Source: Streptomyces sp. NBC_00442
GTDB taxonomy: Bacteria; Actinomycetota; Actinomycetes; Streptomycetales; Streptomycetaceae
Length of the DNA stretch: 64,000 bases
Assembly: GCF_036014195.1 (NCBI RefSeq)
Contig: NZ_CP107918.1
Span: 434,001-498,000 of the forward strand
Reading direction: 5' to 3'
Part shown: piece by piece, positions 1-64,000 of the stretch
How positions within the stretch are numbered: the first letter of the stretch is position 1
How the letters are laid out: each line of letters opens with the position of its first letter
Program-made: the position numbers and the translations under genes
The notes under the pieces: model-generated
Databases searched by the model: none
Told to the model about the DNA's origin: nothing
Seen by the model: the letters and a program-made list of their open reading frames with translations, nothing else

Positions 1-135
1 GGCGGTGCGGGCGAGCTCGCGGAAATGGTTCAGGTCGACGCTCGCGTACGGGTCGCTCTCGGGCAGCCGCCAGGACGCCTCGTGGTGCCCGGTGCTCATG
101 AGGAAGGCGTTGAGGTGGAGTTGGCGCCGGGTCAC
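1..135 (-). CDS. FMN-dependent LLM-class monooxygenase, NtaA/SnaA/SoxA type (N-terminal fragment)
   Basis: Only the first 45 codons lie in the window; the gene continues off the left edge. The GTG start at 135 overlaps the stop of the ATPase gene (GTGA), so the two are translationally coupled. The N-terminus contains RQLHLNAFLMSTGHHEASWR followed by a DPYASVDLNHFRELA segment. This is typical of the NtaA/SnaA/SoxA branch of bacterial-luciferase-like flavin monooxygenases, which oxidise organosulfur compounds, nitrilotriacetate and similar substrates with FMNH2 from a partner reductase. As the last visible gene of a sulfonate-type uptake operon, desulfonation or C-S cleavage is the likely role. 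The substrate cannot be read from this fragment. Confidence 0.75.
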   Translation of the reverse strand, partial: MTRRQLHLNAFLMSTGHHEASWRLPESDPYASVDLNHFRELARTA

Positions 136-959
136 TGGGGGTCCTCCTGGTGGTGGGTGTGCTCTTGGCGGGTGCGCTCCTGACCGGTGCGCTCGTGCTG
201 GGTGCCCTCTTGGTGCCGCTCCTCGTGGGCGGTCACACCGAGCGCGCTGAGCAGGCGTTCGCGGTACTCGCCGAGGAGCGGATCGCGGTACGAGCGGGGG
301 TGCGGGCGGTCGATGGTGAGGTCGAGGCCGATGCGGCCCCGGTCGAGGACCAGGACCCGGTCGGCGAGGACGATGGCCTCGTCCACGTCGTGGGTGACGA
401 GCAGGACGGAGGGGCGGTGGCGTTGCCACAGCTCGCGCAGGAGCACGTGCATGCGGATACGGGTGAGGGCGTCCAGGGCGCCGAACGGCTCGTCCGCGAG
501 GAGCAGTTCGGGCCGGCGTACCAGGGAGCGGGCGAGGGCCGCGCGTTGTGCCTCGCCGCCGGACAGCTCGTTGGGCCAGGCCCGTTCGCGCCCCGCGAGC
601 CCCACCTCGGCGAGGGCGGCGCGGCCCTGTTCGGCGGCCTCCTTGCCGTCCGTGCCCAGCAGGACGTTGTCGAGGACGCGGCGCCAGGGCAGCAGCCGGG
701 AGTCCTGGAAGACCACCGACACCCGCTCCGGGGCGGCGAGTTCACCGCTTCCGGTGACCTCGTGGTCGAGTCCGGCGATGGCACGCAGCAGGGTGCTCTT
801 GCCGGAGCCGCTGTGACCGAGCAGGGCCGTGAACTGGCCGGCCGGGATGTCGAGGTCGATGCCGTCGAGGACGGTACGGCCGTCGAAGGACCGGGTGAGT
901 CCGGCGAGCCGGACCGCGGGGGCCTGGACGGTGGTCAGTTGCTCAGTGTGCGTCGCCAT
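132..959 (-). CDS. ABC transporter ATP-binding protein, sulfonate/taurine/nitrate (SsuB/TauB-like) family
   Basis: Cytoplasmic ATPase of 275 residues that powers import. Walker A GHSGSGKST is near residue 48, the Q-loop FQDSRLLPW near 85, signature LSGGEAQR near 140, Walker B LLLADEPFGALD near 162 and the H-loop VTHDVDEA near 195. The LLPWRRVLDNV segment is typical of the SsuB/TauB/NrtD group. ATG 959 follows GGAGGG and lies 25 nt inside the permease gene, indicating coupling. The last 30 or so residues are an unusual polar tail rich in His, Gln, Glu and Thr with a repeated QERT-like unit; no function is evident. Part of the operon 2865-1. Confidence 0.93.
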   Translation of the reverse strand: MATHTEQLTTVQAPAVRLAGLTRSFDGRTVLDGIDLDIPAGQFTALLGHSGSGKSTLLRAIAGLDHEVTGSGELAAPERVSVVFQDSRLLPWRRVLDNVLLGTDGKEAAEQGRAALAEVGLAGRERAWPNELSGGEAQRAALARSLVRRPELLLADEPFGALDALTRIRMHVLLRELWQRHRPSVLLVTHDVDEAIVLADRVLVLDRGRIGLDLTIDRPHPRSYRDPLLGEYRERLLSALGVTAHEERHQEGTQHERTGQERTRQEHTHHQEDPQ

Positions 960-1786
960 GACAGCACCCTCCGTTCGACGAGGCGGACCGCGCTGTCGGA
1001 GACGAGGCCGAAGACGCCGTAGATCAGCAGGCCGACGAGGATGATGTCGGTGCGGCCGTAGTTCTGGGCCTGGAACATCAGGTAGCCGAGGCCGCTGGTG
1101 GCGTTGATCTGCTCCAGGACGACCAGCGAGAGCCAGGAGCCGGTCACGCCGAGCCGGAGCCCGACGAAGAATCCGGGCAGGGCGCCGGGGATCACGATCT
1201 GCCGGATGAAGCGGACCCTGGACAGGCCCTGGACTTCGGCGAGTTCGACGTAGCGGTGGTCGATGCCGGACAGTGCGGCGTGCAGGTTGAGGTAGACCGG
1301 GATATAGACGACGATGGCGATGATCGCGATCTTGAAGGTCTCGCCGATGCCGAGCCACAGGATGAACAGCGGGATCAGGCCGAGGGTGGGTATCGCCCGG
1401 TTGAGCTGCACCGTTCCGTCGATCAGCGCGTCGCCGACGCGGCTGAGCCCGGCCACGAGGGCGAGGACCACTCCGGCGGTGAGCCCGAGGGCGAAGCCGT
1501 ACGCGGCTCGTTCCAGCGAGGTGAGCACGTCCGTGGAAAGGGTGCCGTCGCTCCACAGCCCGCCTGTGGTGCGCAGCACCGTCCAGGGCGCGGGGATCGC
1601 GGCGGGGTCCAGCCGTCCGGCGGCGGACGCGGCGGCCCACAGGACGAGGACGAGGCCGGGGCCGACGAGCCGCGCGGCGGGCAGTTTCCTGCCGGGTGCG
1701 AGCGCGCGGCGCCTTGGCCTGCGGACGGCGGGGGCCGTGGTTTCGACAGTCGGGGACACCAGGGGTGTGGGCGCTGTGGTGGTCAT
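935..1786 (-). CDS. ABC transporter permease, sulfonate/taurine (SsuC/TauC-like) family
   Basis: Integral membrane subunit of 283 residues. A proline- and arginine-rich cytoplasmic N-terminus (about 45 residues) precedes roughly six hydrophobic segments, the first at VGPGLVLVLWAAASAAG. The binding-protein-dependent transport (EAA) loop is seen around VELAEVQGLSRVRFIRQIVIPGALPGFF: E..G....I.. is typical for contact with the ATPase. ATG 1786 starts 5 nt after the binding-protein gene stops and the 3' end overlaps the ATPase gene. Together these form a complete importer of the aliphatic sulfonate/taurine/nitrate class. The exact substrate is inferred only from context (cysteine-type leader peptides and a flavin monooxygenase). 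Confidence 0.92.
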   Translation of the reverse strand: MTTTAPTPLVSPTVETTAPAVRRPRRRALAPGRKLPAARLVGPGLVLVLWAAASAAGRLDPAAIPAPWTVLRTTGGLWSDGTLSTDVLTSLERAAYGFALGLTAGVVLALVAGLSRVGDALIDGTVQLNRAIPTLGLIPLFILWLGIGETFKIAIIAIVVYIPVYLNLHAALSGIDHRYVELAEVQGLSRVRFIRQIVIPGALPGFFVGLRLGVTGSWLSLVVLEQINATSGLGYLMFQAQNYGRTDIILVGLLIYGVFGLVSDSAVRLVERRVLSWRRTLSN

Positions 1787-1791
1787 GGCGG

Positions 1792-2865
1792 TCACCTCTG
1801 GTACGCGGCCGCGACGGCCTTGGCCGCAAGGCCCTCGAATCGGCGGTCGAAGAGCGAGTCGACCTGGAACTTCTTCACGAAGCCGCCCTCGGCGAGCAGG
1901 TCCGCGGTCTCTTGCTCCCACTTGATCGCCTCGTCCCAACCGGTCGGGAAGAGAGGCTTGTTGGCGAGGGCGGTGATCGACCGCGCCTGGGCGGGCGTGA
2001 GGTTCTGGGTCTTGACGTAGAACTCCTCGTTCCAGACGTCCGGGTGCTCGTACGCCCACACCTGACCCTTGGCCCAGCGCGGGACGTACGCGGCGACCGC
2101 GGCGGCCTTCGCGGGGTCGGCGAGCACGGAGGTCGGCGCCCACAGCAGGTTGAGGAGGTCGACCACGCCGGTCGCGATGGTGTGCGCGCCCTTGGGTCCG
2201 TACTGCTTGAGGTAGGCGGGCGCCTGACTGTTGGCGAGCGGGGCGATGTCGACCTGGCCGGCCTGGAGCGCGGTGAAGAACTGGTTGCTGGTCAGCGGCA
2301 CGAGCTTCACGTCGTCGTGCGTCAACCCGGCCTGCTTCAGGGCCCGGAGCAGGACGACGCCCTGCGCCTGCCCCTGCGAGAAGGCCAGCTTCCTGCCCCG
2401 GAAACCCTGCACGTCCTTGATGTCGCTGCCGGGCTTGGTGGCGAAGACGTAGGTGGGCTTGCGGGTGATGTCGATCCCGACGATCTTCGCGTCGAACCCC
2501 TGGAAGTGCGCCTGGATCGGCGGGATCCCCGCGTTGTTGGCCACATCGAGGGACTTGGCGCGGAAGGCGTTGATGACATCGGGGCCGGCGCCGGTGTTCA
2601 CCCAGTCCGACACGGTGAACGGCAGGCCGTCCAACCCGGCCAGTTTGAACTGGAGTTGCTGGACCCCTTGGTACGAGGCGATCTTCAGGCTGGTGCCGGC
2701 AGGGACGGTGGTGGACAGCGGGGCGGACAGGGCCCCCTTGGTCGCGGTGCCGGCGGCCTGGGCACCCGCGCATCCGCTGAGACCGGCAGCGGCGGCGACG
2801 CCGAGCAGTGAGGACAGGAACAGCCGCCGGTCGACACCGGGCACGGCTGGGGACACTGGTGGCAT
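1792..2865 (-). CDS. ABC transporter substrate-binding lipoprotein, sulfonate/taurine/nitrate family
   Basis: Extracytoplasmic solute receptor of 357 residues. The N-terminus has a twin-arginine-like RRLFLSSLLG stretch, a hydrophobic core and lipobox LSGC, so it is probably a lipidated, possibly Tat-exported, protein. The mature domain has the SsuA-type motifs IASYQGVQQ and DVANNAGIPPIQAH, plus a type II periplasmic fold pattern with GRKLAFSQGQAQ. ATG 2865 is preferred over the upstream TTG at 2895 because CGGAG lies 7 nt before it and the signal peptide then has normal length. First structural gene of the operon, 359 nt after the leader-peptide stop, followed after 5 nt by the permease. Confidence 0.9.
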   Translation of the reverse strand: MPPVSPAVPGVDRRLFLSSLLGVAAAAGLSGCAGAQAAGTATKGALSAPLSTTVPAGTSLKIASYQGVQQLQFKLAGLDGLPFTVSDWVNTGAGPDVINAFRAKSLDVANNAGIPPIQAHFQGFDAKIVGIDITRKPTYVFATKPGSDIKDVQGFRGRKLAFSQGQAQGVVLLRALKQAGLTHDDVKLVPLTSNQFFTALQAGQVDIAPLANSQAPAYLKQYGPKGAHTIATGVVDLLNLLWAPTSVLADPAKAAAVAAYVPRWAKGQVWAYEHPDVWNEEFYVKTQNLTPAQARSITALANKPLFPTGWDEAIKWEQETADLLAEGGFVKKFQVDSLFDRRFEGLAAKAVAAAYQR

Positions 2866-3224
2866 GGAGGAACTCCGTGAGGGCAGGAGGAACAAGGGCG
2901 CGCGGAATTACGTGCGGAATTACGTGCGGGCGGGGCGGCCGGGAAAAGGCGCCGAACGAGGAAAATGTGCGTGCGGAATCCGGACGTGGCGCGGAAGGGC
3001 ATGCGGGTACGCGCCGTCAGCGCGTACGCGCCGTCAACGGATCACCACGGCAGAAAGCCGGGGCCTCCGCTGGTCGGACACCGCCGGGTGCGCAGCGTGA
3101 ACGGGCGCGCGAGCGCCTCCATGAAGAGGCGCGTGAAGGTGCGTGAATGCCGTCGGCGCACTCGATCGCCCTCTGCGGCGCGCCACTTCACCGGCACATC
3201 AGCGACAGCGGCCGCGGCCGCACG
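2866..3224 (-). other. Long untranslated leader between leader peptide and binding-protein gene
   Basis: These 359 nt have no credible gene on either strand. A 14-bp palindrome (GCGGCCGCGGCCGC, 3208-3221) begins 3 nt after the leader-peptide stop. Two direct repeats follow: GTACGCGCCGTCA at 3007-3019 and 3024-3036, and a tandem 12-mer GCGGAATTACGT at 2902-2913 and 2914-2925 (plus-strand sequence). Such a long spacer behind a Cys-Cys leader peptide is a plausible place for an attenuator, but I cannot fold it reliably by eye. Confidence 0.45.
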
Positions 3225-3380
3225 TCAGCAACACAGGGTGCGGCCGATCCGCATGAGGTCGATGACACGGCACCTGGTCAGGAGTACCGGTCGCGACGGC
3301 GTCGGCGCGACACCGGCGCTCCGGTCGCGGACCTGCCGCGACCGGATAGTCACCGGGGAGAATTCCTGCGCGCTGCTCAT
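3225..3380 (-). CDS. Putative cysteine-responsive leader peptide of the uptake operon
   Basis: A 51-residue peptide ending RPVLLTRCRVIDLMRIGRTLCC. The core LTR-x-x-x-IDL-x-RI-x-x-x-LC matches the actinobacterial leader-peptide pattern (R-R-x-x-DL-x-R-x-x-x-A-x-C) found ahead of sulfur-assimilation genes. It has Cys at position 37 and a terminal Cys-Cys pair immediately before TGA, so translation would sense cysteinyl-tRNA. ATG 3380 lies 7 nt after a GAGGAT -10 box with TTGACA 18 nt further upstream, which fits a leaderless transcript; GAGGA could instead act as a ribosome site. A TTG at 3407 would extend it by nine residues and is less likely. The assignment is strong on pattern; regulation is inferred. 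Confidence 0.8.
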   Translation of the reverse strand: MSSAQEFSPVTIRSRQVRDRSAGVAPTPSRPVLLTRCRVIDLMRIGRTLCC

Positions 3381-3387
3381 GCCGAGA

Positions 3388-3417
3388 ATCCTCGCGTCCG
3401 CCCGCAATCCCTGTCAA
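3388..3417 (-). promoter_or_regulatory. Promoter for leader peptide and uptake operon
   Basis: On the minus strand TTGACA (3417-3412) is a perfect -35 box. An 18-nt spacer and GAGGAT (3393-3388) follow, five of six matching the Streptomyces TAGGAT -10 box. The A of the leader ATG lies 8 nt downstream of the box, as expected for a leaderless mRNA. Confidence 0.65.
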
Positions 3418-3434
3418 CATTCGGAGTTTCTGAA

Positions 3435-4649
3435 TTAATTCGGTGCCGCGGACACGCTCAATGGGTCCCGGTACAGCACGTCGAGCACCACCGAACCGCC
3501 CGCCACCGCGAGCACCGAGTCCGGGAAACTGCTCGGCACGACCAGGGCGTCCCGGCGCCCCACCGCTTCGCGCAGTGCGGTGAGGCAGTCCTGCCGGTGC
3601 ATCACGCCGACCTCGGTGACGACGACCGTTTCCGGGTTGAGGACGTCCAGGAGCAGCCGGGCCGCGCGCCCGACCATCCTGGCCCGCTCCACGAGGAGCC
3701 GCACGGCGACCGGGTCGCCGCCGCCCGCCGCCCGCACCACGTGCATCGGGTTCGCCGTGCCGATGACGTGGCGCTCGCGCGCCCGTCGGCACAGGGTGCG
3801 CTCGCTCAACTCGGCCTGGAGGCAGCCCGTTTGGCCGCACTCGCACCGTTCCGTGCCGCCGGCGAGCGGCAGATGGGCGATGGCACCGGCCTGCGAGCGG
3901 GGGCCGTGGTGCACCTCGTCGTGGGTGGCGAAGGCGGCGTCCACGACGTTGCCGGCGAACAGGTGCAGCATGCTCCGGCTCCCCCGGGCCCGCCCGAACA
4001 GCCGCTCCGCGTTGACCAACGCCCTTGCGTGGCCGTCGACTTGGACCGGAAGCCCGGTGCGTTCGCCGATCGCGTCGCGTACGGCGACGTCCCGCCAGCC
4101 GAGCAGGGCGTGCTCGACGACGGTGCCGGAGTCCCGGTCCACCCAGCCGCCGGCCGCCACCCCGACGCCCAGCGGGATGCGCCCCTCCGCCTCCGCGAGC
4201 AGTGCGCCGAGACCTTCGGCGGCCTGGGCGAGGACACGGTCCGGCTCGGTGCCGTCACCGTGACCCAGGCGCCGCTCCGCGAGCACCCGGCCGCGCAGGT
4301 CGAGCAGGGCGACGCTGGTGTACGGCACCGCCACGTGCACCCCGCCGACCACGAACCGGTCGGCATCCAGATCGACCGGCACATGGGGGCGTCCGGCGCC
4401 TTTCGACCGCCGGGGCGCGGCGGCCTCCCGGATCAGGCCGAGCGAGTCCAGGCGCGCACAGTGGTCGGTCACCGATGCCGGGGAGAGCCCGGTCAGGCGG
4501 GCGATGGTGCTGCGGGCGACGGGGCCGTGCTCAAGGACGGAGCGCAGCACCGCGCTGGCGCTGGTCCGGCGCCTGGCACCGTCCGCCGCCCGGCGCGGCG
4601 CCGGTTCAGCGGGTGGGTCGAGCAGGGAAAGGGGGGCCGAACGGGACAT
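3435..4649 (-). CDS. ROK-family transcriptional regulator
   Basis: 404 residues: an N-terminal winged helix (about 25-90, with VARSTIARLTGLSPASVTDH) followed by a ROK sugar-kinase-like domain. The zinc-binding motif CECGQTGCLQAELSE, about residue 265, fits CxCGxxGCx4-E of ROK regulators, and VGVAAGGWVDRD is the glycine-rich phosphate-type loop. ROK regulators usually bind sugars or sugar phosphates; here the gene sits between two sulfur-type leader peptides and upstream of a sulfonate-type importer on the same strand, so control of that importer is a reasonable inference. ATG 4649 is supported by GAGGAAG 7 nt upstream. The stop is 17 nt before the -35 box of the next promoter. Confidence 0.88.
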   Translation of the reverse strand: MSRSAPLSLLDPPAEPAPRRAADGARRRTSASAVLRSVLEHGPVARSTIARLTGLSPASVTDHCARLDSLGLIREAAAPRRSKGAGRPHVPVDLDADRFVVGGVHVAVPYTSVALLDLRGRVLAERRLGHGDGTEPDRVLAQAAEGLGALLAEAEGRIPLGVGVAAGGWVDRDSGTVVEHALLGWRDVAVRDAIGERTGLPVQVDGHARALVNAERLFGRARGSRSMLHLFAGNVVDAAFATHDEVHHGPRSQAGAIAHLPLAGGTERCECGQTGCLQAELSERTLCRRARERHVIGTANPMHVVRAAGGGDPVAVRLLVERARMVGRAARLLLDVLNPETVVVTEVGVMHRQDCLTALREAVGRRDALVVPSSFPDSVLAVAGGSVVLDVLYRDPLSVSAAPN

Positions 4650-4728
4650 GGGGTACTTCCTCGGGGAGCTGGTCCGACATCGCGCCGTCTCGTACGCGGC
4701 GGATCCGGACGTGCTGCTCCCGGCCGCC

Positions 4729-4812
4729 TCAGCAGGAGCGACAGGTGGCCGTGCCCTGGCGCCGCAGGTCGACATAGCGACGCGACGCGAAGTTCTCAGC
4801 CTGCGGGACCAT
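4729..4812 (-). CDS. Second sulfur-type leader peptide, upstream of the ROK regulator
   Basis: A 27-residue peptide with the core SRRYVDLRRQGTATCRSC. This is an almost ideal copy of the actinobacterial RRxxDLxRxxxAxC leader peptide, with two cysteines in the last four positions. It is too short for routine gene finding. ATG 4812 has no Shine-Dalgarno sequence, but TAGCTT ends 6 nt before it, consistent with a leaderless transcript. The ROK gene starts 79 nt after its TGA, so the regulator itself may be controlled by cysteine availability. No structural gene other than ROK lies directly behind it. Confidence 0.78.
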   Translation of the reverse strand: MVPQAENFASRRYVDLRRQGTATCRSC

Positions 4813-4818
4813 GGCCCG

Positions 4819-4824
4819 AAGCTA
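4819..4824 (-). promoter_or_regulatory. -10 box for the upstream leader peptide
   Basis: TAGCTT on the minus strand ends 6 nt before ATG 4812, the spacing of a leaderless start. The -35 region is not recognisable in the GC-rich sequence upstream. Confidence 0.5.
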
Positions 4825-4930
4825 GCAAACCGGGCCGCCGCTGCCCAGGGGCCGCCCACGGTACGGACGTTCCGGCGCGCCGGACGGACGTCCCGCGCGC
4901 GCCGCACCGCCGGGCAGGGCGGGGGTCCGC

Positions 4931-6076
4931 TCAGCCGGCCGCTTCCTGCGCGGAGTGCGGGTTGGCGGCCGCGCCCTCGGTGCTGAGGAGCACGACCACC
5001 GACGACGGGCCGAGCCCCAGCGCCGTACGCCACCGGCCGTTTTCCGGTGTGTCGAGCAGGGCCCGCAGTCCGGCGAGCCCCGCGGCGCCGCAGGGGCCCG
5101 AGGAGACGCCGAGTTCCGCGAGGGTCGCGGCGGCCCGAGCGGCCTCGGGGTCGGACACGGCGACAGCCGCGTCGAGTCCGTTGCGCAGGTGCGGCCACGC
5201 GATGCTGGACGGGGTACCGCAATTGAGCCCGGCCATGGCGGTGTCGCCGGTGGTGATGCTGACGGGCGCGTCCCGCGTGAGGCTCTCCAGGACGCAGGCG
5301 GCGGCCATCGGCTCCACCGAGAGCAGGGCCGGCGCCTGCCCGGACGGACGGCTTCGGTAGTGCGTCACGACCGCCTGGGCCAGGGACCCCACACCCACGG
5401 GTACGGCGACGAGGCCGGGGCCCGCGGCGACGCCGGCGGCCGTCAGCTGCTCGTCGATCTCGGCGCAGAGGGTGGAGTAGCCCTCGACGATCCATGCGGG
5501 GATCCGCTCGTAGCCCGGCCAGCCCGTGTCCTGGACCAGGACCGCGTCCGCCCGGCCCGCCCGCTCGGCCGCGAGCCGCACCGCCTCGTCGTAGGGCCCG
5601 GCGACCTGGGTGACCTTCGCCTGCTCCGCGGTGATGGCCGACACCGCACGGGGATGGACACCCCGGGGGACGAAGACATGGGCGCGCTGTCCGAGCAGGC
5701 GCGCCACGCGGGCCACCGCGCGCCCGTGGTTGCCGTCGGTGGCGGTGACCAGAGTGACCGGTTCCGGGTCGGCGCCGTCGGCCGCGGCCGGCCGCTCGGC
5801 GAGGATGCGACGGACCGCCCAGGACGCGCCGAGCGCCTTGAAGGCGGGCAGGCCCAGCCGGGACGACTCGTCCTTGACGAAGACGCGCCCGACCTCCAAC
5901 TCCCGTGCGAGTGCGGGTAGTTCGGTGAGCGGAGTGGGCGCGTAGTCGGGCAGCGCGGCATGGAAGTCGCGCACCTCGACGGGCGCGGGCTCGCAGCGCC
6001 AGGCGTTTCGGGAGCCGGGCCGCGCGGACCAGGTCGTGAGGGGCAGGGCGCGGGGAGTTGAAACGAGTTCGGGCAT
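4931..6076 (-). CDS. PLP-dependent diaminopropionate ammonia-lyase-like protein
   Basis: A fold-type II pyridoxal-phosphate enzyme of 381 residues, cytosolic. The PLP lysine is in LPAFKALGASWAV (about residue 83), with the substrate loop ATDGNHGRAVAR (about 118) and a glycine-rich phosphate loop VPVGVGSLAQAV. The ATDGNHGRAVA form is characteristic of 2,3-diaminopropionate ammonia-lyase (DpaL/YgeX), which releases pyruvate and ammonia; threonine dehydratases usually have a different loop. At 381 residues it is close to the usual size of about 400. ATG 6076 starts the conserved part but has only a weak upstream GGGCGG. It is divergent from the SRPBCC gene and separate from the uptake locus. Related serine/threonine dehydratase activity cannot be excluded. 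Confidence 0.78.
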   Translation of the reverse strand: MPELVSTPRALPLTTWSARPGSRNAWRCEPAPVEVRDFHAALPDYAPTPLTELPALARELEVGRVFVKDESSRLGLPAFKALGASWAVRRILAERPAAADGADPEPVTLVTATDGNHGRAVARVARLLGQRAHVFVPRGVHPRAVSAITAEQAKVTQVAGPYDEAVRLAAERAGRADAVLVQDTGWPGYERIPAWIVEGYSTLCAEIDEQLTAAGVAAGPGLVAVPVGVGSLAQAVVTHYRSRPSGQAPALLSVEPMAAACVLESLTRDAPVSITTGDTAMAGLNCGTPSSIAWPHLRNGLDAAVAVSDPEAARAAATLAELGVSSGPCGAAGLAGLRALLDTPENGRWRTALGLGPSSVVVLLSTEGAAANPHSAQEAAG

Positions 6077-6247
6077 CCGCCCAGGGTGCGGTGCGCGCCC
6101 GCGATCAGTCCAGCACACGCTCCTGCCGCCATAAGGTCTCACCGTGCGTGCCGGGCACCCGCGTTGACCACCCACCCACTCCAATGTTAGAACTTATAAC
6201 GAACGACAAGCCCTCTAAGTCCAGTCTTCCACGTCAGGGGATTCGTC

Positions 6248-6880
6248 ATGTTCGGCACTCGTCGCACCGGCCTCCGCGCCGCCCTGTTCGCCGTCCCGCT
6301 CGTTCTCGCCGTGCTCGGCTCCGCCGCGGCGCCCGCCGGCGCCGCCCCGCGTACCGTCACGTCCCTCACCTGCCGCGGGCAGGGCGTCGACCCCGACGCC
6401 CGCGTCCGCTACCGCACCGAAGCCGTCGTCCACGCCTCGTTGAACACCGTCTGGAAGGTGCAGACCGACGTGGCGCGGTGGCCCTCCTGGCAGGGCGCCG
6501 TCACCAGCGCGGAACGCCTCGACCACGGTCCCTTCCGCACGGGATCGGCGTTCCACTGGACGACCCCCGTGCCTCCCAACCCCGCGACCCCCGCCACCAG
6601 CCTGGACATCACCTCCACCGTCCAGCAGGTCCGGCACGGCTCCTGCATCCGCTGGACGGGGCCCGCGACCGGCGAGGGGCTGCACATCGACGGCGTGCAC
6701 GTATGGAACTTCACCAAGGTCAGGGGCGGCGTTCTCGTACGCACCGAGGAGACCCACACCGGCCCGCAGGTCGATGCCGACGTTCCCGCCGCGACCGAGA
6801 TCCTCCGCACCGGGCTCGACGCGTGGCTGCGGGACCTGAAGAACGCCGCCGAGGCCCGAACCGCCGATCACCGGAGCTGA
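6248..6880 (+). CDS. Secreted SRPBCC (START/polyketide-cyclase-like) family protein
   Basis: 210 residues. A signal peptide (residues 1-33: basic start, LFAVPLVLAVLGSAAAP core, AGA-AP cleavage region) precedes an SRPBCC-type helix-grip domain, with VVHASLNTVWKVQTDVARW and WPSWQGAVTSAE typical of the first helix and strand. These domains bind hydrophobic ligands. Secretion is uncommon for the family but recurs in Streptomyces. The ATG has AGGGG 8 nt upstream. The sequence before it (GTTAGAACTTATAAC, about 6185-6200) is AT-rich, includes a TATAAC box and a small dyad, and may be the promoter. No enzymatic residues can be assigned. Confidence 0.8.
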   Translation: MFGTRRTGLRAALFAVPLVLAVLGSAAAPAGAAPRTVTSLTCRGQGVDPDARVRYRTEAVVHASLNTVWKVQTDVARWPSWQGAVTSAERLDHGPFRTGSAFHWTTPVPPNPATPATSLDITSTVQQVRHGSCIRWTGPATGEGLHIDGVHVWNFTKVRGGVLVRTEETHTGPQVDADVPAATEILRTGLDAWLRDLKNAAEARTADHRS

Positions 6881-7022
6881 CGCCCGGGTCCGCGGACCAC
6901 CTGGTGATTCCTCCAGTGCGCACACCCCCGCCCCGCCGTTTTCCGTGCGCGGAACCAGTCGTTTCCGGCCCCCTCGCGGGCTTCACTGGCTTGGACGCAG
7001 TGGTAGAAGGGCGTGGAGAGAC

Positions 7023-7856
7023 ATGGATCTGAACACCGTGATGGACGTGCGGGACGCGCGGCTGCGGGAACCCTGGCAGTCGGGGGACGCGTGGCTGGGC
7101 GGGGGCACGTACCTGTTCTCCGAGCCGCAGCCCCATCTGCGGCGGCTCGTGGATCTGAGCCGGATGGGCTGGGATCCGCTGACGGTGGGCGCGGACGGAT
7201 CGCTGAAGATCGCGGCCACGTGCACCATCGCCCAGCTCTACCGGTTCGGGCGGGCGCTGCCCGTGGCGTCCGCGCACCTCTTCGAGCAGTGCTGCCGCGC
7301 CTTCCTGGCCTCGTTCAAGATCTGGAACATGGCCACCGTGGGCGGCAACCTGTGCAACGGGCTGCCGGCCGGACCCATCATCTCGCTGGCCGCCGCACTC
7401 GACGGCACCTGCCTGCTCCAGTCGCAGGCGGGCGCCGTACGCGACGTGAAGGTCGTCGACTTCATCCTCGGCGCCGGCATCAAGAATCTCGGCGAGGGCG
7501 AGCTGCTCCGCTCGGTCACCCTCCCGGCGCGTGCCCTGGCCTGCCACACGGCGTTCCGGCAGGTGTCGCTCTACGGGCTCGGCCGCTCGGGCGCCCTGGT
7601 CATCGGGACGCTCGACCCGGCGGACGGGTCGATGGCGGTGACGATCAGCGCGGCCACCGTGCGCCCGTTCCGCTTCTGGTTCCCGCTGCCTCCGGACCGG
7701 GGCGAACTGCAACGGGCGATCGAGACGCACGTCGGCGGCGACGACTGGTACGACGACATCCACGGACTGCCCGAGTGGCGGCGGCACATGGGGCTGCGCC
7801 TCGCGGAGGAAGTCCGCCAGGAACTGACGCGGCTGTGCGGAGGAGGTGCGCGATGA
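7023..7856 (+). CDS. FAD-binding subunit of a molybdenum hydroxylase (xanthine dehydrogenase family)
   Basis: 277 residues with the CO-dehydrogenase/xanthine-dehydrogenase FAD fold: WLGGGTYLF near residue 26 (first pyrophosphate loop) and ATVGGNLCNGLPAGP near 103 (second FAD loop). The FAD subunit passes electrons from the iron-sulfur clusters to NAD or another acceptor. ATG 7023 is backed by GGAGAG; the ORF is open further upstream but without conserved sequence. The stop overlaps the next start by 4 nt (ATGA), so it is co-translated with the iron-sulfur/molybdenum subunit, and the two would form an (alpha-beta)n enzyme. Confidence 0.9.
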   Translation: MDLNTVMDVRDARLREPWQSGDAWLGGGTYLFSEPQPHLRRLVDLSRMGWDPLTVGADGSLKIAATCTIAQLYRFGRALPVASAHLFEQCCRAFLASFKIWNMATVGGNLCNGLPAGPIISLAAALDGTCLLQSQAGAVRDVKVVDFILGAGIKNLGEGELLRSVTLPARALACHTAFRQVSLYGLGRSGALVIGTLDPADGSMAVTISAATVRPFRFWFPLPPDRGELQRAIETHVGGDDWYDDIHGLPEWRRHMGLRLAEEVRQELTRLCGGGAR

Positions 7857-10648
7857 GCTTCGACATCGAGGTCAACAAGCAGCACTTCGACGCCGAGCCG
7901 CGGGCCGGCCAGTGTCTGCGCACCTATCTGCGCGAGCGCGGCTGGTTCGGTGTGAAGAAGGGCTGCGACGGAGGCGACTGCGGCGCGTGCACCGTCCATG
8001 TGGACGGCGAGCCGGTCCACAGCTGTCTCTACCCCGCGGTGCGGGCCGAGGGCCGCAGCGTGACGACCGTCGAGGGGCTCGCCTCGCCGGAGGGCGAACT
8101 CCACCCCGTACAGCGCAAGTTCCTCGAAGCGCAGGGATTCCAGTGCGGCTTCTGCACCGCGGGGTTCCTCATGACCACGGCCGCTCTCGAAGCCGAGCGG
8201 GGCACCCCGCACGACGACGGCAAGCTCGCGGATCTGCCCCGCGCGTTCAAGGGCAACATCTGCCGGTGCACCGGATACCGCGCCATCGAGGACTCGGTGC
8301 GCGGGGTACGGCACACCGAACGCCCGTGTGCGGGCAAGGCGGTCGGCAAGAGCCTGGGCGCTCCGGCCGGCCCCCAGGTCGTGACCGGCACCGCCCGCTA
8401 CACCTTCGACGTCGAGGTGCCCGGCCTCCTCCACATGAAGCTCCTGCGCTCGCCCCACCCGCACGCCCGGATCCTCTCCGTCGACACCGCGGAGGCGCTG
8501 CGCGTGCCCGGGGTGCACGCCGTGCTCACCCACCGGGACGCGCCCGCCACCCTGTACTCCTCGGCCCGCCACGAACACCCGGGCGAGGACCCCGACGACA
8601 CGCGCGTCCTGGACGACGTCGTGCGCTTCGTGGGCCAGCGCGTCGCCGCCGTCGTCGCGGACAGCGAGCAGGCGGCGGAGGAGGGCTGCCGCCGCATCGA
8701 GGTGGTCTACGAGCAACTGCCGTACGTCATCGACCCCGAGGAGGCGATGGCCCCCGGCGCACCCGTCATCCACGCGGGCAAGGGGTCCGAGGTGCGGATC
8801 GCCCGGGTGGAGAACAACGTCGCCGGCGAGGTGCACGGCGAGATCGGCTGCGTGGAGGACGGCTTCGCCGACGCCGATGTCGTCTACGAGGACACCTTCC
8901 GCACGCAACGCGTCCAGCACGCCAGCCTGGAGACGCACGGCTGCGTCGCCTACTTCGAGCCGAAGGAGGACGGCACCGGGGAGCGGCTGACCGTGCGCTC
9001 CTCCACCCAGACCCCGTTCCTGACGCGCCGCGCCCTGTGCGCCCTGTACGACCTGCCCGAGGACGAGGTCCGGGTCGTGGCGGGACGGGTGGGCGGCGGC
9101 TTCGGCGGCAAGCAGGAGATGCTGACCGAGGACATCGTCACGCTGGCCGTGCTGAAACTGCGCCGTCCGGTGAAGCTGGAGTTCACCCGCGCCGAGCAGT
9201 TCTTCGGAGCGACCACCCGCCACCCCTTCACCATCGGGATCAAGATGGGCGCCCGCGCCGACGGCACCCTGACCGCGATCCGGATGCGTGTGGTCGCCAA
9301 CACCGGCGCGTACGGCAACCACGGTCCCGGCGTGGTGTTCCACAGCGTGGGCGAGTCGTTCGCCGTCTACCGCGCACCCCACAAGAAGGTGGACGCCTAC
9401 TCCGTCTACACGAACGTCGTCCCGTCGGGAGCCTTCCGCGGGTACGGCCTGGGGCAGGTCACGTTCGCCGTCGAATCGGTGATGGACGAACTGGCCCACC
9501 GGCTCGGCATGGACCCGCTGGTCATCCGCGAGAAGAACATCATCGGTCCCGGCGAGCACCTGCACAGCCCCATCGGCGAGGAGGAGGAAGACCTGCACAT
9601 CGCCTCGTACGGTCTCGACCAGTGCCTGGCGGTGGTGCGCAAGGCCATCGCCGAGGACGACAGTGCCGAGCGGGCGCCCGAGGGGTGGCTGGTGGGGCAG
9701 GGCACGGCGATGGCGATGATCGCCACCAGTCCGCCCGGCGGCCACTACGCCGATGCCCGTGTGACCCTCCTGTCCGACGGCACCTACGACATCGCCGTGG
9801 GCACCGCCGAGTTCGGCAACGGCACCACCACCGTGCACAAGCAGATCACCGCGGGCGCTCTGAACACCACCGTGGACCGCCTGACGGTTCGTCAGTCCGA
9901 TACCGATGTCGTCCGTCACGACACCGGGGCCTTCGGCTCCGCGGGCACGGTCGTGGCGGGAAAGGCCGTCCTGCTCGCCGCCACCTCGCTGGCCGAACGG
10001 CTCCGGACCTTCGCCGCCCGGCACACGGGCGTGGCCCGGCACCTGTGCGTGCTCGGGCCCGAGGCCTTCGACTGCGCGGGCCGGGTGGTGACCCTGAAGG
10101 AGCTGCACGAGGCGGCCCTTGCGGCGGGCGCCGAGGAGGAGCTCTCCGTGGACGGCCACTTCGGCGGCACACCACGCTCGATCGCCTTCAACGCCCAGTG
10201 GTTCCGCCTCGCGGTCGACCCCGCGACCGGCGAGATCCGCATCCTGCGCAGCGTGCACGCCGCCGACGCGGGCAAGGTCATGAACCCGATGCAGTGCCGC
10301 GGCCAGGTCGAGGGCGGGGTCGCGCAGGCGCTCGGCGCGACGCTCTTCGAAACGGTGCGCATCGACGAGCGGGGCGCCGTCACCACGGCCGCGTTCCGCC
10401 GCTATCGCCTGCCGCAGTTCGCCGACGTGCCCCGAACGGAGGTCCACTTCACGGAGACCGCGGACGCCATCGGCCCCCTGGGGGCCAAGTCGATGAGCGA
10501 GAGCCCCTTCAACCCGGTGGCTCCCGCGTTCGCCAACGCGCTGCGGGACGCGACGGGTGTCCGGTTCACCGAGATGCCGGTGACCCGCGACCGCGTCTGG
10601 CTGGCGCTCGACCGCCACGCCCGTACCGGAGTCGCGACGGACGCGTGA
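7853..10648 (+). CDS. Molybdopterin-dependent hydroxylase, fused 2Fe-2S and Mo-binding subunit
   Basis: 931 residues. The N-terminal part (1-160) is a two-cluster [2Fe-2S] module: CDGGDCGACTVHVDGEPVHSC for the plant-type cluster, then CGFCTAGF and CRCTGY for the helical one. The rest is the xanthine-dehydrogenase/aldehyde-oxidase molybdenum domain, with GGGFGGKQ, GAFRGYGLGQ, NTGAYGNHG, and a C-terminal GPLGAKSMSE in which the final Glu is the likely catalytic base. In xanthine dehydrogenases FAD usually sits between these parts or the subunits are separate; here Fe-S is fused directly to Mo and FAD is the separate upstream gene. No XdhC-type maturation factor is adjacent. Purine or aldehyde oxidation is possible; the substrate is unknown. 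Confidence 0.93.
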   Translation: MSFDIEVNKQHFDAEPRAGQCLRTYLRERGWFGVKKGCDGGDCGACTVHVDGEPVHSCLYPAVRAEGRSVTTVEGLASPEGELHPVQRKFLEAQGFQCGFCTAGFLMTTAALEAERGTPHDDGKLADLPRAFKGNICRCTGYRAIEDSVRGVRHTERPCAGKAVGKSLGAPAGPQVVTGTARYTFDVEVPGLLHMKLLRSPHPHARILSVDTAEALRVPGVHAVLTHRDAPATLYSSARHEHPGEDPDDTRVLDDVVRFVGQRVAAVVADSEQAAEEGCRRIEVVYEQLPYVIDPEEAMAPGAPVIHAGKGSEVRIARVENNVAGEVHGEIGCVEDGFADADVVYEDTFRTQRVQHASLETHGCVAYFEPKEDGTGERLTVRSSTQTPFLTRRALCALYDLPEDEVRVVAGRVGGGFGGKQEMLTEDIVTLAVLKLRRPVKLEFTRAEQFFGATTRHPFTIGIKMGARADGTLTAIRMRVVANTGAYGNHGPGVVFHSVGESFAVYRAPHKKVDAYSVYTNVVPSGAFRGYGLGQVTFAVESVMDELAHRLGMDPLVIREKNIIGPGEHLHSPIGEEEEDLHIASYGLDQCLAVVRKAIAEDDSAERAPEGWLVGQGTAMAMIATSPPGGHYADARVTLLSDGTYDIAVGTAEFGNGTTTVHKQITAGALNTTVDRLTVRQSDTDVVRHDTGAFGSAGTVVAGKAVLLAATSLAERLRTFAARHTGVARHLCVLGPEAFDCAGRVVTLKELHEAALAAGAEEELSVDGHFGGTPRSIAFNAQWFRLAVDPATGEIRILRSVHAADAGKVMNPMQCRGQVEGGVAQALGATLFETVRIDERGAVTTAAFRRYRLPQFADVPRTEVHFTETADAIGPLGAKSMSESPFNPVAPAFANALRDATGVRFTEMPVTRDRVWLALDRHARTGVATDA

Positions 10649-10659
10649 TCGCGGGGTGC

Positions 10660-10689
10660 GGGGCGGCCGCCCATACGTCCGGCCGCCCC
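10660..10689. terminator. Bidirectional terminator hairpin between convergent genes
   Basis: GGGGCGGCCG and CGGCCGCCCC form a perfect 10-bp stem with a 10-nt loop between the convergent stops at 10648 and 10699. There is no U-tract, as is usual in Streptomyces. Confidence 0.6.
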
Positions 10690-10698
10690 GGCCCCCCG

Positions 10699-11553
10699 TC
10701 AGGAAGAAGCCCCCGGCTCCGCGGGCATCGACCAGTGCTCACCGGCCCAGTCCGCGAGCGTGGTCATGCGCGGGTACCGGGCGCGCAGGGCCTCCACGTC
10801 GGCCCGGAAGCCCACGGTGTCGAACCAGTCGAACATCGCGGCCATCTCCTCGCTGTGGGCGCGGATCCGCTCGATCGGCGTGGGGGCGAAGCGGACGGGG
10901 CGGACCGCCACCCGGGCGAAGACCCCGGCCATCTGCGGCCCGGTCAGCTCGTCCCCGGCGATCTCGACGGTACGCCCCAGGTATTCGTCCGGGGTGTCGA
11001 AGGCCTCGGCCGCGATGGCCCCGATGTCCTGCGGCGCGATCATCTGAAGCCTCGTCCGCGGGTCCACGGCGAGGGTGAGGACCAGTTCGCCGTCCTGCCA
11101 CTGCGGTACGACGCCGGCGAGGGTGCCTGCCCGGTCGGTCCGCAGGTCGGCCAGGAGACGGTCGGTGTGTTCGGGCATCCCGTGGAAGTGGTGCACCCCG
11201 GCGTCGACCGGCACGATGGCGCCGAGCCGGTCCGGGGCGGCCAGTGCCGCCTCCACGAGGAACGCGCCGGCGATCGACGAGCCGATGAGCACCGGCCGTT
11301 CGAGGCCCAGGACGTCGAGGAACTCCAGTACGTCGCGGGTGACTTCGGCGATGGTGTACCCGGTGGCCGGCCGGTCGGAGCGGCCGCAGCCCCGCCAGTC
11401 GAGGGTGATCACCCGGTGGTCGGCCATGAGGTCGGCGGCCTGCGCGTCCCACACGCGGCCGCTGGTCCCCCAGCCGTGCAGGAACACCAAGGGGCGGCCG
11501 GCGCCGTGATCCTCGTACGACAGCCGGTTGCCCCGCACCGTGGCGAATGCCAT
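10699..11553 (-). CDS. Apparent chimera: alpha/beta-hydrolase N-terminal half joined to NmrA-like C-terminal half
   Basis: 284 residues. Residues 1 to about 140 read as the N-terminal half of an alpha/beta hydrolase: oxyanion loop FLHGWG, LDWRGCGRSDRP, and nucleophile elbow GSSIAG. From about residue 145 the sequence changes to the C-terminal half of NmrA/SDR-like proteins: TRLQMIAPQDIGAIAAEAF, then EYLGRTVEIAGDELTGPQMA and a final SEEMAAMFDWFDTVGFRAD. The hydrolase cap, acid and histidine are missing, and so is the NmrA Rossmann NAD(P)-binding half. An in-frame deletion fusing two genes would explain this. ATG 11553 has AAGGAG 8 nt upstream. It is divergent from a LysR gene, which may control it. 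Function is uncertain and loss of both activities is likely. Confidence 0.72.
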   Translation of the reverse strand: MAFATVRGNRLSYEDHGAGRPLVFLHGWGTSGRVWDAQAADLMADHRVITLDWRGCGRSDRPATGYTIAEVTRDVLEFLDVLGLERPVLIGSSIAGAFLVEAALAAPDRLGAIVPVDAGVHHFHGMPEHTDRLLADLRTDRAGTLAGVVPQWQDGELVLTLAVDPRTRLQMIAPQDIGAIAAEAFDTPDEYLGRTVEIAGDELTGPQMAGVFARVAVRPVRFAPTPIERIRAHSEEMAAMFDWFDTVGFRADVEALRARYPRMTTLADWAGEHWSMPAEPGASS

Positions 11554-11717
11554 ACCCTGCTCCTTCTCTCGGTGGGCCCCGCTCTCCGGGACCGCCCCCG
11601 ACCTGCGTTGACGTCCCTCATTCCAGCGCAGCGGCGAAGCCGGACCAAGACGCGATCCGCTATCGTATTGATCAGACATCGTGATGAATGATGAATGGTG
11701 AAGGGGGACGGGGAGCG

Positions 11718-12620
11718 GTGGAGTTGAGACAGGCGCACTACTTCGTGGCGGTCGCCGAGGAGCTGCACTTCGGGCGCGCGGCGCAGCGCCTGCACATCGT
11801 CCAGCCCACGGTCAGTCAGCAAATCCGGCGTCTGGAGCGGGAGTTCGGCCTCGCGCTCTTCGACCGCACCACGCGTACGGTGACGTTGACGGCGGCCGGC
11901 CGCGCCTTCCTGCCCCGTGCGCGCGCCCTGGTCCGCGCCGAGCGGGCGGCGGTCGACGCGATGAACGCCCTGCGGGGCGACGCCGAGACGACGCTGCGCG
12001 TGGGCACCAACATCGGGCTCGGTTCCCGTCTGGACGCGCTGCTGTCCGTCCTCGGCGAGCGGGCACCCGGCCTCTCCGTGGAGTTGCACGGTGCCCCGGC
12101 CGACCTGCGTCTGCGGCGGGTACGCGAGGGCGTCTGGGACGCCGCGTTCATCCGCGGCGCGGAGCACAGCCCCGAGCTGGAGCACCTGCCCCTGTGGAGA
12201 GACGAGCTCCTCGTGGCGCTCCCCGCCGCCCATCCCCTGGCGGCCCGGGACGAGATCGACGCCGCCGACCTCGCCGGCCTCCCGCTGCGGATCACACCGC
12301 GTCAGGACAATCCCCATCTGTACGACACCGTCGTCGAAGCCTGCCGGGCCGCCGGGTTCGAACCCACGCTCGGCCCGGCCTTCAGCCATGACCAGGATGC
12401 GCTGGCCGCCGTCGGTTCGGGCCGGCCGAGCTGGACGGTGTTCTACGCGGCGCAGGCAGCCGTCGAACCGGGGGCCCGTGTCGTGTTCCGGCCGTTCGTC
12501 GCTCCCGCGCCGTCCGTCCGCACCTACCTGGCGGTCCTTCCGGGCCCGCCGTCGCGCCGCCTGACCGCGCTCCTGGACGCCTGCCGACGCGTCGACACCT
12601 CGGCGGGACAGGCGCGCTGA
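11718..12620 (+). CDS. LysR-family transcriptional regulator
   Basis: 300 residues. N-terminal winged HTH (1-60) with LRQAHYFVAVAEELHFGRAA and VQPTVSQQIRRLEREFG, then a LysR substrate-binding domain starting at LRVGTNIGLGSR. The EELHFGRAA form is typical of the BenM/CatM-like group that senses aromatic acids. GTG 11718 starts the conserved region and has GGGG-rich sequence before it; ATG 11691 would add nine unconserved residues. It is divergent from the hydrolase/NmrA chimera, and LysR proteins commonly control a divergent neighbour. The 164-nt intergenic region contains TATCGT-ATTGATCAGACATCGTGATGATG, the likely promoter area. Confidence 0.9.
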   Translation: MELRQAHYFVAVAEELHFGRAAQRLHIVQPTVSQQIRRLEREFGLALFDRTTRTVTLTAAGRAFLPRARALVRAERAAVDAMNALRGDAETTLRVGTNIGLGSRLDALLSVLGERAPGLSVELHGAPADLRLRRVREGVWDAAFIRGAEHSPELEHLPLWRDELLVALPAAHPLAARDEIDAADLAGLPLRITPRQDNPHLYDTVVEACRAAGFEPTLGPAFSHDQDALAAVGSGRPSWTVFYAAQAAVEPGARVVFRPFVAPAPSVRTYLAVLPGPPSRRLTALLDACRRVDTSAGQAR

Positions 12621-12645
12621 CGCGCCCGGCCGCCGCCGGCGCGTC
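12619..12645. terminator. Hairpin at overlapping convergent gene ends
   Basis: GACGCGCC and GGCGCGTC form an 8-bp perfect stem with an 11-nt loop in the 24-nt gap between the convergent stops, touching both stop codons. Confidence 0.4.
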
Positions 12646-13796
12646 TACTTGCCGGGGTCCCGGAAGCGGCCGAACGCCTTGGTGAGAGCGGTCAGCGGCG
12701 ACCCGTCCGCCTTCGCCGGCCGTGGCACCGGGGCCCTCAGGACGCCGTCGCCGCCGCTCGTCTCGGCCAGCGCGGCCTGCGCCGCCTCGGCTGCTTCGCG
12801 GTACAGATCGCGCGAGTTCGTCATGGCGTCGAGCGCCTCGGCGTACTTCGTGACCATGCCCTGCGCGTGCACCAGTTCCTCGTCGGGCGTGAGCAGGTGC
12901 CAGCCCTGGCGCAGCCGGGTCAGGGCCCGCTCGGCGTCGGCCGGGAGCGGGCGGGGCAGGGCCGCGAACTCCTTGATCCTGTCGAGGAGTTCGGTGGGAT
13001 GCGATCCGTCGAGGAAGACGGTGCGCACCGTGAAGGCATCCGCGTCGTAACCGGGGCTCGGCGGTGCGGTGGGCAGGACGACGGCGCCGCCGCGCGGCAT
13101 CCGTACGTTCAGCTCGCGCTTCATCGCGAAGTCGGCGATCTGCGCCTGCTCGGGCGTGCCCCGGTGCTCGATCACGCGGTGCCGCAGGCTCGGCGGCAGG
13201 AACGTCGACATCGGCTGCTGCCCCTGGGCGTCCGGAGTCATCGCCTCGTGCACCACGACGTGGATGAACCAGCTCTGCCGGGTGCAGTCCCGCAGCCGGT
13301 GGCGCAGCTCGTCGTCGTCCTTCGGCAGGTGGTTCGTGGTGCGCAGGCGCAGACCGGGGACGGTGTCGTGGTCCCAGGCGACGCGGTCGCTGTCGGGCCA
13401 GAACATGGTCGCGGGCGAGAGCCAGTGCATGTCCCAGGCGCGTTCCGCCTCGGCGGCCAGGACCCAGGTGACGCCCTCGCCGTCCTTGCGCCGCGACTCG
13501 GGGTCGTAGGTGGTGAGCTGAGCGCGCACCACGACGTCGTCGTCCACCCGCCAGCGCGCCTCGAAGACACGCCGGGCCGACGGGCCGGGGTCGGCGGACT
13601 CGTCCAGCGGGTGCAGGACGGTGGAGCGGGCCGCCTCGACGGGGTCGAGATCCAGGAAGTCGTCGAGCACCCCGGCCGCCTGGAGGGCGATCAGGTTGCG
13701 CCGGACGTCGAGCTCGGGCTCGGGCCCGAGGTGGCGCCCGCGCCCCAGCCACGCGGTGTCGGGGACGGTGGTCGAGGAGCTGCTGTTTTTGGCCAT
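12645..13796 (-). CDS. Conserved-looking protein of unknown function
   Basis: 383 residues, soluble, with no signal peptide or membrane segment. It begins MAKNSSSSTTVPDTAWLG and is rich in Asp, Arg and Trp; no motif that I recognise. A WFIHVVVHEAMTPD segment (about 180) contains a His-x4-His-Glu pattern, but not a clear metalloprotease HExxH. The C-terminal third has a predicted helical, Ala/Glu-rich region (DLYREAAEAAQAALAET). Codon use is normal for the region. ATG 13796 has no Shine-Dalgarno sequence; a TTGCAA/CATACT promoter lies 30 or so nt upstream and overlaps a palindrome. It converges with LysR and stands alone. Confidence 0.7.
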   Translation of the reverse strand: MAKNSSSSTTVPDTAWLGRGRHLGPEPELDVRRNLIALQAAGVLDDFLDLDPVEAARSTVLHPLDESADPGPSARRVFEARWRVDDDVVVRAQLTTYDPESRRKDGEGVTWVLAAEAERAWDMHWLSPATMFWPDSDRVAWDHDTVPGLRLRTTNHLPKDDDELRHRLRDCTRQSWFIHVVVHEAMTPDAQGQQPMSTFLPPSLRHRVIEHRGTPEQAQIADFAMKRELNVRMPRGGAVVLPTAPPSPGYDADAFTVRTVFLDGSHPTELLDRIKEFAALPRPLPADAERALTRLRQGWHLLTPDEELVHAQGMVTKYAEALDAMTNSRDLYREAAEAAQAALAETSGGDGVLRAPVPRPAKADGSPLTALTKAFGRFRDPGK

Positions 13797-13823
13797 GGAT
13801 TCGTTCTGTGGGTGATCGGGGCC

Positions 13824-13838
13824 CGACCAGTATGGTCG
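13824..13838. promoter_or_regulatory. Palindromic operator candidate over a -10 box
   Basis: CGACCAGTATGGTCG is a perfect dyad with 6-bp arms and a 3-nt centre. Read on the minus strand it contains CATACT, placed 16 nt after TTGCAA, so a bound repressor would cover the -10 box of the unknown gene starting at 13796. Confidence 0.5.
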
Positions 13839-13969
13839 CTCGCCCCTCCGTTGCAACGCGGTACCCCGACCCCGGCCACGTCACTCCCGCCCTTGCTCCC
13901 CCGAAGTCCGAAATGACCGCCGCGCCCGCCCCGGGCAGCGGCGCGGGCAGCGGCGCGGGCGACCGGGTT

Positions 13970-14875
13970 TCACCCTCGCCCTGTTCGCTCGACGACACCG
14001 AGCACGGCCTTCGCGACCGCCTCCGGCCGGCTCTCATGGATGAAGTGACCGGCGTCACCCACGACGACGTGTTCGCCCTGCGCGGCCGTAGCGGCGATCT
14101 CCGCCTGCAGCGAGGTCCACCGGGCCCGCATGCCCTTCGGCAGCCCCTGCGTGGCGCTCAGGACCACTACCGGAACATCCGGCAGACGGGAGGACGCGCG
14201 CAGCCGCCGGAGGGCCGGCATCTGCTTGCGCGTCATCCGGTTCTCGACGGCCGCCGCGCGCGCCTGGTGCCGATGCGCATGGCAGTCCAGTTCCGCACGG
14301 ATGAGCAGCTCTTGGACCTGCGGGTCGTCACTCACCCTCACCGCGGCCCTTGCCGCGTTCTCGCGCAGTGAGCGCTCGGCGGCCCCCAGTACGTGCCGCG
14401 CGACGGCGAGGTGCGCGAAAGCCCCGTCCGCCCAGCACAGCACGCGGGGCTGGAACTCCTCGTGGGCCGGATCGACGAGGACGAGCCCCGCCACCAGCTC
14501 CGGCGCCGCCCATGCCACCCACTGCGCGAGCAGACCGCCCCAACTGTTGCCGACCAGCACACAGGGCCCCCGCCCTATATGGGTCAGCAACGCGATGAGG
14601 TCCTCCACCGCGGTCGCGGCGGTCAGCGGCGCCGCCGGGTCGCTCATGCCGAGCCCGGCACGGTCATAGGCCACGACCCGTGCGCGCTCGGCCACCGCGG
14701 GCATGATCGGCGCCCAGGTCAGCGCCGATGTACCGCACGCCGCGTCCAGCACCACGGTGACGGGCCCCCCACCCGCCTCGACCCACCGCAGGACGCGCCC
14801 CCCACGCGGCAGCTCACCACCCGCCGCACCCCCCGGCACGAGCCCCTCAATCGCCCTCACCACGGCATTGCTCAC
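13970..14875 (-). CDS. Alpha/beta-hydrolase fold protein
   Basis: 301 residues. VVAYDRAGLGMSDP precedes the nucleophile elbow GNSWGG (about 115), and a C-terminal GDAGHFIHESRPEAV supplies the catalytic His. The strand before the oxyanion region reads VTVVLDAACGTS rather than the usual HG motif. The family includes haloalkane dehalogenase-like, esterase and carbon-carbon hydrolases; no substrate can be assigned. GTG 14875 is chosen because GGAGGGGGA lies directly upstream; ATG 14905 would add ten residues without conservation. It is monocistronic and divergent from the methylmalonyl-CoA mutase operon. Confidence 0.85.
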   Translation of the reverse strand: MSNAVVRAIEGLVPGGAAGGELPRGGRVLRWVEAGGGPVTVVLDAACGTSALTWAPIMPAVAERARVVAYDRAGLGMSDPAAPLTAATAVEDLIALLTHIGRGPCVLVGNSWGGLLAQWVAWAAPELVAGLVLVDPAHEEFQPRVLCWADGAFAHLAVARHVLGAAERSLRENAARAAVRVSDDPQVQELLIRAELDCHAHRHQARAAAVENRMTRKQMPALRRLRASSRLPDVPVVVLSATQGLPKGMRARWTSLQAEIAATAAQGEHVVVGDAGHFIHESRPEAVAKAVLGVVERTGRG

Positions 14876-15053
14876 AACTCCCCCTCCATGCAGCGCGGTT
14901 GTCATCCAGGGTGAAAGCCTAGGCAGGAGGGCCTGCGGCGGTTCGTGCGCCGGCGGCCCCGGATCGCCGGCGCAACCACAGACCCCGAGGTCACGGCGCC
15001 AAAGAGGTCAAGGTCACAGCCGATCCCTCTGCTGCTCCTTTGTCGAACTGCCC

Positions 15054-15059
15054 TAGCAT
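15054..15059 (+). promoter_or_regulatory. -10 box of the mutAB-meaB operon, leaderless spacing
   Basis: TAGCAT ends 6 nt before the mutA ATG and no Shine-Dalgarno sequence is present, so transcription probably starts at the start codon. A -35 box is not clear. Confidence 0.5.
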
Positions 15060-15065
15060 CCGAGC

Positions 15066-16882
15066 ATGACGGTCCTGCCTGACGACGGGCTCTCTCTGGC
15101 CGCCGAGTTCCCTGACGCGACCCTTGAACAGTGGCACGGCCTCGTGGCCGGTGTCCTGCGCAAGTCGGGCAAGGAAGCTTCCGGCGTGGCAGCGGAGGAC
15201 GCCCTGTCCACCGCGCTGGAGGACGGGTTGCGCACCCGGCCCCTGTACACCGCGCACACCACCGCGCCCGACGCCGCTTCCTCCGGTTTCCCCGGTTTCG
15301 CTCCCTTCGTGCGAGGTTCCCGCGCCGAGGGCAACACCGCGGGCGGCTGGGACGTGCGCCAGCGGCACACGGTGGGTGATGCCGCCACGGTGCTCGCGGA
15401 CCTGGAGAACGGCGTCACCTCGCTGTGGCTCGTCCTCGGTGAGGGCGGCTTCCCCGTGTCCTCGCTCGGCCGGGTCCTCGACGGGGTGTATCTCGACCTG
15501 GCGCCCGTCGTCCTCGACGCGGGACGCGATGTCGAGGCCGCCGCACAGGAGTTGTTCCGGCTGTACGAGGAGCGGGGTGTCGCCAAGGAGGCGGCACGCG
15601 GCAGCCTCGGGGCCGACCCGCTGGGTCACCGGGCGCGCACGGGCGAGGAGTTGGACTTCGGGCCCGCCGCGGCGCTCGCCCGGCGGTGCGCCGACGCGTA
15701 CCCGGGGCTGCGCGCGCTGACGGTGGACGCGCTGCCCTATCACGAGGCCGGCGGTTCGGCCGCACAGGAGCTGGGCGCGTCCCTCTCGACGGGCGTGGCC
15801 TACCTGCGCGAGCTCACCGACGCCGGGCTGAGCGTCCAGCAGGCATGCGCACAGCTGGAGTTCAGGTACGCGGCGAGCGCCGACCAGTTCCTGACCATCG
15901 CCAAGCTGCGGGCGGCGCGCCGGCTGTGGGCTCGGGTCGCCGAGGTGTGCGGGGAGCCGCGGGCCGGGGCGCAGGTGCAACACGTCGTGACATCGCCGGT
16001 GATGATGTCGCGCCGGGACCCCTGGGTGAACATGCTGCGCACCACGCTCGCCACCCTGGCGGCCGGGGTGGGCGGCGCCGACGCCGTCACCGTGCTCCCC
16101 TTCGACCACGCCCTCGGCCTTCCGGACGCCTTCGCGCGGCGCATCGCCCGCAACACCTCGACGATCCTCATCGAGGAGTCGCACCTGTCCCGGGTGATCG
16201 ACCCCGCGGGCGGTTCCTGGTACGTGGAGCGGCTGACCGATGAACTCGCCCACGCCGGCTGGGAGTTCTTCCGCCGACTCGAAGGGCAGGGCGGCCAGGC
16301 GGCCGTCCTTCGCTCGGGCCGCCTGGGTCAGGATCTCGCGGACACCTGGCGCGAGCGCGCCACGCGCCTTGCCGAGCGCCGTGAACCCATCACCGGGGTC
16401 AGCGAGTTCCCGCATCTCGCGGAGCGCCCGGTGGAGCGCGGGCCCCTGCCCCCGCGTCCGTCGGGCGGGCTGCCCCGCGTGCGGCGCGACGAAGCGTTCG
16501 AGGCGCTGCGTGCCCGCTCCGACGCCCACCTGGCGGCGACGGGTTCCCGTCCGAAGATCTTCCTCGCGACCCTCGGCCCGGCCGCCGTCCACACCGGGCG
16601 GGCCGGCTTCGCGGCCAACCTCTTCCAGGCGGGCGGCATCGAGGCCGTCACCGAGGGCACGTTCGAGCAGAGCGGTGCGTCGGAGGCCTGTCTGTGCTCC
16701 AGCGACGCGGTGTACGAGGAACAGGCCGAGGACAGCGCCCGGTCCCTCGCCGAAGCAGGGGCGCGGCACGTCGTCCTCGCCGGCCTCCCCGGCCAGTACA
16801 CCGGTGTCGACTCCTACGTCTTCGCGGGCTGCGACGCCGTCGCCGTGCTCACCGCCACCCTCGACCGCATGGGAGTGTCCTG

Positions 16883-16883
<1 letters not shown>
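15066..16883 (+). CDS. mutA: Methylmalonyl-CoA mutase small (beta) subunit
   Basis: 605 residues. It follows the mutase TIM-barrel family but lacks the catalytic pattern and the B12-binding DxHxxG of the large subunit. Family landmarks include [27 protein letters not shown] (positions about 360-385) and [16 protein letters not shown] barrel helices (here [14 protein letters not shown]). The C-terminal flavodoxin-like domain is degenerate ([21 protein letters not shown]). The small subunit stabilises the heterodimer that interconverts succinyl-CoA and methylmalonyl-CoA, which in Streptomyces feeds extender units to polyketides and channels propionate. First gene of mutA-mutB-meaB; the stop overlaps the mutB start by 1 nt. 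Leaderless start suggested by TAGCAT 6 nt upstream. Confidence 0.95.
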
Positions 16884-19053
<2,170 letters not shown>

Positions 19054-19057
<4 letters not shown>

Positions 19058-20199
19058 TCGATGTCGACGCGTATGTGAAGGGTGTGCTCGCCGGGAAGCG
19101 GGCGCTCGTCGCGCGCGCGATCACGCTCGTCGAGTCCACGCACCCGCGCCACCGCGCGCCGGCCCAGGAGCTGCTGACCGCGCTGCTGCCGCACAGCGGC
19201 AAGGCACGGCGGATCGGGGTGAGCGGCGTTCCGGGTGTCGGCAAGTCGACGTTCATCGACGCGTTCGGTACCCGGCTCACCGCGGCCGGGCACCGGGTGG
19301 CGGTGCTCGCGGTGGACCCGTCCTCCAGCCGTACGGGCGGCTCGATCCTGGGGGACAAGACCCGGATGGAGCGGCTGGCGGTCGACCCGGCTTCGTTCGT
19401 GCGCCCCTCCCCCACCGCGGGCACGCTCGGCGGGGTCGCCAAGGCGACGCGCGAGTCGATCGTGGTGATGGAGGCCGCGGGCTATGACGTCGTCCTGGTG
19501 GAGACGGTCGGCGTCGGCCAGTCGGAGACCGCGGTCGCGAACATGGTGGACTCCTTCCTGCTCCTGACGCTGGCCCGCACCGGCGACCAGCTCCAGGGCA
19601 TCAAGAAGGGCGTGCTCGAACTGGCCGACGTGATCGCAGTCAACAAGGCGGACGGCCCCCACGAGCGCGACGCGCAGTCTGCCGCGCGGGAGTTGGCGGG
19701 GGCGCTGCGCCTGATGCACGGCCCGGACGCGTTCTGGGCGCCGCCCGTACTGAGCTGCAGCGCGCGCGAGTCCACGGGGCTCGACGCCGTGTGGGAACGC
19801 CTCGAACAGCACCGCGCCCTGCTCGACTCCACGGGCCGCCTCGCCGCCAAACGCCGCGACCAACAGGTCGACTGGACATGGACGATGGTGCGCGACGAGC
19901 TCCTCGGCCGCCTGCGCTCCGACCCCGAGGTGCGCGCCCAGGCTCCCGCTCTCGAACAGCGGGTGAGAGAGGGCGAGTTGACGGCCACGCTGGCCGCGGA
20001 GCGGATCTTGGCACTGTTCGGGGGCGAGGGGCGGAGCGACGGCCAGGGACCGGGTGAGGGCCCGGGTGAGGGCCCGGGTGAGGGCCCGGGTGAGGGACCG
20101 GGTGAGGGCCCGGGTGAGGGGCAGCGGCAGGGGGAAGGGCAGCCCCAGGGAGATGGTCGGGGTCGGGGAGATGGTCGGGGTCTGGGCCGGCAGGGCTGA
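19054..20199 (+). CDS. meaB: Methylmalonyl-CoA mutase-associated GTPase MeaB
   Basis: 381 residues. G3E-family P-loop GTPase: Walker [10 protein letters not shown] (about 58), switch region [19 protein letters not shown], Walker [13 protein letters not shown], and NKAD base recognition (about 200). MeaB protects and reloads methylmalonyl-CoA mutase with adenosylcobalamin. The GTG overlaps the mutB stop, fixing it as the third gene of the operon. The conserved protein ends near residue 328; beyond this there is a low-complexity tail with six GPGE units and then [15 protein letters not shown], which ordinary MeaB proteins lack. Confidence 0.96.
20047..20118 (+). repeat. 12-bp tandem repeat, six units, coding for (GPGE)6 in MeaB
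   Basis: Six perfect-length copies of GGMCCGGGTGAG (M is A or C) encode residues 332-355 of MeaB. Units 1 and 5 have A, the others C, at a synonymous third position. The unit length keeps the frame, so copy number could vary between strains. A second duplication (GGAGATGGTCGGGGTC twice) follows near 20149-20183. Confidence 0.9.
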
Positions 20200-20410
20200 C
20201 ATCTGCCGTCGCTGCCCGCCCGCCGCCGCTATCCCCTCCACCACCCGCCACCCGCCGCAGTACCGGGCCGGGGCCGGGATGGGGGGCGTGACCGGCCCCC
20301 GTGTTCAGGGCCCGTGCCGGGCCTCGCCCGGCTCGCCTCGACGGTCTCCCGGGACGGGGCGACAATGGAAGGCGGATCGCGTCCGGGGGCCCGAGGGCCG
20401 GGAGGTACCC

Positions 20411-22264
20411 GTGGCACACACCGACACCACCGACGTCCTGATCGTGGGCTCAGGACCCGTCGGTCTGAGCGCGGCGGCCGAGCTCGCCCGGCACGGAGTG
20501 CGCGGCCGCGTCATCGACCGCCTGCCGGCCCGGCTCCCCTACGCCAAAGCCGTGGGCATCCAGCCACGCACACTGGAGATCTGGGACCGGATGGGTCTGG
20601 TCCGCGACATCCTGGAGGCCTCCGTCCCGCTGCGCGGCCAGTTGGCGTACGTCAACGGCGTCGAGCAGGCGCGCATCGTCCTGGAGCTGCCGCCCGAAGT
20701 CCCTTACGGATTCGCCGCGTTGCCCCAGTACGAGACCGAACGCCTCTTGGAGGAGTACCTCGCGGGCCTCGGCACCGCCGTTGAGCGGGGCACGGAACTC
20801 ACGTCCTTCGAGCAGGACGCGGACGGCGTGACCGCGCGCCTGACCACCGCCTCCGGGTCGGATGAGGAGCTCAGGGTCGGCTATCTCATAGGGTGCGACG
20901 GTGCGCACAGCACCGTGCGCAAGGGGCTGGGGCTCTCGTTCGAGGGAGGGGCGTTCCCCCAGGAGTTCATGCTGGCGGACGTCGAAGTGGACTGGGACAT
21001 GCCGCGCGGCCACAGCGTGCGCTCCACCCGGCGCGCCGCCGACGGCTCCGTCGAGGACACACTGGTGTGCGTTCCGCTGCCCGGCGCGAGCCGATACCGC
21101 TTGTCGATGCTCACTCCCCCCGGGTTCTCGGCCGAACTCGCCGGCCGCGAGTCAGCACCGCCGCCCGCCGCCGCCCGGAGCGTCTCGGGCGCGACGCGGG
21201 GGACGGCCGCGGTGCCCGCCGGCGACCAGGTGGCGCACGGTCTGGGAGGCGGCAGGACGCCGGAGTTGTCCGACATCCGGGCCGTCGTCGACCGGCTGGC
21301 GCCGACCACGGCGACCCTTTCCGACATGCGCTGGTCCTCGGTGTTCCGCATCAGCCACCGGATCGTCGACCGCTACGGCGAGGGACGTGTCTTCGTCGCG
21401 GGCGACGCGGCCCACATCCACCCGCCCACCGGCGCCCAAGGCATGAACACCGGCATCCAGGACGCCTGCAACCTGGCCTGGAAGATCGCCCTCGTCGTCC
21501 GGGGGACGGCGGGCCCGGCCCTGCTCACCAGCTACGACGCCGAGCGGCGTCCGGTCGGCGAGGAGGTCGTGGGCCGGACGACCGTCCGGCACTCCGCGGA
21601 CGGCGGCCACGCCGACGCCCACGACAAACCGACGTTCCAGGCCGTGCGCGAGGCCCAGTTGCTGGTCGGCTACCGTGACGGCCCGCTCGCCACGAAGCCG
21701 TACGGGCCCGACGACGCGCCGCAGCCCGGCGACCGTGCCCCGGACTGCGCCGGCCTGACCGCGCCGCCCCTGGCCGCGTACCGGCTGCGACTGCTCGACA
21801 TCCTGCGCGGGTGCCCGGGGCACGTCGTGCTTCTGTACCTGAGCGACCCCGCCGACATGGCCACCCCGCGCGAGGCCGCCGAAGCCGCCGCGGCGGCCAT
21901 GGCTGTCACGGCGGTCCCCCTCGCCGCGGCAGGCCCGGCCGTTCCGGCTGGCCCGATGGCAGGCCCGTCCCCCGCGGGCGACGGAGCGCGAGGGGCGCCC
22001 CGGACACGGACCGCACCTCGCATCGTCGCCATCGTCGCTCAGAACCCCGCCGCCTCCGGCACCGCGCCGGCCCTGTCGGACCTCTCCCGCCTGACGGTTC
22101 CGGGATATCTGGACGCGGCAGGCGAGTTCGCACGGATCTACCGCCCGGAGGGCCCCACCGGATTCGTTGTCCGTCCGGACGGGCAGCTGGGCGCCCGGTT
22201 CCCGCTGTCCGACACCGGGGCCGCCCTGGACGGATACCTCGGAACGCTCTCGATCCCCGCATAG
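20411..22264 (+). CDS. FAD-dependent aromatic hydroxylase (PHBH-type monooxygenase)
   Basis: 617 residues. Class A flavoprotein monooxygenase: the GSGPVGLSAAAELARHG dinucleotide motif (residues 11-27), the CDGAHSTVRKGLG DG motif (about 160) and GDAAHIHPPTGAQGMNTGIQ (about 330) that binds FAD ribityl phosphate. A C-terminal thioredoxin-like domain, as in PgaE/RdmE/rifampicin monooxygenases, is interrupted by an Ala/Pro/Gly-rich insertion around residues 490-535. The enzyme uses NAD(P)H and O2 to hydroxylate a phenolic or polyketide substrate. GTG 20411 follows GGGAGG. It stands alone, so the substrate is unknown; antibiotic inactivation or catabolism are both possible. Confidence 0.9.
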   Translation: MAHTDTTDVLIVGSGPVGLSAAAELARHGVRGRVIDRLPARLPYAKAVGIQPRTLEIWDRMGLVRDILEASVPLRGQLAYVNGVEQARIVLELPPEVPYGFAALPQYETERLLEEYLAGLGTAVERGTELTSFEQDADGVTARLTTASGSDEELRVGYLIGCDGAHSTVRKGLGLSFEGGAFPQEFMLADVEVDWDMPRGHSVRSTRRAADGSVEDTLVCVPLPGASRYRLSMLTPPGFSAELAGRESAPPPAAARSVSGATRGTAAVPAGDQVAHGLGGGRTPELSDIRAVVDRLAPTTATLSDMRWSSVFRISHRIVDRYGEGRVFVAGDAAHIHPPTGAQGMNTGIQDACNLAWKIALVVRGTAGPALLTSYDAERRPVGEEVVGRTTVRHSADGGHADAHDKPTFQAVREAQLLVGYRDGPLATKPYGPDDAPQPGDRAPDCAGLTAPPLAAYRLRLLDILRGCPGHVVLLYLSDPADMATPREAAEAAAAAMAVTAVPLAAAGPAVPAGPMAGPSPAGDGARGAPRTRTAPRIVAIVAQNPAASGTAPALSDLSRLTVPGYLDAAGEFARIYRPEGPTGFVVRPDGQLGARFPLSDTGAALDGYLGTLSIPA

Positions 22265-22321
22265 CGCGCTCGTCCGAGGTGTGGCCTGCGGTCATGGGGC
22301 GAACACACCGCTCGGAACCCG

Positions 22322-22675
22322 CTACCGGTGGCTGAGCACATTGATCACGCGGCCGTTCGGGTCGCGCACGAAGAACCGGCGCACGCCCCACTCCTCGTCC
22401 GTCAGCGGATGGACGATCTCGGCGCCGCGCTCGACCATCGCCCGGTGCACGGCGTCCACGTCATCGACCTCGATGCTCACATCCGGCGCCACGGGGGCCG
22501 TCTGGTCCTTGCTCATCAGGCTGAGCTGCACGGCAGGATTGTCCGTGGAAGCGAGCGTGACGATCCATCCGTGGTTCATCACTTCCTCGAAGCCGAGCAC
22601 ACCGTAGAAATCGGAACTCTCGGCGAGGGCCTGCCCCTCGGACTGGAAGTTGGGAACGATCCGGCGAACGTGCAT
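22322..22675 (-). CDS. VOC (glyoxalase/bleomycin-resistance) family protein
   Basis: 117 residues, a single betaalphabetabetabeta pair: FYGVLGFEEVMNHGWIVTLA, VSIEVDDVDAVHRAMVERGAEI and RRFFVRDPNGRVINVL. The final DPNGRVINV pattern is classic for VOC. The usual metal ligands are only partly present. ATG 22675 is preferred because GGAG lies 7 nt upstream; ATG 22687 would add four residues (MEWL) and has a weaker site. It is convergent with the hydroxylase gene 57 nt away. Possible roles include small-molecule binding or resistance; no partner is visible. Confidence 0.85.
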   Translation of the reverse strand: MHVRRIVPNFQSEGQALAESSDFYGVLGFEEVMNHGWIVTLASTDNPAVQLSLMSKDQTAPVAPDVSIEVDDVDAVHRAMVERGAEIVHPLTDEEWGVRRFFVRDPNGRVINVLSHR

Positions 22676-23210
22676 GAGCCACTCCATGGTCCGTGAGAAA
22701 CGTGGGCGTGCGCAGGGACGGTAGCCCGCGGGTGAGCGTGAGGCATGCGGACGGCTCACGCTATACAACCCGCTCCGGAGAGCCTCGGCCCCCACTCCCC
22801 CACTCCCCCTCTCCCTCACTCCCCTCATGAAATTGCGGGCGTGTTTGGTGTCGATGTTCCTATGTTCATACGTTCGGGTTGCTTGGGGGTGTGCGCGCAA
22901 GGACCGGTCTGAAAGCGGCGCCGCCCGCGCCACCGGCCACCACGACCGCTCCTGACCGTAGATGACCAACTCCTGATCCATCACGCTCCCTTGCCGAGCA
23001 CCAGTGACAGCTCTGTGGCGGCGCGGGGCGGTGGGGCGGAGGTGATGTGGCAGCTGGCGTTCCGATTTCAGGGATTTCCCGGGATGGCGGGGCGGGCGCG
23101 GTGCTGATTGTGTTCGGTGCCCGGACATGAGTAAGGGCTTCGAGGGGTTGGTCGCCTGACTCGAAGCCCTGACGCGTCCGCTCCCACGGTTCCATCTCTA
23201 GGAGGACGAC
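22676..23210. other. 535-nt intergenic region, locally AT-rich with pyrimidine runs
   Basis: There is no gene that I can support. Around 22785-22880 there is a run of CCCCCACTCC-type pyrimidine repeats, then a stretch of unusually low GC (GATGTTCCTATGTTCATACGTTCGGG). A short minus-strand frame from ATG 22981 has a GGGAG site but loses coding bias after about 25 codons. The right end carries a strong hairpin (see 23134-23170). Confidence 0.5.
23134..23170 (+). promoter_or_regulatory. Perfect 11-bp inverted repeat upstream of a small membrane-protein gene
   Basis: AGGGCTTCGAG and CTCGAAGCCCT are exact complements separated by 15 nt, 40 nt before the GTG of the 85-residue protein. It could be a terminator for upstream transcription, an operator or an mRNA element; there is no U-tract. 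Confidence 0.5.
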
Positions 23211-23468
23211 GTGCTTGAACGCGTCTACCGGAAGTTCGCCCCGCTGCTTCCGGAGCGGCCCGACCTTAGCATTCCGCTGCATGCGATCGCCCAAACCGCC
23301 GTGGTCGCCATCCTCGCCGTCACGGCCCGCTGGGCCTCGGTCCTGGTGACCGCGACGGTTGCGGGAGTGGTGTGGAAGGGGCTGCCACCGGAGGCTCTGA
23401 TGATGGCCGCGCCGATGGCCTGGGCCGACCGGACGATGGTCACCTATCTGCGCGTCACACGTCTGTAG
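23211..23468 (+). CDS. Small hydrophobic protein of unknown function
   Basis: 85 residues. A central hydrophobic stretch AVVAILAVTARWASVLVTATVAGVVW (about 29-54) could form one or two membrane helices, and MMAAPMAWADRTMV is also apolar. The start GTG has a strong AGGAGG 8 nt upstream, which is the main evidence for a real gene. Third-position GC is as expected for Streptomyces. The perfect inverted repeat just upstream may regulate it. I do not recognise the family; a small transmembrane or phage-derived protein is possible. Confidence 0.6.
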   Translation: MLERVYRKFAPLLPERPDLSIPLHAIAQTAVVAILAVTARWASVLVTATVAGVVWKGLPPEALMMAAPMAWADRTMVTYLRVTRL

Positions 23469-23684
23469 GACGCCCGCGCGCCGACCCCGGGCTGCCGAGT
23501 CCCCACTCCGGCCGCCGGGTCGGCGCGGTATGCCCCACCCCGCGGATTTCGGTCAATGTGCCGTCCTTGTGCGGTGATGGTGACCTCACCATGTGGTCAC
23601 GTGCGCCGTCATCGTGCGAGAGCCGCCCGGCGGGCCGCCCCCACCGGTTGCTCACCCTTCCCGCCGCTGACGCGAGGAGCCCCG

Positions 23685-24206
23685 ATGCCATCGGGCCACT
23701 TACACCGCCCGCCTTCCGGACGCCGTGACACCGTGCCCCGCGGACCCGAGGGTCCGGGCGGCCCGCCGCCCCGGGCGTCGAACGCGCAGCAGATCGCCTA
23801 CGACGCGTTCTGCACGCGGTACCGGGGCGTCTACCTGCGCTACGCCCGGGTCCGCCTGAACAGCGTCGAGGCGGCGGACCTCACCGTCCGCACCGCTCTG
23901 GAAGGCGTCGCCGCCCGGTGGCACCTCGTCCTGCGGGAGGCGTCACCGGCCGCGGCCTGCTGGTCCCTGGTCAGCTCACGGATAGCGGCGCGGGCGCACA
24001 AGCCGTCCCTGGCAGGGATGTTGGGGCCGGCCGAGACGGACATGCTGGTGCTCCGCTACCGGCTGGGGCTGCCCGCGGCCGAGGCGGCGGCCGTGATGGG
24101 GTTGGACCTGGCGGAGTTCACCGTCCGCCTCGGCGGCGCGATCAGCCTCCTCACCTCCCGTACGGGCATCCCCGCACCCGCAGGGGCCTCCGGCGAGGGG
24201 GAGTGA
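23685..24206 (+). CDS. Sigma-factor-like protein of unknown function
   Basis: 173 residues. A disordered, proline-rich N-terminus (1-30) precedes a helical region (NAQQIAYDAFCTRYRGVYLRYARVRL) reminiscent of sigma-70 region 2, with an acidic helix VEAADLTVRTALEGVAARW. The C-terminal part, ETDMLVLRYRLGLPAAEAAAVMGLDLAEFTVRLG, resembles the region 4 helix-turn-helix. Both parts are divergent and core promoter-recognition residues cannot be confirmed, so it may be an ECF-like factor or an adaptor. ATG 23685 has GAGGAG 7 nt upstream. It is followed at about 190 nt by a methyltransferase gene. Confidence 0.65.
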   Translation: MPSGHLHRPPSGRRDTVPRGPEGPGGPPPRASNAQQIAYDAFCTRYRGVYLRYARVRLNSVEAADLTVRTALEGVAARWHLVLREASPAAACWSLVSSRIAARAHKPSLAGMLGPAETDMLVLRYRLGLPAAEAAAVMGLDLAEFTVRLGGAISLLTSRTGIPAPAGASGEGE

Positions 24207-24398
24207 GCGATCTTGGCCGGGCGCGTGCCGGTTCCGCTCGCTCCATGTTCCACGGCGTCTGGTTTGCTCCCCCGTGCACCCGTGTCACCCCCGAGCGCAC
24301 TGGTCGGCGCACGCCGCCGCTCCTAGCATGGCTCTCCTGTCAACCGGCGGTGAGCGCGGCCCGGTTGGACAGGACCGCGCCTGAAGAGGGAGAGAGCC

Positions 24399-25199
24399 AT
24401 TTCCATCGACGTCAGCACGCCCAGCGTGGCGCGCATGTACGACTTCCTCATCGACGGGACCGACAACTACGCATCGGACCGGGCCGCATGCCGGAAGCTG
24501 CTCGAAATGGCGCCGAGCACGCGGGAGTTGGCACTCATCAACCGGGCCTTCCTCGTCCGGTCGGTGCGCTACCTCGCCCAGGAGTGCGGCATCCGCCGCT
24601 TCCTCGACCACGGATCCGGGCTGCCCACCCGCCCCAATGTCCACCAGGTCGCCCAGGAGACCCAGCCGGGCGCCCAGGTCGTCTACATCGACAACGACCC
24701 GCTCGTGCACGCCCACGGCCGCCTCATGCTCGCCGAGGACCTGAAGACCACCGCCGTCATCGAAGCCGACATGCGTGACGTCGACGCGAACTTCGAGCGC
24801 CCCGAGGTGCGCCGCCTCCTTGAGGACGGTGAGCCGGTGGCCGCGCTGTTCGTGTCCGTCCTGCACTGCATCCCGGACGACGACGATCCCTGGCAGCTGG
24901 TCAAGGACGTCGCCGACCGCCTGCCCGACGGCAGCTTCCTCGTCATCTCCCAGCTCACCAGCGACAACGCCCAACTACGCGACAGCGTAACGGAGTTCAT
25001 GCGCCAGACCACCGGCGACACATGGGGGCGGGTGCGCTCCACCGCGGAGGTCGGGCGCTACTTCGACGGCCTCGCCCTGCAGAGGGCCGACGAGCCAGTC
25101 GAGGTGTCCACCTGGTACCCGGACACCGACATCGCACCGCGTCAGGCCACTCAGGAATGGATCGAGTACGGGGGCATCGGCAAGGTCGTACGGGCCTAG
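24399..25199 (+). CDS. DUF574-type S-adenosylmethionine-dependent methyltransferase, probable ATT start
   Basis: About 266 residues. The family's N-terminus, STPSVARMYDFLIDGTDNYASD, is present, as are FLDHGSGLPTRPNVHQVAQE (SAM-binding loop, about 65-85), VVYIDNDPLVHAHGR and VLHCIPDDDDPW. The first standard start in frame is GTG 24426, which would cut into the conserved STPSVARMYD motif and has no ribosome site. ATT 24399 has GGGAG about 6 nt upstream and yields ISIDVSTPSVARMYDF, as expected for the family. An in-frame TGA lies at 24351. Hence either a rare ATT start or an ATG-to-ATT change is likely. These proteins are abundant in Streptomyces; targets are unknown. Confidence 0.82.
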   Translation: MSIDVSTPSVARMYDFLIDGTDNYASDRAACRKLLEMAPSTRELALINRAFLVRSVRYLAQECGIRRFLDHGSGLPTRPNVHQVAQETQPGAQVVYIDNDPLVHAHGRLMLAEDLKTTAVIEADMRDVDANFERPEVRRLLEDGEPVAALFVSVLHCIPDDDDPWQLVKDVADRLPDGSFLVISQLTSDNAQLRDSVTEFMRQTTGDTWGRVRSTAEVGRYFDGLALQRADEPVEVSTWYPDTDIAPRQATQEWIEYGGIGKVVRA

Positions 25200-25291
25200 G
25201 TCGTGTCTGCAGAGTCCCGTCCGGCCGGCGGGGTCGGGCCGCGGCGCCCGGCCGGAAAGCCGGACGCCGCGACCGCTCATGTCAGGTCATG

Positions 25292-26122
25292 TCAGGCCGC
25301 TGCGGTGGCCACCCCGCCGAGGTGCCGGGCGAAGAAACGGACCGCGCTGTCGGCCTCGAAGCGAGGCAGCTCCTTGTGACGGCCCGCGTTCACATGCAGC
25401 GACTTCTCCTTCGAGGCGAAGGCGTCGAACAGGGCGAGACTCTCCTCGCGCGAGATGTGTTCGTCGTCCCACTGCATGTCGAACTCGATCGGGATGGTGA
25501 TCCGCTTCGCCTTCTCGGCCAGGGCATCGGGCCAGTGCTGACCGAAGACCGCCGCGGTGATCCTGGGTTCGACCGCCACGAACGGGACGCCGATCGCGGT
25601 GCCCATGTTGATGCCCCAGAAGCCGACCGGCCCCTCTGCTCCGATCTCCGCGAGTGACTGGAGCGCGTCCAGGGTCGCCCGGTATTCGGGCACGGCTAGC
25701 TCCGCCAGGTGGTCGTTGTAGCGCACGACGATCGGGCCTTCCGGCTCGCCCGCCGCCCTCGCCCGGAAGAGTTCGGCGATCTCCGCCTCGTCGTGCGCCG
25801 TGCGCGGCCGGTCGCCATGACCGGGCGCGTCGATGACGGCGACGTGGAACCCACAGCCGGTCACGAGGCGCTGGGCGCGGCCGGACATCGCCGGGTGTTT
25901 CTTGTGGTTGCCGCCGCCATGGGCCATCAGGACCAGGGGCGCCCGGCCGGCCGGACCGGAGGTGGCCGCATCGGGGAGCGAATCGGGGGCCGGCGACCAA
26001 AGGACGCCGGGGATGCCGGAGATCTTCGGCGTACCCGGTGTGCCCGGTGTGCCGCCCACGGTGAAGTCGCGGGCGACCACGCCGTTCGACGACGTTTCGG
26101 CGGTGAACTGAAGAGAGTGCAT
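25292..26122 (-). CDS. Alpha/beta-hydrolase family protein with Asn at the nucleophile position
   Basis: 276 residues. Oxyanion region LVLMAHGGGNHKKHP, DAPGHGDRP, and VGFWGINMGTAIG where a GxSMG nucleophile elbow is expected, followed by PRITAAVFGQHW and a C-terminal HVNAGRHKELPRF that supplies His. In related proteins the residue after GxG is usually Ser; here it is Asn, so ordinary esterase chemistry may be lost. The N-terminal 40 residues include a GTPGTPGTP repeat. ATG 26122 has AAAGG about 10 nt upstream. A 17-codon upstream frame with an excellent ribosome site precedes it by 55 nt. Function is unknown. Confidence 0.8.
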   Translation of the reverse strand: MHSLQFTAETSSNGVVARDFTVGGTPGTPGTPKISGIPGVLWSPAPDSLPDAATSGPAGRAPLVLMAHGGGNHKKHPAMSGRAQRLVTGCGFHVAVIDAPGHGDRPRTAHDEAEIAELFRARAAGEPEGPIVVRYNDHLAELAVPEYRATLDALQSLAEIGAEGPVGFWGINMGTAIGVPFVAVEPRITAAVFGQHWPDALAEKAKRITIPIEFDMQWDDEHISREESLALFDAFASKEKSLHVNAGRHKELPRFEADSAVRFFARHLGGVATAAA

Positions 26123-26177
26123 GAGTGGCGCCTTTCGGGAGTGCCTTGGTGTCGAGGCGCTCCCGGCGACACCTATG

Positions 26178-26231
26178 TCAGTCGCCGGCCGTGACGGCAA
26201 GGGGGAGCACCCACATGAATACGGCGTTCAT
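26178..26231 (-). CDS. Short upstream peptide before the hydrolase gene
   Basis: ATG 26231 is preceded by GGAGGTGAG, the strongest Shine-Dalgarno match in the neighbourhood, and opens MNAVFMWVLPLAVTAGD before TGA. The 17-residue hydrophobic peptide could be a leader that couples or attenuates translation of the hydrolase gene starting at 26122, or a truncated remnant. Evidence rests on the ribosome site only. Confidence 0.4.
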   Translation of the reverse strand: MNAVFMWVLPLAVTAGD

Positions 26232-26388
26232 GGGTCTCACCTCCTCGGGCGGCGTCACGGTCGAGGGAAAACTATCAGGTCGACCATCATCCCTTCACCC
26301 CTTTTTCCCGTGGCAACTTTCCCGCGGCAACTTTCCCCGGTGCGGCTTCTGTTCCGCGGCGACTTCTGTTCCGCCGCGACGCCCCGTC

Positions 26389-27339
26389 CTAGCCCTGCCC
26401 CCGCCCCCGCCCCTCGTCAGCGAATCCCGTGATCAGACGGTCCAACAGTGTCAGCGTCTGCTCCTTGTCGAGGCTGTGCTGGATCAGCTCCAGCATCGAC
26501 GCGGCATGCAGGTCGACATCGGCCGGCTCGTTCAGCCAGGCCCCGCCGCTGTTCATTCCTTCCCGGTACACCAGGTCCGGCTCGCCCGGCGCCCGGAACT
26601 TGAACACGGTCATCGCGACCGTCAGCGGGCACACCTTCTCCCACGCACGGTCGGTGAAGATCCGGATGTGCACCCGGTCGCGGTTCTCCGCGAGGTTGAA
26701 CAGGTGCCGCAACTGCCCCCGCATCACCTTGCGTCCGCCCACCCACGCGCGCAGCGCCGCTTCCGCGATCACGGCCGAGTAGTCCGGGGCGTCGGGCGGC
26801 TCCAGCACCTGCTGACGGCGGCGCCGCACCTCCCACCGGCGCTTGATCGCGGGGTGGTCCGGCTTCCCGGTGTAGGGCACCTGCATGATGGCGCGGGCGT
26901 AGTCGGGAGTCTGGAGCAGTCCGGGCACGAGGGAGCCGGAGTACGTACGGATCTCCTTGGCCGCGCTCTCGACGATCATGAGTTCGTCCAGCGACGTGTC
27001 GACGACGTCGCTGTAGTCCGTCCACCACCGGCGCTGCTTCGTGTTGTTCACCAGGCGGGTCAGGGTCCGCAGCGAATCGCCGTCGGCGTGGCCGTAGAGC
27101 TCCGCGAGGCGCAGGACCGTCGAGAGGTCGGGCTTGACGTCCCTGCTGCCCGTCTCGTACCGGCTGAGCATCGACGTCGAACCGATCACCCCGGCGGCCA
27201 CCACGTCCTTGCCGCGCATCTTCGCCGCCACCCGCATGGCGCTCAGCCTCATCCCCAGCACACGTGCCGGCGGCGCCACACCGGACAGGCCGTGCTCCGG
27301 CCCCTCGTCCGGAACCGGATCAAGCACGCGTGCGGCCAC
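26389..27339 (-). CDS. XRE-type HTH regulator with DUF5753-like C-terminal domain
   Basis: 316 residues. An N-terminal helix-turn-helix (about 28-75, with LGMRLSAMRVAAKMRGKDVV and STSMLSRYETGSRDVKP) is followed by a long helical/mixed domain starting TRLVNNTKQRRWWTDYSD with LVPGLLQTPDYARAIM, the hallmark of the DUF5753 group. These regulators are very numerous in Streptomyces and are paired with a small DUF397 protein, as here (27429-27665). GTG 27339 has GGAGGAG 6 nt upstream. They are linked to developmental and secondary-metabolism control; the mechanism resembles a regulator/antagonist pair. Confidence 0.92.
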   Translation of the reverse strand: MAARVLDPVPDEGPEHGLSGVAPPARVLGMRLSAMRVAAKMRGKDVVAAGVIGSTSMLSRYETGSRDVKPDLSTVLRLAELYGHADGDSLRTLTRLVNNTKQRRWWTDYSDVVDTSLDELMIVESAAKEIRTYSGSLVPGLLQTPDYARAIMQVPYTGKPDHPAIKRRWEVRRRRQQVLEPPDAPDYSAVIAEAALRAWVGGRKVMRGQLRHLFNLAENRDRVHIRIFTDRAWEKVCPLTVAMTVFKFRAPGEPDLVYREGMNSGGAWLNEPADVDLHAASMLELIQHSLDKEQTLTLLDRLITGFADEGRGRGQG

Positions 27340-27428
27340 CCTGACTCCTCCAGCGCACGGCGACCCTCGCCGGTACGCGCCCATCCTGAGGAACCGGGGT
27401 GGCCGCCACAACCCGCGGCTACGGCATT

Positions 27429-27665
27429 TCAGCCAACCATGCCGTCGAACTCCCCCTTGCGCGCTCCGTCGAGGAATGCCGCCAGTTCGGAGGAGGTGAA
27501 GATCAACGCGGGTCCCTCGGGGAAGCGCGAGTTGCGCACCGCCACCTCGCCCCTGGGCAGCCGCGCAATTTCAACGCAGTCGTTGTAGGCATCGCTGGCC
27601 GTCGCCTTCACCCATGCCGCGCCCGCGATCGCGTCGGCCCGTACACCGTTGTCGTAGTCCGCCAT
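27429..27665 (-). CDS. DUF397-domain protein
   Basis: 78 residues. It has the DUF397 pattern: AAWVKATASDAYNDCVEIARLP, VAVRNSRFPEGPALIFTSSELAAFLDGARKGEFD. The start ATG 27665 has AAGG 11 nt upstream. It precedes the XRE gene on the same strand by 89 nt, the reverse of some genomes, so it could be transcribed first. Its partner is the XRE regulator at 26389; the DUF397 protein may bind or antagonise it. Confidence 0.92.
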   Translation of the reverse strand: MADYDNGVRADAIAGAAWVKATASDAYNDCVEIARLPRGEVAVRNSRFPEGPALIFTSSELAAFLDGARKGEFDGMVG

Positions 27666-27928
27666 CGTTTGCCGCCTTCCTTGACCCGAGCGGCGCGGAG
27701 CCCTGGTTGGCGCCGCGCCTCACACAACTCCACGGATCCTCGACGGACGCGTACCCCCGCCGCTGAAATTTCACGGATCCTCGGAGTGCCGCCGATCGTA
27801 GCGAGGTCGCGCCGAGCCGTACTGTCCCCCGAAAGTGGGCAATTCCCGTCCCTGGCAAGGGTTTTAGCGGGTCCCGGGTGACCGCGGGCCCATCGAAGAC
27901 CGGCGGGCCCGCTCATCGGTGGGCCCGC

Positions 27929-27950
27929 TCAGTGGAAGCTCAGTGGAAGC
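27929..27950 (-). repeat. 11-bp tandem duplication across a stop codon
   Basis: TCAGTGGAAGC occurs twice without a gap (27929-27939 and 27940-27950). On the minus strand it reads GCTTCCACTGA twice, and the first copy provides the last two codons and TGA of the VOC gene, the second an identical sequence right after it. Confidence 0.7.
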
Positions 27951-28314
27951 AGAGACAGAACGGGTGCCCGGCCGGGTCCGCGTAGACCCGCCAGTTGGCG
28001 TCCGGGTGGAGCTGATCCGTCCGCTCCAGCACGGTTGCCCCGAGGGCGAGCGCCCGCTTCTCCTCGCCGTCGAGGTCGTCCACGTCGAAGTCCAGGTGGA
28101 GCTGTTGCGGGCGCTGCTGTCCCGGCCACTCGGGCGGCACATAGCCGTCCACCCGCTGGCAGGCGAGCGGAGTCCCCTCGAAGCCGTGCACCTCGATCCA
28201 GTCGGGATCGTCCGGGTCCGCCACCACGCGGCCGCCGAGCAGCTCCGCGTAGAACTCTGCCAGCCGTGCCGGGTCGGCACAGTCCAGCGCGACGGCCTGC
28301 AACTTTCGGATCAC
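27940..28314 (-). CDS. VOC (glyoxalase-like) family protein
   Basis: 124 residues with LQAVALDCADPARLAEFYAELLGG, a bulky middle (WIEVHGFEGTPLACQRVDGY), QQLHLDFDVDDLDGEEKRALALGATVL and VYADPAGHPFCLCFH. This is the common actinobacterial glyoxalase-like domain protein; the ADPAGHPFCL motif is diagnostic. GTG 28314 has AAGGG 9 nt upstream and starts the conserved part; ATG 28341 is possible. Function unknown, perhaps binding of a small molecule. Terminates 11 nt before the end of a tandem repeat, see 27929-27950. Confidence 0.85.
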   Translation of the reverse strand: MIRKLQAVALDCADPARLAEFYAELLGGRVVADPDDPDWIEVHGFEGTPLACQRVDGYVPPEWPGQQRPQQLHLDFDVDDLDGEEKRALALGATVLERTDQLHPDANWRVYADPAGHPFCLCFH

Positions 28315-28592
28315 GTCCAACACCCTTCGCTCATCGCCCACTTCTGGGGCACCGCGTACGGGAGTGGGCGTACCCGTCGCGCGGCCGGGAATGCGCGGAC
28401 CCTACACCGGGGGCACGACGGCGTCCCGACATCGGGGCCGCCGCGGTGCGCAGCGCGTGGGCGACACGGGGTCGTCGCGGCCGCTGCGGGGCCGAAGCGC
28501 GTGTACGACACACGGGGCCGTCGCGGCCGGCGGCCCCCGGGCCTGGCGCGGCATGCCTGCGGTTCGCGCGGCGTGGCACTACCGTCGTGGCC

Positions 28593-29033
28593 ATGACCGA
28601 CAACTCGCTGCGTTCCGTCAGTATCGAGCGGGCCGGCCCCGGCCGGTTCACCGCGACCAACACCCGCGGGGGCACGGTGACCTTCGGCACCGGCTCCGGC
28701 ACCGACTTCACCCCCGTCGAGCTCCTTCTCGCGGCGATCGGCGGGTGCAGCGCGGCCGACGTCGAGGTCGCCACGAGTCGCCACACCGAGCCGACCGCCT
28801 TCTCCGTGACCGTGACCGGAAACAAGGTCGAGGACGAGGGCGGCAACCGGATGTCGGATCTCGTGGTCACCTTCTCCGTGGCGTTCCCGGAGGGCTCGTC
28901 GGGCGACCGCGCCCGCACGATCCTGCCCCGGGCCGTGAAGACCTCGCACGACCGGCTGTGCACGGTCAGCCGCACCATCGAGGCGGGCACGCCGGTCGCG
29001 GTGACCGTGACCGACGCGGCAGGGGATGCCTGA
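28593..29033 (+). CDS. OsmC family protein
   Basis: 146 residues. The OsmC/Ohr fold is indicated by TPVELLLAAIGGCSAADVEVATSR, with the first conserved Cys, and VKTSHDRLCTVSRTIEAGTPV with the second. Together they form the peroxidatic thiol pair of OsmC/Ohr peroxidases that reduce organic hydroperoxides. Start ATG 28593 lies 7 nt after TACCGT, suggesting a leaderless start; there is no Shine-Dalgarno sequence. It is divergent from the VOC gene with 278 nt between. The conserved Arg/Glu that assist catalysis cannot be placed with certainty. Confidence 0.85.
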   Translation: MTDNSLRSVSIERAGPGRFTATNTRGGTVTFGTGSGTDFTPVELLLAAIGGCSAADVEVATSRHTEPTAFSVTVTGNKVEDEGGNRMSDLVVTFSVAFPEGSSGDRARTILPRAVKTSHDRLCTVSRTIEAGTPVAVTVTDAAGDA

Positions 29034-29051
29034 GGCTCCGGTTCTTCCGCG

Positions 29052-29079
29052 CCTGACCGGCCCTTCAGGGCCCGTCAGG
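29052..29079. terminator. Bidirectional terminator hairpin between convergent genes
   Basis: CCTGACCGGCCC and GGGCCCGTCAGG pair over 12 positions with one C-C mismatch and a 4-nt TTCA loop, in the 90-nt gap between convergent stops at 29033 and 29124. Confidence 0.65.
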
Positions 29080-29123
29080 TGTCCGCCGATGGCGTGGTGC
29101 CTCACCTCTCGATGCGGCGGGAC

Positions 29124-29864
29124 TCACGGTTTGTGGGTGACCCAGAGCAGTTCCGCCGGCCAGCGGTGTGCCCAGTCGGGTGGGTCGGTTTCGTTGTAAC
29201 CATTGGGCGTCCCGCGTTCGGGCCGCGGCTCGATGAGGTCGTCGATGACGAGACCCGCTCCGCGCAGGACCCTGACCCAGTCGCCGTAGGTGAGCTGATA
29301 GCTGGTCGCACCATCTTCTTCGGCGATGGTGTTCAGCCCGAAGTAGTCCCGCTGCAGCGTTGTGGTCACGCGGCCGGCGGCTTCGTCGTAGCACGCTTCG
29401 AACCATGGGCCGGCGACGTTGAACACCAGGCGCCCGCCTCGGTTCAAGACGCGTGCGGCCTGCGGGACTGCCAGGTGCGGGGGCGCCCAGCTGAGCCCGC
29501 CGAAGTCGCAGAATACCAGGTCGAAACTGTCGGCGGCGAAGGGGAGTCGTTCGGCGGCGCCCTGCACCAGTGGATAGCGGTCCGCTCCCATCGCGCGGGC
29601 CGCTGCCGCGAGTTGGGCTTCGGACAGATCGAGCCCGACCACGGTGGCGCCCTCGGCCGCGAGCGCCCTGGACCACTGGCCGGCGCCGCAGCCGAGTTCG
29701 AGGACGCGCTTGCCGGTGACGTCGCCCAAGGCGTGCAGGTGCGCGTCGGGAATGGAGTACATGCCCCACAGCCGGGGGCCGGCGCCGATCTGCGGGTCGT
29801 GCTTGTGCTGGTAGGCGCTGCTGATCCGGTTCCAGAGCCGCCGGTTGGCGGGGATGCTGTCCAC
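29124..29864 (-). CDS. Class I SAM-dependent methyltransferase
   Basis: 246 residues. VLELGCGAGQWSRALAAEG is motif I; VVGLDLSEAQLAAAARAMG and the post-motif FDLVFCDFGGLSWAP complete the Methyltransf_11 type pattern, then AARVLNRGGRLVFNVA. N-terminal residues 1-30 (SIPANRRLWNRISSAYQHKH) are typical of this family, where the start is close to the first helix. GTG 29864 has GGAG 6 nt upstream, preferred over more distal starts that would add low-complexity Arg/Gly sequence. The substrate is unknown. It converges with the OsmC gene. Confidence 0.85.
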   Translation of the reverse strand: MDSIPANRRLWNRISSAYQHKHDPQIGAGPRLWGMYSIPDAHLHALGDVTGKRVLELGCGAGQWSRALAAEGATVVGLDLSEAQLAAAARAMGADRYPLVQGAAERLPFAADSFDLVFCDFGGLSWAPPHLAVPQAARVLNRGGRLVFNVAGPWFEACYDEAAGRVTTTLQRDYFGLNTIAEEDGATSYQLTYGDWVRVLRGAGLVIDDLIEPRPERGTPNGYNETDPPDWAHRWPAELLWVTHKP

Positions 29865-30051
29865 GTGCCGACTCCAGCACTGCCTGCCAGGGGCCGTCAA
29901 CACCGTGGGGGGCACGTAACGGTCGCGGTCGGGGCGCGGACCGCTTCGCCCGCCCCGGCCGCGCCGCCCTCCCCTGTTGCGCCGTCCTCCCCTGCTGCGC
30001 ATCCCTCCATCGAAGTGGCCGTCACGAACCCCTACCTGCAAACATCTGCGG

Positions 30052-30837
30052 ATGTTCACTCTTGCCGACGATCTCGGCCACCTCTCCTACACCGTCACCG
30101 GCGAAGGCTCACCCGTAGTGCTCGTGCACGCGGGTGTCGCCGATCACCGCATGTGGGATGCCCTGGTACCCGCCCTCGCGGAGCTGCACACAGTCATCCG
30201 TTACGACCTGCGCGGCTTCGGCGAATCCGCCCCGCCGGCCGGTTCGTTCAGCGAGACCGACGACCTGCGCCGCCTCCTGGACCACCTCGGCCATCAACGC
30301 ATCGACCTCGTCGGCGCGTCCTGGGGCGGCCGGGTGGCCGTGGACTTCACCCTCGCCCACCCGGACCACGTACGGTCGCTGACCATCCTCGCGCCGCCGT
30401 GGCCGGGATACGACTGGTCCGCGGAGATGATCGCGTACGACGAGGCCGAGACGGCGGCGCTGGTCGCGGGTGACCTCGACACCGCGGTCGGGGTGAACCT
30501 CGACATGTGGCTGCGCGGTCCGGGCCGTGGTTGGGAGGACGTCGCCCCGGGCCTCGCGGAACAGCTGCGCGCCCCGATACGTACCTCGCTGGTGAACCAG
30601 GACGTCGTCGGTCGGCACTCCTTGGGCGGCGGGCGGGGCGACCTCGCCACGATCGCCGTTCCCACCCTGGTCGGAATCGGCTGCCTCGACGTCCCCGACT
30701 TCCAGGACATCGCCCGCCGGTACGCCGACGAGATTCCGGGTGCCGCCCTGGTCGAGTTCCCCACCGCGGCCCACCTCATCTCCCTCGACGCGCCCGTCGA
30801 ACTCACCGCGGCGCTCCGCGCGTTCCTCACGCGCTGA
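30052..30837 (+). CDS. Alpha/beta-hydrolase fold protein
   Basis: 261 residues. Oxyanion strand VVLVHAGVADHRMWD, IRYDLRGFGESAPP, nucleophile GASWGG (about 93) and a C-terminal FPTAAHLISLDAP with the catalytic His form a complete triad, with Asp near GCLDVPDF. Esterase or lactonase-like families resemble it; substrate not known. ATG 30052 starts directly at the beta strand and has only CTGCGG before it. The upstream GC-rich region to 29865 has no promoter I can name. It converges with the SDR gene. Confidence 0.85.
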   Translation: MFTLADDLGHLSYTVTGEGSPVVLVHAGVADHRMWDALVPALAELHTVIRYDLRGFGESAPPAGSFSETDDLRRLLDHLGHQRIDLVGASWGGRVAVDFTLAHPDHVRSLTILAPPWPGYDWSAEMIAYDEAETAALVAGDLDTAVGVNLDMWLRGPGRGWEDVAPGLAEQLRAPIRTSLVNQDVVGRHSLGGGRGDLATIAVPTLVGIGCLDVPDFQDIARRYADEIPGAALVEFPTAAHLISLDAPVELTAALRAFLTR

Positions 30838-30925
30838 CCGCCGCACCTCTCCCGGCGCCCTCCCGGCGCGTGACGAGTGTCCCGGCCGGGGTTCGACCAC
30901 CGGGTCAAGTGACGGACAGGACCGG

Positions 30926-31885
30926 CTAGTTGTGGGGCCTGGGTTCGCCCCAGCGTCGGCCGGCGCGGTCGCCGAGGATGGTGACCCAGCGCGGGAGCCC
31001 GGACCGGCCGGCGGCCTCGGCGCCCGGCACGTCACGACGTGGCCGGTCCCCGGCCCCGGGCAGCGCGCGGTCCGTCACCGAGAGGAGGCGGGTCATGGTC
31101 GCGGGTGCCAGGCCCTGCAGCCGTACGGCCACCTTGGCGGCCGGGGTGAGGACGAGCTCGGGCCGGCCGCGTTCGGCCGCGCGCACCACGGCGCGGGCCG
31201 CGCGCTCCGCGTCCATGGACAGCAGGGGCAGCGTGGCCGCCGCGCCGAACCAGCCGTACTCCGCTCCGGGGCGGCCGTGGAAGCGGGCCGCGGTGTGTGA
31301 ACCGGTCCGCATCAGCCCCGGGAACACGCTGGTCACACTGACGCCGGAGCCCGCGAGCTCGGCCCGCATTCCCTGGGAGAATCCGGCGGCGGCGAATTTC
31401 GCGGTGACGTACGGCAGCAGGTGCGGTGCGGCGATCCGGCCCCCGATCGACGAGATGGTCACCAGCGTGCCCGCCCCGCTTTCGCGGAGGTCGGGCAGCG
31501 CCGCCAGGGCGATGCGCACGGGGGCGAAGAACATCGTCTCCATCGCCTGTCGGAAATCCTTCTCCTCGAAGGCCTCCATGGGGCCCACCTGGATGATCCC
31601 GGCATTGTTGACGAGGACGTCCAGCGGCCCGAACCGTTCGTGAACGGCGTCGAGCAGCCGCTGCGGAGCGTCGGCGTCCGTGATGTCGCAGGCGAACGAG
31701 GCGACGTCGGCCCCGGTGGCCCGCAGCTTTTGCTCCGCCACGGCGAGTTCTCCGGCGTCGCGGGCACACAGCATGACGCGACAGCCCCGGGCGGTCAGCT
31801 CGCGGGCGATGAGCAGCCCGAGGCCCCGTGAGGACCCCGTGACGAGTGCGGTGCGGCCTGCGAAACGATTTCGTCGAGGGTTCAT
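30926..31885 (-). CDS. Short-chain dehydrogenase/reductase (SDR)
   Basis: 319 residues. TGSSRGLG (about 13-20) is the NAD(P)-binding TGxxxGxG motif, NNAG the structural motif, ISSIGG the catalytic Ser, and YVTAK the Tyr-x3-Lys pair. After the conserved core, a 70-residue extension (from about 235) is hydrophilic and includes LVLTPAAKVAVRLQGLAP. It resembles actinobacterial SDRs of unknown substrate. ATG 31885 has GGGAG 7 nt upstream. Convergent with the hydrolase and isolated on the other side by a 582-nt noncoding region. Confidence 0.9.
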   Translation of the reverse strand: MNPRRNRFAGRTALVTGSSRGLGLLIARELTARGCRVMLCARDAGELAVAEQKLRATGADVASFACDITDADAPQRLLDAVHERFGPLDVLVNNAGIIQVGPMEAFEEKDFRQAMETMFFAPVRIALAALPDLRESGAGTLVTISSIGGRIAAPHLLPYVTAKFAAAGFSQGMRAELAGSGVSVTSVFPGLMRTGSHTAARFHGRPGAEYGWFGAAATLPLLSMDAERAARAVVRAAERGRPELVLTPAAKVAVRLQGLAPATMTRLLSVTDRALPGAGDRPRRDVPGAEAAGRSGLPRWVTILGDRAGRRWGEPRPHN

Positions 31886-32467
31886 ACTGCTGCTCCCGGG
31901 GGGTGGGGGGGCGAGGTGTTCCGCCGCCCTCCCGGTTCCCGTCGATGGCGTTCCTACACAAGGTGACGGGGCCGGTGCGGACGGGGAACCTTCGGGTGCG
32001 GGCGCTGTCAGGGGTTCTGGCCGAAACCATGAGCCGATGAGCCGATGAGTCGATGGGTCGAGGGCGCGTGGCCGTCGCCCCACCGTTCACGACAGCGCGG
32101 ATCTCCCCGTCCCGCAACCGGCCGGACCCGGACTCCGCTTCCCGTCGGGGCGGCTCGGGACCAGGTCCCAGCCCTCCGTGACCCCGACCGTCGTGGACGT
32201 GGTCCGGGGCGACGACCTGCGTCATCGGGGCCGGCCGCGCCCGTGACGGCGGCTGCGCACGGGCAGGCGCGCGGCAGGGCGCCCCCTGATGCCGGGCGGG
32301 AGCCGGGCCTGATGCCGGGCGGGAGCCGGAGCCTGGGGCTCGCCCCGCTCGACGGCCGGACAACCAACGGTCGTGGGTGGCGACCCCGTACCCCGGCTTC
32401 GGCCGGTGACGGCACACCGTGGTCCGGCCCGGCACAACGGATGGTTGGGTCCGTCTAGAGTGGCCCG
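31886..32467. other. 582-nt intergenic region without a supported gene
   Basis: It contains short direct repeats: GATGCCGGGCGGGAGCCGG twice around 32287-32334 and (GAGCCGAT)-type copies near 32028-32050. Several frames are open in both directions, but none has a ribosome site or recognisable protein. A TAGAGT -10 box for the downstream LysR gene lies at 32456-32461. Confidence 0.5.
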
Positions 32468-33400
32468 ATGGACACCGAGGCATTGCGATCGTTCGTCCGG
32501 GCGGCCGAGCTCGGGCAGTTCCAGCACGCGGCCGACGAGCTGGGCGTGAGCCAGCAGGCGGTGTCCAAGCGGATCGCCGCTCTGGAGCGCGCCCTGGAGG
32601 TGCGGCTGTTCGCCCGCACCACCCGGGGGGTCGAGCTGACCCTCGACGGCCAGGCGTTCCTCCCCCACGCGCGGACCGTCGTCGCGGGCGTCGAGCGCGC
32701 CGTCGCGGCGGTCAGGCCGGGTTCGCGGGCCCTTCGCGTCGATGTCCTCGGGCTGCGCAGCGCCCAGGCCGTCGTCCTGCACGCGTACTGGAGGTCCCGT
32801 CCCGGGACCGATCTCGACGTGGTGACCCTGCGGGTCGACGACCCCCGGGTGGCCGTCGCCGCCGTCGAGGCGGGTGATGTCGACGCCTCGTTCCGGTCCG
32901 TCACCGACCCGGCACTGCTCCCGCCCGACGTGCGCATGATCCACGCGTTCCACTCACCCCTCGAACTGCTCGTCGGCCCGAGACATCCGCTGGCCTCCGC
33001 GCGACAACTGACACCCGCGCAGCTGCGCGAGCACCGGATCTGGGTGCCCGGCATCGCACCCCGAAGCGAATGGGCGGACTTCTACGATCAGTTGGCCGCC
33101 GACTTCGGCCTGCGCATCGACGCGGCCGGCCCGCACTTCGGTGACGAGGTGCTCCTGGACACGCTCGCGGACTCGTCGGACGTGGCCACCCTGGTGGGGG
33201 CGCGCGACCGGTACATCTGGCCGGCCACCTACGATCTGCGCCGCATTCCGCTGGTGAATCCGACGGTCGCCTATCCGCTCTCGCTCCTCCTGCCCCGGAC
33301 GAATCCGCATCCGGGACTGCGCGGCATCATCGACCACCTCGCGACCCTGCCGAAGCTCCCGGAGGCCGTCTGGCTCCCGAGCTGGGCGGCCGACGTCTGA
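32468..33400 (+). CDS. LysR-family transcriptional regulator
   Basis: 310 residues. Winged HTH LRSFVRAAELGQFQHAADELGVSQQAVSKRIAALERALEVRLFART, in which VSQQAVSKRI is the recognition helix, then a LysR effector domain from about 90. ATG 32468 lies 6 nt after TAGAGT and lacks a Shine-Dalgarno sequence, so it is probably leaderless. The divergent neighbour is the SDR gene, 582 nt away, and the downstream gene is a lipoprotein on the same strand but 302 nt further; either could be the target. Confidence 0.9.
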   Translation: MDTEALRSFVRAAELGQFQHAADELGVSQQAVSKRIAALERALEVRLFARTTRGVELTLDGQAFLPHARTVVAGVERAVAAVRPGSRALRVDVLGLRSAQAVVLHAYWRSRPGTDLDVVTLRVDDPRVAVAAVEAGDVDASFRSVTDPALLPPDVRMIHAFHSPLELLVGPRHPLASARQLTPAQLREHRIWVPGIAPRSEWADFYDQLAADFGLRIDAAGPHFGDEVLLDTLADSSDVATLVGARDRYIWPATYDLRRIPLVNPTVAYPLSLLLPRTNPHPGLRGIIDHLATLPKLPEAVWLPSWAADV

Positions 33401-33702
33401 CGACCGAGGCCGACAACGGGCCGGTACAACTCCCCTTCCAGCGGGTCGCGTTCGCCGCCAGGCCACACACGCTTATGGGGTGCATGACAAGTCTGGGTGC
33501 CGGAAACGTAGACTTCCCGCCAACGATCTTCGCAGCCGTGGCCGTGGCCCGGGGCGGCCCAAGGAGTGCTTGGCGGACACCGTCCGGTATCCGTCCCGCC
33601 TTCGCCGCTCCGTCCACCCCTGGCCACTCGGCCCGGAGACGCTCCCGTCCGCAAGGGGGTGGCCAACTGCCGCCCTTCTGGCATGACTTGAGGTTTTGAA
33701 GA
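33401..33702. other. 302-nt intergenic region with a possible promoter for the lipoprotein
   Basis: No gene. GGAAACGTAGAC near 33500 might be a promoter element for an alternative sigma factor, but no spacing is convincing. The last 25 nt carry GAGGTTTTGAAG before the lipoprotein ATG. Confidence 0.35.
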
Positions 33703-35139
33703 ATGAGGATGGCCGTAAAGGCGCTTTCGTTGACAGCCGCCGGCGTGCTGCTGGGCTCCCTGTCGGGCTGCGGCTCGGACGGGGACTCCGGCACCAAGGG
33801 AGCGAGCGGGAGCGGCGGCGCCGCAGGGGCCGCGCTCACCAGCAAGATCACCGCTCCGGCCGCCTTCGACACCGCCAAGGGCTGGGAGATCAAGGCGGAC
33901 TGGCTCCCCCAGGGACAACCGCTGCCGTACGCGGTCTCTCCGGGCCGGGACGCGGTCGGCTACCTCGACCGGACCGCGCAGGGCTATGTCCTGAACGTCC
34001 GCGACGCGTCGTCCGGCACGGCGCTCTCGACGAGCACGCCGTGGAAGGGGCCCCAGCTCAGCGAGAAGCAGAGCCGGCAGCCGAGCTCCGAACTGGCCGT
34101 TCCGCAGATCGCATTGGTCGCCTCGGGGCAGCGGGAGTACTTCGCGGTGTGGGCGCTGGGACAGGCCCGCAAGGACGAACTCCACGAGTCCAAGGAGGTC
34201 GTGTCCGTGGCCTTCTACCCGGTCGACGCATCGGGCAAGGGAGTTGCTCCGGCCGCCGAAGGCACCGCCGAAGCCCCCGACGGGGATTTCGACCGGCCCA
34301 GCGTGTTCGCCGGGCCCGGAGGTCTGCTCGTCACCACGTACGGCCACGACTCCATCCTCGTGGCGCCCGACGGCAAGGTGACCCCGCGTGGCAGCGAGGA
34401 GGTCACCCTCAACGGCGAGGCCGCGGACCCGGACTACCTGGAGTCGTTCCCCGGCCCGAGCGGGCTGGTGACCAACGGTGAGGACGGCGGCACGGGCATG
34501 GGCGGCTTCGGCGCCGAGCGCGGCTGGCAGAGCACCAAGGTGGCCCCGGCGGGTGCCGATCCGCTTCTCCGGTACGACAGCGTCGTCAACGGCGTCCGCA
34601 CCGAGCCCAACGGCCGCATCGTGGGCGCGGCCGGCAATCACCTGATCGCCAACTGGACTCCGAAGGGGGCAGGGGCGGGCACGGGCGCGTCGGACGGTCT
34701 CTCCGCCATCCACGACATGGCCACGGGTGCCGTCCAGGCCACGGCCGCATGCGCCGCCGCCGGCACGGAGTACGACGCCGACGTGCCGAATCCCAAGAGC
34801 CTGGCGGAGGTTCAGCCGGCCGTGTCTCCCGACGGCCACTACCTGGTCAAGGGCGGCAGCGTCTACGACCTCCGTACGGGCAAGGGCTCATGCCCGGACG
34901 CCGGGGACGACGCGAAGAAGATCACGCTGAGGACGGTCGGCGACGACGGCACCGCGTACGGTCTGGCCGGGGACAGCAAGGCGATGACGCCGGTGGCCGT
35001 CTCGGCGAAGACCGGCTCCGCCGAGCCGCTGCCGGAGATGACCAGCGTTCCCGACGCCCTCACCAAGGGGGCAGGAGTGTTCGTCACCTACGCCGGTACG
35101 GACACGATGCGTCTGGTCGTGCTCGACCTGCGCGGCTGA
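33703..35139 (+). CDS. Conserved secreted lipoprotein of unknown function
   Basis: 478 residues. A lipoprotein signal peptide, MRMAVKALSLTAAGVLLGSLSGC, has lipobox LSGC with Cys 23, then a Ser/Gly-rich linker. The mature part has repeating beta-strand patterns (YLDRTAQGYVLNVRDASSG, LVTTYGHDSILVAPDGKV, AVSPDGHYLVKGGSVYDLRTGKG) with SPDG and DLRTG turns typical of beta-propeller proteins. There is no enzymatic signature. The ATG has GAGG about 9 nt upstream. Extracytoplasmic scaffold or binding role is possible. It is convergent with a DHA2 exporter gene. Confidence 0.8.
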   Translation: MRMAVKALSLTAAGVLLGSLSGCGSDGDSGTKGASGSGGAAGAALTSKITAPAAFDTAKGWEIKADWLPQGQPLPYAVSPGRDAVGYLDRTAQGYVLNVRDASSGTALSTSTPWKGPQLSEKQSRQPSSELAVPQIALVASGQREYFAVWALGQARKDELHESKEVVSVAFYPVDASGKGVAPAAEGTAEAPDGDFDRPSVFAGPGGLLVTTYGHDSILVAPDGKVTPRGSEEVTLNGEAADPDYLESFPGPSGLVTNGEDGGTGMGGFGAERGWQSTKVAPAGADPLLRYDSVVNGVRTEPNGRIVGAAGNHLIANWTPKGAGAGTGASDGLSAIHDMATGAVQATAACAAAGTEYDADVPNPKSLAEVQPAVSPDGHYLVKGGSVYDLRTGKGSCPDAGDDAKKITLRTVGDDGTAYGLAGDSKAMTPVAVSAKTGSAEPLPEMTSVPDALTKGAGVFVTYAGTDTMRLVVLDLRG

Positions 35140-35155
35140 GCGCCGTACCGGCGGG

Positions 35156-35175
35156 GGCGCCGAACCAGCGGCGCC
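35156..35175. terminator. Short hairpin between convergent genes
   Basis: GGCGCCG and CGGCGCC form a 7-bp stem with AACCAG as the loop, after the lipoprotein stop. It would serve both convergent genes. Confidence 0.4.
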
Positions 35176-35221
35176 GGCGAACCGGCGGGGGCGGCGGCCG
35201 GCCGGCATGGCTCGGCATTGC

Positions 35222-37009
35222 TCAGGAGGTCGTCCGCCGTCCCCGCAGCGCCGAGGCGAGCGCGGCGACCAGGGACATGGCCGTGGCCACGCCGAACACG
35301 GTGACGAGGCCGTCGTGGAAGGGGCCCGAGACCAGTTCGGGGAAGAAGCTGTGCCCGGTGAGGACCGCGACGTCGTGTGCGGGCAGGGTGTCCAACACCC
35401 CACTGGGCGCCAGCAGATGACTGATCGGATTGTTGCCGAGGAAGGTGGCGAACAGGGTACTGACCGGCGGCAGCCCCGCCACCTGCTCGGCCGTCCCCGA
35501 CGGGACGCCCTGTGCCTGGAGCCCGCCGCTCAGCGCGTGCGGCAGCGAACCGGCGAGGCCGGCGATCATCAGCGAGAAGGAGAGGCCCATCGACAGGGCG
35601 GTACCGGAGTTCTGGAACGTCGAGCGCATTCCCGATGCCACGCCGCGCTGTTCCGGCGCGACACTGCCCATGATCGCCGATGTGTTCGGCGCCGAGAACA
35701 TGCCCTGGCCCACTCCGCTGAGGAGCAGCAGTCCGGCGAACGCCGGGTACGAGAAGTCGACCGGCAGGGCCAGGAGTCCGAGGAACGAGCAGGCCACCAG
35801 GAGCAGGCCGCTGGTGGAGAAGAGCCGCGCCCCGAAGCGGTCCGACAGATAGCCCGATACGGGCCCGGCCACCAGGAAGCCCAGGGTGAGCGGCAGCATG
35901 AAGATGCCCGCCCACAGCGGCGTGCGCTCGAAGTCGTAGCCGTGCAGCGGCAGCCAGATGCCCTGGAGCCAGATGATCAGCATGAACTGCATGCCGCCCC
36001 GCGCGATCGCGGTGAGCAGCGCCGCCATGTTGCCGGCCGCGAACGCCCGGTTGCGGAACAGACCGAGCTGGAACATCGGCTCGGCGATGCGGGTCTCCAC
36101 GATGCAGAAGACCACGAGGAACAGGACTCCCGTACCCAGGCCGCCCACCACGAAGGGGTTGGTCCAGCCCGTCGAGTGGCCTCCGTAGGGCTGGATTCCG
36201 TACGTGATCGACGCGAGCAGGGCGCCGGCGCCCGCCGTGAACGTGAGGTTGCCTGCCCAGTCGATCCGGCCCGGCCTGCGGCTGCCGGTCTCGCGCAGGC
36301 TGCGGTACGACCAGACGGTGCCGATCACGCCGATCGGCACGCTGACCCAGAACACGGCCCGCCAGTCGACGGTGGCGAGGAGGCCGCCCACGATCAGCCC
36401 CAGGAACTGGCCTGCCAGGGCGGTGATTTGGTTGACGCCCAGCGCCATGCCGCGCTGCCGTGTCGGGAAGGCGTCGGTGAGGATGGCCGCCGAGTTGGCC
36501 GTCAGCATGGACCCGCCGACCGCCTGGACGACCCGGAAGCCGATCAGCCACAGCGCGCCGCTGCCGCCCTTGAACGGATCGAGGGAGAGCGCGAGCGAGG
36601 CGCAGGCGAAGACCGCGAACCCCATGTTGTACATGCGGACCCGGCCGAACATGTCGCCCAGGCGTCCGAGGGAGACGACGAGAACGGCCGAGACCAGCAG
36701 GTAGCCGAGGATCATCCACAGCAAGTAACCGATGTTGCCGGGGGCGAGGGGGTCGAGCCCGATGCCGCGGAAAATGACGGGCAGCGAGATGATCACGATC
36801 GAGCCGTCGATCGTCGCGATGAGCACGCCGAGGGTGGTGTTGGAGAGGGCGACCCACTTGTAGCGGTCGTCCCGCTCCTGGGGGGCGCCGGTGCCGTCGC
36901 CGGTTCGCGTCGCGCCCGCGCCCGGCACGCCGCCACCCCTGCCGGACGTGGCTTTGCCCGACGGTGCGGTGGGCGTGGGGCCGTTGGGCGTGGGGCCGTT
37001 GACGGTCAC
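35222..37009 (-). CDS. MFS drug exporter, DHA2 (14-TMS) family
   Basis: 595 residues, about 14 hydrophobic segments. Family motifs are seen: LDPLAPGNIGYLLWMILGYLLVSAV, GRLGDMFGRVRMY (motif A, G-x-L-x-D-x-x-G-R), and GFRVVQAVGGSMLTANSAAIL. The N-terminal 45 residues are disordered and Pro/Gly/Thr rich. It is the drug:H+ antiporter type used to export antibiotics or toxic compounds. GTG 37009 overlaps the MarR stop (GTGA) with GGAG before it, making a MarR-exporter operon, so a MarR ligand is likely also the exporter substrate. Convergent with the lipoprotein gene. Confidence 0.93.
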   Translation of the reverse strand: MTVNGPTPNGPTPTAPSGKATSGRGGGVPGAGATRTGDGTGAPQERDDRYKWVALSNTTLGVLIATIDGSIVIISLPVIFRGIGLDPLAPGNIGYLLWMILGYLLVSAVLVVSLGRLGDMFGRVRMYNMGFAVFACASLALSLDPFKGGSGALWLIGFRVVQAVGGSMLTANSAAILTDAFPTRQRGMALGVNQITALAGQFLGLIVGGLLATVDWRAVFWVSVPIGVIGTVWSYRSLRETGSRRPGRIDWAGNLTFTAGAGALLASITYGIQPYGGHSTGWTNPFVVGGLGTGVLFLVVFCIVETRIAEPMFQLGLFRNRAFAAGNMAALLTAIARGGMQFMLIIWLQGIWLPLHGYDFERTPLWAGIFMLPLTLGFLVAGPVSGYLSDRFGARLFSTSGLLLVACSFLGLLALPVDFSYPAFAGLLLLSGVGQGMFSAPNTSAIMGSVAPEQRGVASGMRSTFQNSGTALSMGLSFSLMIAGLAGSLPHALSGGLQAQGVPSGTAEQVAGLPPVSTLFATFLGNNPISHLLAPSGVLDTLPAHDVAVLTGHSFFPELVSGPFHDGLVTVFGVATAMSLVAALASALRGRRTTS

Positions 37010-37482
37010 AGCCGCTCCGCCAGTCGTTCGAGCAGGGACAGCGCCGCCACGAGTTCGCGCCGCTCGGCGAGGGTCAGTTCGGCCTCGATCGCGCTGGCGA
37101 GGCCCTGCACGGACTCCGACCTCCGGTCCAGGATCACCGTGCGTCCGGCATCGGTCACCCTCATCACCACCCGGCGCCGGTCGGACGGGTCCGGCTCCCG
37201 GCTGACGAGCCCCTTGTGCTCGAGCGCGGCCAGCGTCGTGGCCATGGCTTGGGGCCTTACGCGTTCCAGCTCCGCGAGCGCCCCCGGGGAATCGGGCCCT
37301 TCCCGCTCCAGGCGGGCCAGCACGGACACCTCCGACAGGGTCGTGTCGCCGACGGCGTGCGCCCGGCGCAGCTTGCGGGCGATCCGGCCGACGGCCAGGC
37401 GCAACGTCGCCGCCACCTCACCGGGGTCTTCGGGGCCGGTCGTGCGCTTGGCGCCTTCCGCGGAAGGTATGACGTGATCCAT
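37006..37482 (-). CDS. MarR-family transcriptional regulator
   Basis: 158 residues. Winged helix about 45-110: VGDTTLSEVSVLARLEREGPDSPGALAELERVRPQAMATTLAALEHKGLVSREPDPSDRRRVVMRVT. The PSDRRRVVMRVT wing is classic for MarR. Expected to repress itself and the exporter it is fused to in one operon. The ATG has no ribosome site; a strong AT-rich promoter ends 8 nt before it, so the transcript may be leaderless. Repressor binding to the dyad at 37490-37519 would give autoregulation. Confidence 0.93.
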   Translation of the reverse strand: MDHVIPSAEGAKRTTGPEDPGEVAATLRLAVGRIARKLRRAHAVGDTTLSEVSVLARLEREGPDSPGALAELERVRPQAMATTLAALEHKGLVSREPDPSDRRRVVMRVTDAGRTVILDRRSESVQGLASAIEAELTLAERRELVAALSLLERLAERL

Positions 37483-37490
37483 GAATAGTT

Positions 37491-37519
37491 ACAATAGACT
37501 TATCAAGTTGTCGTAACAA
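37491..37519 (-). promoter_or_regulatory. Promoter and dyad controlling MarR-exporter operon
   Basis: On the minus strand TTGTTA (37519-37514) and TATTGT (37496-37491) are separated by exactly 17 nt, with 8 nt to ATG 37482. It is the most AT-rich stretch nearby. GTTAC and GTAAC arms lie around both boxes, and TTGTTACGACAA forms a short dyad, a likely MarR operator. Confidence 0.65.
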
Positions 37520-37794
37520 GATGCACTCCGGGCGCCCGGGGGGGGCCGAGGGCAGGAGCGCGTCCGCACCGCCCACGACCGGTGCCCGGCACCCGCAGCC
37601 CCGCACCCGTCGCCCGTCGCCCGGAAATTCGTGCTCACGAGCAAAATGCGACCCCCACGCCCCGCCCGACACCGCTTTTCCTCCGCCGACCGGAAGGACA
37701 CAAAGGGCGAGTATCGGAAAGTCACCGTCATCGCAAACCCTTCCCCACTCCCCCTTCCGTCCCACCCACAGCAAATTCACAGCTACGCACAAAT
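37520..37794. other. Intergenic 275-nt stretch, no gene seen
   Basis: Between the MarR operator and the terminator. GC drops in the centre (GCAAATTCACAGCTACGCACAAATAAAACG), and there is no ribosome site or conserved frame on either strand. Confidence 0.4.
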
Positions 37795-37851
37795 AAAACG
37801 GCGCGGCGCCGCCCGTCGAAAATTCCGACGAGTGCCGCCGTGCCGTTTTTT
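37795..37851. terminator. Strong bidirectional rho-independent terminator
   Basis: AAAACGGC and GCCGTTTTTT form the outer stem; GCGGC/GCCGC and CGTCG/CGACG continue it inwards around an AAAATT loop. U-runs flank both sides, so it terminates both the minus-strand secreted protein gene (stop 37906) and any plus-strand transcription. Confidence 0.8.
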
Positions 37852-37905
37852 ATGACCTCTTGAGCGAGGGCTCGCCAACTCTTTGCGCGAGCAGGACGGG
37901 ATTAA

Positions 37906-38172
37906 TTAACGGTGACAGACCTTGTGCGCCTTGTGCCAGGTCTTGGTCCAGTACCCCGGGTGCACCTTGCCGTGCCGGTCACGCCTGGGCTTGTGCCAGG
38001 TCTTCGTCCAGTACCCCTTGACCACGTGGCACTTCTCCTTGCCGTGAGCCGCGGCCGCGACCGTGTGCTGCGGCGCCGCCTCGGCGACACCGACCGAGGA
38101 GAAAGCCACGCCCGCGGTGAGTGCCGCAGTTGCCGCACCGAGAGCGATCACACGCTTGACGCCTACCATCAT
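37906..38172 (-). CDS. Small secreted protein with duplicated aromatic/basic motif
   Basis: 88 residues. A signal peptide (MMVGVKRVIALGAATAALTAGVAFSS, cleavage near AEA-AP) leaves about 54 residues rich in Lys, His, Trp. The segment GYWTKTWHKP-RRDRHGKVHP-GYWTKTWHKA shows a perfect GYWTKTWHK duplication 19 residues apart, flanked by two cysteines (CHVVKG and KVCHR) that may form a disulfide. The His/Trp content suggests metal or polyanion binding; I do not recognise a family. The ATG has GGGG 7 nt upstream. Terminator 37795-37851 follows. Confidence 0.75.
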   Translation of the reverse strand: MMVGVKRVIALGAATAALTAGVAFSSVGVAEAAPQHTVAAAAHGKEKCHVVKGYWTKTWHKPRRDRHGKVHPGYWTKTWHKAHKVCHR

Positions 38173-38406
38173 GACGCCACCCCTTCTGTTCTTTTAACAC
38201 CGTCCGACGAGTGGGACAACGACAGTTTTATCACCGATGCCTCTGCGGAATACGAGGGCCGCTCGGGCGCGCGGGAGCATGACGCAGTTGCGAGTCAACC
38301 CACGCGCGCCCCGGAAAAGCGACCCCTCTTCCATCGACGCTTTGCCGGTCTGTCCCTTACGGATCGACGTAAAGTGCGGGGACATGTCATAAACAGAAAT
38401 AACAAA
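38173..38406. other. Intergenic stretch, no gene seen
   Basis: 234 nt between the secreted-protein gene and the terminator of the next one. AT-rich promoter-like sequence near 38200-38230 (GTGGGACAACGACAGTTTTATCACC) lies upstream of the secreted-protein gene; no open frame is supported. Confidence 0.35.
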
Positions 38407-38446
38407 GGGCGGCGCCCGCGGCCCTCAAGGGGTGCGGGCGCCGCCC
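38407..38446 (-). terminator. Rho-independent terminator of small membrane-protein gene
   Basis: GGGCGGCGCCCGC and GCGGGCGCCGCCC form a perfect 13-bp stem with a 14-nt loop, followed on the minus strand by TTTGTTATTT. It lies 20 nt behind the TAG at 38466. Confidence 0.85.
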
Positions 38447-38465
38447 TCTGGGCCGGCGGACGCGA

Positions 38466-38639
38466 CTAGCGCCGGCGGCGTCCGGACCAGCCGGCGCCGA
38501 TGCCCGCCACGTGGAGGGCCAGCACGGCCAGCCCGAGCAGCATCACGTTCGTGGACGTGAACACATGGTTGGTCGACATGTCCGCAGCGTTGATGAGGAA
38601 CGCGATCACGAACAGTACCGCCGCGCCTATGGCCAACAT
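38466..38639 (-). CDS. Small two-helix membrane protein
   Basis: 57 residues, too small for routine prediction. MLAIGAAVLFVIAFLINAAD is a first transmembrane helix, then MSTNHVFTSTN as a short loop, VMLLGLAVLALHVAGIGAGW as a second helix, and a basic WSGRRRR C-terminus on the cytoplasmic side. GAGGAG lies 6 nt before the ATG, and a very strong terminator follows, so it is clearly transcribed as its own unit. This helix-loop-helix type occurs widely in Streptomyces; function unknown. Confidence 0.8.
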   Translation of the reverse strand: MLAIGAAVLFVIAFLINAADMSTNHVFTSTNVMLLGLAVLALHVAGIGAGWSGRRRR

Positions 38640-38729
38640 GGCATCTCCTCTTCCCGGTTGATGCCCTCCGAGTGCCCCCTCTCATCAGCAGGAACCCCCC
38701 TGGAAGGGCCCGGCCCGCCGACGCGGCCG

Positions 38730-40025
38730 TCAGGCGGTGCTCAGCGGGTGGGCCGCCGTGGCCGAGCGCGGGGGCCAGGCCCGCGGGGCGAGGATCCCGA
38801 GGACGTAGGCGCGGGCCACGAGCGCGGGGCGGGTCGCGGCGCCCAGTAAGTCGCGCAGGCGGCTCAGGTGGTAGTCGACCGTCTGCCGGGACAGGTTCAG
38901 GGAGGTGGCGATGTCGCCGTTGCTGCTGCCCTCCGCGAGGAGGGACAGGATGCGGACCTGCGCGGCCGTGAGCGACGGGTGGGCCTCGTGGGCGAGGCTG
39001 TGGTGGGTGACCACGGCCCACACGTGCCGGGCGCGCGCCGTGGCCTGGCCCACCGTCGTCAGATGCAGCTGGGCGCGGCGCTGGCGCCCCTGGGCGTCGA
39101 TGAGCACCGCGTACGTCTCGACCCGTCTGGTGCGGCGCGCTATCAGCCCGTTCCACCTGCGGTGCAGCCGGTCGAGACCGGGCTCGGGTGCCAGCAGGGT
39201 GTGTGCGCGCCGGCCGACCAGGTCGGGCAGGCTCAGCCGGAACAGGTCGGCGGCCGCCGAACTCGCCTGTACCACGCGCCCGTTCGCCGACAGCAGGGCG
39301 CAGGGCAGGCCGCTGTGATCGCGCAGCGCCTGGAGACTGTCCTCGGCCTCCTGCCGCTGCACCGTGGCCCTCAGGTGGTCGGTGATGTCCACGTAGATCC
39401 CTGCGACGCAGGTGTGCGCGTTCTCCCGCACGGGGAAGCGGTGGCCCACGGCCTGGCCCGCGCTGCCGTCCGGGCGCCGGTAGTCAAGGGTGTGGCGCAC
39501 CGGGGTGCCCCGGGTGAGGATCTCCTGGTCGAGGGCGCGGAACTGGGCCGCTTCGGCGGGAGCGTCGACGTCCTCGATGAACTTGCCGACGACGTCCTCG
39601 GGAACGGTGCCGTAAAGGTGCGCGTAGGCGTGGTTGGCCCACAGGTAGCGGCCGTGGCGGTCCCGGATGAAGGCTGCCGCGGGCGCCAGGTCGACGAGGT
39701 CGGCGAAGGCGGCGTAGCGCCGGGGAGCGCCGGGGTGGGTGTCGACCTCGACGGCGAGTCCGCGCGTGCGGCTGGGGGCGCTGCTCCCGTCGAGGGGCCA
39801 GCTCACGTCGAAGGTGCGGCCGTCGAACCTGGCCTGCCAGCGGCCGTCCTGGGGCGGGTGCCCCGGGTCGGCGAGTTCCTGGCGCATCCGGTCGAGGAAG
39901 CGTTGTGCCGTGCCCGTGTCGGCGAAGGCGCCGCCTCCCCGCTCCCGCACCTGCCAGGGTTCGTCGACCTCCCACCAGAAGACGGGAAGGTCTTCGAGCA
40001 GTGCCTTGAAGCTGGAATCGTTCAC
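38730..40025 (-). CDS. PAS-domain LuxR-type transcriptional regulator
   Basis: 431 residues. N-terminal region unknown (1-110), a PAS domain at about 115-220 with AAFIRDRHGRYLWANHAYAHLYG and FIEDVDAPAEA (PAS_4-like), a second PAS-like segment at about 240-340 (LLSANGRVVQASSAAADLF), and a C-terminal LuxR HTH (about 360-420): LTAAQVRILSLLAEGSSNGDIATSLNLSRQTVDYHLSRL. GTG 40025 has GGAGAG about 8 nt upstream. It is divergent from the ATP-grasp operon and likely controls it, sensing an intracellular ligand or redox state. Confidence 0.88.
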   Translation of the reverse strand: MNDSSFKALLEDLPVFWWEVDEPWQVRERGGGAFADTGTAQRFLDRMRQELADPGHPPQDGRWQARFDGRTFDVSWPLDGSSAPSRTRGLAVEVDTHPGAPRRYAAFADLVDLAPAAAFIRDRHGRYLWANHAYAHLYGTVPEDVVGKFIEDVDAPAEAAQFRALDQEILTRGTPVRHTLDYRRPDGSAGQAVGHRFPVRENAHTCVAGIYVDITDHLRATVQRQEAEDSLQALRDHSGLPCALLSANGRVVQASSAAADLFRLSLPDLVGRRAHTLLAPEPGLDRLHRRWNGLIARRTRRVETYAVLIDAQGRQRRAQLHLTTVGQATARARHVWAVVTHHSLAHEAHPSLTAAQVRILSLLAEGSSNGDIATSLNLSRQTVDYHLSRLRDLLGAATRPALVARAYVLGILAPRAWPPRSATAAHPLSTA

Positions 40026-40453
40026 AGCGGTCTCTCCGTCCGTATGCAATCCGTACGCAGTCGGCTGACGCACTGTCACGTTGCGATGGGTATCCCGTCC
40101 CGGCCCCGGGCATGCTCGGTTCTCGGCCGAAGTGGCGGCCGGGCGTGCGTGCTCGGGGAACGTGCGCGGTGGCCCGACGCGGGCCGCGACTCAGGCATTT
40201 GCCTGAACGGCAGGCGTCCCCCGTGGCGTTGCGGACGTCTGTCGCGTGGTCCCCTTGAGTGTGCGGGTGACCACGCTCCGACACATACGCCGGGGTGTTC
40301 CCCGCACCCGGTGCATCCGATGCGCATCCCGGTCCCCACGCCGGCGCATACGGCGACACACGCGATGCGTACAGCGACACGTGCGATGCACGGCACGCGG
40401 CCGATCATGCGGCCGATCACGCGACCAACACGGACGAATGGAGACGAACTTCA
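40026..40453. other. 428-nt divergent promoter region with repeats
   Basis: No gene in this region. It has near repeats GCGACACRCGCGATGC around 40353-40388 and GCGGCCGATCA twice near 40402-40420, plus a perfect 16-bp palindrome at 40191-40206. It drives both the PAS-LuxR regulator and the ATP-grasp operon. Confidence 0.55.
40191..40206. promoter_or_regulatory. Perfect 16-bp palindrome, operator candidate
   Basis: TCAGGCATTTGCCTGA has 7-bp arms and a 2-nt centre. It lies 166 nt from the PAS-LuxR start and 248 nt from the ATP-grasp start, in the shared promoter region. Confidence 0.5.
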
Positions 40454-41827
40454 GTGAGCAAGGTGCTGTTAGTGCATGCCAAGGGTGGTCCGCCGCTCGG
40501 TCACGTCCTGTCCCGGACGGCCGCGCGGGCGGAGGTGCACCTGCTGGCGCTCAGCGCTCTTCCTCCCTCCGTGGCGGGCGCCGCCCGGGGACTGTGTGCC
40601 TCGGTGGTGACGCCTGCCGACGCCGAGCGCGCCGACCTGGTGTCCCTGATCGTCACGCGGGCGAGGGCCGTGGGAGCGGAAGCGGTGCTCACCTTCTCCG
40701 AGTACGCGGTCGTCGCCGTCGCCGAGGCGTGTGAGACGCTCGGCCTCGCGGGGGCCGGCGCCGCCGCGTCGCTCGCGCGCGACAAGCGCCTGATGCGCCG
40801 CACCTGGCACAGGGGCGGCCTGTCGCAGCCCGAATTCCGCGCCGTCGACACCGAGGCCGACCTGCACGAGGCGGCCCGCGCACTGCGCTTCCCGCTGCTC
40901 CTGAAGGCTGCCTGGAGCGCCGGCTCCACCGCACACCAGATCATCCGGGCACCGCACGAGGTGTCCGCCGCATGGCGCCGCTCCCGTGAAGTGATGGCCG
41001 AATCGGCCCAGTTGGGGTACGCGGAGCTTCATGTGGCCGAGGCCCAGGGCCACTTCGTGGTCGAGGAGATCGTGACCGGGACCGCGGCCGACTGGTTCGA
41101 GGAGCCGGGCTGGGGCGACTACGTCAGCGTCGAGGGAGTGGTGGCGGACGGCACGTTCCACCCGGTCTGCCTCAGTGGCCGGATGCCCACGGTCGAACCG
41201 TTCACCGAACGCGCCGGCATCACCCCCGCCCTGCTGGCGCAGGACGCCCAGGACCGCGTGGTGGCACTCGCGCGCGAGGCCGTCGACGCCCTCGGGCTGC
41301 GGGACTGCGGGACGCACACGGAGATCAAGCTCGGCGGCGACGGCCAGATGTGGCTGATCGAGACGGCCGCCCGCTTCGGTGGCGCGATGACGGTGCCGCA
41401 GATCGAGGACGTCTTCGGGCTCGATCTCGTCGGCATGCTCGTCGACCACCTTCTCGGCCGTACGGTGCGGTGGCCCGAGCGGGCCCTCACCCCGGCGCAG
41501 GCCCGTGGCGCGGCGGGCTCCCTCGTCGTCCTCGCGGTCGACGGCCAGGGCGAGGCCTGGCGGGACCGCAAGGTGTGGGACTTCCCTGCGATCGCCGACG
41601 AGGTGTCCTTGAGCCGGGGCAGCGAGCTGTCGGTGGTCGCGGAGAGTTCGCTGGCCGACGGCACCGTCGTTCCGGTCTACGACCCGGCGGGCGGCGCCAA
41701 CACCATGGCGGCCCTGTGTCTGCTCTCGGCCACCGACGCGCGCACCGTGCTGCGCGACTTCGAGACGCTGGTGGACGCCCTCCCCCACGTTCTGCCCGCC
41801 GCCGCGCCCGAGGAGGTCCGCGCGTGA
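40454..41827 (+). CDS. ATP-grasp carboxylate ligase
   Basis: 457 residues. An N-terminal Rossmann-like domain (VLLVHAKGGPPLGHVLSR), then ATP-grasp: LLLKAAWSAGSTAHQII (about 155), VVEEIVTGTAADWF, and the metal-binding end HTEIKLGGDGQMWLIETAARFGG (Glu, Glu and Asn/Arg region). The family makes amide or thioester bonds through acyl-phosphates; here it is related to carboxylate-amine ligases such as dipeptide synthases. The stop overlaps the next GTG (GTGA). GTG 40454 has GGAGACG about 10 nt upstream. It is the first gene of a three-gene operon. Substrates are unknown. Confidence 0.85.
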   Translation: MSKVLLVHAKGGPPLGHVLSRTAARAEVHLLALSALPPSVAGAARGLCASVVTPADAERADLVSLIVTRARAVGAEAVLTFSEYAVVAVAEACETLGLAGAGAAASLARDKRLMRRTWHRGGLSQPEFRAVDTEADLHEAARALRFPLLLKAAWSAGSTAHQIIRAPHEVSAAWRRSREVMAESAQLGYAELHVAEAQGHFVVEEIVTGTAADWFEEPGWGDYVSVEGVVADGTFHPVCLSGRMPTVEPFTERAGITPALLAQDAQDRVVALAREAVDALGLRDCGTHTEIKLGGDGQMWLIETAARFGGAMTVPQIEDVFGLDLVGMLVDHLLGRTVRWPERALTPAQARGAAGSLVVLAVDGQGEAWRDRKVWDFPAIADEVSLSRGSELSVVAESSLADGTVVPVYDPAGGANTMAALCLLSATDARTVLRDFETLVDALPHVLPAAAPEEVRA

Positions 41828-43829
41828 CCGCCCAGATGTTCGCCGGCCCCGCCGAGCCCGGCACGGACCGTACGGTCGTCGGCGAGAACCTGTCCCTGCC
41901 GCTGTTCCGCACCCTGTCGGGAGTGCTCGCGGGCCACCCGTACCTCAAGGTCGTCGTGGATCGCGTCGAGAACACCTGGCACCTGCTCGACACGGCGGCG
42001 CACCCCTTCCACGTCAACTACATAGCCACCCGCGTCCTCGGCATGGAACTCGCCCAGCTCGACGCGGAACTCGACGCGTTCAACGCCTCCGTCTACATGG
42101 ACCCCGCGCGCCGCTTCCTGCTGGGTGTGCTGTCCCTGCACACCGACGAGGACACGGAGGGCCGCGAGCGCACGTTCCTCGTCCTGGAGACGACCGAGGC
42201 CGACACCATGAACGGTGAACTCCTCGGGTTCTTCTACGAGTTCGTGCGGGAACGGGTCGACGGCCGGTTCCCGGTACTGCTCAAGCCCGCCAACCACGGG
42301 CAGGAGGAGGAGCTGGCCGCGATCAGCGAACTGCGCGTGCCGCGCATCCTGAGCCACGAACTGTTCGGCTCGCGGACCCGCACACCCCTCAACCCGGGCG
42401 AAGCGACCGGACGGCTGCGGTACTTCCGGACCGGCGCGCAGTACGCGGCCGCGGAGGCCGGACTCGGCTGGGCGGACATCGTGGCCATGCCGTGCCTGCC
42501 GGACGACGTGCCCCGGGTGGCCGGATTCCTCAACACCGCGCCGATCACGCCGCTTTCGCACACCAACGTGCTGGCCTCCGGCTGGGGGATCCCCAACGCG
42601 ATCGTGCGCGATCTGGACGAACTCGTCGAGAAGGACGGCTTGGACGGCGCGTGGGTGCGCTACCGGGTGGGCGAGGAAGAGATATCCCTGGAGCGCCTCG
42701 ACCGGGAACCGGAGCTGCGGGCGCCGGCCTGGCACCAGCAGCGCATCCGGCTGGAACCCCCGCTGCTCGAAGACGCCCCCGTGCTCTCCCTGCACCGGCT
42801 GCGCGCCGCCGACAGCGACCGGTACGGCACGAAGGCCGCCAACCTGGGCGAGCTGCACCACGTCCTGGACAGCCGCACGGCCGACCTGACCGCCTTCTAC
42901 GGCCGGCCACGCCCGCCGCGCGAGGACCTGTACGGCCACCTAGCCACCCGGCTCGGCCTCACCGACCCGACGACCGCCGAACTCCGGTCCCGCGCCGCCG
43001 ACTTCGTGGCCTCGACGGTCGGCGCTCCGGAGGGCGTCGCCCTCCCCTTCTCCCTCCAGCAGCACTTTCTCGCCTCCTCGCCCGCCCTGCAACAGGGCAT
43101 CGGCAAGCTGAAGATGGCCCTGGAACTCGACGCGACCGACGTCCTGGACTCGCTCTGCCTCCAGCTCCAGCAGCTGATCCGGCACACGCCGGTGCCCGAG
43201 TCCGTCACCCGGCAGATCGGCCAGGCCTTCCCCACCCCGCCGGCCGCGACCGGACGCCTGGTGGTGCGGTCCTCGTCGAACGCCGAGGACCTTCCGGGGT
43301 TCTCCGCGGCCGGGGTCTACGACTCCGTCACCACGGTGCGCGGCACCGGTGAACTCCTGGACGCGGTACGCCAGGTGTGGGCCTCCCTGGTGTCCCCCCG
43401 CAGTGTGCGGCTGCGCCACCAGGTGGGGATATCCCTCGACGACACGTACATGGGAGTGATCATCCAGGAGTATGTGCCGGCCGCGCTCGGCGGTGTCCTG
43501 GTGACGTGCGACCCGACCCGCCGGGCGGACTTCCGCAACGTCTACCTCAACTGCTCGCCCGGCTCGCCGGAACAGGTCGTCGACGGCTCGGTCCTGCCGC
43601 AGCAGTACCTGTACAACGTGGTGGAAGGGGGCGGGCGCACCGTAGCGCTCGGCTCGTGGGGCGACGGGCTCCCGGTCTCCACCCGGGCCCGCCTGGCCGA
43701 CCTGTCCCTGACCGGGCGGCTCCTGCAGTCCCACTTCAGCGAGACCGACGTCGACCGGCCGCTGGACATCGAGTGGCTGATGACCGAGCGGGGCGACTTC
43801 CGGCTGGTCCAGATCCGCCCGTACGCGCT

Positions 43830-43833
<4 letters not shown>
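41824..43833 (+). CDS. PEP-synthase-like phosphotransferase with permuted His and ATP-binding domains
   Basis: 669 residues. Residues 235-260 contain PLSHTNVLASGWGIPNAIV, a phosphohistidine (swivelling) motif with candidate His 246. The PPDK_N/ATP-grasp domain follows: YGTKAANLGEL (334-344), VRSSSNAEDLPGF (481-493), QEYVPAALGGVLVTCDP (548-564) and the C-terminal DIEWLM...GDFRLVQIRP (648-667). In PEP synthase and pyruvate phosphate dikinase the ATP domain comes first; the order His-then-ATP is as in glucan water dikinase. The N-terminal 230 residues are unassigned. It could phosphorylate a product or intermediate. It overlaps both neighbours by 4 nt. Confidence 0.82.
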
Positions 43834-45284
<1,451 letters not shown>

Positions 45285-45307
45285 CGCCGCGTCAATCACG
45301 CGGCCGC

Positions 45308-45961
45308 TCAGCGTGACAGGCGCCCGAGGAGTTCGACGAGGCTCACCGGCAGGAACGCGGGCCGGTGGGGCTGTTCGACCTGGTACGGCACGTAACCGAG
45401 GGAGGCGGCGACCTGGACCTCTTCGGTCGTCTCGGCCTGGTAGACGAGCACGCAACGCCCCGACGCGGCTTGCGCGCGCTGCCACAGGACGGGGGCCGGT
45501 TTGCGTTCCGCGTCGGTACGCGGGGTGAGGATCCGGTCGCCGAAGTCCTGCCAGGCGAAGGGCGCGGAGCCCCGCCAGGTGGCGTCGACCTCCCGCTTCA
45601 GCCGGGCGGCACGCTCGGAGTCGGTCGCGCCCCAGGACGGCGGGACGTTGGTGATCAGGCCGACCTTGACGTGGTGCTCACGCAGGGCCCGCAGATAGGC
45701 GGCAGCACCCGGCAGATAGCTGGTGCTGCCGTCGTCGGCCGTGTGCACCAAGGTCTCGCCCAGGTCGAAGTAGATGACGGGGCAGGCGTGTTGAGCGCTC
45801 GGCGACGCGGCGGAGCCGATGGCGGCGCGGTCGCTCGTGGCACGGCCGCTCGTGCCGACGGGCGCCGCCGCGCTCACCGTGGCACAGAGCACGGTCGACG
45901 CGAGGGCCGCCCCCAGCGCGAGGCTCGCCCGCCTTAAGCCCTTGGAAGTGGATCGGTCCAT
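45308..45961 (-). CDS. Secreted HAD-like phosphatase
   Basis: 217 residues. A signal peptide MDRSTSKGLRRASLALGAALASTVLCATVSAAAP precedes a HAD-like domain. VIYFDLGETLVHT supplies the nucleophile Asp in a DxGxT motif; the second Asp of the usual DxD is missing (Gly). LITNVPPSWG is motif II (T/S), KPAPVLWQRA and RCVLVYQAETTEEVQVAASLGY resemble motifs III and IV. The catalytic site may thus be weak. ATG 45961 has GGGGGA 8 nt upstream; ATG 45976 would add five residues. It converges with the MFS operon. Confidence 0.75.
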   Translation of the reverse strand: MDRSTSKGLRRASLALGAALASTVLCATVSAAAPVGTSGRATSDRAAIGSAASPSAQHACPVIYFDLGETLVHTADDGSTSYLPGAAAYLRALREHHVKVGLITNVPPSWGATDSERAARLKREVDATWRGSAPFAWQDFGDRILTPRTDAERKPAPVLWQRAQAASGRCVLVYQAETTEEVQVAASLGYVPYQVEQPHRPAFLPVSLVELLGRLSR

Positions 45962-46126
45962 GGCGTAATCCCCCATCGTTGTGCGCGTCGCGAGGGCGTG
46001 GCGTGCGACGACTGTCCGGTACATGACATGCAGCTGCGGCAGAGTCTCTCACGTCGTCTCTCACGTCGTGGCCGAAAACTCCTGGGATCCCGCGTCACCG
46101 TGCCCATTCCGAACCGGTACGCGACA

Positions 46127-46741
46127 TCAGCCCCGGAGACTCGAACGCACCACGGGCGTCACCCGCAGTCCGGCGATCAACGTCTCGGCCAGTCGGCGTG
46201 CGTCGTAACGGGGATCACTCTCCGCGCCGATGCACAAGTTGCCGATCCCGCGCATGAGTTCGTAGGCGGTGACGTCGGAGCGGACCTCTCCGGCGGACGC
46301 GGCGGATTCGAGCAGCTGGGCGCAGACGGGCACCAGACGGTCGAGGAAGTAGGTGTGCAGCGCGTCGAAGGCCGGGTTGTCGGAGTGCAGCACGGTGGCG
46401 AGTCCGTGCTTGGTGACCAGGAAGTCGACGAAGAGCCCGGCCCAGTGTCCCAGTGCGGCGTACGGGGTCGGACCGACGGCGAGGAGAGCGGGGCCGGCCT
46501 CGGCGCAGGCGTCGACCTGGTGCCGATAGACGGCGACGATGAGCTCCGCGCGCGTCGGGAAGTGGCGGTAGATCGTGCCGAGACCGACGCCGGCGCGGGC
46601 CGCGATGTCGCGTACGGGCGCCTCCACCCCCGAGGTGACGAAGACCTCGGCGGCCGCGTCCAGCAGGGCTTCCTTGTTGCGCCGGGCGTCCTTCCTCTTG
46701 GACTGCGCAGCGGGCTCGGCACCCTGGTCGCTGTCTTTCAC
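46127..46741 (-). CDS. TetR/AcrR-family transcriptional regulator
   Basis: 204 residues. N-terminal HTH about 18-65: RNKEALLDAAAEVFVTSGVEAPVRDIAARAGVGLGTIYRHFPTRAELIVAVY, a textbook TetR fold. The C-terminal ligand domain is all helical. GTG 46741 has GGAG upstream. It is divergent from an aldo/keto reductase with 277 nt between; two palindromic operators at 46838-46877 fit autoregulation and control of the reductase. The reductase substrate or an oxidised aldehyde might be the inducer; this is inference. Confidence 0.92.
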   Translation of the reverse strand: MKDSDQGAEPAAQSKRKDARRNKEALLDAAAEVFVTSGVEAPVRDIAARAGVGLGTIYRHFPTRAELIVAVYRHQVDACAEAGPALLAVGPTPYAALGHWAGLFVDFLVTKHGLATVLHSDNPAFDALHTYFLDRLVPVCAQLLESAASAGEVRSDVTAYELMRGIGNLCIGAESDPRYDARRLAETLIAGLRVTPVVRSSLRG

Positions 46742-46837
46742 CGCACTCCTCCACTCATCTCGGCACCGCCCGCGGTCGAGCCCGTCCGCGCCACCTTCGA
46801 CGCGACCCGGCGCTTGTGCGGCGTCACCCCTAGCAAA

Positions 46838-46877
46838 ACGGAACCATGTTCCGTATTGTTTCCGGAACGAGGTTCCG
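46838..46877. promoter_or_regulatory. Twin palindromic operators for the TetR regulator
   Basis: ACGGAACCATGTTCCGT (46838-46854) is a perfect dyad with 7-bp arms. CGGAACGAGGTTCCG (46863-46877) is a second one with 6-bp arms. Both share the half-site CGGAAC and lie in tandem in the divergent TetR/reductase promoter region. TATTGT between them may be a -10 box. Confidence 0.8.
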
Positions 46878-46960
46878 CTTCGCTCATGATGTCAGAGCGG
46901 GCCCCGTCATCCAAGTGATGCGCAGCCGTGCACAGCCATGCGCTGCCACCACCGCAACGC

Positions 46961-46990
46961 ACCGCCATGGACCGCCATGCACCGTCATGG
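46961..46990 (+). repeat. Decamer tandem repeat before the aldo/keto reductase
   Basis: Three consecutive 10-bp units, ACCGCCATGG, ACCGCCATGC and ACCGTCATGG, with more degenerate copies upstream from about 46921. They end 28 nt before the reductase ATG; role unknown, although each unit carries an ATG. Confidence 0.6.
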
Positions 46991-47018
46991 CGTTCGATCA
47001 GTGGGGAGACACACGGTC

Positions 47019-48038
47019 ATGCAGTACCGCGATTTGGGCCGCACCGGCATACAGGTCAGCACCCTCGCCCTCGGCGCGATGAACTTCGGCGGGATCGGAC
47101 GCACCACCCAGGACGACGTCACCGTCCTCGTCGATGCCGCACTCGACGCCGGGATCAACCTCATCGACACCGCCGACGTCTACAGCGGCGGCGAGTCGGA
47201 GGAGATGGTCGGCAGGGCCATCGCCGGACGGCGCGACGACATCGTGCTGGCCACCAAGGCCGGCCTGCCGATGGGGGGCGAACGCAACCGCCGGGGCAGC
47301 TCGCGCCGTTGGCTGGTCACCGCTCTCGACGACAGCCTGCGCCGCCTCGGGGTCGACCACGTCGATCTGTACCAGGTCCACCGATGGGACCCCAGCACCA
47401 GCGACGAGGAGACGCTTTCGGCCCTCACCGACCTCCAACGCGCGGGAAAGATCCGCCACTTCGGCTCCTCGACCTTCCCCGCCCACCGCATCGTGCAGGC
47501 GCAGTGGGCCGCCCGCGAGCACCGCCTGCGCGGCTACGTGACGGAACAGCCCAGCTACTCGATCCTGCAGCGCGGGATCGAGACCCACGTCCTGCCCGTG
47601 ACCCAGACGTACGGCCTCGGCGTGCTGGCGTGGAGCCCGCTGGCGTCGGGCTGGCTGTCGGGGGCGATCCGTGAGGGCCGCGAGATCACCGGCAACCGCT
47701 CGGCGTTCATGCCCGAGCGCTTCGACATCGCCCTGCCCGCCAACCGGGCCAGGCTCACGGCCGTCGAGCAGCTGGCGAAGATCGCCGACGAGGCCGGCCT
47801 GACCATGATCCAGCTGGCGCTCGGATTCGTGACCGCGCATCCCGGCGTCACCGCCGCGCTCATCGGTCCCCGCACCCCGGACCATCTGCGCAGCCAGCTC
47901 GCCGCCGCGGACACCGTCCTGTCCACGGACGTGCTCGACGCGATCGACGCCGTCGTCGCCCCCGGCACCGACCTGGCCGCCCACGAGAAGAGCGACACCC
48001 CGCCCTCGCTCCTCGACCCCGCCCTGCGGCGCCGCTGA
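47019..48038 (+). CDS. Aldo/keto reductase
   Basis: 339 residues. AKR barrel with LGRTGIQVSTLALGAMNFGG at the start; DTADVYSGGESEEMVGRAI (catalytic Asp and Tyr), LATKAG with the Lys, and DLYQVHRWDP with the His form the tetrad. GLGVLAWSPLASGWLSG lines the NADPH site. NADPH-dependent reduction of aldehydes or ketones is expected. ATG 47019 has GGGGAG about 11 nt upstream. It is divergent from, and probably repressed by, the TetR protein through twin operators. Confidence 0.93.
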   Translation: MQYRDLGRTGIQVSTLALGAMNFGGIGRTTQDDVTVLVDAALDAGINLIDTADVYSGGESEEMVGRAIAGRRDDIVLATKAGLPMGGERNRRGSSRRWLVTALDDSLRRLGVDHVDLYQVHRWDPSTSDEETLSALTDLQRAGKIRHFGSSTFPAHRIVQAQWAAREHRLRGYVTEQPSYSILQRGIETHVLPVTQTYGLGVLAWSPLASGWLSGAIREGREITGNRSAFMPERFDIALPANRARLTAVEQLAKIADEAGLTMIQLALGFVTAHPGVTAALIGPRTPDHLRSQLAAADTVLSTDVLDAIDAVVAPGTDLAAHEKSDTPPSLLDPALRRR

Positions 48039-48110
48039 CCGGTCGGGCAATGCCAGGGGCCCGAGCGCCGAATCGCAACCACCCTCGAAATCCTGGTGTA
48101 TTCGCGTCAA

Positions 48111-48140
48111 CCCGGGGCCGGATCGTGGTTCGGCCCCGGG
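48111..48140. terminator. Bidirectional hairpin between convergent genes
   Basis: CCCGGGGCCG and CGGCCCCGGG form a perfect 10-bp stem with a 10-nt loop between the reductase stop at 48038 and the MEDS-HATPase gene ending at 48200. Confidence 0.6.
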
Positions 48141-48199
48141 GCGCCGTGGACCCGTGCCGGGCCGCGGCCCCACTGACGGTGGCCCTGCTGGCCGTGGCC

Positions 48200-49180
48200 C
48201 TACTGCGGGACGTCCATGTGCAGGCGGATGGTCGTGCCCTGGTCGGGGGTCGAGCGGATCTCCACCAGGTCGCAGAGCTGGTGGGCGAGCCAGAGGCCGC
48301 GGCCGCCCATCTGGTCCGCCTTCGGACGGGTGCGGCCTGCCATCACGTCGGAGATGTATCCGGCGTCCCGGAACTCGCAGAGGAACGCCGCATGCTCCGC
48401 CCAGGTGCGCAGCGTGCCCTGCCCGCCGCCGTGGCGGATGCTGTTCGTGGCGATCTCGGTGACGGCCACCGCGAGTTTCGGCAAGCGGTCCTCGGGCACC
48501 CCCGCGTCGGTGGCGCACTGGGACACCTTCGACCGGATCGCGGACAGGTCGCCGCTCGTGTAGGTCAGTTCCTGGTGCGGGTCGCAGGGCTCGCTGAGGG
48601 CGTCGAAGACATACTCGTCGGCGCTCAGGTAGCTCTCGTTGCGTACGGACTGCCCGTCCTGGTGGATCAGCGGGTGGCAGCGGGAGACGGACCGCAGCGC
48701 GCTCTGGTCCTCGTCGGCGGCGTCGTAGGGACAGAGCATCGACCAGGCGGAGCTGCGCGCGAAAGCCCGGTTGAGGAGCCACTCGTGGTAGCGCAGCTCG
48801 GACAGGTGGGCCGCGCTGCGCGCCTGGCGCCAGGCCGTCTCACCGATGCCGCGCACCGGCCTGCCACCCTCGCCGCGCTCGCTCATCCAGGCCGTCCAGG
48901 CGGCGACGAGCCGGCCGGGGCTCGCGCCGGCCGTCGAGGTGTCCACGAAGGTGACGGCGGACTCGTCGGGGAACTCTTCGCGCAGGAGCGAGGCCTTCTC
49001 CGACGGGACGGCGACGACGACGGCCTCCCCCGCCTCCAGGGCCTCGCGGATGAAGCCCTGGGTGCCGGACAGGAACTGGTCGTCCCCGCGGTAGGGGTAC
49101 AGCTCGTGGCGGAAACCCGGCTCGGGCGCGTCCGCCGCCTTCGGCGGCACGGACGGCTTCGACGGCAGCGGCCCGCTCAT
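48200..49180 (-). CDS. MEDS-domain anti-sigma-type histidine-kinase-like ATPase
   Basis: 326 residues. The N-terminal MEDS (DcmR sensory) domain, about 22-190, has HELYPYRGDDQFLSGTQGFIREALEAGEAVVVAVPSEK. The C-terminal part (about 230-320) is an RsbW/SpoIIAB-like ATPase: N-box EIATNSIRHGGGQG and G-box MGGRGLWLAHQLCDLVEI. Such proteins bind and inhibit sigma factors or phosphorylate STAS anti-antisigma factors. Its ATG overlaps the stop of the MEDS-STAS gene (ATGA), so sensor and target are co-translated: likely a partner-switching module. Confidence 0.9.
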   Translation of the reverse strand: MSGPLPSKPSVPPKAADAPEPGFRHELYPYRGDDQFLSGTQGFIREALEAGEAVVVAVPSEKASLLREEFPDESAVTFVDTSTAGASPGRLVAAWTAWMSERGEGGRPVRGIGETAWRQARSAAHLSELRYHEWLLNRAFARSSAWSMLCPYDAADEDQSALRSVSRCHPLIHQDGQSVRNESYLSADEYVFDALSEPCDPHQELTYTSGDLSAIRSKVSQCATDAGVPEDRLPKLAVAVTEIATNSIRHGGGQGTLRTWAEHAAFLCEFRDAGYISDVMAGRTRPKADQMGGRGLWLAHQLCDLVEIRSTPDQGTTIRLHMDVPQ

Positions 49181-49983
49181 GCACTCATCACCACCGATAC
49201 GCCGGCGCTCGCGTAGCCGGCGAGTTCCCAGCACAGGCGCACGGTGTCGTTGGCGCCCTCCACCACAACGCGCCGGTCCGGCAGGCCGCGGACCGCGTCG
49301 ACCAGGGCGTGCATACCGGCGGCGTCGATCATGTCGAGCGTGTCGAAACGCAGCGTCACCGTCGGCGCGTGCAGCGCCGCCGCGCGCACCGCGGCGTTGA
49401 ACACCGGCGCACAGTCCGAGTCGATCACACCGTCCACGCTCCACCTGTCGGCACCCGTACCGAACATGCGGAAGGCCGGGTGTTCAGCACGCCTGCCCAC
49501 CTCGTGCGGGTGCACACATGCCATGTGTTCCAGCGTAGTCGCGTCCCACTCGGAGGGCGTCACCGCACAGACCACGATCGCGCCGCTCTCCGACGCGAAC
49601 TCGTCGAGCCTGAGCTCCTGGGCGAGCAGTTCCTCCTCCGCCCCGGGCGCCGGTTTCGGCGGCGTCCTCTCGGTGAGGACGCGTACGGAGCGGAATCCCT
49701 CGCGCACCGCCGTACGTGCTTCGCGGCGCACCGCCGCCAGGACGACATCGGCGTCGGCGCCGGGCACGTCGAGGACCACGGAGGCCGCGGGCCCGGCGTC
49801 CCTGGGGATCCGTGAGACGGTGCCGGTGGAGCCCACGAACACGATCTTGTCCCCGTACAGGGCTCCGTCGGCCACGAAGGCCCGCGCGTCGGCCAGGGAG
49901 TCGCCGGCCGGCCGCATGCGCCAGCAGACGTGGTCACCGAGCTCGACCTCGTCCAGGGTCACCAACGCCCGCGCCGCTCTCAC
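49177..49983 (-). CDS. MEDS-STAS anti-sigma-factor antagonist-like protein
   Basis: 268 residues. An N-terminal MEDS domain (VELGDHVCWRMRPAGDSLADARAFVADGALYGDKIVFVG) and a C-terminal STAS domain (about 180-260) with VTLRFDTLDMIDAAGMHALVDAV, where the Ser/Thr phospho-site region reads DAAGMHAL, so the usual Ser is replaced by Ala. GTG 49983 follows GGAAGGGGG. It is upstream of and overlaps the MEDS-HATPase gene. Together with the STAS protein on the opposite strand and the SpoIIE phosphatase it forms a stress-signalling group. Confidence 0.88.
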   Translation of the reverse strand: MRAARALVTLDEVELGDHVCWRMRPAGDSLADARAFVADGALYGDKIVFVGSTGTVSRIPRDAGPAASVVLDVPGADADVVLAAVRREARTAVREGFRSVRVLTERTPPKPAPGAEEELLAQELRLDEFASESGAIVVCAVTPSEWDATTLEHMACVHPHEVGRRAEHPAFRMFGTGADRWSVDGVIDSDCAPVFNAAVRAAALHAPTVTLRFDTLDMIDAAGMHALVDAVRGLPDRRVVVEGANDTVRLCWELAGYASAGVSVVMSA

Positions 49984-50224
49984 CTGGCCCCCTTCCGGCC
50001 GCCGTCCGACCGTCGGCGGGATGTACGCAGAGTGCCGAGCCTAGCCGACCCGCCGCCACCGGCCGCCGTGGCGAGGGCCGAGGGGCGGCGCAGGGCGGGG
50101 CGGCGGGTCGCAGGCCGCGGGAAACGCCGCAGAAGCCAACAAAGGGGCCTCGTACCCATGTTGTGATGCGTGCACTCGCACACCGATGCGGACCGTAGGA
50201 GCCGTAGGTGGGCATACTCTGCGC

Positions 50225-50611
50225 ATGACGACAGAACACGGAGCGGATCACGGAGCAGCCGTGCCGCCGACCGGAGTACTCGGCGCGCAGTACCCGCTGC
50301 ACGACGCCTGGGCGATCGAGGCCTCCGGTGACCTCGATCTCGACACGCTCGGGCCCCTCAAGACCGCCCTCGAGGAGGCCGCCCACCGGCACCGGCACGT
50401 GATCCTCGAAGCCTCGCGCATCACGTTCTGCGACTCCTCGGCGCTCAATGTTCTGCTCCACGTGCACGCCGCCACGGCGTTGAGCATCGCCGCCCCCTCG
50501 GACAGCCTCCTGCGCCTTCTGCAGGTGACCGGCACCGATCAGTTCTTCGCCGTGCACCCCACCCTGGAGTCCGCGGCCGCCTCGTCCGGGCCCGACTCCC
50601 GCATGCCGTAG
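50225..50611 (+). CDS. STAS-domain anti-sigma-factor antagonist
   Basis: 128 residues. A full STAS domain (about 20-115): AWAIEASGDLDLDTLGPLKTALEEAAHRHRHVILEASRITFCDSSALNVLLHVH. CDSSALNVLL carries the Ser likely phosphorylated by an RsbW-type kinase. ATG 50225 lies 6 nt after CATACT and lacks a ribosome site, so it is probably leaderless. It is divergent from the MEDS operon at 241 nt and convergent with GNAT. Acts in partner switching with the nearby ATPase and SpoIIE phosphatase by inference. Confidence 0.88.
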   Translation: MTTEHGADHGAAVPPTGVLGAQYPLHDAWAIEASGDLDLDTLGPLKTALEEAAHRHRHVILEASRITFCDSSALNVLLHVHAATALSIAAPSDSLLRLLQVTGTDQFFAVHPTLESAAASSGPDSRMP

Positions 50612-50632
50612 GCGCGTTCAGCGGGGCGCCGC

Positions 50633-51238
50633 TCAGACGCGGTCGAACTGGTCGGCTCCGTCGAGGATGGCGAGTTCGCGCGCGGTGGCCTGCCGCTTCC
50701 ATTCGGGGGCCACGGTGGCATACGTGGTGACGTCGTGCCAGCAACCCTGCGTGCGAAAGAGCTGGCGCAGGGTGGCTTCGGGGCGGAGCCCGGCCGCGTG
50801 CATCACCGGCGGCATGAGGTGGTGGTCGCTGCGATGGCCCGCCCAGATGCGGTGCAGCCCCAGGTGCCCGAAGCCGTAGGCCATCAGCAGGCGGCCCGCC
50901 TCGTGCCCGTGGCCGCGTACGGGAGCCCCGGGCAGCAGGACCAGGCTGGTGAGCATGGCGTTGCTGCCGTAGTCCTCGACGAGGAGCCCCATGGTGCCGA
51001 GGAAGGCGTCGTCGCCGGGCGCGCACACGGCCAGGGTGTACTTGCGGCGGGGGTGCGCGTAGGGCTGGGCCAGGCCCAGGGCGAACGCGTCGTGGGCCTG
51101 GCCGGCGTCCATGCGGTCGATGCCGAGGTACCGGGTGAGCACGCGGTGGGTGAGGATCCGGGTGAAGGGCTCGTGGTCGTCGGCGCGCAGTTCCCGCAGG
51201 TACAGGTGGTCGCCGTGCAGGTCGGGGATCCGGTTCAC
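50633..51238 (-). CDS. GNAT-family N-acetyltransferase
   Basis: 201 residues. LYLRELRADDHEPFTRILTHR is a typical N-terminus; LGTMGLLVEDYGSNAMLTSLVLLPGAPVRGHGHEAGRLLMAYGF holds the R/Q-x-x-G-x-G/A acetyl-CoA binding motif (RGHGHEAG), and RIWAGHRSDHHLMPPVMHAAGL the next helix. It overlaps the ThiF gene (GTGA), so it is its obligate co-translated partner. GTG 51238 is fixed by that overlap and GGAAGG upstream. Substrate unknown. Confidence 0.88.
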   Translation of the reverse strand: MNRIPDLHGDHLYLRELRADDHEPFTRILTHRVLTRYLGIDRMDAGQAHDAFALGLAQPYAHPRRKYTLAVCAPGDDAFLGTMGLLVEDYGSNAMLTSLVLLPGAPVRGHGHEAGRLLMAYGFGHLGLHRIWAGHRSDHHLMPPVMHAAGLRPEATLRQLFRTQGCWHDVTTYATVAPEWKRQATARELAILDGADQFDRV

Positions 51239-52407
51239 CGGGCACCTTCCAGACACGTCGGCCGGGTCGTTCCGGCGGGCACGAGGGCCGCCAGGTCGAT
51301 GGAGTGCCGACCGGACGGCAGTGGCTCGCCGAGCAGGATGCGGCGGGCGGTGTCGGCGACGAGGGCGGCGCCGAGCATGACGCCGCTGGCGAGCTGGGGC
51401 CAGCTGGAGAGGGTGCGCCCGACGCGGGTGAGCGCGTCGGTCATGGCGGGGCTCAGGCGCCGCTCGTCGACGACGTCGAGCAGGAAGGCGATCGTCGCCT
51501 CCTGGTCCAGGGCGCGCACGTCGGCGGCGGTCACCGGGCCGGTGCGGCCGTGGAAGAGCGGACGGTCCGGTTCGAGGTCGAAGCGTTCGATGTCGAGCAG
51601 GCCACGGTCATTGGTGTCCATGAGGACGGGGAGGCGCCGGCGGCGGGCGTGCTCGCGGGCGGCCACCTTGACCCAGGGCGTGTCGCACTCCTCGACGAGC
51701 AGGTCGAGGCCGTCACCGCGGTCGTGGTCGCCGAAGAAGTCCTCGATGGTGGCCTCGGTGACGCCGGCGCGGTGGACCTCGATGTCCAGATAGGGATCGA
51801 GTTCGTACATGCGGCGGGCGCACAACACGCTCTTCTCCAGGCCGAGTTCGTGCACACCGGCCCGCAGCCGGTTCAGGTTCGACAGGCCGAGGCGGTCGAA
51901 GTCCGCCAGCCTGAAGGCCCCGCCGACGCCTTCCATGGCGCAGGTGATCGCGGCGCTGCTGCCGACCGAGAGACCGATGACGCCCACCCGGCGCCGGAGC
52001 AGGGCCTGCTGCTGCTCGCGGGTGATCTTGTCGCGGTTGCGGTCGGTGCGCACCAGCCGGAACTCGTCCTCGGGCAGGAGGTGCACCAGGCGGCCCGACC
52101 ACGGGTACCAGATCCATCGGCCGTAGGCGTCGGGCGGCCCGCCCATGGCGTCGGCGACCGCGCGGGCCCGGGAGCGGGCGCCGAACGGGTCCTGCGGTGC
52201 CCGGCAGCGCAGCGCCTCCTCGACCTGGTCCTCGATCCGGTCATGAACCTCACGCAGGGCGGACGATTCCCGCAGCGTGGCCAGGGCGGCGGCGCCGGCC
52301 GGCCGGGCGGCGTCGAGCACCAGCGGGCGAAACGATTCGCTTGCCTCGCGGGGCGAGGGCAGCACGAAGTGGTCCGGCTCCGGGCCGGACTGCGTCAACT
52401 GAGTCAC
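51235..52407 (-). CDS. ThiF/MoeB-type (E1-like) adenylyltransferase, Rv1355c-like
   Basis: 390 residues. The ThiF fold begins with RVGVIGLSVGSSAAITCAMEG (nucleotide loop, about 145), then FRLADFDRLGLSNLNRLRAG with the Asp and Arg residues of E1-like enzymes. The N-terminal 130 residues contain a WIWYPWSGRLVHLLPEDEFRLVRTDRN segment typical of the Rv1355c/MoeY group, whose C-terminal nitroreductase domain is absent here. No CxxC zinc pairs typical of MoeB. Leaderless GTG 52407 (TAGCGT 7 nt upstream). Coupled to a GNAT gene. It may adenylate a C-terminal carboxylate of a small protein not found in the window. Confidence 0.83.
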   Translation of the reverse strand: MTQLTQSGPEPDHFVLPSPREASESFRPLVLDAARPAGAAALATLRESSALREVHDRIEDQVEEALRCRAPQDPFGARSRARAVADAMGGPPDAYGRWIWYPWSGRLVHLLPEDEFRLVRTDRNRDKITREQQQALLRRRVGVIGLSVGSSAAITCAMEGVGGAFRLADFDRLGLSNLNRLRAGVHELGLEKSVLCARRMYELDPYLDIEVHRAGVTEATIEDFFGDHDRGDGLDLLVEECDTPWVKVAAREHARRRRLPVLMDTNDRGLLDIERFDLEPDRPLFHGRTGPVTAADVRALDQEATIAFLLDVVDERRLSPAMTDALTRVGRTLSSWPQLASGVMLGAALVADTARRILLGEPLPSGRHSIDLAALVPAGTTRPTCLEGAR

Positions 52408-52670
52408 GGCAGGGACGCTAGCAACCAGCCGATCTTGCAAAGCCGCACGTCACCCGCGGGCGCACACTCGAATTGATCTTCTACTGAATGCGCCCCCGGC
52501 GCCTCGCGCGCCCCCGGTCGGCCAGGGGGCGGGACCGTGAGGTGACGGGCCGTAGAGGACTTTCGGCCCGCGGCCGGTGACTTTCGCGGGCGGCGGGCCG
52601 CGCCCGCGTCGGCTGGGATGGAAGACCCGCCCGCAGAAAGGCGCGCCCCATCCCGTCGCTAGCGAGATCG

Positions 52671-54689
52671 ATGTCCATGCGCGAAGACACCACCGCCCAC
52701 GCCTGCCTCCGCCACGCCGCGCTCCGCGCCGACGGCATGTGGATGCTGCTCGCACCCGCGGCCGGGCCGACCGGGGCGGCGGAGCTCGTCCGGGTCAGTC
52801 CGCGCGCTCAGGCCGCCCTGCTCACCGACGCGCCACCGTGCTGGACCTTCTCCGACCTGCTCGCACCGACCAGCATGTCCATCTCCCGCCAGCTGCTCCT
52901 GGACGCCCTGCACGGCGAGGGCCGCACCTATCGGCAGCCGATCGAATTCGCCCACCCGGGCGGCGCGGTCGTCTGCATGACGTCGGCGCGCCGCATCGAC
53001 CGCCGCGAGGGCGACCCCGCCGTCCTGGTGGAGATCGAGGAGGAGGAAGAGGGCGAGTGGCTGCACTGGGAGGCACTGCGCTCCATGACGGTGTTGGCGG
53101 ACCACTCCCTGTGGGTCTACGACGAGGAGTCCGACGCGTTCAGCTGGCTCGACGGCGAGCGGCTCTACAACGGCATGGGCCCCGGCGACACGATGTCGCT
53201 GGACCAACTGCTCGGTCGGGTCTACGCCGACGACGTGGGCCGGGTGGAGGCGGCGTTCTGGGCGCTGCGCAGGGGCCACTCCCGGCAGGTGGACGTCGAC
53301 TTCCGCATGCCCGACGAGCACGGCCGGCTGAACTGGCTCCGCACCCTCGCCCGGCTCGTCCGCTTCGGCTTCGACGGGGGGCGGCGCGTCGTGGGCACGA
53401 CCACGAACACCACCGCGGCCGTGGAACGTCACCAGTCGCTCGTCAAGGCGCACGCCGACGCGCGCCGACGCGTCGACCTCGTCCAGCAACTGGCCGCCGC
53501 GTTCGTGGCCGCGGCCACGGAGGACGAGCTGACGGCGGCGATCCTGAACAAGGTGGCGCCCGCCTTCGGCGGCACCGGCACCCTGCTGGCGTTCGTGGAG
53601 GAGGAAAGGCTGCGCGTGACGTTCGGCACGGGGATCGACCCCGCGCTCGCACGCTCCCTGCACGGCCTGCCGCTGGACGCTCCCAAGCCCCTGACCGAGG
53701 CGATCCGCACGGGAACCCCGCTGTTCATCGCGACCCGCGACGACTACCGGCGGTCGTGGCCACAAGCCCACGGGCTGCTGGACGCCACCTCCGCCGAGTC
53801 GTTCATCATGATCCCCCTGCGGGGCCAGGGGGCCGCGCCGCTCGGCGGGTGGGTGGTGACGTACGACAGGCCGCACGACCTCTCGAACCAGGAACGCACC
53901 CTCGTCGGCGTCATGGCGGACGTCGCGGGACAGGCCTGGGAGCGCATCCGGCTGCAGTCGGCCCGTACGGAACTGGCCGGCACGGTGCAGCGCAATCTGC
54001 TGCCCGCCACGCTGCCGGCCGTCGTCGGCTACGAGATCGAAGCGCGCTACAGCCCCGCTCACCAGGGCCTGGACGTCGGCGGCGACTGGTACGACGTGAT
54101 CGCCCTGCCGGACGGCAGCACCGCGTGCATCATCGGTGACGTACAGGGCCACAATGTGCAGGCCGCCGCGATGATGGGGCAGGTGCGCACCGCGATGCAC
54201 GCCTACGCCTGGCAGGAGCCGGCCCCGGACCAGGTGCTGGCCCGCACCAACGACCTGATGCTCCAGATGCGGATGCCGGTCTTCGCGACCTGTCTGTACG
54301 CCCTGCTCACCCCCGACGGCCGGGTCAGCACCGCGCGGGCGGGGCACGTTCCGCTGGTGCACTGCGCGGAGGACGGCGCCGTGGTCCGCGAATATCCGGG
54401 CGGGCCGCCACTGGGTGTGCTCGCGGGCGGCCGCTTTCCCGTCCATTCGCTGCAGCTGGCCCCCGGCGACCTGCTGGCTCTCGTCACGGACGGCGTGGTG
54501 GAGGGCCCGCAGCTGCCGATCGACGGCGGACTCGCCGTGATCTGCGATGCCGCCGCCCGTCGGCGCGCGGAGCCCCTCACCGAGATCGCCGACGTCCTCA
54601 TGGCGCAGGGCGACTCGATGACGGGACACGTCGACGACCGCGCCCTGCTCGTGGTCCGCCGGAGGGAGCCGGAAAAGGTGGGGGCCTGA
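52671..54689 (+). CDS. PAS-GAF-SpoIIE (PP2C) phosphatase
   Basis: 672 residues. A PAS-like domain about 130-240 (SLWVYDEESDAFSWLDGERLYNG), GAF about 255-420 (LVQQLAAAFVAAATEDELTAAILNKVAPAFGG), then a PP2C/SpoIIE domain about 435-665: AHQGLDVGGDWYDVIALPDG (metal ligand Asp), IIGDVQGHNVQAAAMM, and LLALVTDGVVEG with DDRALLVV. Dephosphorylates STAS antagonists to release sigma factors. The start ATG 52671 is taken as the first in frame; ATG 52677 is an alternative. Same signalling theme as the MEDS and STAS genes 3 kb away. Confidence 0.9.
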   Translation: MSMREDTTAHACLRHAALRADGMWMLLAPAAGPTGAAELVRVSPRAQAALLTDAPPCWTFSDLLAPTSMSISRQLLLDALHGEGRTYRQPIEFAHPGGAVVCMTSARRIDRREGDPAVLVEIEEEEEGEWLHWEALRSMTVLADHSLWVYDEESDAFSWLDGERLYNGMGPGDTMSLDQLLGRVYADDVGRVEAAFWALRRGHSRQVDVDFRMPDEHGRLNWLRTLARLVRFGFDGGRRVVGTTTNTTAAVERHQSLVKAHADARRRVDLVQQLAAAFVAAATEDELTAAILNKVAPAFGGTGTLLAFVEEERLRVTFGTGIDPALARSLHGLPLDAPKPLTEAIRTGTPLFIATRDDYRRSWPQAHGLLDATSAESFIMIPLRGQGAAPLGGWVVTYDRPHDLSNQERTLVGVMADVAGQAWERIRLQSARTELAGTVQRNLLPATLPAVVGYEIEARYSPAHQGLDVGGDWYDVIALPDGSTACIIGDVQGHNVQAAAMMGQVRTAMHAYAWQEPAPDQVLARTNDLMLQMRMPVFATCLYALLTPDGRVSTARAGHVPLVHCAEDGAVVREYPGGPPLGVLAGGRFPVHSLQLAPGDLLALVTDGVVEGPQLPIDGGLAVICDAAARRRAEPLTEIADVLMAQGDSMTGHVDDRALLVVRRREPEKVGA

Positions 54690-54734
54690 GCAGGGCCATG
54701 CAGCCGCTTTGGGCATGGCACCCGCACAGCCCCT

Positions 54735-54752
54735 GTACCTACTAGTATGTAC
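54735..54752. promoter_or_regulatory. 18-bp near-perfect palindrome before the tautomerase gene
   Basis: GTACCTACTAGTATGTAC matches its own complement except at one pair. GTAC...TACTAGTA...GTAC is the style of HxlR-type or TetR-type operators that control quinone/electrophile genes. It lies 47 nt before ATG 54799; no matching regulator gene is adjacent. Confidence 0.6.
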
Positions 54753-54798
54753 ACTCGGATGTCACGTCGTCACGTTGCCGATCTCCCCTGGGGGCTCC

Positions 54799-55182
54799 AT
54801 GCCGCTCGTTCGCATCGATGTTCTGGGCTGTGACGCCCAGCGGTTGAAGGCGCTGGGGCGCGCCGTCCAGGAGGCGCTGGGCGAGACGATGGGGATCCCG
54901 GACGACGATCGTTTCCAGATCCTGACCGGACATGACGGAGAGCGCGGCGTTCTGCGTCACGGCACCTACCTCGACGTGCAGCGGGACGACGGCATCGTGT
55001 ACGTGGCGATCACCTTGCGGGGTGGTCGGCCGGCCGACCGGAAGCAGGCGCTGTACCGACGTATTGCCGAGCTGGCCCAGGAATACGCGGGGACGGAGCC
55101 CCGCAACGTGTTCGTCGTGCTGACCGAGAACACCGATGCCGACTGGTCGCTCGGCAACGGGGACGCCCAGTACCTGCACTAG
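54799..55182 (+). CDS. Tautomerase family protein (4-oxalocrotonate tautomerase-like)
   Basis: 127 residues. After Met removal the N-terminal catalytic proline (MPLVRIDVLGCDAQRLKALGRAVQEALGETMGIPDDDRF) is Pro 1 as in 4-OT/MSAD tautomerases. The AxxVQEAL helix and the VYVAITLRGGRPADRKQALYRRIAEL second half repeat the beta-alpha-beta fold. The length of about 127 is the double (cis-CaaD/MSAD-like) size. ATG 54799 follows GGGGGCTCC. A palindrome 47 nt upstream suggests regulation by a HxlR or TetR-like factor. Substrate unknown. Confidence 0.85.
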   Translation: MPLVRIDVLGCDAQRLKALGRAVQEALGETMGIPDDDRFQILTGHDGERGVLRHGTYLDVQRDDGIVYVAITLRGGRPADRKQALYRRIAELAQEYAGTEPRNVFVVLTENTDADWSLGNGDAQYLH

Positions 55183-55194
55183 GGCGGCGATGGG

Positions 55195-55587
55195 GTCGGT
55201 GCGCCGCCGTGCGAGCGAACTCGCGGATCGCGTGGTGGACCGCGAAGTAGGCCCGCAGTTCCTGCCGGACGCCCTCCGGTGTGCGCGACCTGATCGGCCC
55301 GGCAGGGCCGAGGTGGTTCATGAACTCGTCGAAGGCCGGCCCGATCTCCCAGCGTTCCCGGTAGAGCTCGACCAGCCCGGATGCCGGGACTGCTCGGGGT
55401 ACAGCAGCGTCGTGCCCAGGGAGGCAACCCTGCCGTCCTTCTTGAAGACGATGACGCGGTAGATCGTGTGCTGCGGCAGAGTCCCGCCTTCCCTGCCGCC
55501 CCGGAGCCGGACCCCCTTACCCGGTCGCGCCATCGAGTGGTACGAGCCGTCCGGTGTGCCCAAGGACACGCGACCGCCCCGCCCAGG
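55195..55587 (-). pseudogene. IS4-type transposase remnant (frameshifted C-terminal part)
   Basis: On the minus strand two frames add up to the end of an IS4-family DDE transposase. Frame 1 (about 55587-55395) reads IYRVIVFKKDGRVASLGTTLLYPEQS, the region before the last acidic residue. Frame 2 (about 55365-55195) reads LVELYRERWEIGPAFDEFMNHLG and then RSRTPEGVRQELRAYFAVHHAIREFARTAAH. YRERWEI is the Y-(2)-R-(3)-E-(6)-K signature, but the catalytic Glu is Gly and the Lys is Met. The N-terminal two thirds are gone, cut at the adjacent flavoprotein gene. No terminal inverted repeats are seen. Inactive. Confidence 0.72.
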
Positions 55588-58315
55588 TCAGGCGCGCCCC
55601 GCGTAGGCGCGGATGTCGGCGTCCGTGTCGGTGGTGGCGGTGGCAAGGGCGGTGCGCGCTTCGGGGTGGGCGCGGTGGGCCAGGAGGGACAGAACCGCCG
55701 CCTTGCGGACGTCCGCGTTGATGTCGGCGAGCGCTCCGGCAAGCGCGGGGACGGCCTCGTCGGCGGCGGCCGCCTTGAGGGCCGCCGCGGCCCCGGCCCT
55801 GACCTGCCAGGCGGAGTCGGCGAGCGCGAGGGAGGCGGCGCCGGCGTAGGCGGGCGGGCAGCCGGTCGCCGCGAGCGCGGCGAGCGCGGCGCCTCGGACG
55901 AGGGGGTCCTGGTCGCCGAGGAGCGGGTCGAGCGATGCCGGCTCCGGGGCGCGCAGGGCCGCGACGCCGCGGGCCACCGCGACCCTCACCTCCCGGGCCG
56001 GGTCGGCCGCGGCCCGGGTCAGTTCCGCGACCGCGTCCACCGCCACCAGGCCCCGCACGGCGTGGATGCGGACCTCGATGTCGGTGTCGGTGAGCCGGGC
56101 GGCGTACTGAGCCGCCTCGCCCAGCCTGAGCGCCCGCAGCACTTCGAGGGCGGCGGTGCGCACGGCGGGGTCCGGCACATCGAGCGCCCCGCGCAACGCG
56201 GCCCCCAACTCGGGTTCCGCCGGCAGCACTTCGACCAGTTCGCGCAGGACGGCCGCCGCGGCGGACCGTACGGCGGGCGCGCCGTCCCGCAGCCGTGCGG
56301 CCAGGGCGATCCCGGCGCCGGCCGGTACGGTCTCGCCGAGCACCGTGACCGCGGCCGCGCGGACCGCGGGGTCGGGGTCGGCGAGGTAGGGGCCCAGCGT
56401 CGCCAGGTCGGGGGACTCCTCGGCCAGGGCGAGCAGCCGCAGCAGGGCCGGGCTCGGTGCGGATGCCGGGAGCGGGGCGTGCGGGGCGTGCGGGACCGTG
56501 GGTTCGGCGGGCACCGTCCGGGCGGCCGGGACGCTCGCGCGCGGGCCGGCCGTGGCGACGGGGACCAGCGCGACCTCCCCGAGCGGCCGCTCCGGTCCGG
56601 CGGCCGGGGTGAACTCCGGGACCGGCACGACGTACGGCTCGACCGGACGCGCGGTGAACTCCATCGTCCCGGAAGGGGACTTGCGCAGGTCGAGGTGGTG
56701 CAGCCAGCTCGCGTCGTCCTGCTCGGGATGGTCGAGACGCTGGTGGTAGAGGCCCCAGCGCGATTCGGTCCGGGCGAGCGAGGAGCGGGCCGCCATCTCG
56801 GCGCAGTCCCGGATGAACGTCACCTCGGCGCAGCGCATCAGCTCGTGCGGGGTGCGCGCCCCCATACCGGCGATCTCCCCGCCCATCCGCTCGAACGCCT
56901 CCACGGCGAGCGACAGCTTGGCACCGGTCTTCGGCGGCGCCACGTAGTCGTTGACGAACCGCCGCAGCTTGTACTCCACCTGCGGCTGCGGCGGGCCGTC
57001 GGGGTTGCGCAGCGGCCGGTAGACGAGCGCGTGCGCGGCGGCCACTTGATCTTCCGGCAACTCGCCGTCGTAGCACGGGTATTGGGCGGCATCCTCGCCC
57101 GCGAGGTCACCGAAGACGAACGCGCCGATCATGTAGTTGTGCGGGACGCAGGCGAGGTCACCGGCCGCGTACAGACGGGGCACGGTCGTGCGGGCGTGGG
57201 CATCGACGCGGACGCCCGACGCCGAGTGCCCCCCCGCACAGGCCGATCTCCGAGATGTGCATCTCGATGTCATGGGTGCGGTAGTCGTGCCCGCGGCCCT
57301 GGTGGAAGGTGCCGCGAGTGGGCCGTTCCGTGGTGTGCAGGATCGACTCGACGGCGCCGATGGTCTCCTCGGGCAGATGGCTCAGCTTGAGGTACACCGG
57401 GGCGCGGTCGGAGGCGAGTTCGGCGGAGAACTCGGCCATCATCTGGCCCGACCAGTAGTCCGACTCGACGAACCGCTCGCCGTGCCGGTTGACCTGGTAG
57501 CCGCCGAACGGATTGGCCACGTAGGCGCACGCGGGTCCGTTGTAGTCCTTGATCAGCGGGTTGATCTGGAAGCATTCGATCCCGGTGAGGGCGGCGCCCG
57601 CGTGGTAGGCCATGGCGTAGCCGTCGCCCGCGTTGGTCGGGTTCTCGTACGTCCCGTAGAGGTAGCCCGAGGCGGGAAGGCCGAGCCGGCCACAGGGGCC
57701 GGTGGCGAGGATGACGGCGCCCGCCCGCACGGTGACGAACTCCCCGGTGCGCGTGTTGAATCCGGCCGCGCCGACGGCCCGGCCCCCGGCCGTGAGCACC
57801 CGCACCGGCATGACCCGGTTCTCGATGCGGATCCGCTCGCGCATCTCCCGTCGCCGCAGCTGCCGGTAGAGGACCTTCTTGACGTCCTTGCCCTCCGGCA
57901 TGGGCAGCACGTAGGAGCCCGACCGGTGCACCTGGCGGACCGCGTACTCGCCGTGCTCGTCCTTCTCGAACTTGACCCCGTACGACTCCAGTCGCCTGAC
58001 CATGTCGAAGCCGCGGGTCGCGGTCTGGCGCACGGTGGACTGGTCGACGACGCCGTCATTGGCGCGGGTGATCTCGGCGACGTAGTCGTCGGGTTCGGCG
58101 CGGCCCGGGATGATCGCGTTGTTGACCCCGTCCATGCCCATGGCGAGCGCGCCGGAGTGCCGCACGTGGGCCTTCTCCAGGAGCAGGACGTTGGCGCCGC
58201 GGCCGGCCGCGGTGAGCGCGGCCATGGTGCCGGCGGTGCCGCCACCGATGACCAGCACGTCGCAGGCGAGTTCGGTCGCGTCGGCGAGGGCGGGAACGGT
58301 CATGGGGGTGTCCAC
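55588..58315 (-). CDS. AprA-like FAD flavoprotein fused to HEAT repeats, interrupted by a one-base frameshift
   Basis: Restoring one base gives about 908 residues. The N-terminal two thirds follow AprA/FrdA flavoproteins: VLVIGGGTAGTMAALTAAGRG, HSGALAMGMDGVNNAIIPG (close to adenylyl-sulfate reductase alpha), AVGAAGFNTRTGEFV, then, after the break, VPRLYAAGDLACVPHNYMIG. The last 270 or so residues are HEAT-like repeats (LADPDPAVRAAAVTVLGET, ALDVPDPAVRTAALEVLRAL). The frame changes at a G7 run (57229-57235); six G restore it, giving GLCGG-HSASGVRVD. This is a sequencing error or a real disruption. GTG 58315 has AAAGG upstream; ATG 58303 is possible. Last gene of the operon, partnered by the ferredoxin at 61284. 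Confidence 0.85.
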
Positions 58316-58343
58316 GGAAGGCCTTTCGGAGGGATCGGCGGAA

Positions 58344-59102
58344 TCAGAGGGAGGCGAGGACGCGGCGGCGCAGGGCCGTGGTCCCGGGGGCCCCGGCCGC
58401 GTCCCGCTGCCGGGGGTGCGGGACCGGGAGTACGAGGCCCGCGGCGAGCAGGGCGACCCGGTCACCGAGGTGGAGGGCCTCGTCCACGTCGTGCGTGACG
58501 AAGACGACGGTGGCGCCGGACTCGCCCAGGATGTCCACGAGCAGGTCCTGCATCCCGGACCGGGTGTGCGCGTCGAGCGCGCCGAACGGCTCGTCCATCA
58601 GGACCGCGCGCGGCCGGCCCGCCAACGCCCGTGCCAGCTGAATGCGTTGACGCTGACCGCCGGACAGCTGGTGCGGGAGCTTGGTGGCGTGTCCGGACAG
58701 TTCGACGCGGTCGAGCCATTCGGCGGCGGCGGTGCGGCGCTCGTCCCTCGGGACGCGGCGGATCGCCAGCGGCAGCTCGATGTTGGCGCGCACGGTCCGC
58801 CAGGGCAGCAGCGCGTCGTGCTGAAAGACCAGGGCCCGGTCGGCGTCGGGACGGGTGACCGGCCGGCCGTCCTGGGTGATCCGGCCGCCGAGGGCGGGCA
58901 GCAGCCCGGCCAGGGTGCGCAACAGGGTGGACTTCCCGCAGCCGGAGGGCCCGACCACGGTCAGCACCTCCCCCGGTGTCACGCGCAGATCGAGCGCGCC
59001 GAGTACGGGCGGCCCGTCGGGGTGCCCCAACCGGACGTCTTCCAGGACGAGTTCGGCGCCCGTCGGGGTGGCCGTGCGGGGCGGCGTCGTGGTGGTGCTC
59101 AT
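58344..59102 (-). CDS. ABC transporter ATP-binding protein, sulfonate/nitrate/taurine family
   Basis: 252 residues. Walker A VGPSGCGKST (about 50), FQHDALLPWRTV (Q-loop), LSGGQRQR signature, VLMDEPFGALD Walker B and VTHDVDEA switch. Sub-family as in the first locus, with which it shares the LLPWRxV segment. ATG 59102 overlaps the permease stop (ATGA). Twenty-eight nt separate it from the flavoprotein. It has no CTD extension. Energises uptake of an oxidised or reduced sulfur- or nitrogen-containing anion; the substrate is inferred only by family. Confidence 0.93.
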   Translation of the reverse strand: MSTTTTPPRTATPTGAELVLEDVRLGHPDGPPVLGALDLRVTPGEVLTVVGPSGCGKSTLLRTLAGLLPALGGRITQDGRPVTRPDADRALVFQHDALLPWRTVRANIELPLAIRRVPRDERRTAAAEWLDRVELSGHATKLPHQLSGGQRQRIQLARALAGRPRAVLMDEPFGALDAHTRSGMQDLLVDILGESGATVVFVTHDVDEALHLGDRVALLAAGLVLPVPHPRQRDAAGAPGTTALRRRVLASL

Positions 59103-59926
59103 GCGACGGGCTCCTTCACTGGTGGTGCGGCGACGGTGCGGCGGGCGGCCCGGCCGGTGCCGGCCGGGCGGGGCAGCCAGGCGGTGGCCCTGCGGCCGGC
59201 GAGCTCCACGGCCGTCGAGGTCAGCCAGCCGAGCGCGCCGATGGTGACCATGCCGACGAACACCCCCGGGTAGTCGACGACGGTGTACGCCTGCCAGGTG
59301 CGGTAGCCCACCCCGTACTCCCCCGAGATCATCTCGGCGGAGATCACGCAGTTCCAGGAGACGCCGACGCCCACCGAAATGCCGCCGAAGATGCCCGGCA
59401 GCGCCCCGGGCAGCACCACCGAGAACAGCACGCGGAGCCGGCCGCCGCCCATGGTGAGCACGGCTTCCTCCCACACCGGGCTCAGCGCGCGCACCGCGTG
59501 CCGTGTCGAGACGACGACGGGGAAGAAGGCGGCGGCGAAGGTGATGAACACGATGCCCTGCTCGTTGGTGGGCAGCAGCAGGATCGCGACCGGCACCAGG
59601 GCGATGGCGGGCACCGGCCTGACCACCTCGATCAGCGGGCCGAGCAGGTCCGCGGCCCAGCGCGAGCGCGCCACGGCGGTGCCGGTGGCCACGCCGAGGA
59701 TCGCGGCGAGCACGAAGCCGATCGCGATCCGGCGCAGGCTGTACCCGAGGTCCTGCCAGTACTCGGCCGTCGCGGCCCGTTCGGTGAAGGCGGAGGCCAC
59801 CTCGCCGACGGTGGGGAACTGCTCGAAGCGCAGCCACAGGTCGACGTCGTAGGAGGTGAGAAGCTGCCACAGCGCGAGGGCGGCGGCGAGCGATGCGGCG
59901 CGCAGCAGCCAGCGTCCCGCGCTCAC
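59099..59926 (-). CDS. ABC transporter permease, sulfonate/nitrate/taurine family
   Basis: 275 residues, about six hydrophobic segments starting LLRAASLAAALALWQLLTSY. The EAA-like loop is near AVLTMGGGRLRVLFSVVLPGALPGIFGG, with ISVGVGVSWNCVISAEMI following. Similar domain architecture to the first locus permease but clearly different sequence. GTG 59926 overlaps the binding-protein stop (GTGA), 3' end overlaps the ATPase start, giving a tightly coupled importer. Confidence 0.93.
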   Translation of the reverse strand: MSAGRWLLRAASLAAALALWQLLTSYDVDLWLRFEQFPTVGEVASAFTERAATAEYWQDLGYSLRRIAIGFVLAAILGVATGTAVARSRWAADLLGPLIEVVRPVPAIALVPVAILLLPTNEQGIVFITFAAAFFPVVVSTRHAVRALSPVWEEAVLTMGGGRLRVLFSVVLPGALPGIFGGISVGVGVSWNCVISAEMISGEYGVGYRTWQAYTVVDYPGVFVGMVTIGALGWLTSTAVELAGRRATAWLPRPAGTGRAARRTVAAPPVKEPVA

Positions 59927-61269
59927 GAGGCCAGCTCCCGTGCGCTCGCGTAGTCGACGGTCCGCGCCCCGGGGTGCTGGGCGACGTACGCCTCGGCGCC
60001 TGCGGGGGTGACGAAGGCGCGCAGGTCGGCGCCGTCCGCCACCCAGACCGCACGGTCGGCGAACCACAGGGTGCCGGTCACCGCGTCGGGCACGTACGCG
60101 GCCCGGACGTCGGCGCCCTTGACGGCCTTGAGGAGTTCCTTGGGGCTGTCGAAGGAGCGGGTCGTGTCCTGGCCCTTGAGCCACAGTTCGGACGTGGCGG
60201 CGGCCGCCCGCGGATAGGCGGGGGCCCGCACGGCGCGCTGGAGCGGGGCCGCGTCGACGAAGGCGTCGACGTCCACGTCACCGACCAGTTTCTCGGCCTT
60301 GAGGACCGGCACGTCCCGCTTGAGGGCGTCGATCAGTTCGGGGCGCAGGGCCGGGTCGAAGGTCGCGATGCCGTTGGCTCCGTTGTACAGGTAGACCACC
60401 TCGGCGGGCAGCCCCGTCTCCTTGGCCACCGACTCGGCGGCCGCCACGGGCTTGGTGCGCAGATAGTCGGTGGCGCGGCGCTGGGCCGCGAGGAAGGCGT
60501 CGAGGACCGCGGCGTGGTCCTTGGCGAACTTCGCGCGGACGGTGACGCCGTGGAAGGTGGGGAGGTTCAACTGGGCGCCGTCGTACAGGGCCTTGCCCTT
60601 CCCCTCGAAGGCCAGCTGCCCCGGCCAGGCGACGAACTGGGAGAGCGCGTCGGCACTGCCCGCCGTCAGCGCGGAAGCACCCACGCTCGGCTGCTGGTTG
60701 AGCTTGCGGATCCCCTTGTCGGGGTCGATGCCCGCCTGCTGCAGCGCGCGGACGAGGGTGCCGTCGGCAGCCGACCCGATGCTCGTGGACACCTTCTTGC
60801 CGCGCAGGTCGGCCAGGGACTTCAGCGGTGAACCGGGCGCGACCAGAACGGTGTTGAGGCCGCCGCGCAGGTTGTAGCCGGTCACGGACACGAGCTTCGT
60901 CGGCTGCTTGAGCTCCTTGCCCCGGGCCGCGTTGATGAGCAGCGGGAAGTCGCCCATCGACCCGATGTCGATCTTTCCCGCGGTCATCTGGGCGGTGATG
61001 GGGGCGCCGGTGGCGTAGTCCTGCCACTTCACGTGGTAGGTGATGCCGTCCTTGTGTCCGCGGGCGGCGAGTTCGTCCTCGAAGTAGCCGAGGGAACGCA
61101 GCAGGGTGCCCGCGGTGACGGTGTTGATGGTCTTGGACTGGTAGCCGACGGTGACCGTGACCGACTTCGCGCCGTCCTTGCTGTCGGCCCCGGCCGCGCC
61201 CGCGCAGCCGCCGGCCAGCGGCAGGACCAGAGCGAGGGCGAGGAGCGGTGCGACTCGCTTGCTGAGCAT
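59923..61269 (-). CDS. ABC substrate-binding lipoprotein with C-terminal NosL-like domain
   Basis: 448 residues. Lipoprotein signal MLSKRVAPLLALALVLPLAGGC (lipobox AGGC, Cys 22) then an SsuA/NrtA-like periplasmic domain: VGYQSKTINTVTAG, IGSMGDFPLLINAARGKEL, VLVAPGSPLKSLADLRGKKVSTS. The last about 90 residues, FDSPKELLKAVKGADVRAAYVPDAVTGTLWFADRAVWVADG and EAYVAQHPGARTVDYASA, look like a NosL-type (copper chaperone) fold, which is absent from ordinary binding proteins of this family (about 330 residues). The Cys and Met of NosL metal sites are not visible. ATG 61269 has AAAGG about 10 nt upstream. It is 14 nt after the ferredoxin. Confidence 0.83.
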   Translation of the reverse strand: MLSKRVAPLLALALVLPLAGGCAGAAGADSKDGAKSVTVTVGYQSKTINTVTAGTLLRSLGYFEDELAARGHKDGITYHVKWQDYATGAPITAQMTAGKIDIGSMGDFPLLINAARGKELKQPTKLVSVTGYNLRGGLNTVLVAPGSPLKSLADLRGKKVSTSIGSAADGTLVRALQQAGIDPDKGIRKLNQQPSVGASALTAGSADALSQFVAWPGQLAFEGKGKALYDGAQLNLPTFHGVTVRAKFAKDHAAVLDAFLAAQRRATDYLRTKPVAAAESVAKETGLPAEVVYLYNGANGIATFDPALRPELIDALKRDVPVLKAEKLVGDVDVDAFVDAAPLQRAVRAPAYPRAAAATSELWLKGQDTTRSFDSPKELLKAVKGADVRAAYVPDAVTGTLWFADRAVWVADGADLRAFVTPAGAEAYVAQHPGARTVDYASARELAS

Positions 61270-61283
61270 GCTGGTTGGGCCTT

Positions 61284-61511
61284 TCAACGGAGCAGATAGG
61301 GCATGTTGACGGTGACCGCGCCGGTGGGGCAGCGGGCCGCGCAGGGGCCGCAGTACCAGCACTCGTCCACGTGCATGTACGCCTTGCCGTTGTCCTCCCG
61401 GATCGCGAGGGAGTCGAGCGGACACATGTCGACGCAGAGGGTGCAGCCGTCGATGCACTTGGACTCGTCGATGGTCACGGGCACGTCGGCGCGGTGCGGG
61501 ACGAGAGGCAT
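61284..61511 (-). CDS. AprB-like ferredoxin with two 4Fe-4S motifs
   Basis: 75 residues. Cys motifs are KCIDGCTLCVDMCP (Cx3Cx2Cx3CP, one residue longer than usual in the first gap) and ECWYCGPCAARCP (Cx2Cx2Cx3CP), then TGAVTVN. The compact size and CWYC element resemble the beta subunit of adenylyl-sulfate reductase (AprB). It would carry electrons to or from the AprA-like flavoprotein encoded six genes down the same operon. ATG 61511 has GGAGAC 6 nt upstream. First gene after the GntR regulator (121-nt gap). Confidence 0.88.
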   Translation of the reverse strand: MPLVPHRADVPVTIDESKCIDGCTLCVDMCPLDSLAIREDNGKAYMHVDECWYCGPCAARCPTGAVTVNMPYLLR

Positions 61512-61632
61512 GGCTGTCTCCAGGCGAAGGGGGCGGGGGCGGGATGAAAGGAGCCGGGGGGAAAGGGGCCGGGGTCGATGAGGGGCCGGGTCGTATCGGT
61601 GCGGGGATCCGGGAAGGGCCGGGCGGCCGGGG

Positions 61633-62403
61633 TCACAGAGAGCGGTGGAGTACGCCGCTCATGCTGATGCGGTCGCCGCGGAAGCGGATGAACTCCAGGT
61701 CCACGGGCCGCCCGTCGGGCAGGTGGGTGAGCCGCTCCAGCATCAAGACGGCTGCGCCGCGCGGTACTTGGAGCACCGCGGCGGAGTGCGCGTCGGCGTT
61801 GACCGCCTCCAGCGTGACCTCGGCATGGCCCAGCGGGCCGCCGGTCAGCGATTCCAGGAGCCGGAAGACATCGGTGTTCTCCAGGTCGCAGCCGAGCAGT
61901 TCGCCGCCCACGTCCATCGGCAGGTAGGACAGGTCGAGGGAGAGCGGAAGCCCGTTCAGGCGGCGCAGTCGCTCGATGCACAGCACGTCGCCCTGTTCGG
62001 GCAGCCCGAGCCGGTGCGCCACCGGGGTCGGGGCGCGGACCGGTCCGACGGTGCGCACCTCGTTGGTCACTCTGCCGTGCTCGTGCAGGGTCTCGGCGAG
62101 CCCCTGGAGCCGGTCGAGGCCGTGCGGGTATTTCTTCTCGCAGACCACTACGGTGCCGACGCCGGGTTGCCGGGCCACCAGTTGTTCGTCGCGCAGCATT
62201 TTCAGGGCCTGGCGAACGGTGTTGCGGCTCGCCCGGTAGTCGGCGGCGATGGCGTGTTCCAGGGGGAGCACGCCACCGGGAAAACCGCCCGTGAGGATCT
62301 GGTGGCGCAGCAGGTCGGCGAGCTGCCGTGCCTGGTCGGCGCGCAGCCGCCGACGGCGCGCGGCGGCGACCGGAAGCGAGGCGGGGGCGGGTTCTGCTGG
62401 CAT
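61633..62403 (-). CDS. GntR-family (HutC/UTRA type) transcriptional regulator
   Basis: 256 residues. N-terminal winged HTH (about 20-90): QLADLLRHQILTGGFPGGVLPLEHAIAADYRASRNTVRQALKMLRDEQLVARQPGVGTVV, then a UTRA effector domain with CIERLRRLNGLPLSLDLSYLP and MLERLTHLPDGRPVDLEFIRF. HutC-type GntR proteins respond to small metabolites. Leaderless start suggested by TACGTT 7 nt before ATG 62403. It heads the minus-strand cluster and most likely controls ferredoxin-importer-flavoprotein expression. Confidence 0.92.
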   Translation of the reverse strand: MPAEPAPASLPVAAARRRRLRADQARQLADLLRHQILTGGFPGGVLPLEHAIAADYRASRNTVRQALKMLRDEQLVARQPGVGTVVVCEKKYPHGLDRLQGLAETLHEHGRVTNEVRTVGPVRAPTPVAHRLGLPEQGDVLCIERLRRLNGLPLSLDLSYLPMDVGGELLGCDLENTDVFRLLESLTGGPLGHAEVTLEAVNADAHSAAVLQVPRGAAVLMLERLTHLPDGRPVDLEFIRFRGDRISMSGVLHRSL

Positions 62404-62721
62404 GGCAGGGAACGTACCGGCCGGGCCCCTCCCATGGTGTTGCCACAGTATTGCGCCACCTCGCGCCCGACCCTCAGGGCGCTGACCTGCGGTTATGCGG
62501 AGACCCGTACAAGATCCGCCACCCCGGTGCCCACAGGGTGGACAGGGCATGCCCCGGCCTGCGCTCGAACGCGGCGAGGGCCCGACCGCCAGATGGCGGT
62601 CGGGCCCTCGTCCCTCGATCACGGCGCCCCCGCGGCCGCCCGCCCGTGGGCCGGGCCGCCGCGGGGGCGCCGAAGGTGTCACGCAGGCGGACTCGGTCCG
62701 TTTCGTGACGGCGCGATGCGC
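62404..62721. other. 318-nt intergenic region between helicase and GntR genes
   Basis: No gene is supported. It holds the helicase terminator hairpin (62575-62610) and, near 62436-62460, the AT-richer TGTTGCCACAGTATTGC stretch that may belong to the GntR promoter. Confidence 0.45.
62575..62610 (-). terminator. 16-bp perfect hairpin downstream of the helicase gene
   Basis: CGAGGGCCCGACCGCC and GGCGGTCGGGCCCTCG pair perfectly around AGAT. There is no U-tract, as is common in Streptomyces. It lies 112 nt after the helicase stop. Confidence 0.7.
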
Positions 62722-64000
62722 CTAGGCCGCCGCGTCGAAGGAGGTCTGGCGCGCGCTCACGCGCCGGGCCGCCGAGGCGGGGCTCCGGCGGCCGCGCGAG
62801 GAGGCGCCGCGTGCGGACGTACCGCGCTGCCGTCGCTCGGCCACGGGCGCGGTGATCGTCACGGGGACGCCGGACGGGGCCTGCGCTCCGGTGATCCGGC
62901 TGAGGGCCTCGTCGCCGGAGCGGACCTGGGTGGTCTGGGGCACGATCCCGGCGGCGGCCATGAGGCGGCTCATGTCGCGGCGCTGCTGGGGGGTGACCAG
63001 GGTGACGACGCTGCCGGACTCGCCGGCGCGGGCGGTGCGGCCGCCGCGGTGCAGGTAGTCCTTGTGGTCGGTCGGCGGGTCGACGTTGACCACGAGGTCG
63101 AGGTTGTCGACGTGGATGCCGCGGGCGGCCACGTTGGTGGCGACGAGCACGGTGACGTGTCCGGTCTTGAACTGGGCCAGGGTGCGGGTGCGCTGGGGCT
63201 GCGACTTGCCGCCGTGCAGGGCGGCGGCGCGGACGCCGCTGTTCAGGAGGTCCTGGGTGAGCCGGTCGACTGCGTGCTTGGTGTCGAGGAACATGATCAC
63301 CCGGCCGTCGCGTGCCGCGATGTGCGTCGTCGTGCGCTGCTTGTCGGCGCCGTGGACGTGCAGGACGTGATGTTCCATCGTGGTGACCGCGCCCGCGGAC
63401 GGGTCGACGGAGTGGACGACGGGGTCGACGAGGTAACGGCGGACCAGGAGGTCGACGTTGCGGTCGAGGGTGGCCGAGAACAGCATGCGCTGACCCTCGG
63501 GGCGCACCTGGTCCAGGAGCGCGGTGACCTGGGGCATGAAGCCCATGTCGGCCATCTGGTCGGCCTCGTCGAGGACGGTGATCGCGACCTGGTTGAGCCG
63601 GCAGTCACCGCGGTCGATGAGGTCCTTGAGCCGTCCAGGCGTCGCGACGACGACCTCGGAGCCGCCGCGCAGCATGTTGGCCTGCCTGCCGATCGACATG
63701 CCGCCGACCACCGTGGCGAGGCGCAGCTTCACCGCGCGGGCATAGGGGGTGAGGGCGTCGGTGACCTGCTGGGCCAGCTCTCGCGTCGGCACGAGGACCA
63801 GGGCGAGGGGCTGGCGGGGCTCGGCGCGCTGTCCGGCGGTGCGGGCCAACAGGGCCAGGCCGAAGGCGAGGGTCTTGCCGGAGCCGGTGCGGCCGCGTCC
63901 CAGAGCGTCGCGGCCCGCGAGGGTGTTGGGCAGCGTCGCGCCCTGGATCGGGAACGGAACGCTCACGCCCTGCGCGGTCAGTGCGGCCAGCAGGGGGGCG
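62722..64000 (-). CDS. DEAD-box RNA helicase (N-terminus outside the window)
   Basis: The visible 426 residues run off the right edge. Motifs present: Q-type PFPIQ, Walker A GRTGSGKT, PTRELAQQ (Ia), TPGRLKDLI (Ib), VLDEADQM (DEAD), SATLD (SAT as motif III), MFLDTKHAVDRL, TNVAARGIHVDNLDLVVNVDPP and HRGGRTARAG (VI). C-terminal tail is Arg/Ser rich (RGASSRGRRSPASAARRVS). DEAD rather than DEAH chemistry: ATP-dependent RNA unwinding, cold-shock or ribosome-related in other bacteria. The sequence continues leftwards into ALTAQGVSVPF beyond ATG at 63966, so the true start is outside. Confidence 0.95.
   Translation of the reverse strand, partial: APLLAALTAQGVSVPFPIQGATLPNTLAGRDALGRGRTGSGKTLAFGLALLARTAGQRAEPRQPLALVLVPTRELAQQVTDALTPYARAVKLRLATVVGGMSIGRQANMLRGGSEVVVATPGRLKDLIDRGDCRLNQVAITVLDEADQMADMGFMPQVTALLDQVRPEGQRMLFSATLDRNVDLLVRRYLVDPVVHSVDPSAGAVTTMEHHVLHVHGADKQRTTTHIAARDGRVIMFLDTKHAVDRLTQDLLNSGVRAAALHGGKSQPQRTRTLAQFKTGHVTVLVATNVAARGIHVDNLDLVVNVDPPTDHKDYLHRGGRTARAGESGSVVTLVTPQQRRDMSRLMAAAGIVPQTTQVRSGDEALSRITGAQAPSGVPVTITAPVAERRQRGTSARGASSRGRRSPASAARRVSARQTSFDAAA

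Follow-up and report, generated by a model that had tools for sequence, protein, structure and literature searches.

Gene content of the locus

The window, i.e. the whole stretch of 64,000 nucleotides analysed here, contains a module of genes for a GntR-family regulator, a ferredoxin, the substrate-binding protein (SBP), permease and ATPase of an ABC importer, and a flavoprotein, all on the - strand of Streptomyces sp. NBC_00442 (Table 1). The first-pass annotation had recognized this one-strand operon with its eight-Cys ferredoxin, and the genes are confirmed. It had also noted 4-nt overlaps, but only SBP/permease (59926-59923) and permease/ATPase (59102-59099) overlap in this way; the remaining junctions are gaps of 121 nt (GntR/ferredoxin), 14 nt (ferredoxin/SBP) and 40 nt (ATPase/flavoprotein). 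RNA elements at gathering score were not found in 55000-64000, nor was a tRNA in the 64-kb window.

Table 1. Features of the module in the window
Feature	Position	Strand	Evidence and remarks
GntR-family regulator with UTRA domain, 256 aa	61633..62403	-	PF00392 5e-15, PF07702 1.6e-33
Candidate operator, 25-bp imperfect inverted repeat GGTGGCGCAATACTGTGGCAACACC	62436..62460	-	32 bp before gntR start codon
2x[4Fe-4S] ferredoxin, 75 aa	61284..61511	-	PF12838; AprB-like second motif, without AprB C-terminal tail
ABC substrate-binding protein (SBP), SsuA/TauA (NMT1) family	59923..61269	-	C-terminal extension, weakly NosL-like
ABC permease, GTG start	59099..59926	-	PF00528 2e-18; NtrB/SsuC/TauC-type models below cut-off
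ABC ATPase	58344..59102	-	PF00005 2e-30; TauB/SsuB/NtrCD-type models below cut-off
Flavoprotein, N-terminal FAD_binding_2 part	57158..58303	-	PF00890 1.7e-30; family frame until about 57230
G7 run, site of frame break	57229..57235	-	Window sequence; relatives in frame
Flavoprotein, C-terminal part, second frame	55588..57231	-	Remaining FAD part, Succ_DH_flav_C PF02910 5e-14, HEAT PF13646 2e-28

A break in the flavoprotein gene had been overlooked: the N-terminal part follows the family frame only as far as a G7 run, and the rest of the gene lies in another frame. Both parts share one frame in all 20 fetched relatives, and 15 of these, those caught by a sequence pattern, have two codons (six bases) at the position of the run. 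The enzyme gene in Streptomyces sp. NBC_00442 is thus broken or misread by one base. Decay of the locus into a pseudogene without function in this strain is a serious possibility, though not the one we favour. It would account for the frameshift and for a protein database entry (P0121, 531 aa, from a 17,844-base contig) that consists of the C-terminal half alone, but this entry may be data from the same strain. Homopolymers are the usual sites of indel error, a second break was not seen in the window gene, and its FAD parts are still 95% and 87% identical to the intact relative L027, all of which argue against decay.

Distribution and conservation of gene order

The module is widespread and apparently unstudied. 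It is no peculiarity of an aerobic actinomycete: the same gene arrangement recurs in Actinomycetota, Pseudomonadota and Cyanobacteriota, i.e. in three phyla. The flavoprotein was found in 25 relatives (26 counting the genome itself), of which 20 were fetched and five left out. The comparison of gene order suggested in the first-pass annotation gave a clear result: the order is complete in 18 of the 20 fetched relatives, and the set GntR-flavoprotein-ferredoxin-SBP-permease-ATPase-HEAT in 64 of 80 proteobacterial loci. The latter comprise the best 80 of 581 confirmed loci and hence represent close kin of a single Cupriavidus protein rather than a random draw; all proteobacterial counts below refer to these best 80 of 581. 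Four lack only a GntR match and two only a HEAT match. The importer is absent in 9/80, with the SBP alone in 1 more (SBP 71/80, permease and ATPase 70/80 each), counts that include loci cut by contig ends, and its genes are absent in one of the 20 actinobacterial relatives. The ferredoxin is a constant companion, present in 80/80 proteobacterial loci, 20/20 actinobacterial regions and 13/13 annotated plasmid regions.

HEAT repeats are fused to the flavoprotein in actinobacterial copies and encoded by a separate gene outside Actinomycetota. Such a gene is found in 12 of the 13 annotated regions, the thirteenth (Tsukamurella) being fused judging by length, and a HEAT match in 75/80 proteobacterial loci. 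PADLOC gave a generic HEAT-ARM match only (1.6e-9), and a defence system was rejected. In the phylum sample, 8 of 296 genomes had a gene exceeding the NF006131 cut-off.

Among other neighbours, a TauE/SafE exporter occurs in 3 of the 13 annotated regions and a TSUP gene further off in a fourth, but TauE queries matched 0/80 proteobacterial loci (1e-6, 50% cover), and we dropped a sulfite exporter as constant companion. The module is followed in A. caldus by FdxA and a GltD/Nfn-like oxidoreductase. PII and an ammonium transporter are close to one copy, and thi genes to another.

The first-pass annotation spoke of an undescribed pathway. We found no description of the module in a library of open-access papers, a scope outside which most subscription papers fall; the family is not mentioned in the available parts of PMC7661421 or PMC10708946, and the sole mention found, of PRK13800, is in an excerpt of PMC8401276. 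The family itself is already covered by NCBIfam equivalog models, NF010374 (PRK13800) and NF006131 (PRK08275), with and without the fused HEAT repeats, respectively, whose sole label is the generic "fumarate reductase/succinate dehydrogenase flavoprotein subunit".

Relationships of the flavoprotein, ferredoxin and importer

The two pieces of the broken gene score 830.7 and 736.3 bits against NF010374 (curated cut-off 1196) and 572.8 and 260.7 bits against NF006131 (cut-off 587), each piece thus falling under. An intact relative matches the PAPS reductase structure 8a8o_A best (1e-60), ahead of AprA (5e-46) and SdhA (4e-24), and the N part from the window gives the same order. These are single-sequence searches, on which we base the kinship; a profile search of the PDB leans to PAPS reductase because its alignment included two PAPSR-like rows. 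Against the AprA model TIGR02061 (cut-off 641.75), the halves score 89.5 and 34.6 bits, and the N part does not reach the SdhA/FrdA equivalog thresholds either (TIGR01812, 99.5 vs 567.3 bits; TIGR01816, 73 vs 727.35 bits). By score, the flavoprotein is nearer to PAPS reductase/AprA than to SdhA, FrdA or NadB, and in the phylogeny that had been called for it makes up a separate group. AsfA and TcuA sit on very long branches in the trees, and a tree with TcuA as outgroup did not settle AprA/PAPSR as the sister group, such that scores are what speaks for these as probable nearest kin. The separate tree group, the PAPS reductase/AprA scores and the conserved gene order run counter to the alternative set up in the first-pass annotation, namely a flavoprotein that clusters with ordinary fumarate reductases or aspartate oxidases in an unconserved gene order.

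The equivalents of AprA Asn74 and His398 are present in 121/121 flavoprotein rows, and those of Arg265 and Trp234 are Leu and Tyr, again in 121/121. We take both replaced residues to contact APS/sulfite, Arg265 being presumably the sulfonate contact, and sulfite/APS-type chemistry can therefore not be assumed. The rows are the family loci L027-L054, L058-L143 and L157-L163 (120 distinct genes, since L040 and L052 are the same), picked by two motifs without loss of a family locus; the PAPSR-like L056, L057 and L164 were left out. Three cysteines of the FAD part are invariant (C249, C264 and C361 in L062 numbering).

In the window ferredoxin, the eight Cys are arranged as CxxxCxxCxxxCP and CxxCxxCxxxCP. 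Its best PDB matches are polyferredoxin domains (2e-17), with the PAPS reductase beta subunit 8a8o_C tenth (6e-8) and AprB at 3e-6. The Trp of its CWxC motif aligns with Trp42 of the PAPS reductase beta subunit of Methanothermococcus thermolithotrophicus, proposed for electron transfer (PMC10322725, in part), and is kept in the ferredoxins of 113/113 loci; the comparison outside the family is AsfB alone, which has Gln. With this Trp, Asn74 and His398 kept and Arg265 and Trp234 replaced, the pair appears to be wired like AprAB and is probably no APS/PAPS reductase. The earlier description as an AprA/AprB-like pair thus survives as nearness by score and not as strict AprAB.

The SBP falls under the cut-off of TIGR01728 (8e-37, 127 bits vs 163.5). 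In the PDB it matches SsuA (2x26, 1.5e-18), and its family profile matches TauA (2e-26), SsuA (8e-26) and NrtA-type proteins (2e-20). It is thus nearest to taurine- and sulfonate-binding proteins, a group in which SsuA-type members include nitrate binders as well. Regarding the extensions noted previously, the HEAT repeats (PF13646) stand and the NosL likeness is weak: no Pfam match was obtained with the SBP extension cut out of either the window protein or its L027 counterpart, and NosL in the full SBPs of three relatives gave E = 0.11, 0.0012 and 0.00026, all below the curated cut-off.

Possible function and its alternatives

The reading we favour, with a probability of roughly 0.4, is a self-contained uptake-and-reduction operon, in which an organosulfonate-like anion is imported and then reduced by the ferredoxin-fed flavoprotein. 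The SsuA/TauA-like SBP with its permease and ATPase would bring in an anion of organic sulfur, with a sulfonate as the likeliest candidate. Within the cytoplasm, the two-[4Fe-4S] ferredoxin would dock on the FAD flavoprotein, as AprB on AprA, and pass electrons to it via the conserved tryptophan, with the HEAT repeats holding or escorting the flavoprotein. A two-electron reduction of the compound at the FAD may follow, possibly with release of sulfite to ordinary assimilation. The GntR/UTRA protein would sense the compound and switch the operon via one dedicated operator. The constant ferredoxin and its invariant Trp argue for the pairing, the PAPS reductase/AprA scores and the invariant Asn74 and His398 for the enzyme kinship, the recurrent HEAT repeats, fused or separate, for a HEAT partner, the nearness of the SBP to TauA and SsuA structures for import, and the single genomic copy of the inverted repeat for dedicated regulation; the TauE/SafE exporters in annotated regions hint at sulfur and the A. 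caldus neighbours at reduction. Against it stand the replaced Arg265 and Trp234, the proteobacterial loci without TauE (80/80) or importer (9/80), the general polyferredoxin domains as top matches of the window ferredoxin, the nitrate binders among SsuA-type SBPs, and the frame-broken enzyme gene. The first suggestion was uptake and redox conversion of a sulfur- or nitrogen-containing compound, and the best reading is a redox system that is tied to an importer and acts on a sulfur-type anion.

The known systems resemble the module in part. MtPAPSR (M. thermolithotrophicus, 8a8o) shares the FAD alpha subunit, the two-cluster ferredoxin beta subunit and the equivalents of Asn74, His398 and beta Trp42, but differs from the module in Arg265 and Trp234, in its longer ferredoxin (104 aa vs 75, where the tail is absent), and in the module's HEAT partner and adjoining ABC importer. 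AprAB shares the fold family and the pairing of a FAD_binding_2 + Succ_DH_flav_C alpha subunit with an adjoining two-cluster ferredoxin, but the module is far under the TIGR02061 cut-off and has sulfate-activation genes in 0/13 annotated regions. Identity as an assimilatory APS or PAPS reductase is accordingly highly improbable, even with PAPS reductase as best structural homologue by sequence, and we rejected it on residues and neighbours: the 13 annotated regions contain no cysC, cysD or sat, whereas PAPSR-like pairs occur with cysC/cysD (Ilyobacter) or adjoin genes read as sulfite reductases, and the window genome encodes PAPS_reduct-family members elsewhere, at 1276-1278 kb.

Alternatively, the flavoprotein could act as dehydrogenase or reductase on a compound without sulfur, e.g. 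a nitrogen compound, that the SsuA-like importer brings in. The FAD_binding_2 superfamily includes FrdA, SdhA and NadB, the SBP matches a nitrate-type binding protein too, the sulfonate-contact Arg is lost, and the nitrogen-related and thi genes near two copies would fit. We consider this rather unlikely, as the highest-scoring relatives act on sulfonucleotides, the SBP is nearest to TauA/SsuA, and the SdhA/FrdA models are far below cut-off. Distinctly unlikely is an electron chain in which flavoprotein and ferredoxin only feed an oxygenase encoded elsewhere (e.g. an SsuD-type monooxygenase), which would cleave the sulfonate after its import. The aromatic-sulfonate system asfRABC of P. putida S-313 is reviewed as such a chain (PMC4267179, in part), and excerpts of PMC4267179 and PMC2864759, the latter naming AsfA/AsfB in C. 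metallidurans CH34, give a similar parts list of flavoprotein or reductase, ferredoxin, SBP/ABC transporter and own regulator. This regulator is of LysR type instead of GntR/UTRA, and HEAT is without mention in these excerpts. Any of 22 luciferase-fold matches in the window genome (E<=1e-20) could be the partner, but one DmoA-type query matched only 1/80 proteobacterial loci (best 80 of 581), meaning that the module has no accompanying oxygenase of this kind, and the invariant active-site Asn and His would be needless in a mere carrier. Against NF006131 (cut-off 587), the CH34 AsfA candidate (L150) reaches 56 bits, and in its ferredoxin the CWxC Trp is replaced by Gln; the comparison rests on the CH34 naming, and we infer the position of Rmet_4334/5 by gene count from a NuoF-like ORF taken as Rmet_4300 in an unannotated record, with numbers from an excerpt of PMC2864759. 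As the candidate is a member of a distant subfamily and no orthologue, membership in the Asf system was dropped and the likeness kept.

SsuABC and TauABC share the transporter family with the module, which differs in its scores below curated cut-offs and the C-terminal extension of its SBP. The complete SsuEADCB and TauABCD systems differ further, as no monooxygenase or dioxygenase gene (SsuD/SsuE, TauD) lies between gntR and the flavoprotein gene in the window. A bolder form of the uptake-and-reduction operon, which we hold to be speculative and rather improbable, is an oxygen-independent reductive desulfonation in three phyla: a ferredoxin-driven flavoenzyme of the AprA/PAPS-reductase branch, with C249, C264 and C361 in the active site, would free sulfite from imported organosulfonates, a third route to sulfonate sulfur in aerobes besides FMNH2-dependent monooxygenases and 2-oxoglutarate dioxygenases. 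If an uptake-and-reduction operon is correct, a widespread cluster that currently goes under the name of fumarate reductase would serve soil bacteria and cyanobacteria in acquiring sulfur, and AprA-like chemistry would extend from sulfonucleotides to organic substrates. Many annotations would then be corrected (6260 proteins at E<=1e-30 among 8000 scored candidates, the best 120 listed and the weaker ones not necessarily family members). With synteny this tight, a single laboratory strain would suffice for a direct test.

The regulator gene, gntR, is matched in 19/20 fetched relatives and 76/80 proteobacterial loci (best 80 of 581). The repeat GGTGGCGCAATACTGTGGCAACACC has its sole genomic copy, at <=3 mismatches, upstream of this gene. 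A looser symmetric pattern of it is found upstream of gntR in 9/20 relatives, yet also in 3 further places in the window, and the word TGGCGCAA in 17/20 upstream regions, the window's own counted. LysR adjoins the flavoprotein gene only in the cyanobacterial regions L063 and L157.

The operon and its frame break

The operon is a real, conserved, importer-coupled flavin/iron-sulfur system that has apparently gone uncharacterised so far. Most likely it acts on an organosulfonate, in the reductive direction. The genes, their synteny, kinship by score and the residue pattern are observed; from these we infer a flavoprotein-ferredoxin complex, an electron path, a substrate and a product. In the single-contig genome of 7.73 Mb (window at C1:434001-498000), domain scans matched the first-pass annotation's domain calls for the operon genes (see table). 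The 4-nt overlaps it described are found at two junctions; the other three have gaps of 121, 14 and 40 nt. Three flanking ORFs, phosphatase-, tautomerase- and helicase-like, have no evident tie to the operon and look unrelated.

Features of the operon and its surroundings (window positions)
Feature	Position	Strand	Remarks
SpoIIE-type phosphatase-like ORF	52671-54689		flank; name read from translation only
Small tautomerase-like ORF	54709-55182	+	adjoins operon; name read from translation only
Flavoprotein gene	58303-55588	-	FAD_binding_2, Succ_DH_flav_C, HEAT_2 (domain scan)
ATPase gene	59102-58344	-	ABC ATPase (domain scan)
Permease gene	59926-59099	-	BPD permease (domain scan)
Substrate-binding protein (SBP) gene	61269-59923	-	NMT1, SsuA-type (domain scan)
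Ferredoxin gene (75 aa)	61511-61284	-	4Fe-4S dicluster (domain scan)
gntR	62403-61633	-	GntR+UTRA (domain scan)
25-bp imperfect (near-palindromic) inverted repeat	62460-62436	-	32 bp before gntR; single genome copy at <=3 mismatches
DEAD-box helicase-like ORF	from 62722		flank; name read from translation only

The flavoprotein gene is interrupted at a G7 run (57235-57229, minus strand) separating an N part that ends ...EIGLCGG from HSASGV in another frame. The two parts share one frame in 20/20 fetched relatives, and two codons (six bases) occupy the G7 position in the 15 of 20 caught by a sequence pattern. A 531-aa database protein, P0121, with its own record on a contig of 17,844 bases, is the C-terminal half, so the break is present there too; that record may or may not be independent of the window's sequence. 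The break is either a sequencing error or a recent indel. The enzyme was judged from relatives, and the window's two halves were kept unjoined.

Distribution and gene order

Both halves score far higher with NF010374 (831 and 736 bits) and NF006131 (573 and 261 bits) than with any other model. The N part is found in 26/100 relatives' genomes, own genome counted (E<=1e-60); across a phylum sample, 11 of 296 genomes match at E<=1e-80, and 8 exceed the cut-off. Streptomyces venezuelae also has a family protein, P0014. A plasmid search with a query from outside Actinomycetota gave 51 records at ~56-63% identity, from three phyla: Actinomycetota (Nonomuraea and Tsukamurella), Cyanobacteriota (Nostoc, Pseudanabaena, Leptolyngbya) and Pseudomonadota (rhizobia, Methylobacterium, Methylocystis, Paraburkholderia, Cupriavidus, Acinetobacter, Acidithiobacillus and others). 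A genome-collection scan confirmed at least 581 loci, the best 80 being from Pseudomonadota, mostly Pseudomonas and Burkholderiales.

The order GntR-ferredoxin-SBP-permease-ATPase-flavoprotein-HEAT is whole in 18 of 20 fetched relatives. One exception, L045, has no GntR match; in L029 the importer is lost, and 1141-1600, between the ferredoxin and flavoprotein genes, reads in translation like an ATPase 3' remnant. Among the best 80 proteobacterial loci the order GntR-flavoprotein-ferredoxin-SBP-permease-ATPase-HEAT is whole in 64, contig ends cutting some; ferredoxin occurs in 80, GntR in 76, HEAT in 75, SBP in 71, permease and ATPase in 70 each, and DUF971 in 60 (55 within 6.5 kb). HEAT is a separate gene in these loci and is fused to the flavoprotein in Actinomycetota, a fusion suggesting that the two are physical partners. 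One pair of HEAT parts shares 34% over 272 columns (E 5e-5), though such repeats align easily.

Thirteen annotated plasmid regions all carry the ferredoxin (13/13); HEAT is a gene of its own in 12 of them and, judging from protein length, fused in the remaining one. The SBP-permease-ATPase set is whole in 10/13; DUF971/GBBH-N occurs in 5, Mrp/NBP35 in 3, TauE/SafE in 3 and a YeiH-type exporter in 2. On a Nostoc plasmid (L058, 9695-16014), genes for HAD hydrolases, a methyltransferase, GNAT and a VOC protein lie between the flavoprotein and ferredoxin genes, and the HEAT gene is followed by an amidase gene. On A. caldus plasmid pTcM1 (L061, 10102-14035, plus strand) the module is followed by FdxA and a GltD/Nfn-like oxidoreductase of 1153 aa, which might pass electrons from NAD(P)H to ferredoxin.

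Transport and regulation

The SBP profile scores best with sulfonate-type binding proteins (taurine-binding TauA 2e-26, SsuA 8e-26; nitrate-type 2e-20). A C-terminal extension is common to all 16 SBPs aligned; the NosL likeness proposed for it survives as a weak resemblance in three relatives, and the window's own extension has no Pfam match.

Regulators vary: GntR, Crp/Fnr by several alphaproteobacterial copies and LysR by two cyanobacterial copies. In clustering, the product of one cyanobacterial LysR-type gene (L063, 5559-7574, minus strand, 671 aa) falls with the binding protein of the module, which would fit a sensor domain shared by the two. A looser symmetric pattern lies upstream of gntR in 9/20 relatives but also at three other window sites, so symmetry alone is not specific. 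The word TGGCGCAA is present in 17/20 regions upstream of gntR, window counted. Together with the single-copy 25-bp box, this partial conservation among relatives suggests a dedicated, probably ligand-controlled operon, not part of a wide regulon.

Kinship to known enzymes

Two matches to the PAPS_reduct family, at 1276-1278 kb of the genome, make it likely that ordinary sulfate assimilation is present; the ferredoxin/flavoprotein pair need not serve it. The asfRABC genes of P. putida S-313, described in PMC4267179 as required for aromatic sulfonates, have a parts list resembling that of the operon. We considered the flavoprotein as an AsfA orthologue, but the C. metallidurans AsfA candidate (AsfA/AsfB being Rmet_4334/5 in PMC2864759, placed by gene count at L150) falls in a different subfamily. 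The operon is thus Asf-like in layout and AprAB-like in wiring, and belongs to neither.

An intact relative, L062, best matches in the PDB the PAPS reductase alpha subunit of Methanothermococcus thermolithotrophicus (Mt; 1e-60), then AprA (5e-46) and SdhA (4e-24). Trees recover the family as a single group (99/99 for 21 rows, 92/97 for 9), AprA and PAPS reductase-like proteins form their own (100/100), and three proteins of Sdh/Frd type, by reading, form a third; no sister pair among these groups emerged. At AprA residues that we take to have known roles, Asn74 and His398 equivalents are retained in 121 rows, Trp234 is replaced by Tyr, Arg265 by Leu, Phe448 by Tyr, Glu141 by Lys/Arg and Leu278 by Thr/Ala (one Gly); Arg317 is Met (smaller alignment only). 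Three cysteines of the FAD part (C249, C264, C361, L062 numbering) are invariant (121/121). Gln145, named in PMC10322725, falls in an unsure column on which the two alignments disagree (His/Arg against Val).

The window ferredoxin best matches general polyferredoxin domains in the PDB (2e-17), with PAPS reductase beta tenth (6e-8) and AprB at 3e-6. Its CWxC Trp, present in 113/113 loci, aligns with Mt beta Trp42, a residue that PMC10322725 proposes for electron transfer; in the presumed AsfB ferredoxin this position is Gln. PAPS reductase-like AprAB pairs also occur in two genomes of the same phylum (L056, L057), adjoining genes read as sulfite reductases and, in L057, a TusA-like gene. Another such pair, on Ilyobacter polytropus plasmid pILYOP02 (L164, 1770-7101), lies with cysC, cysD and a GTP-binding gene.
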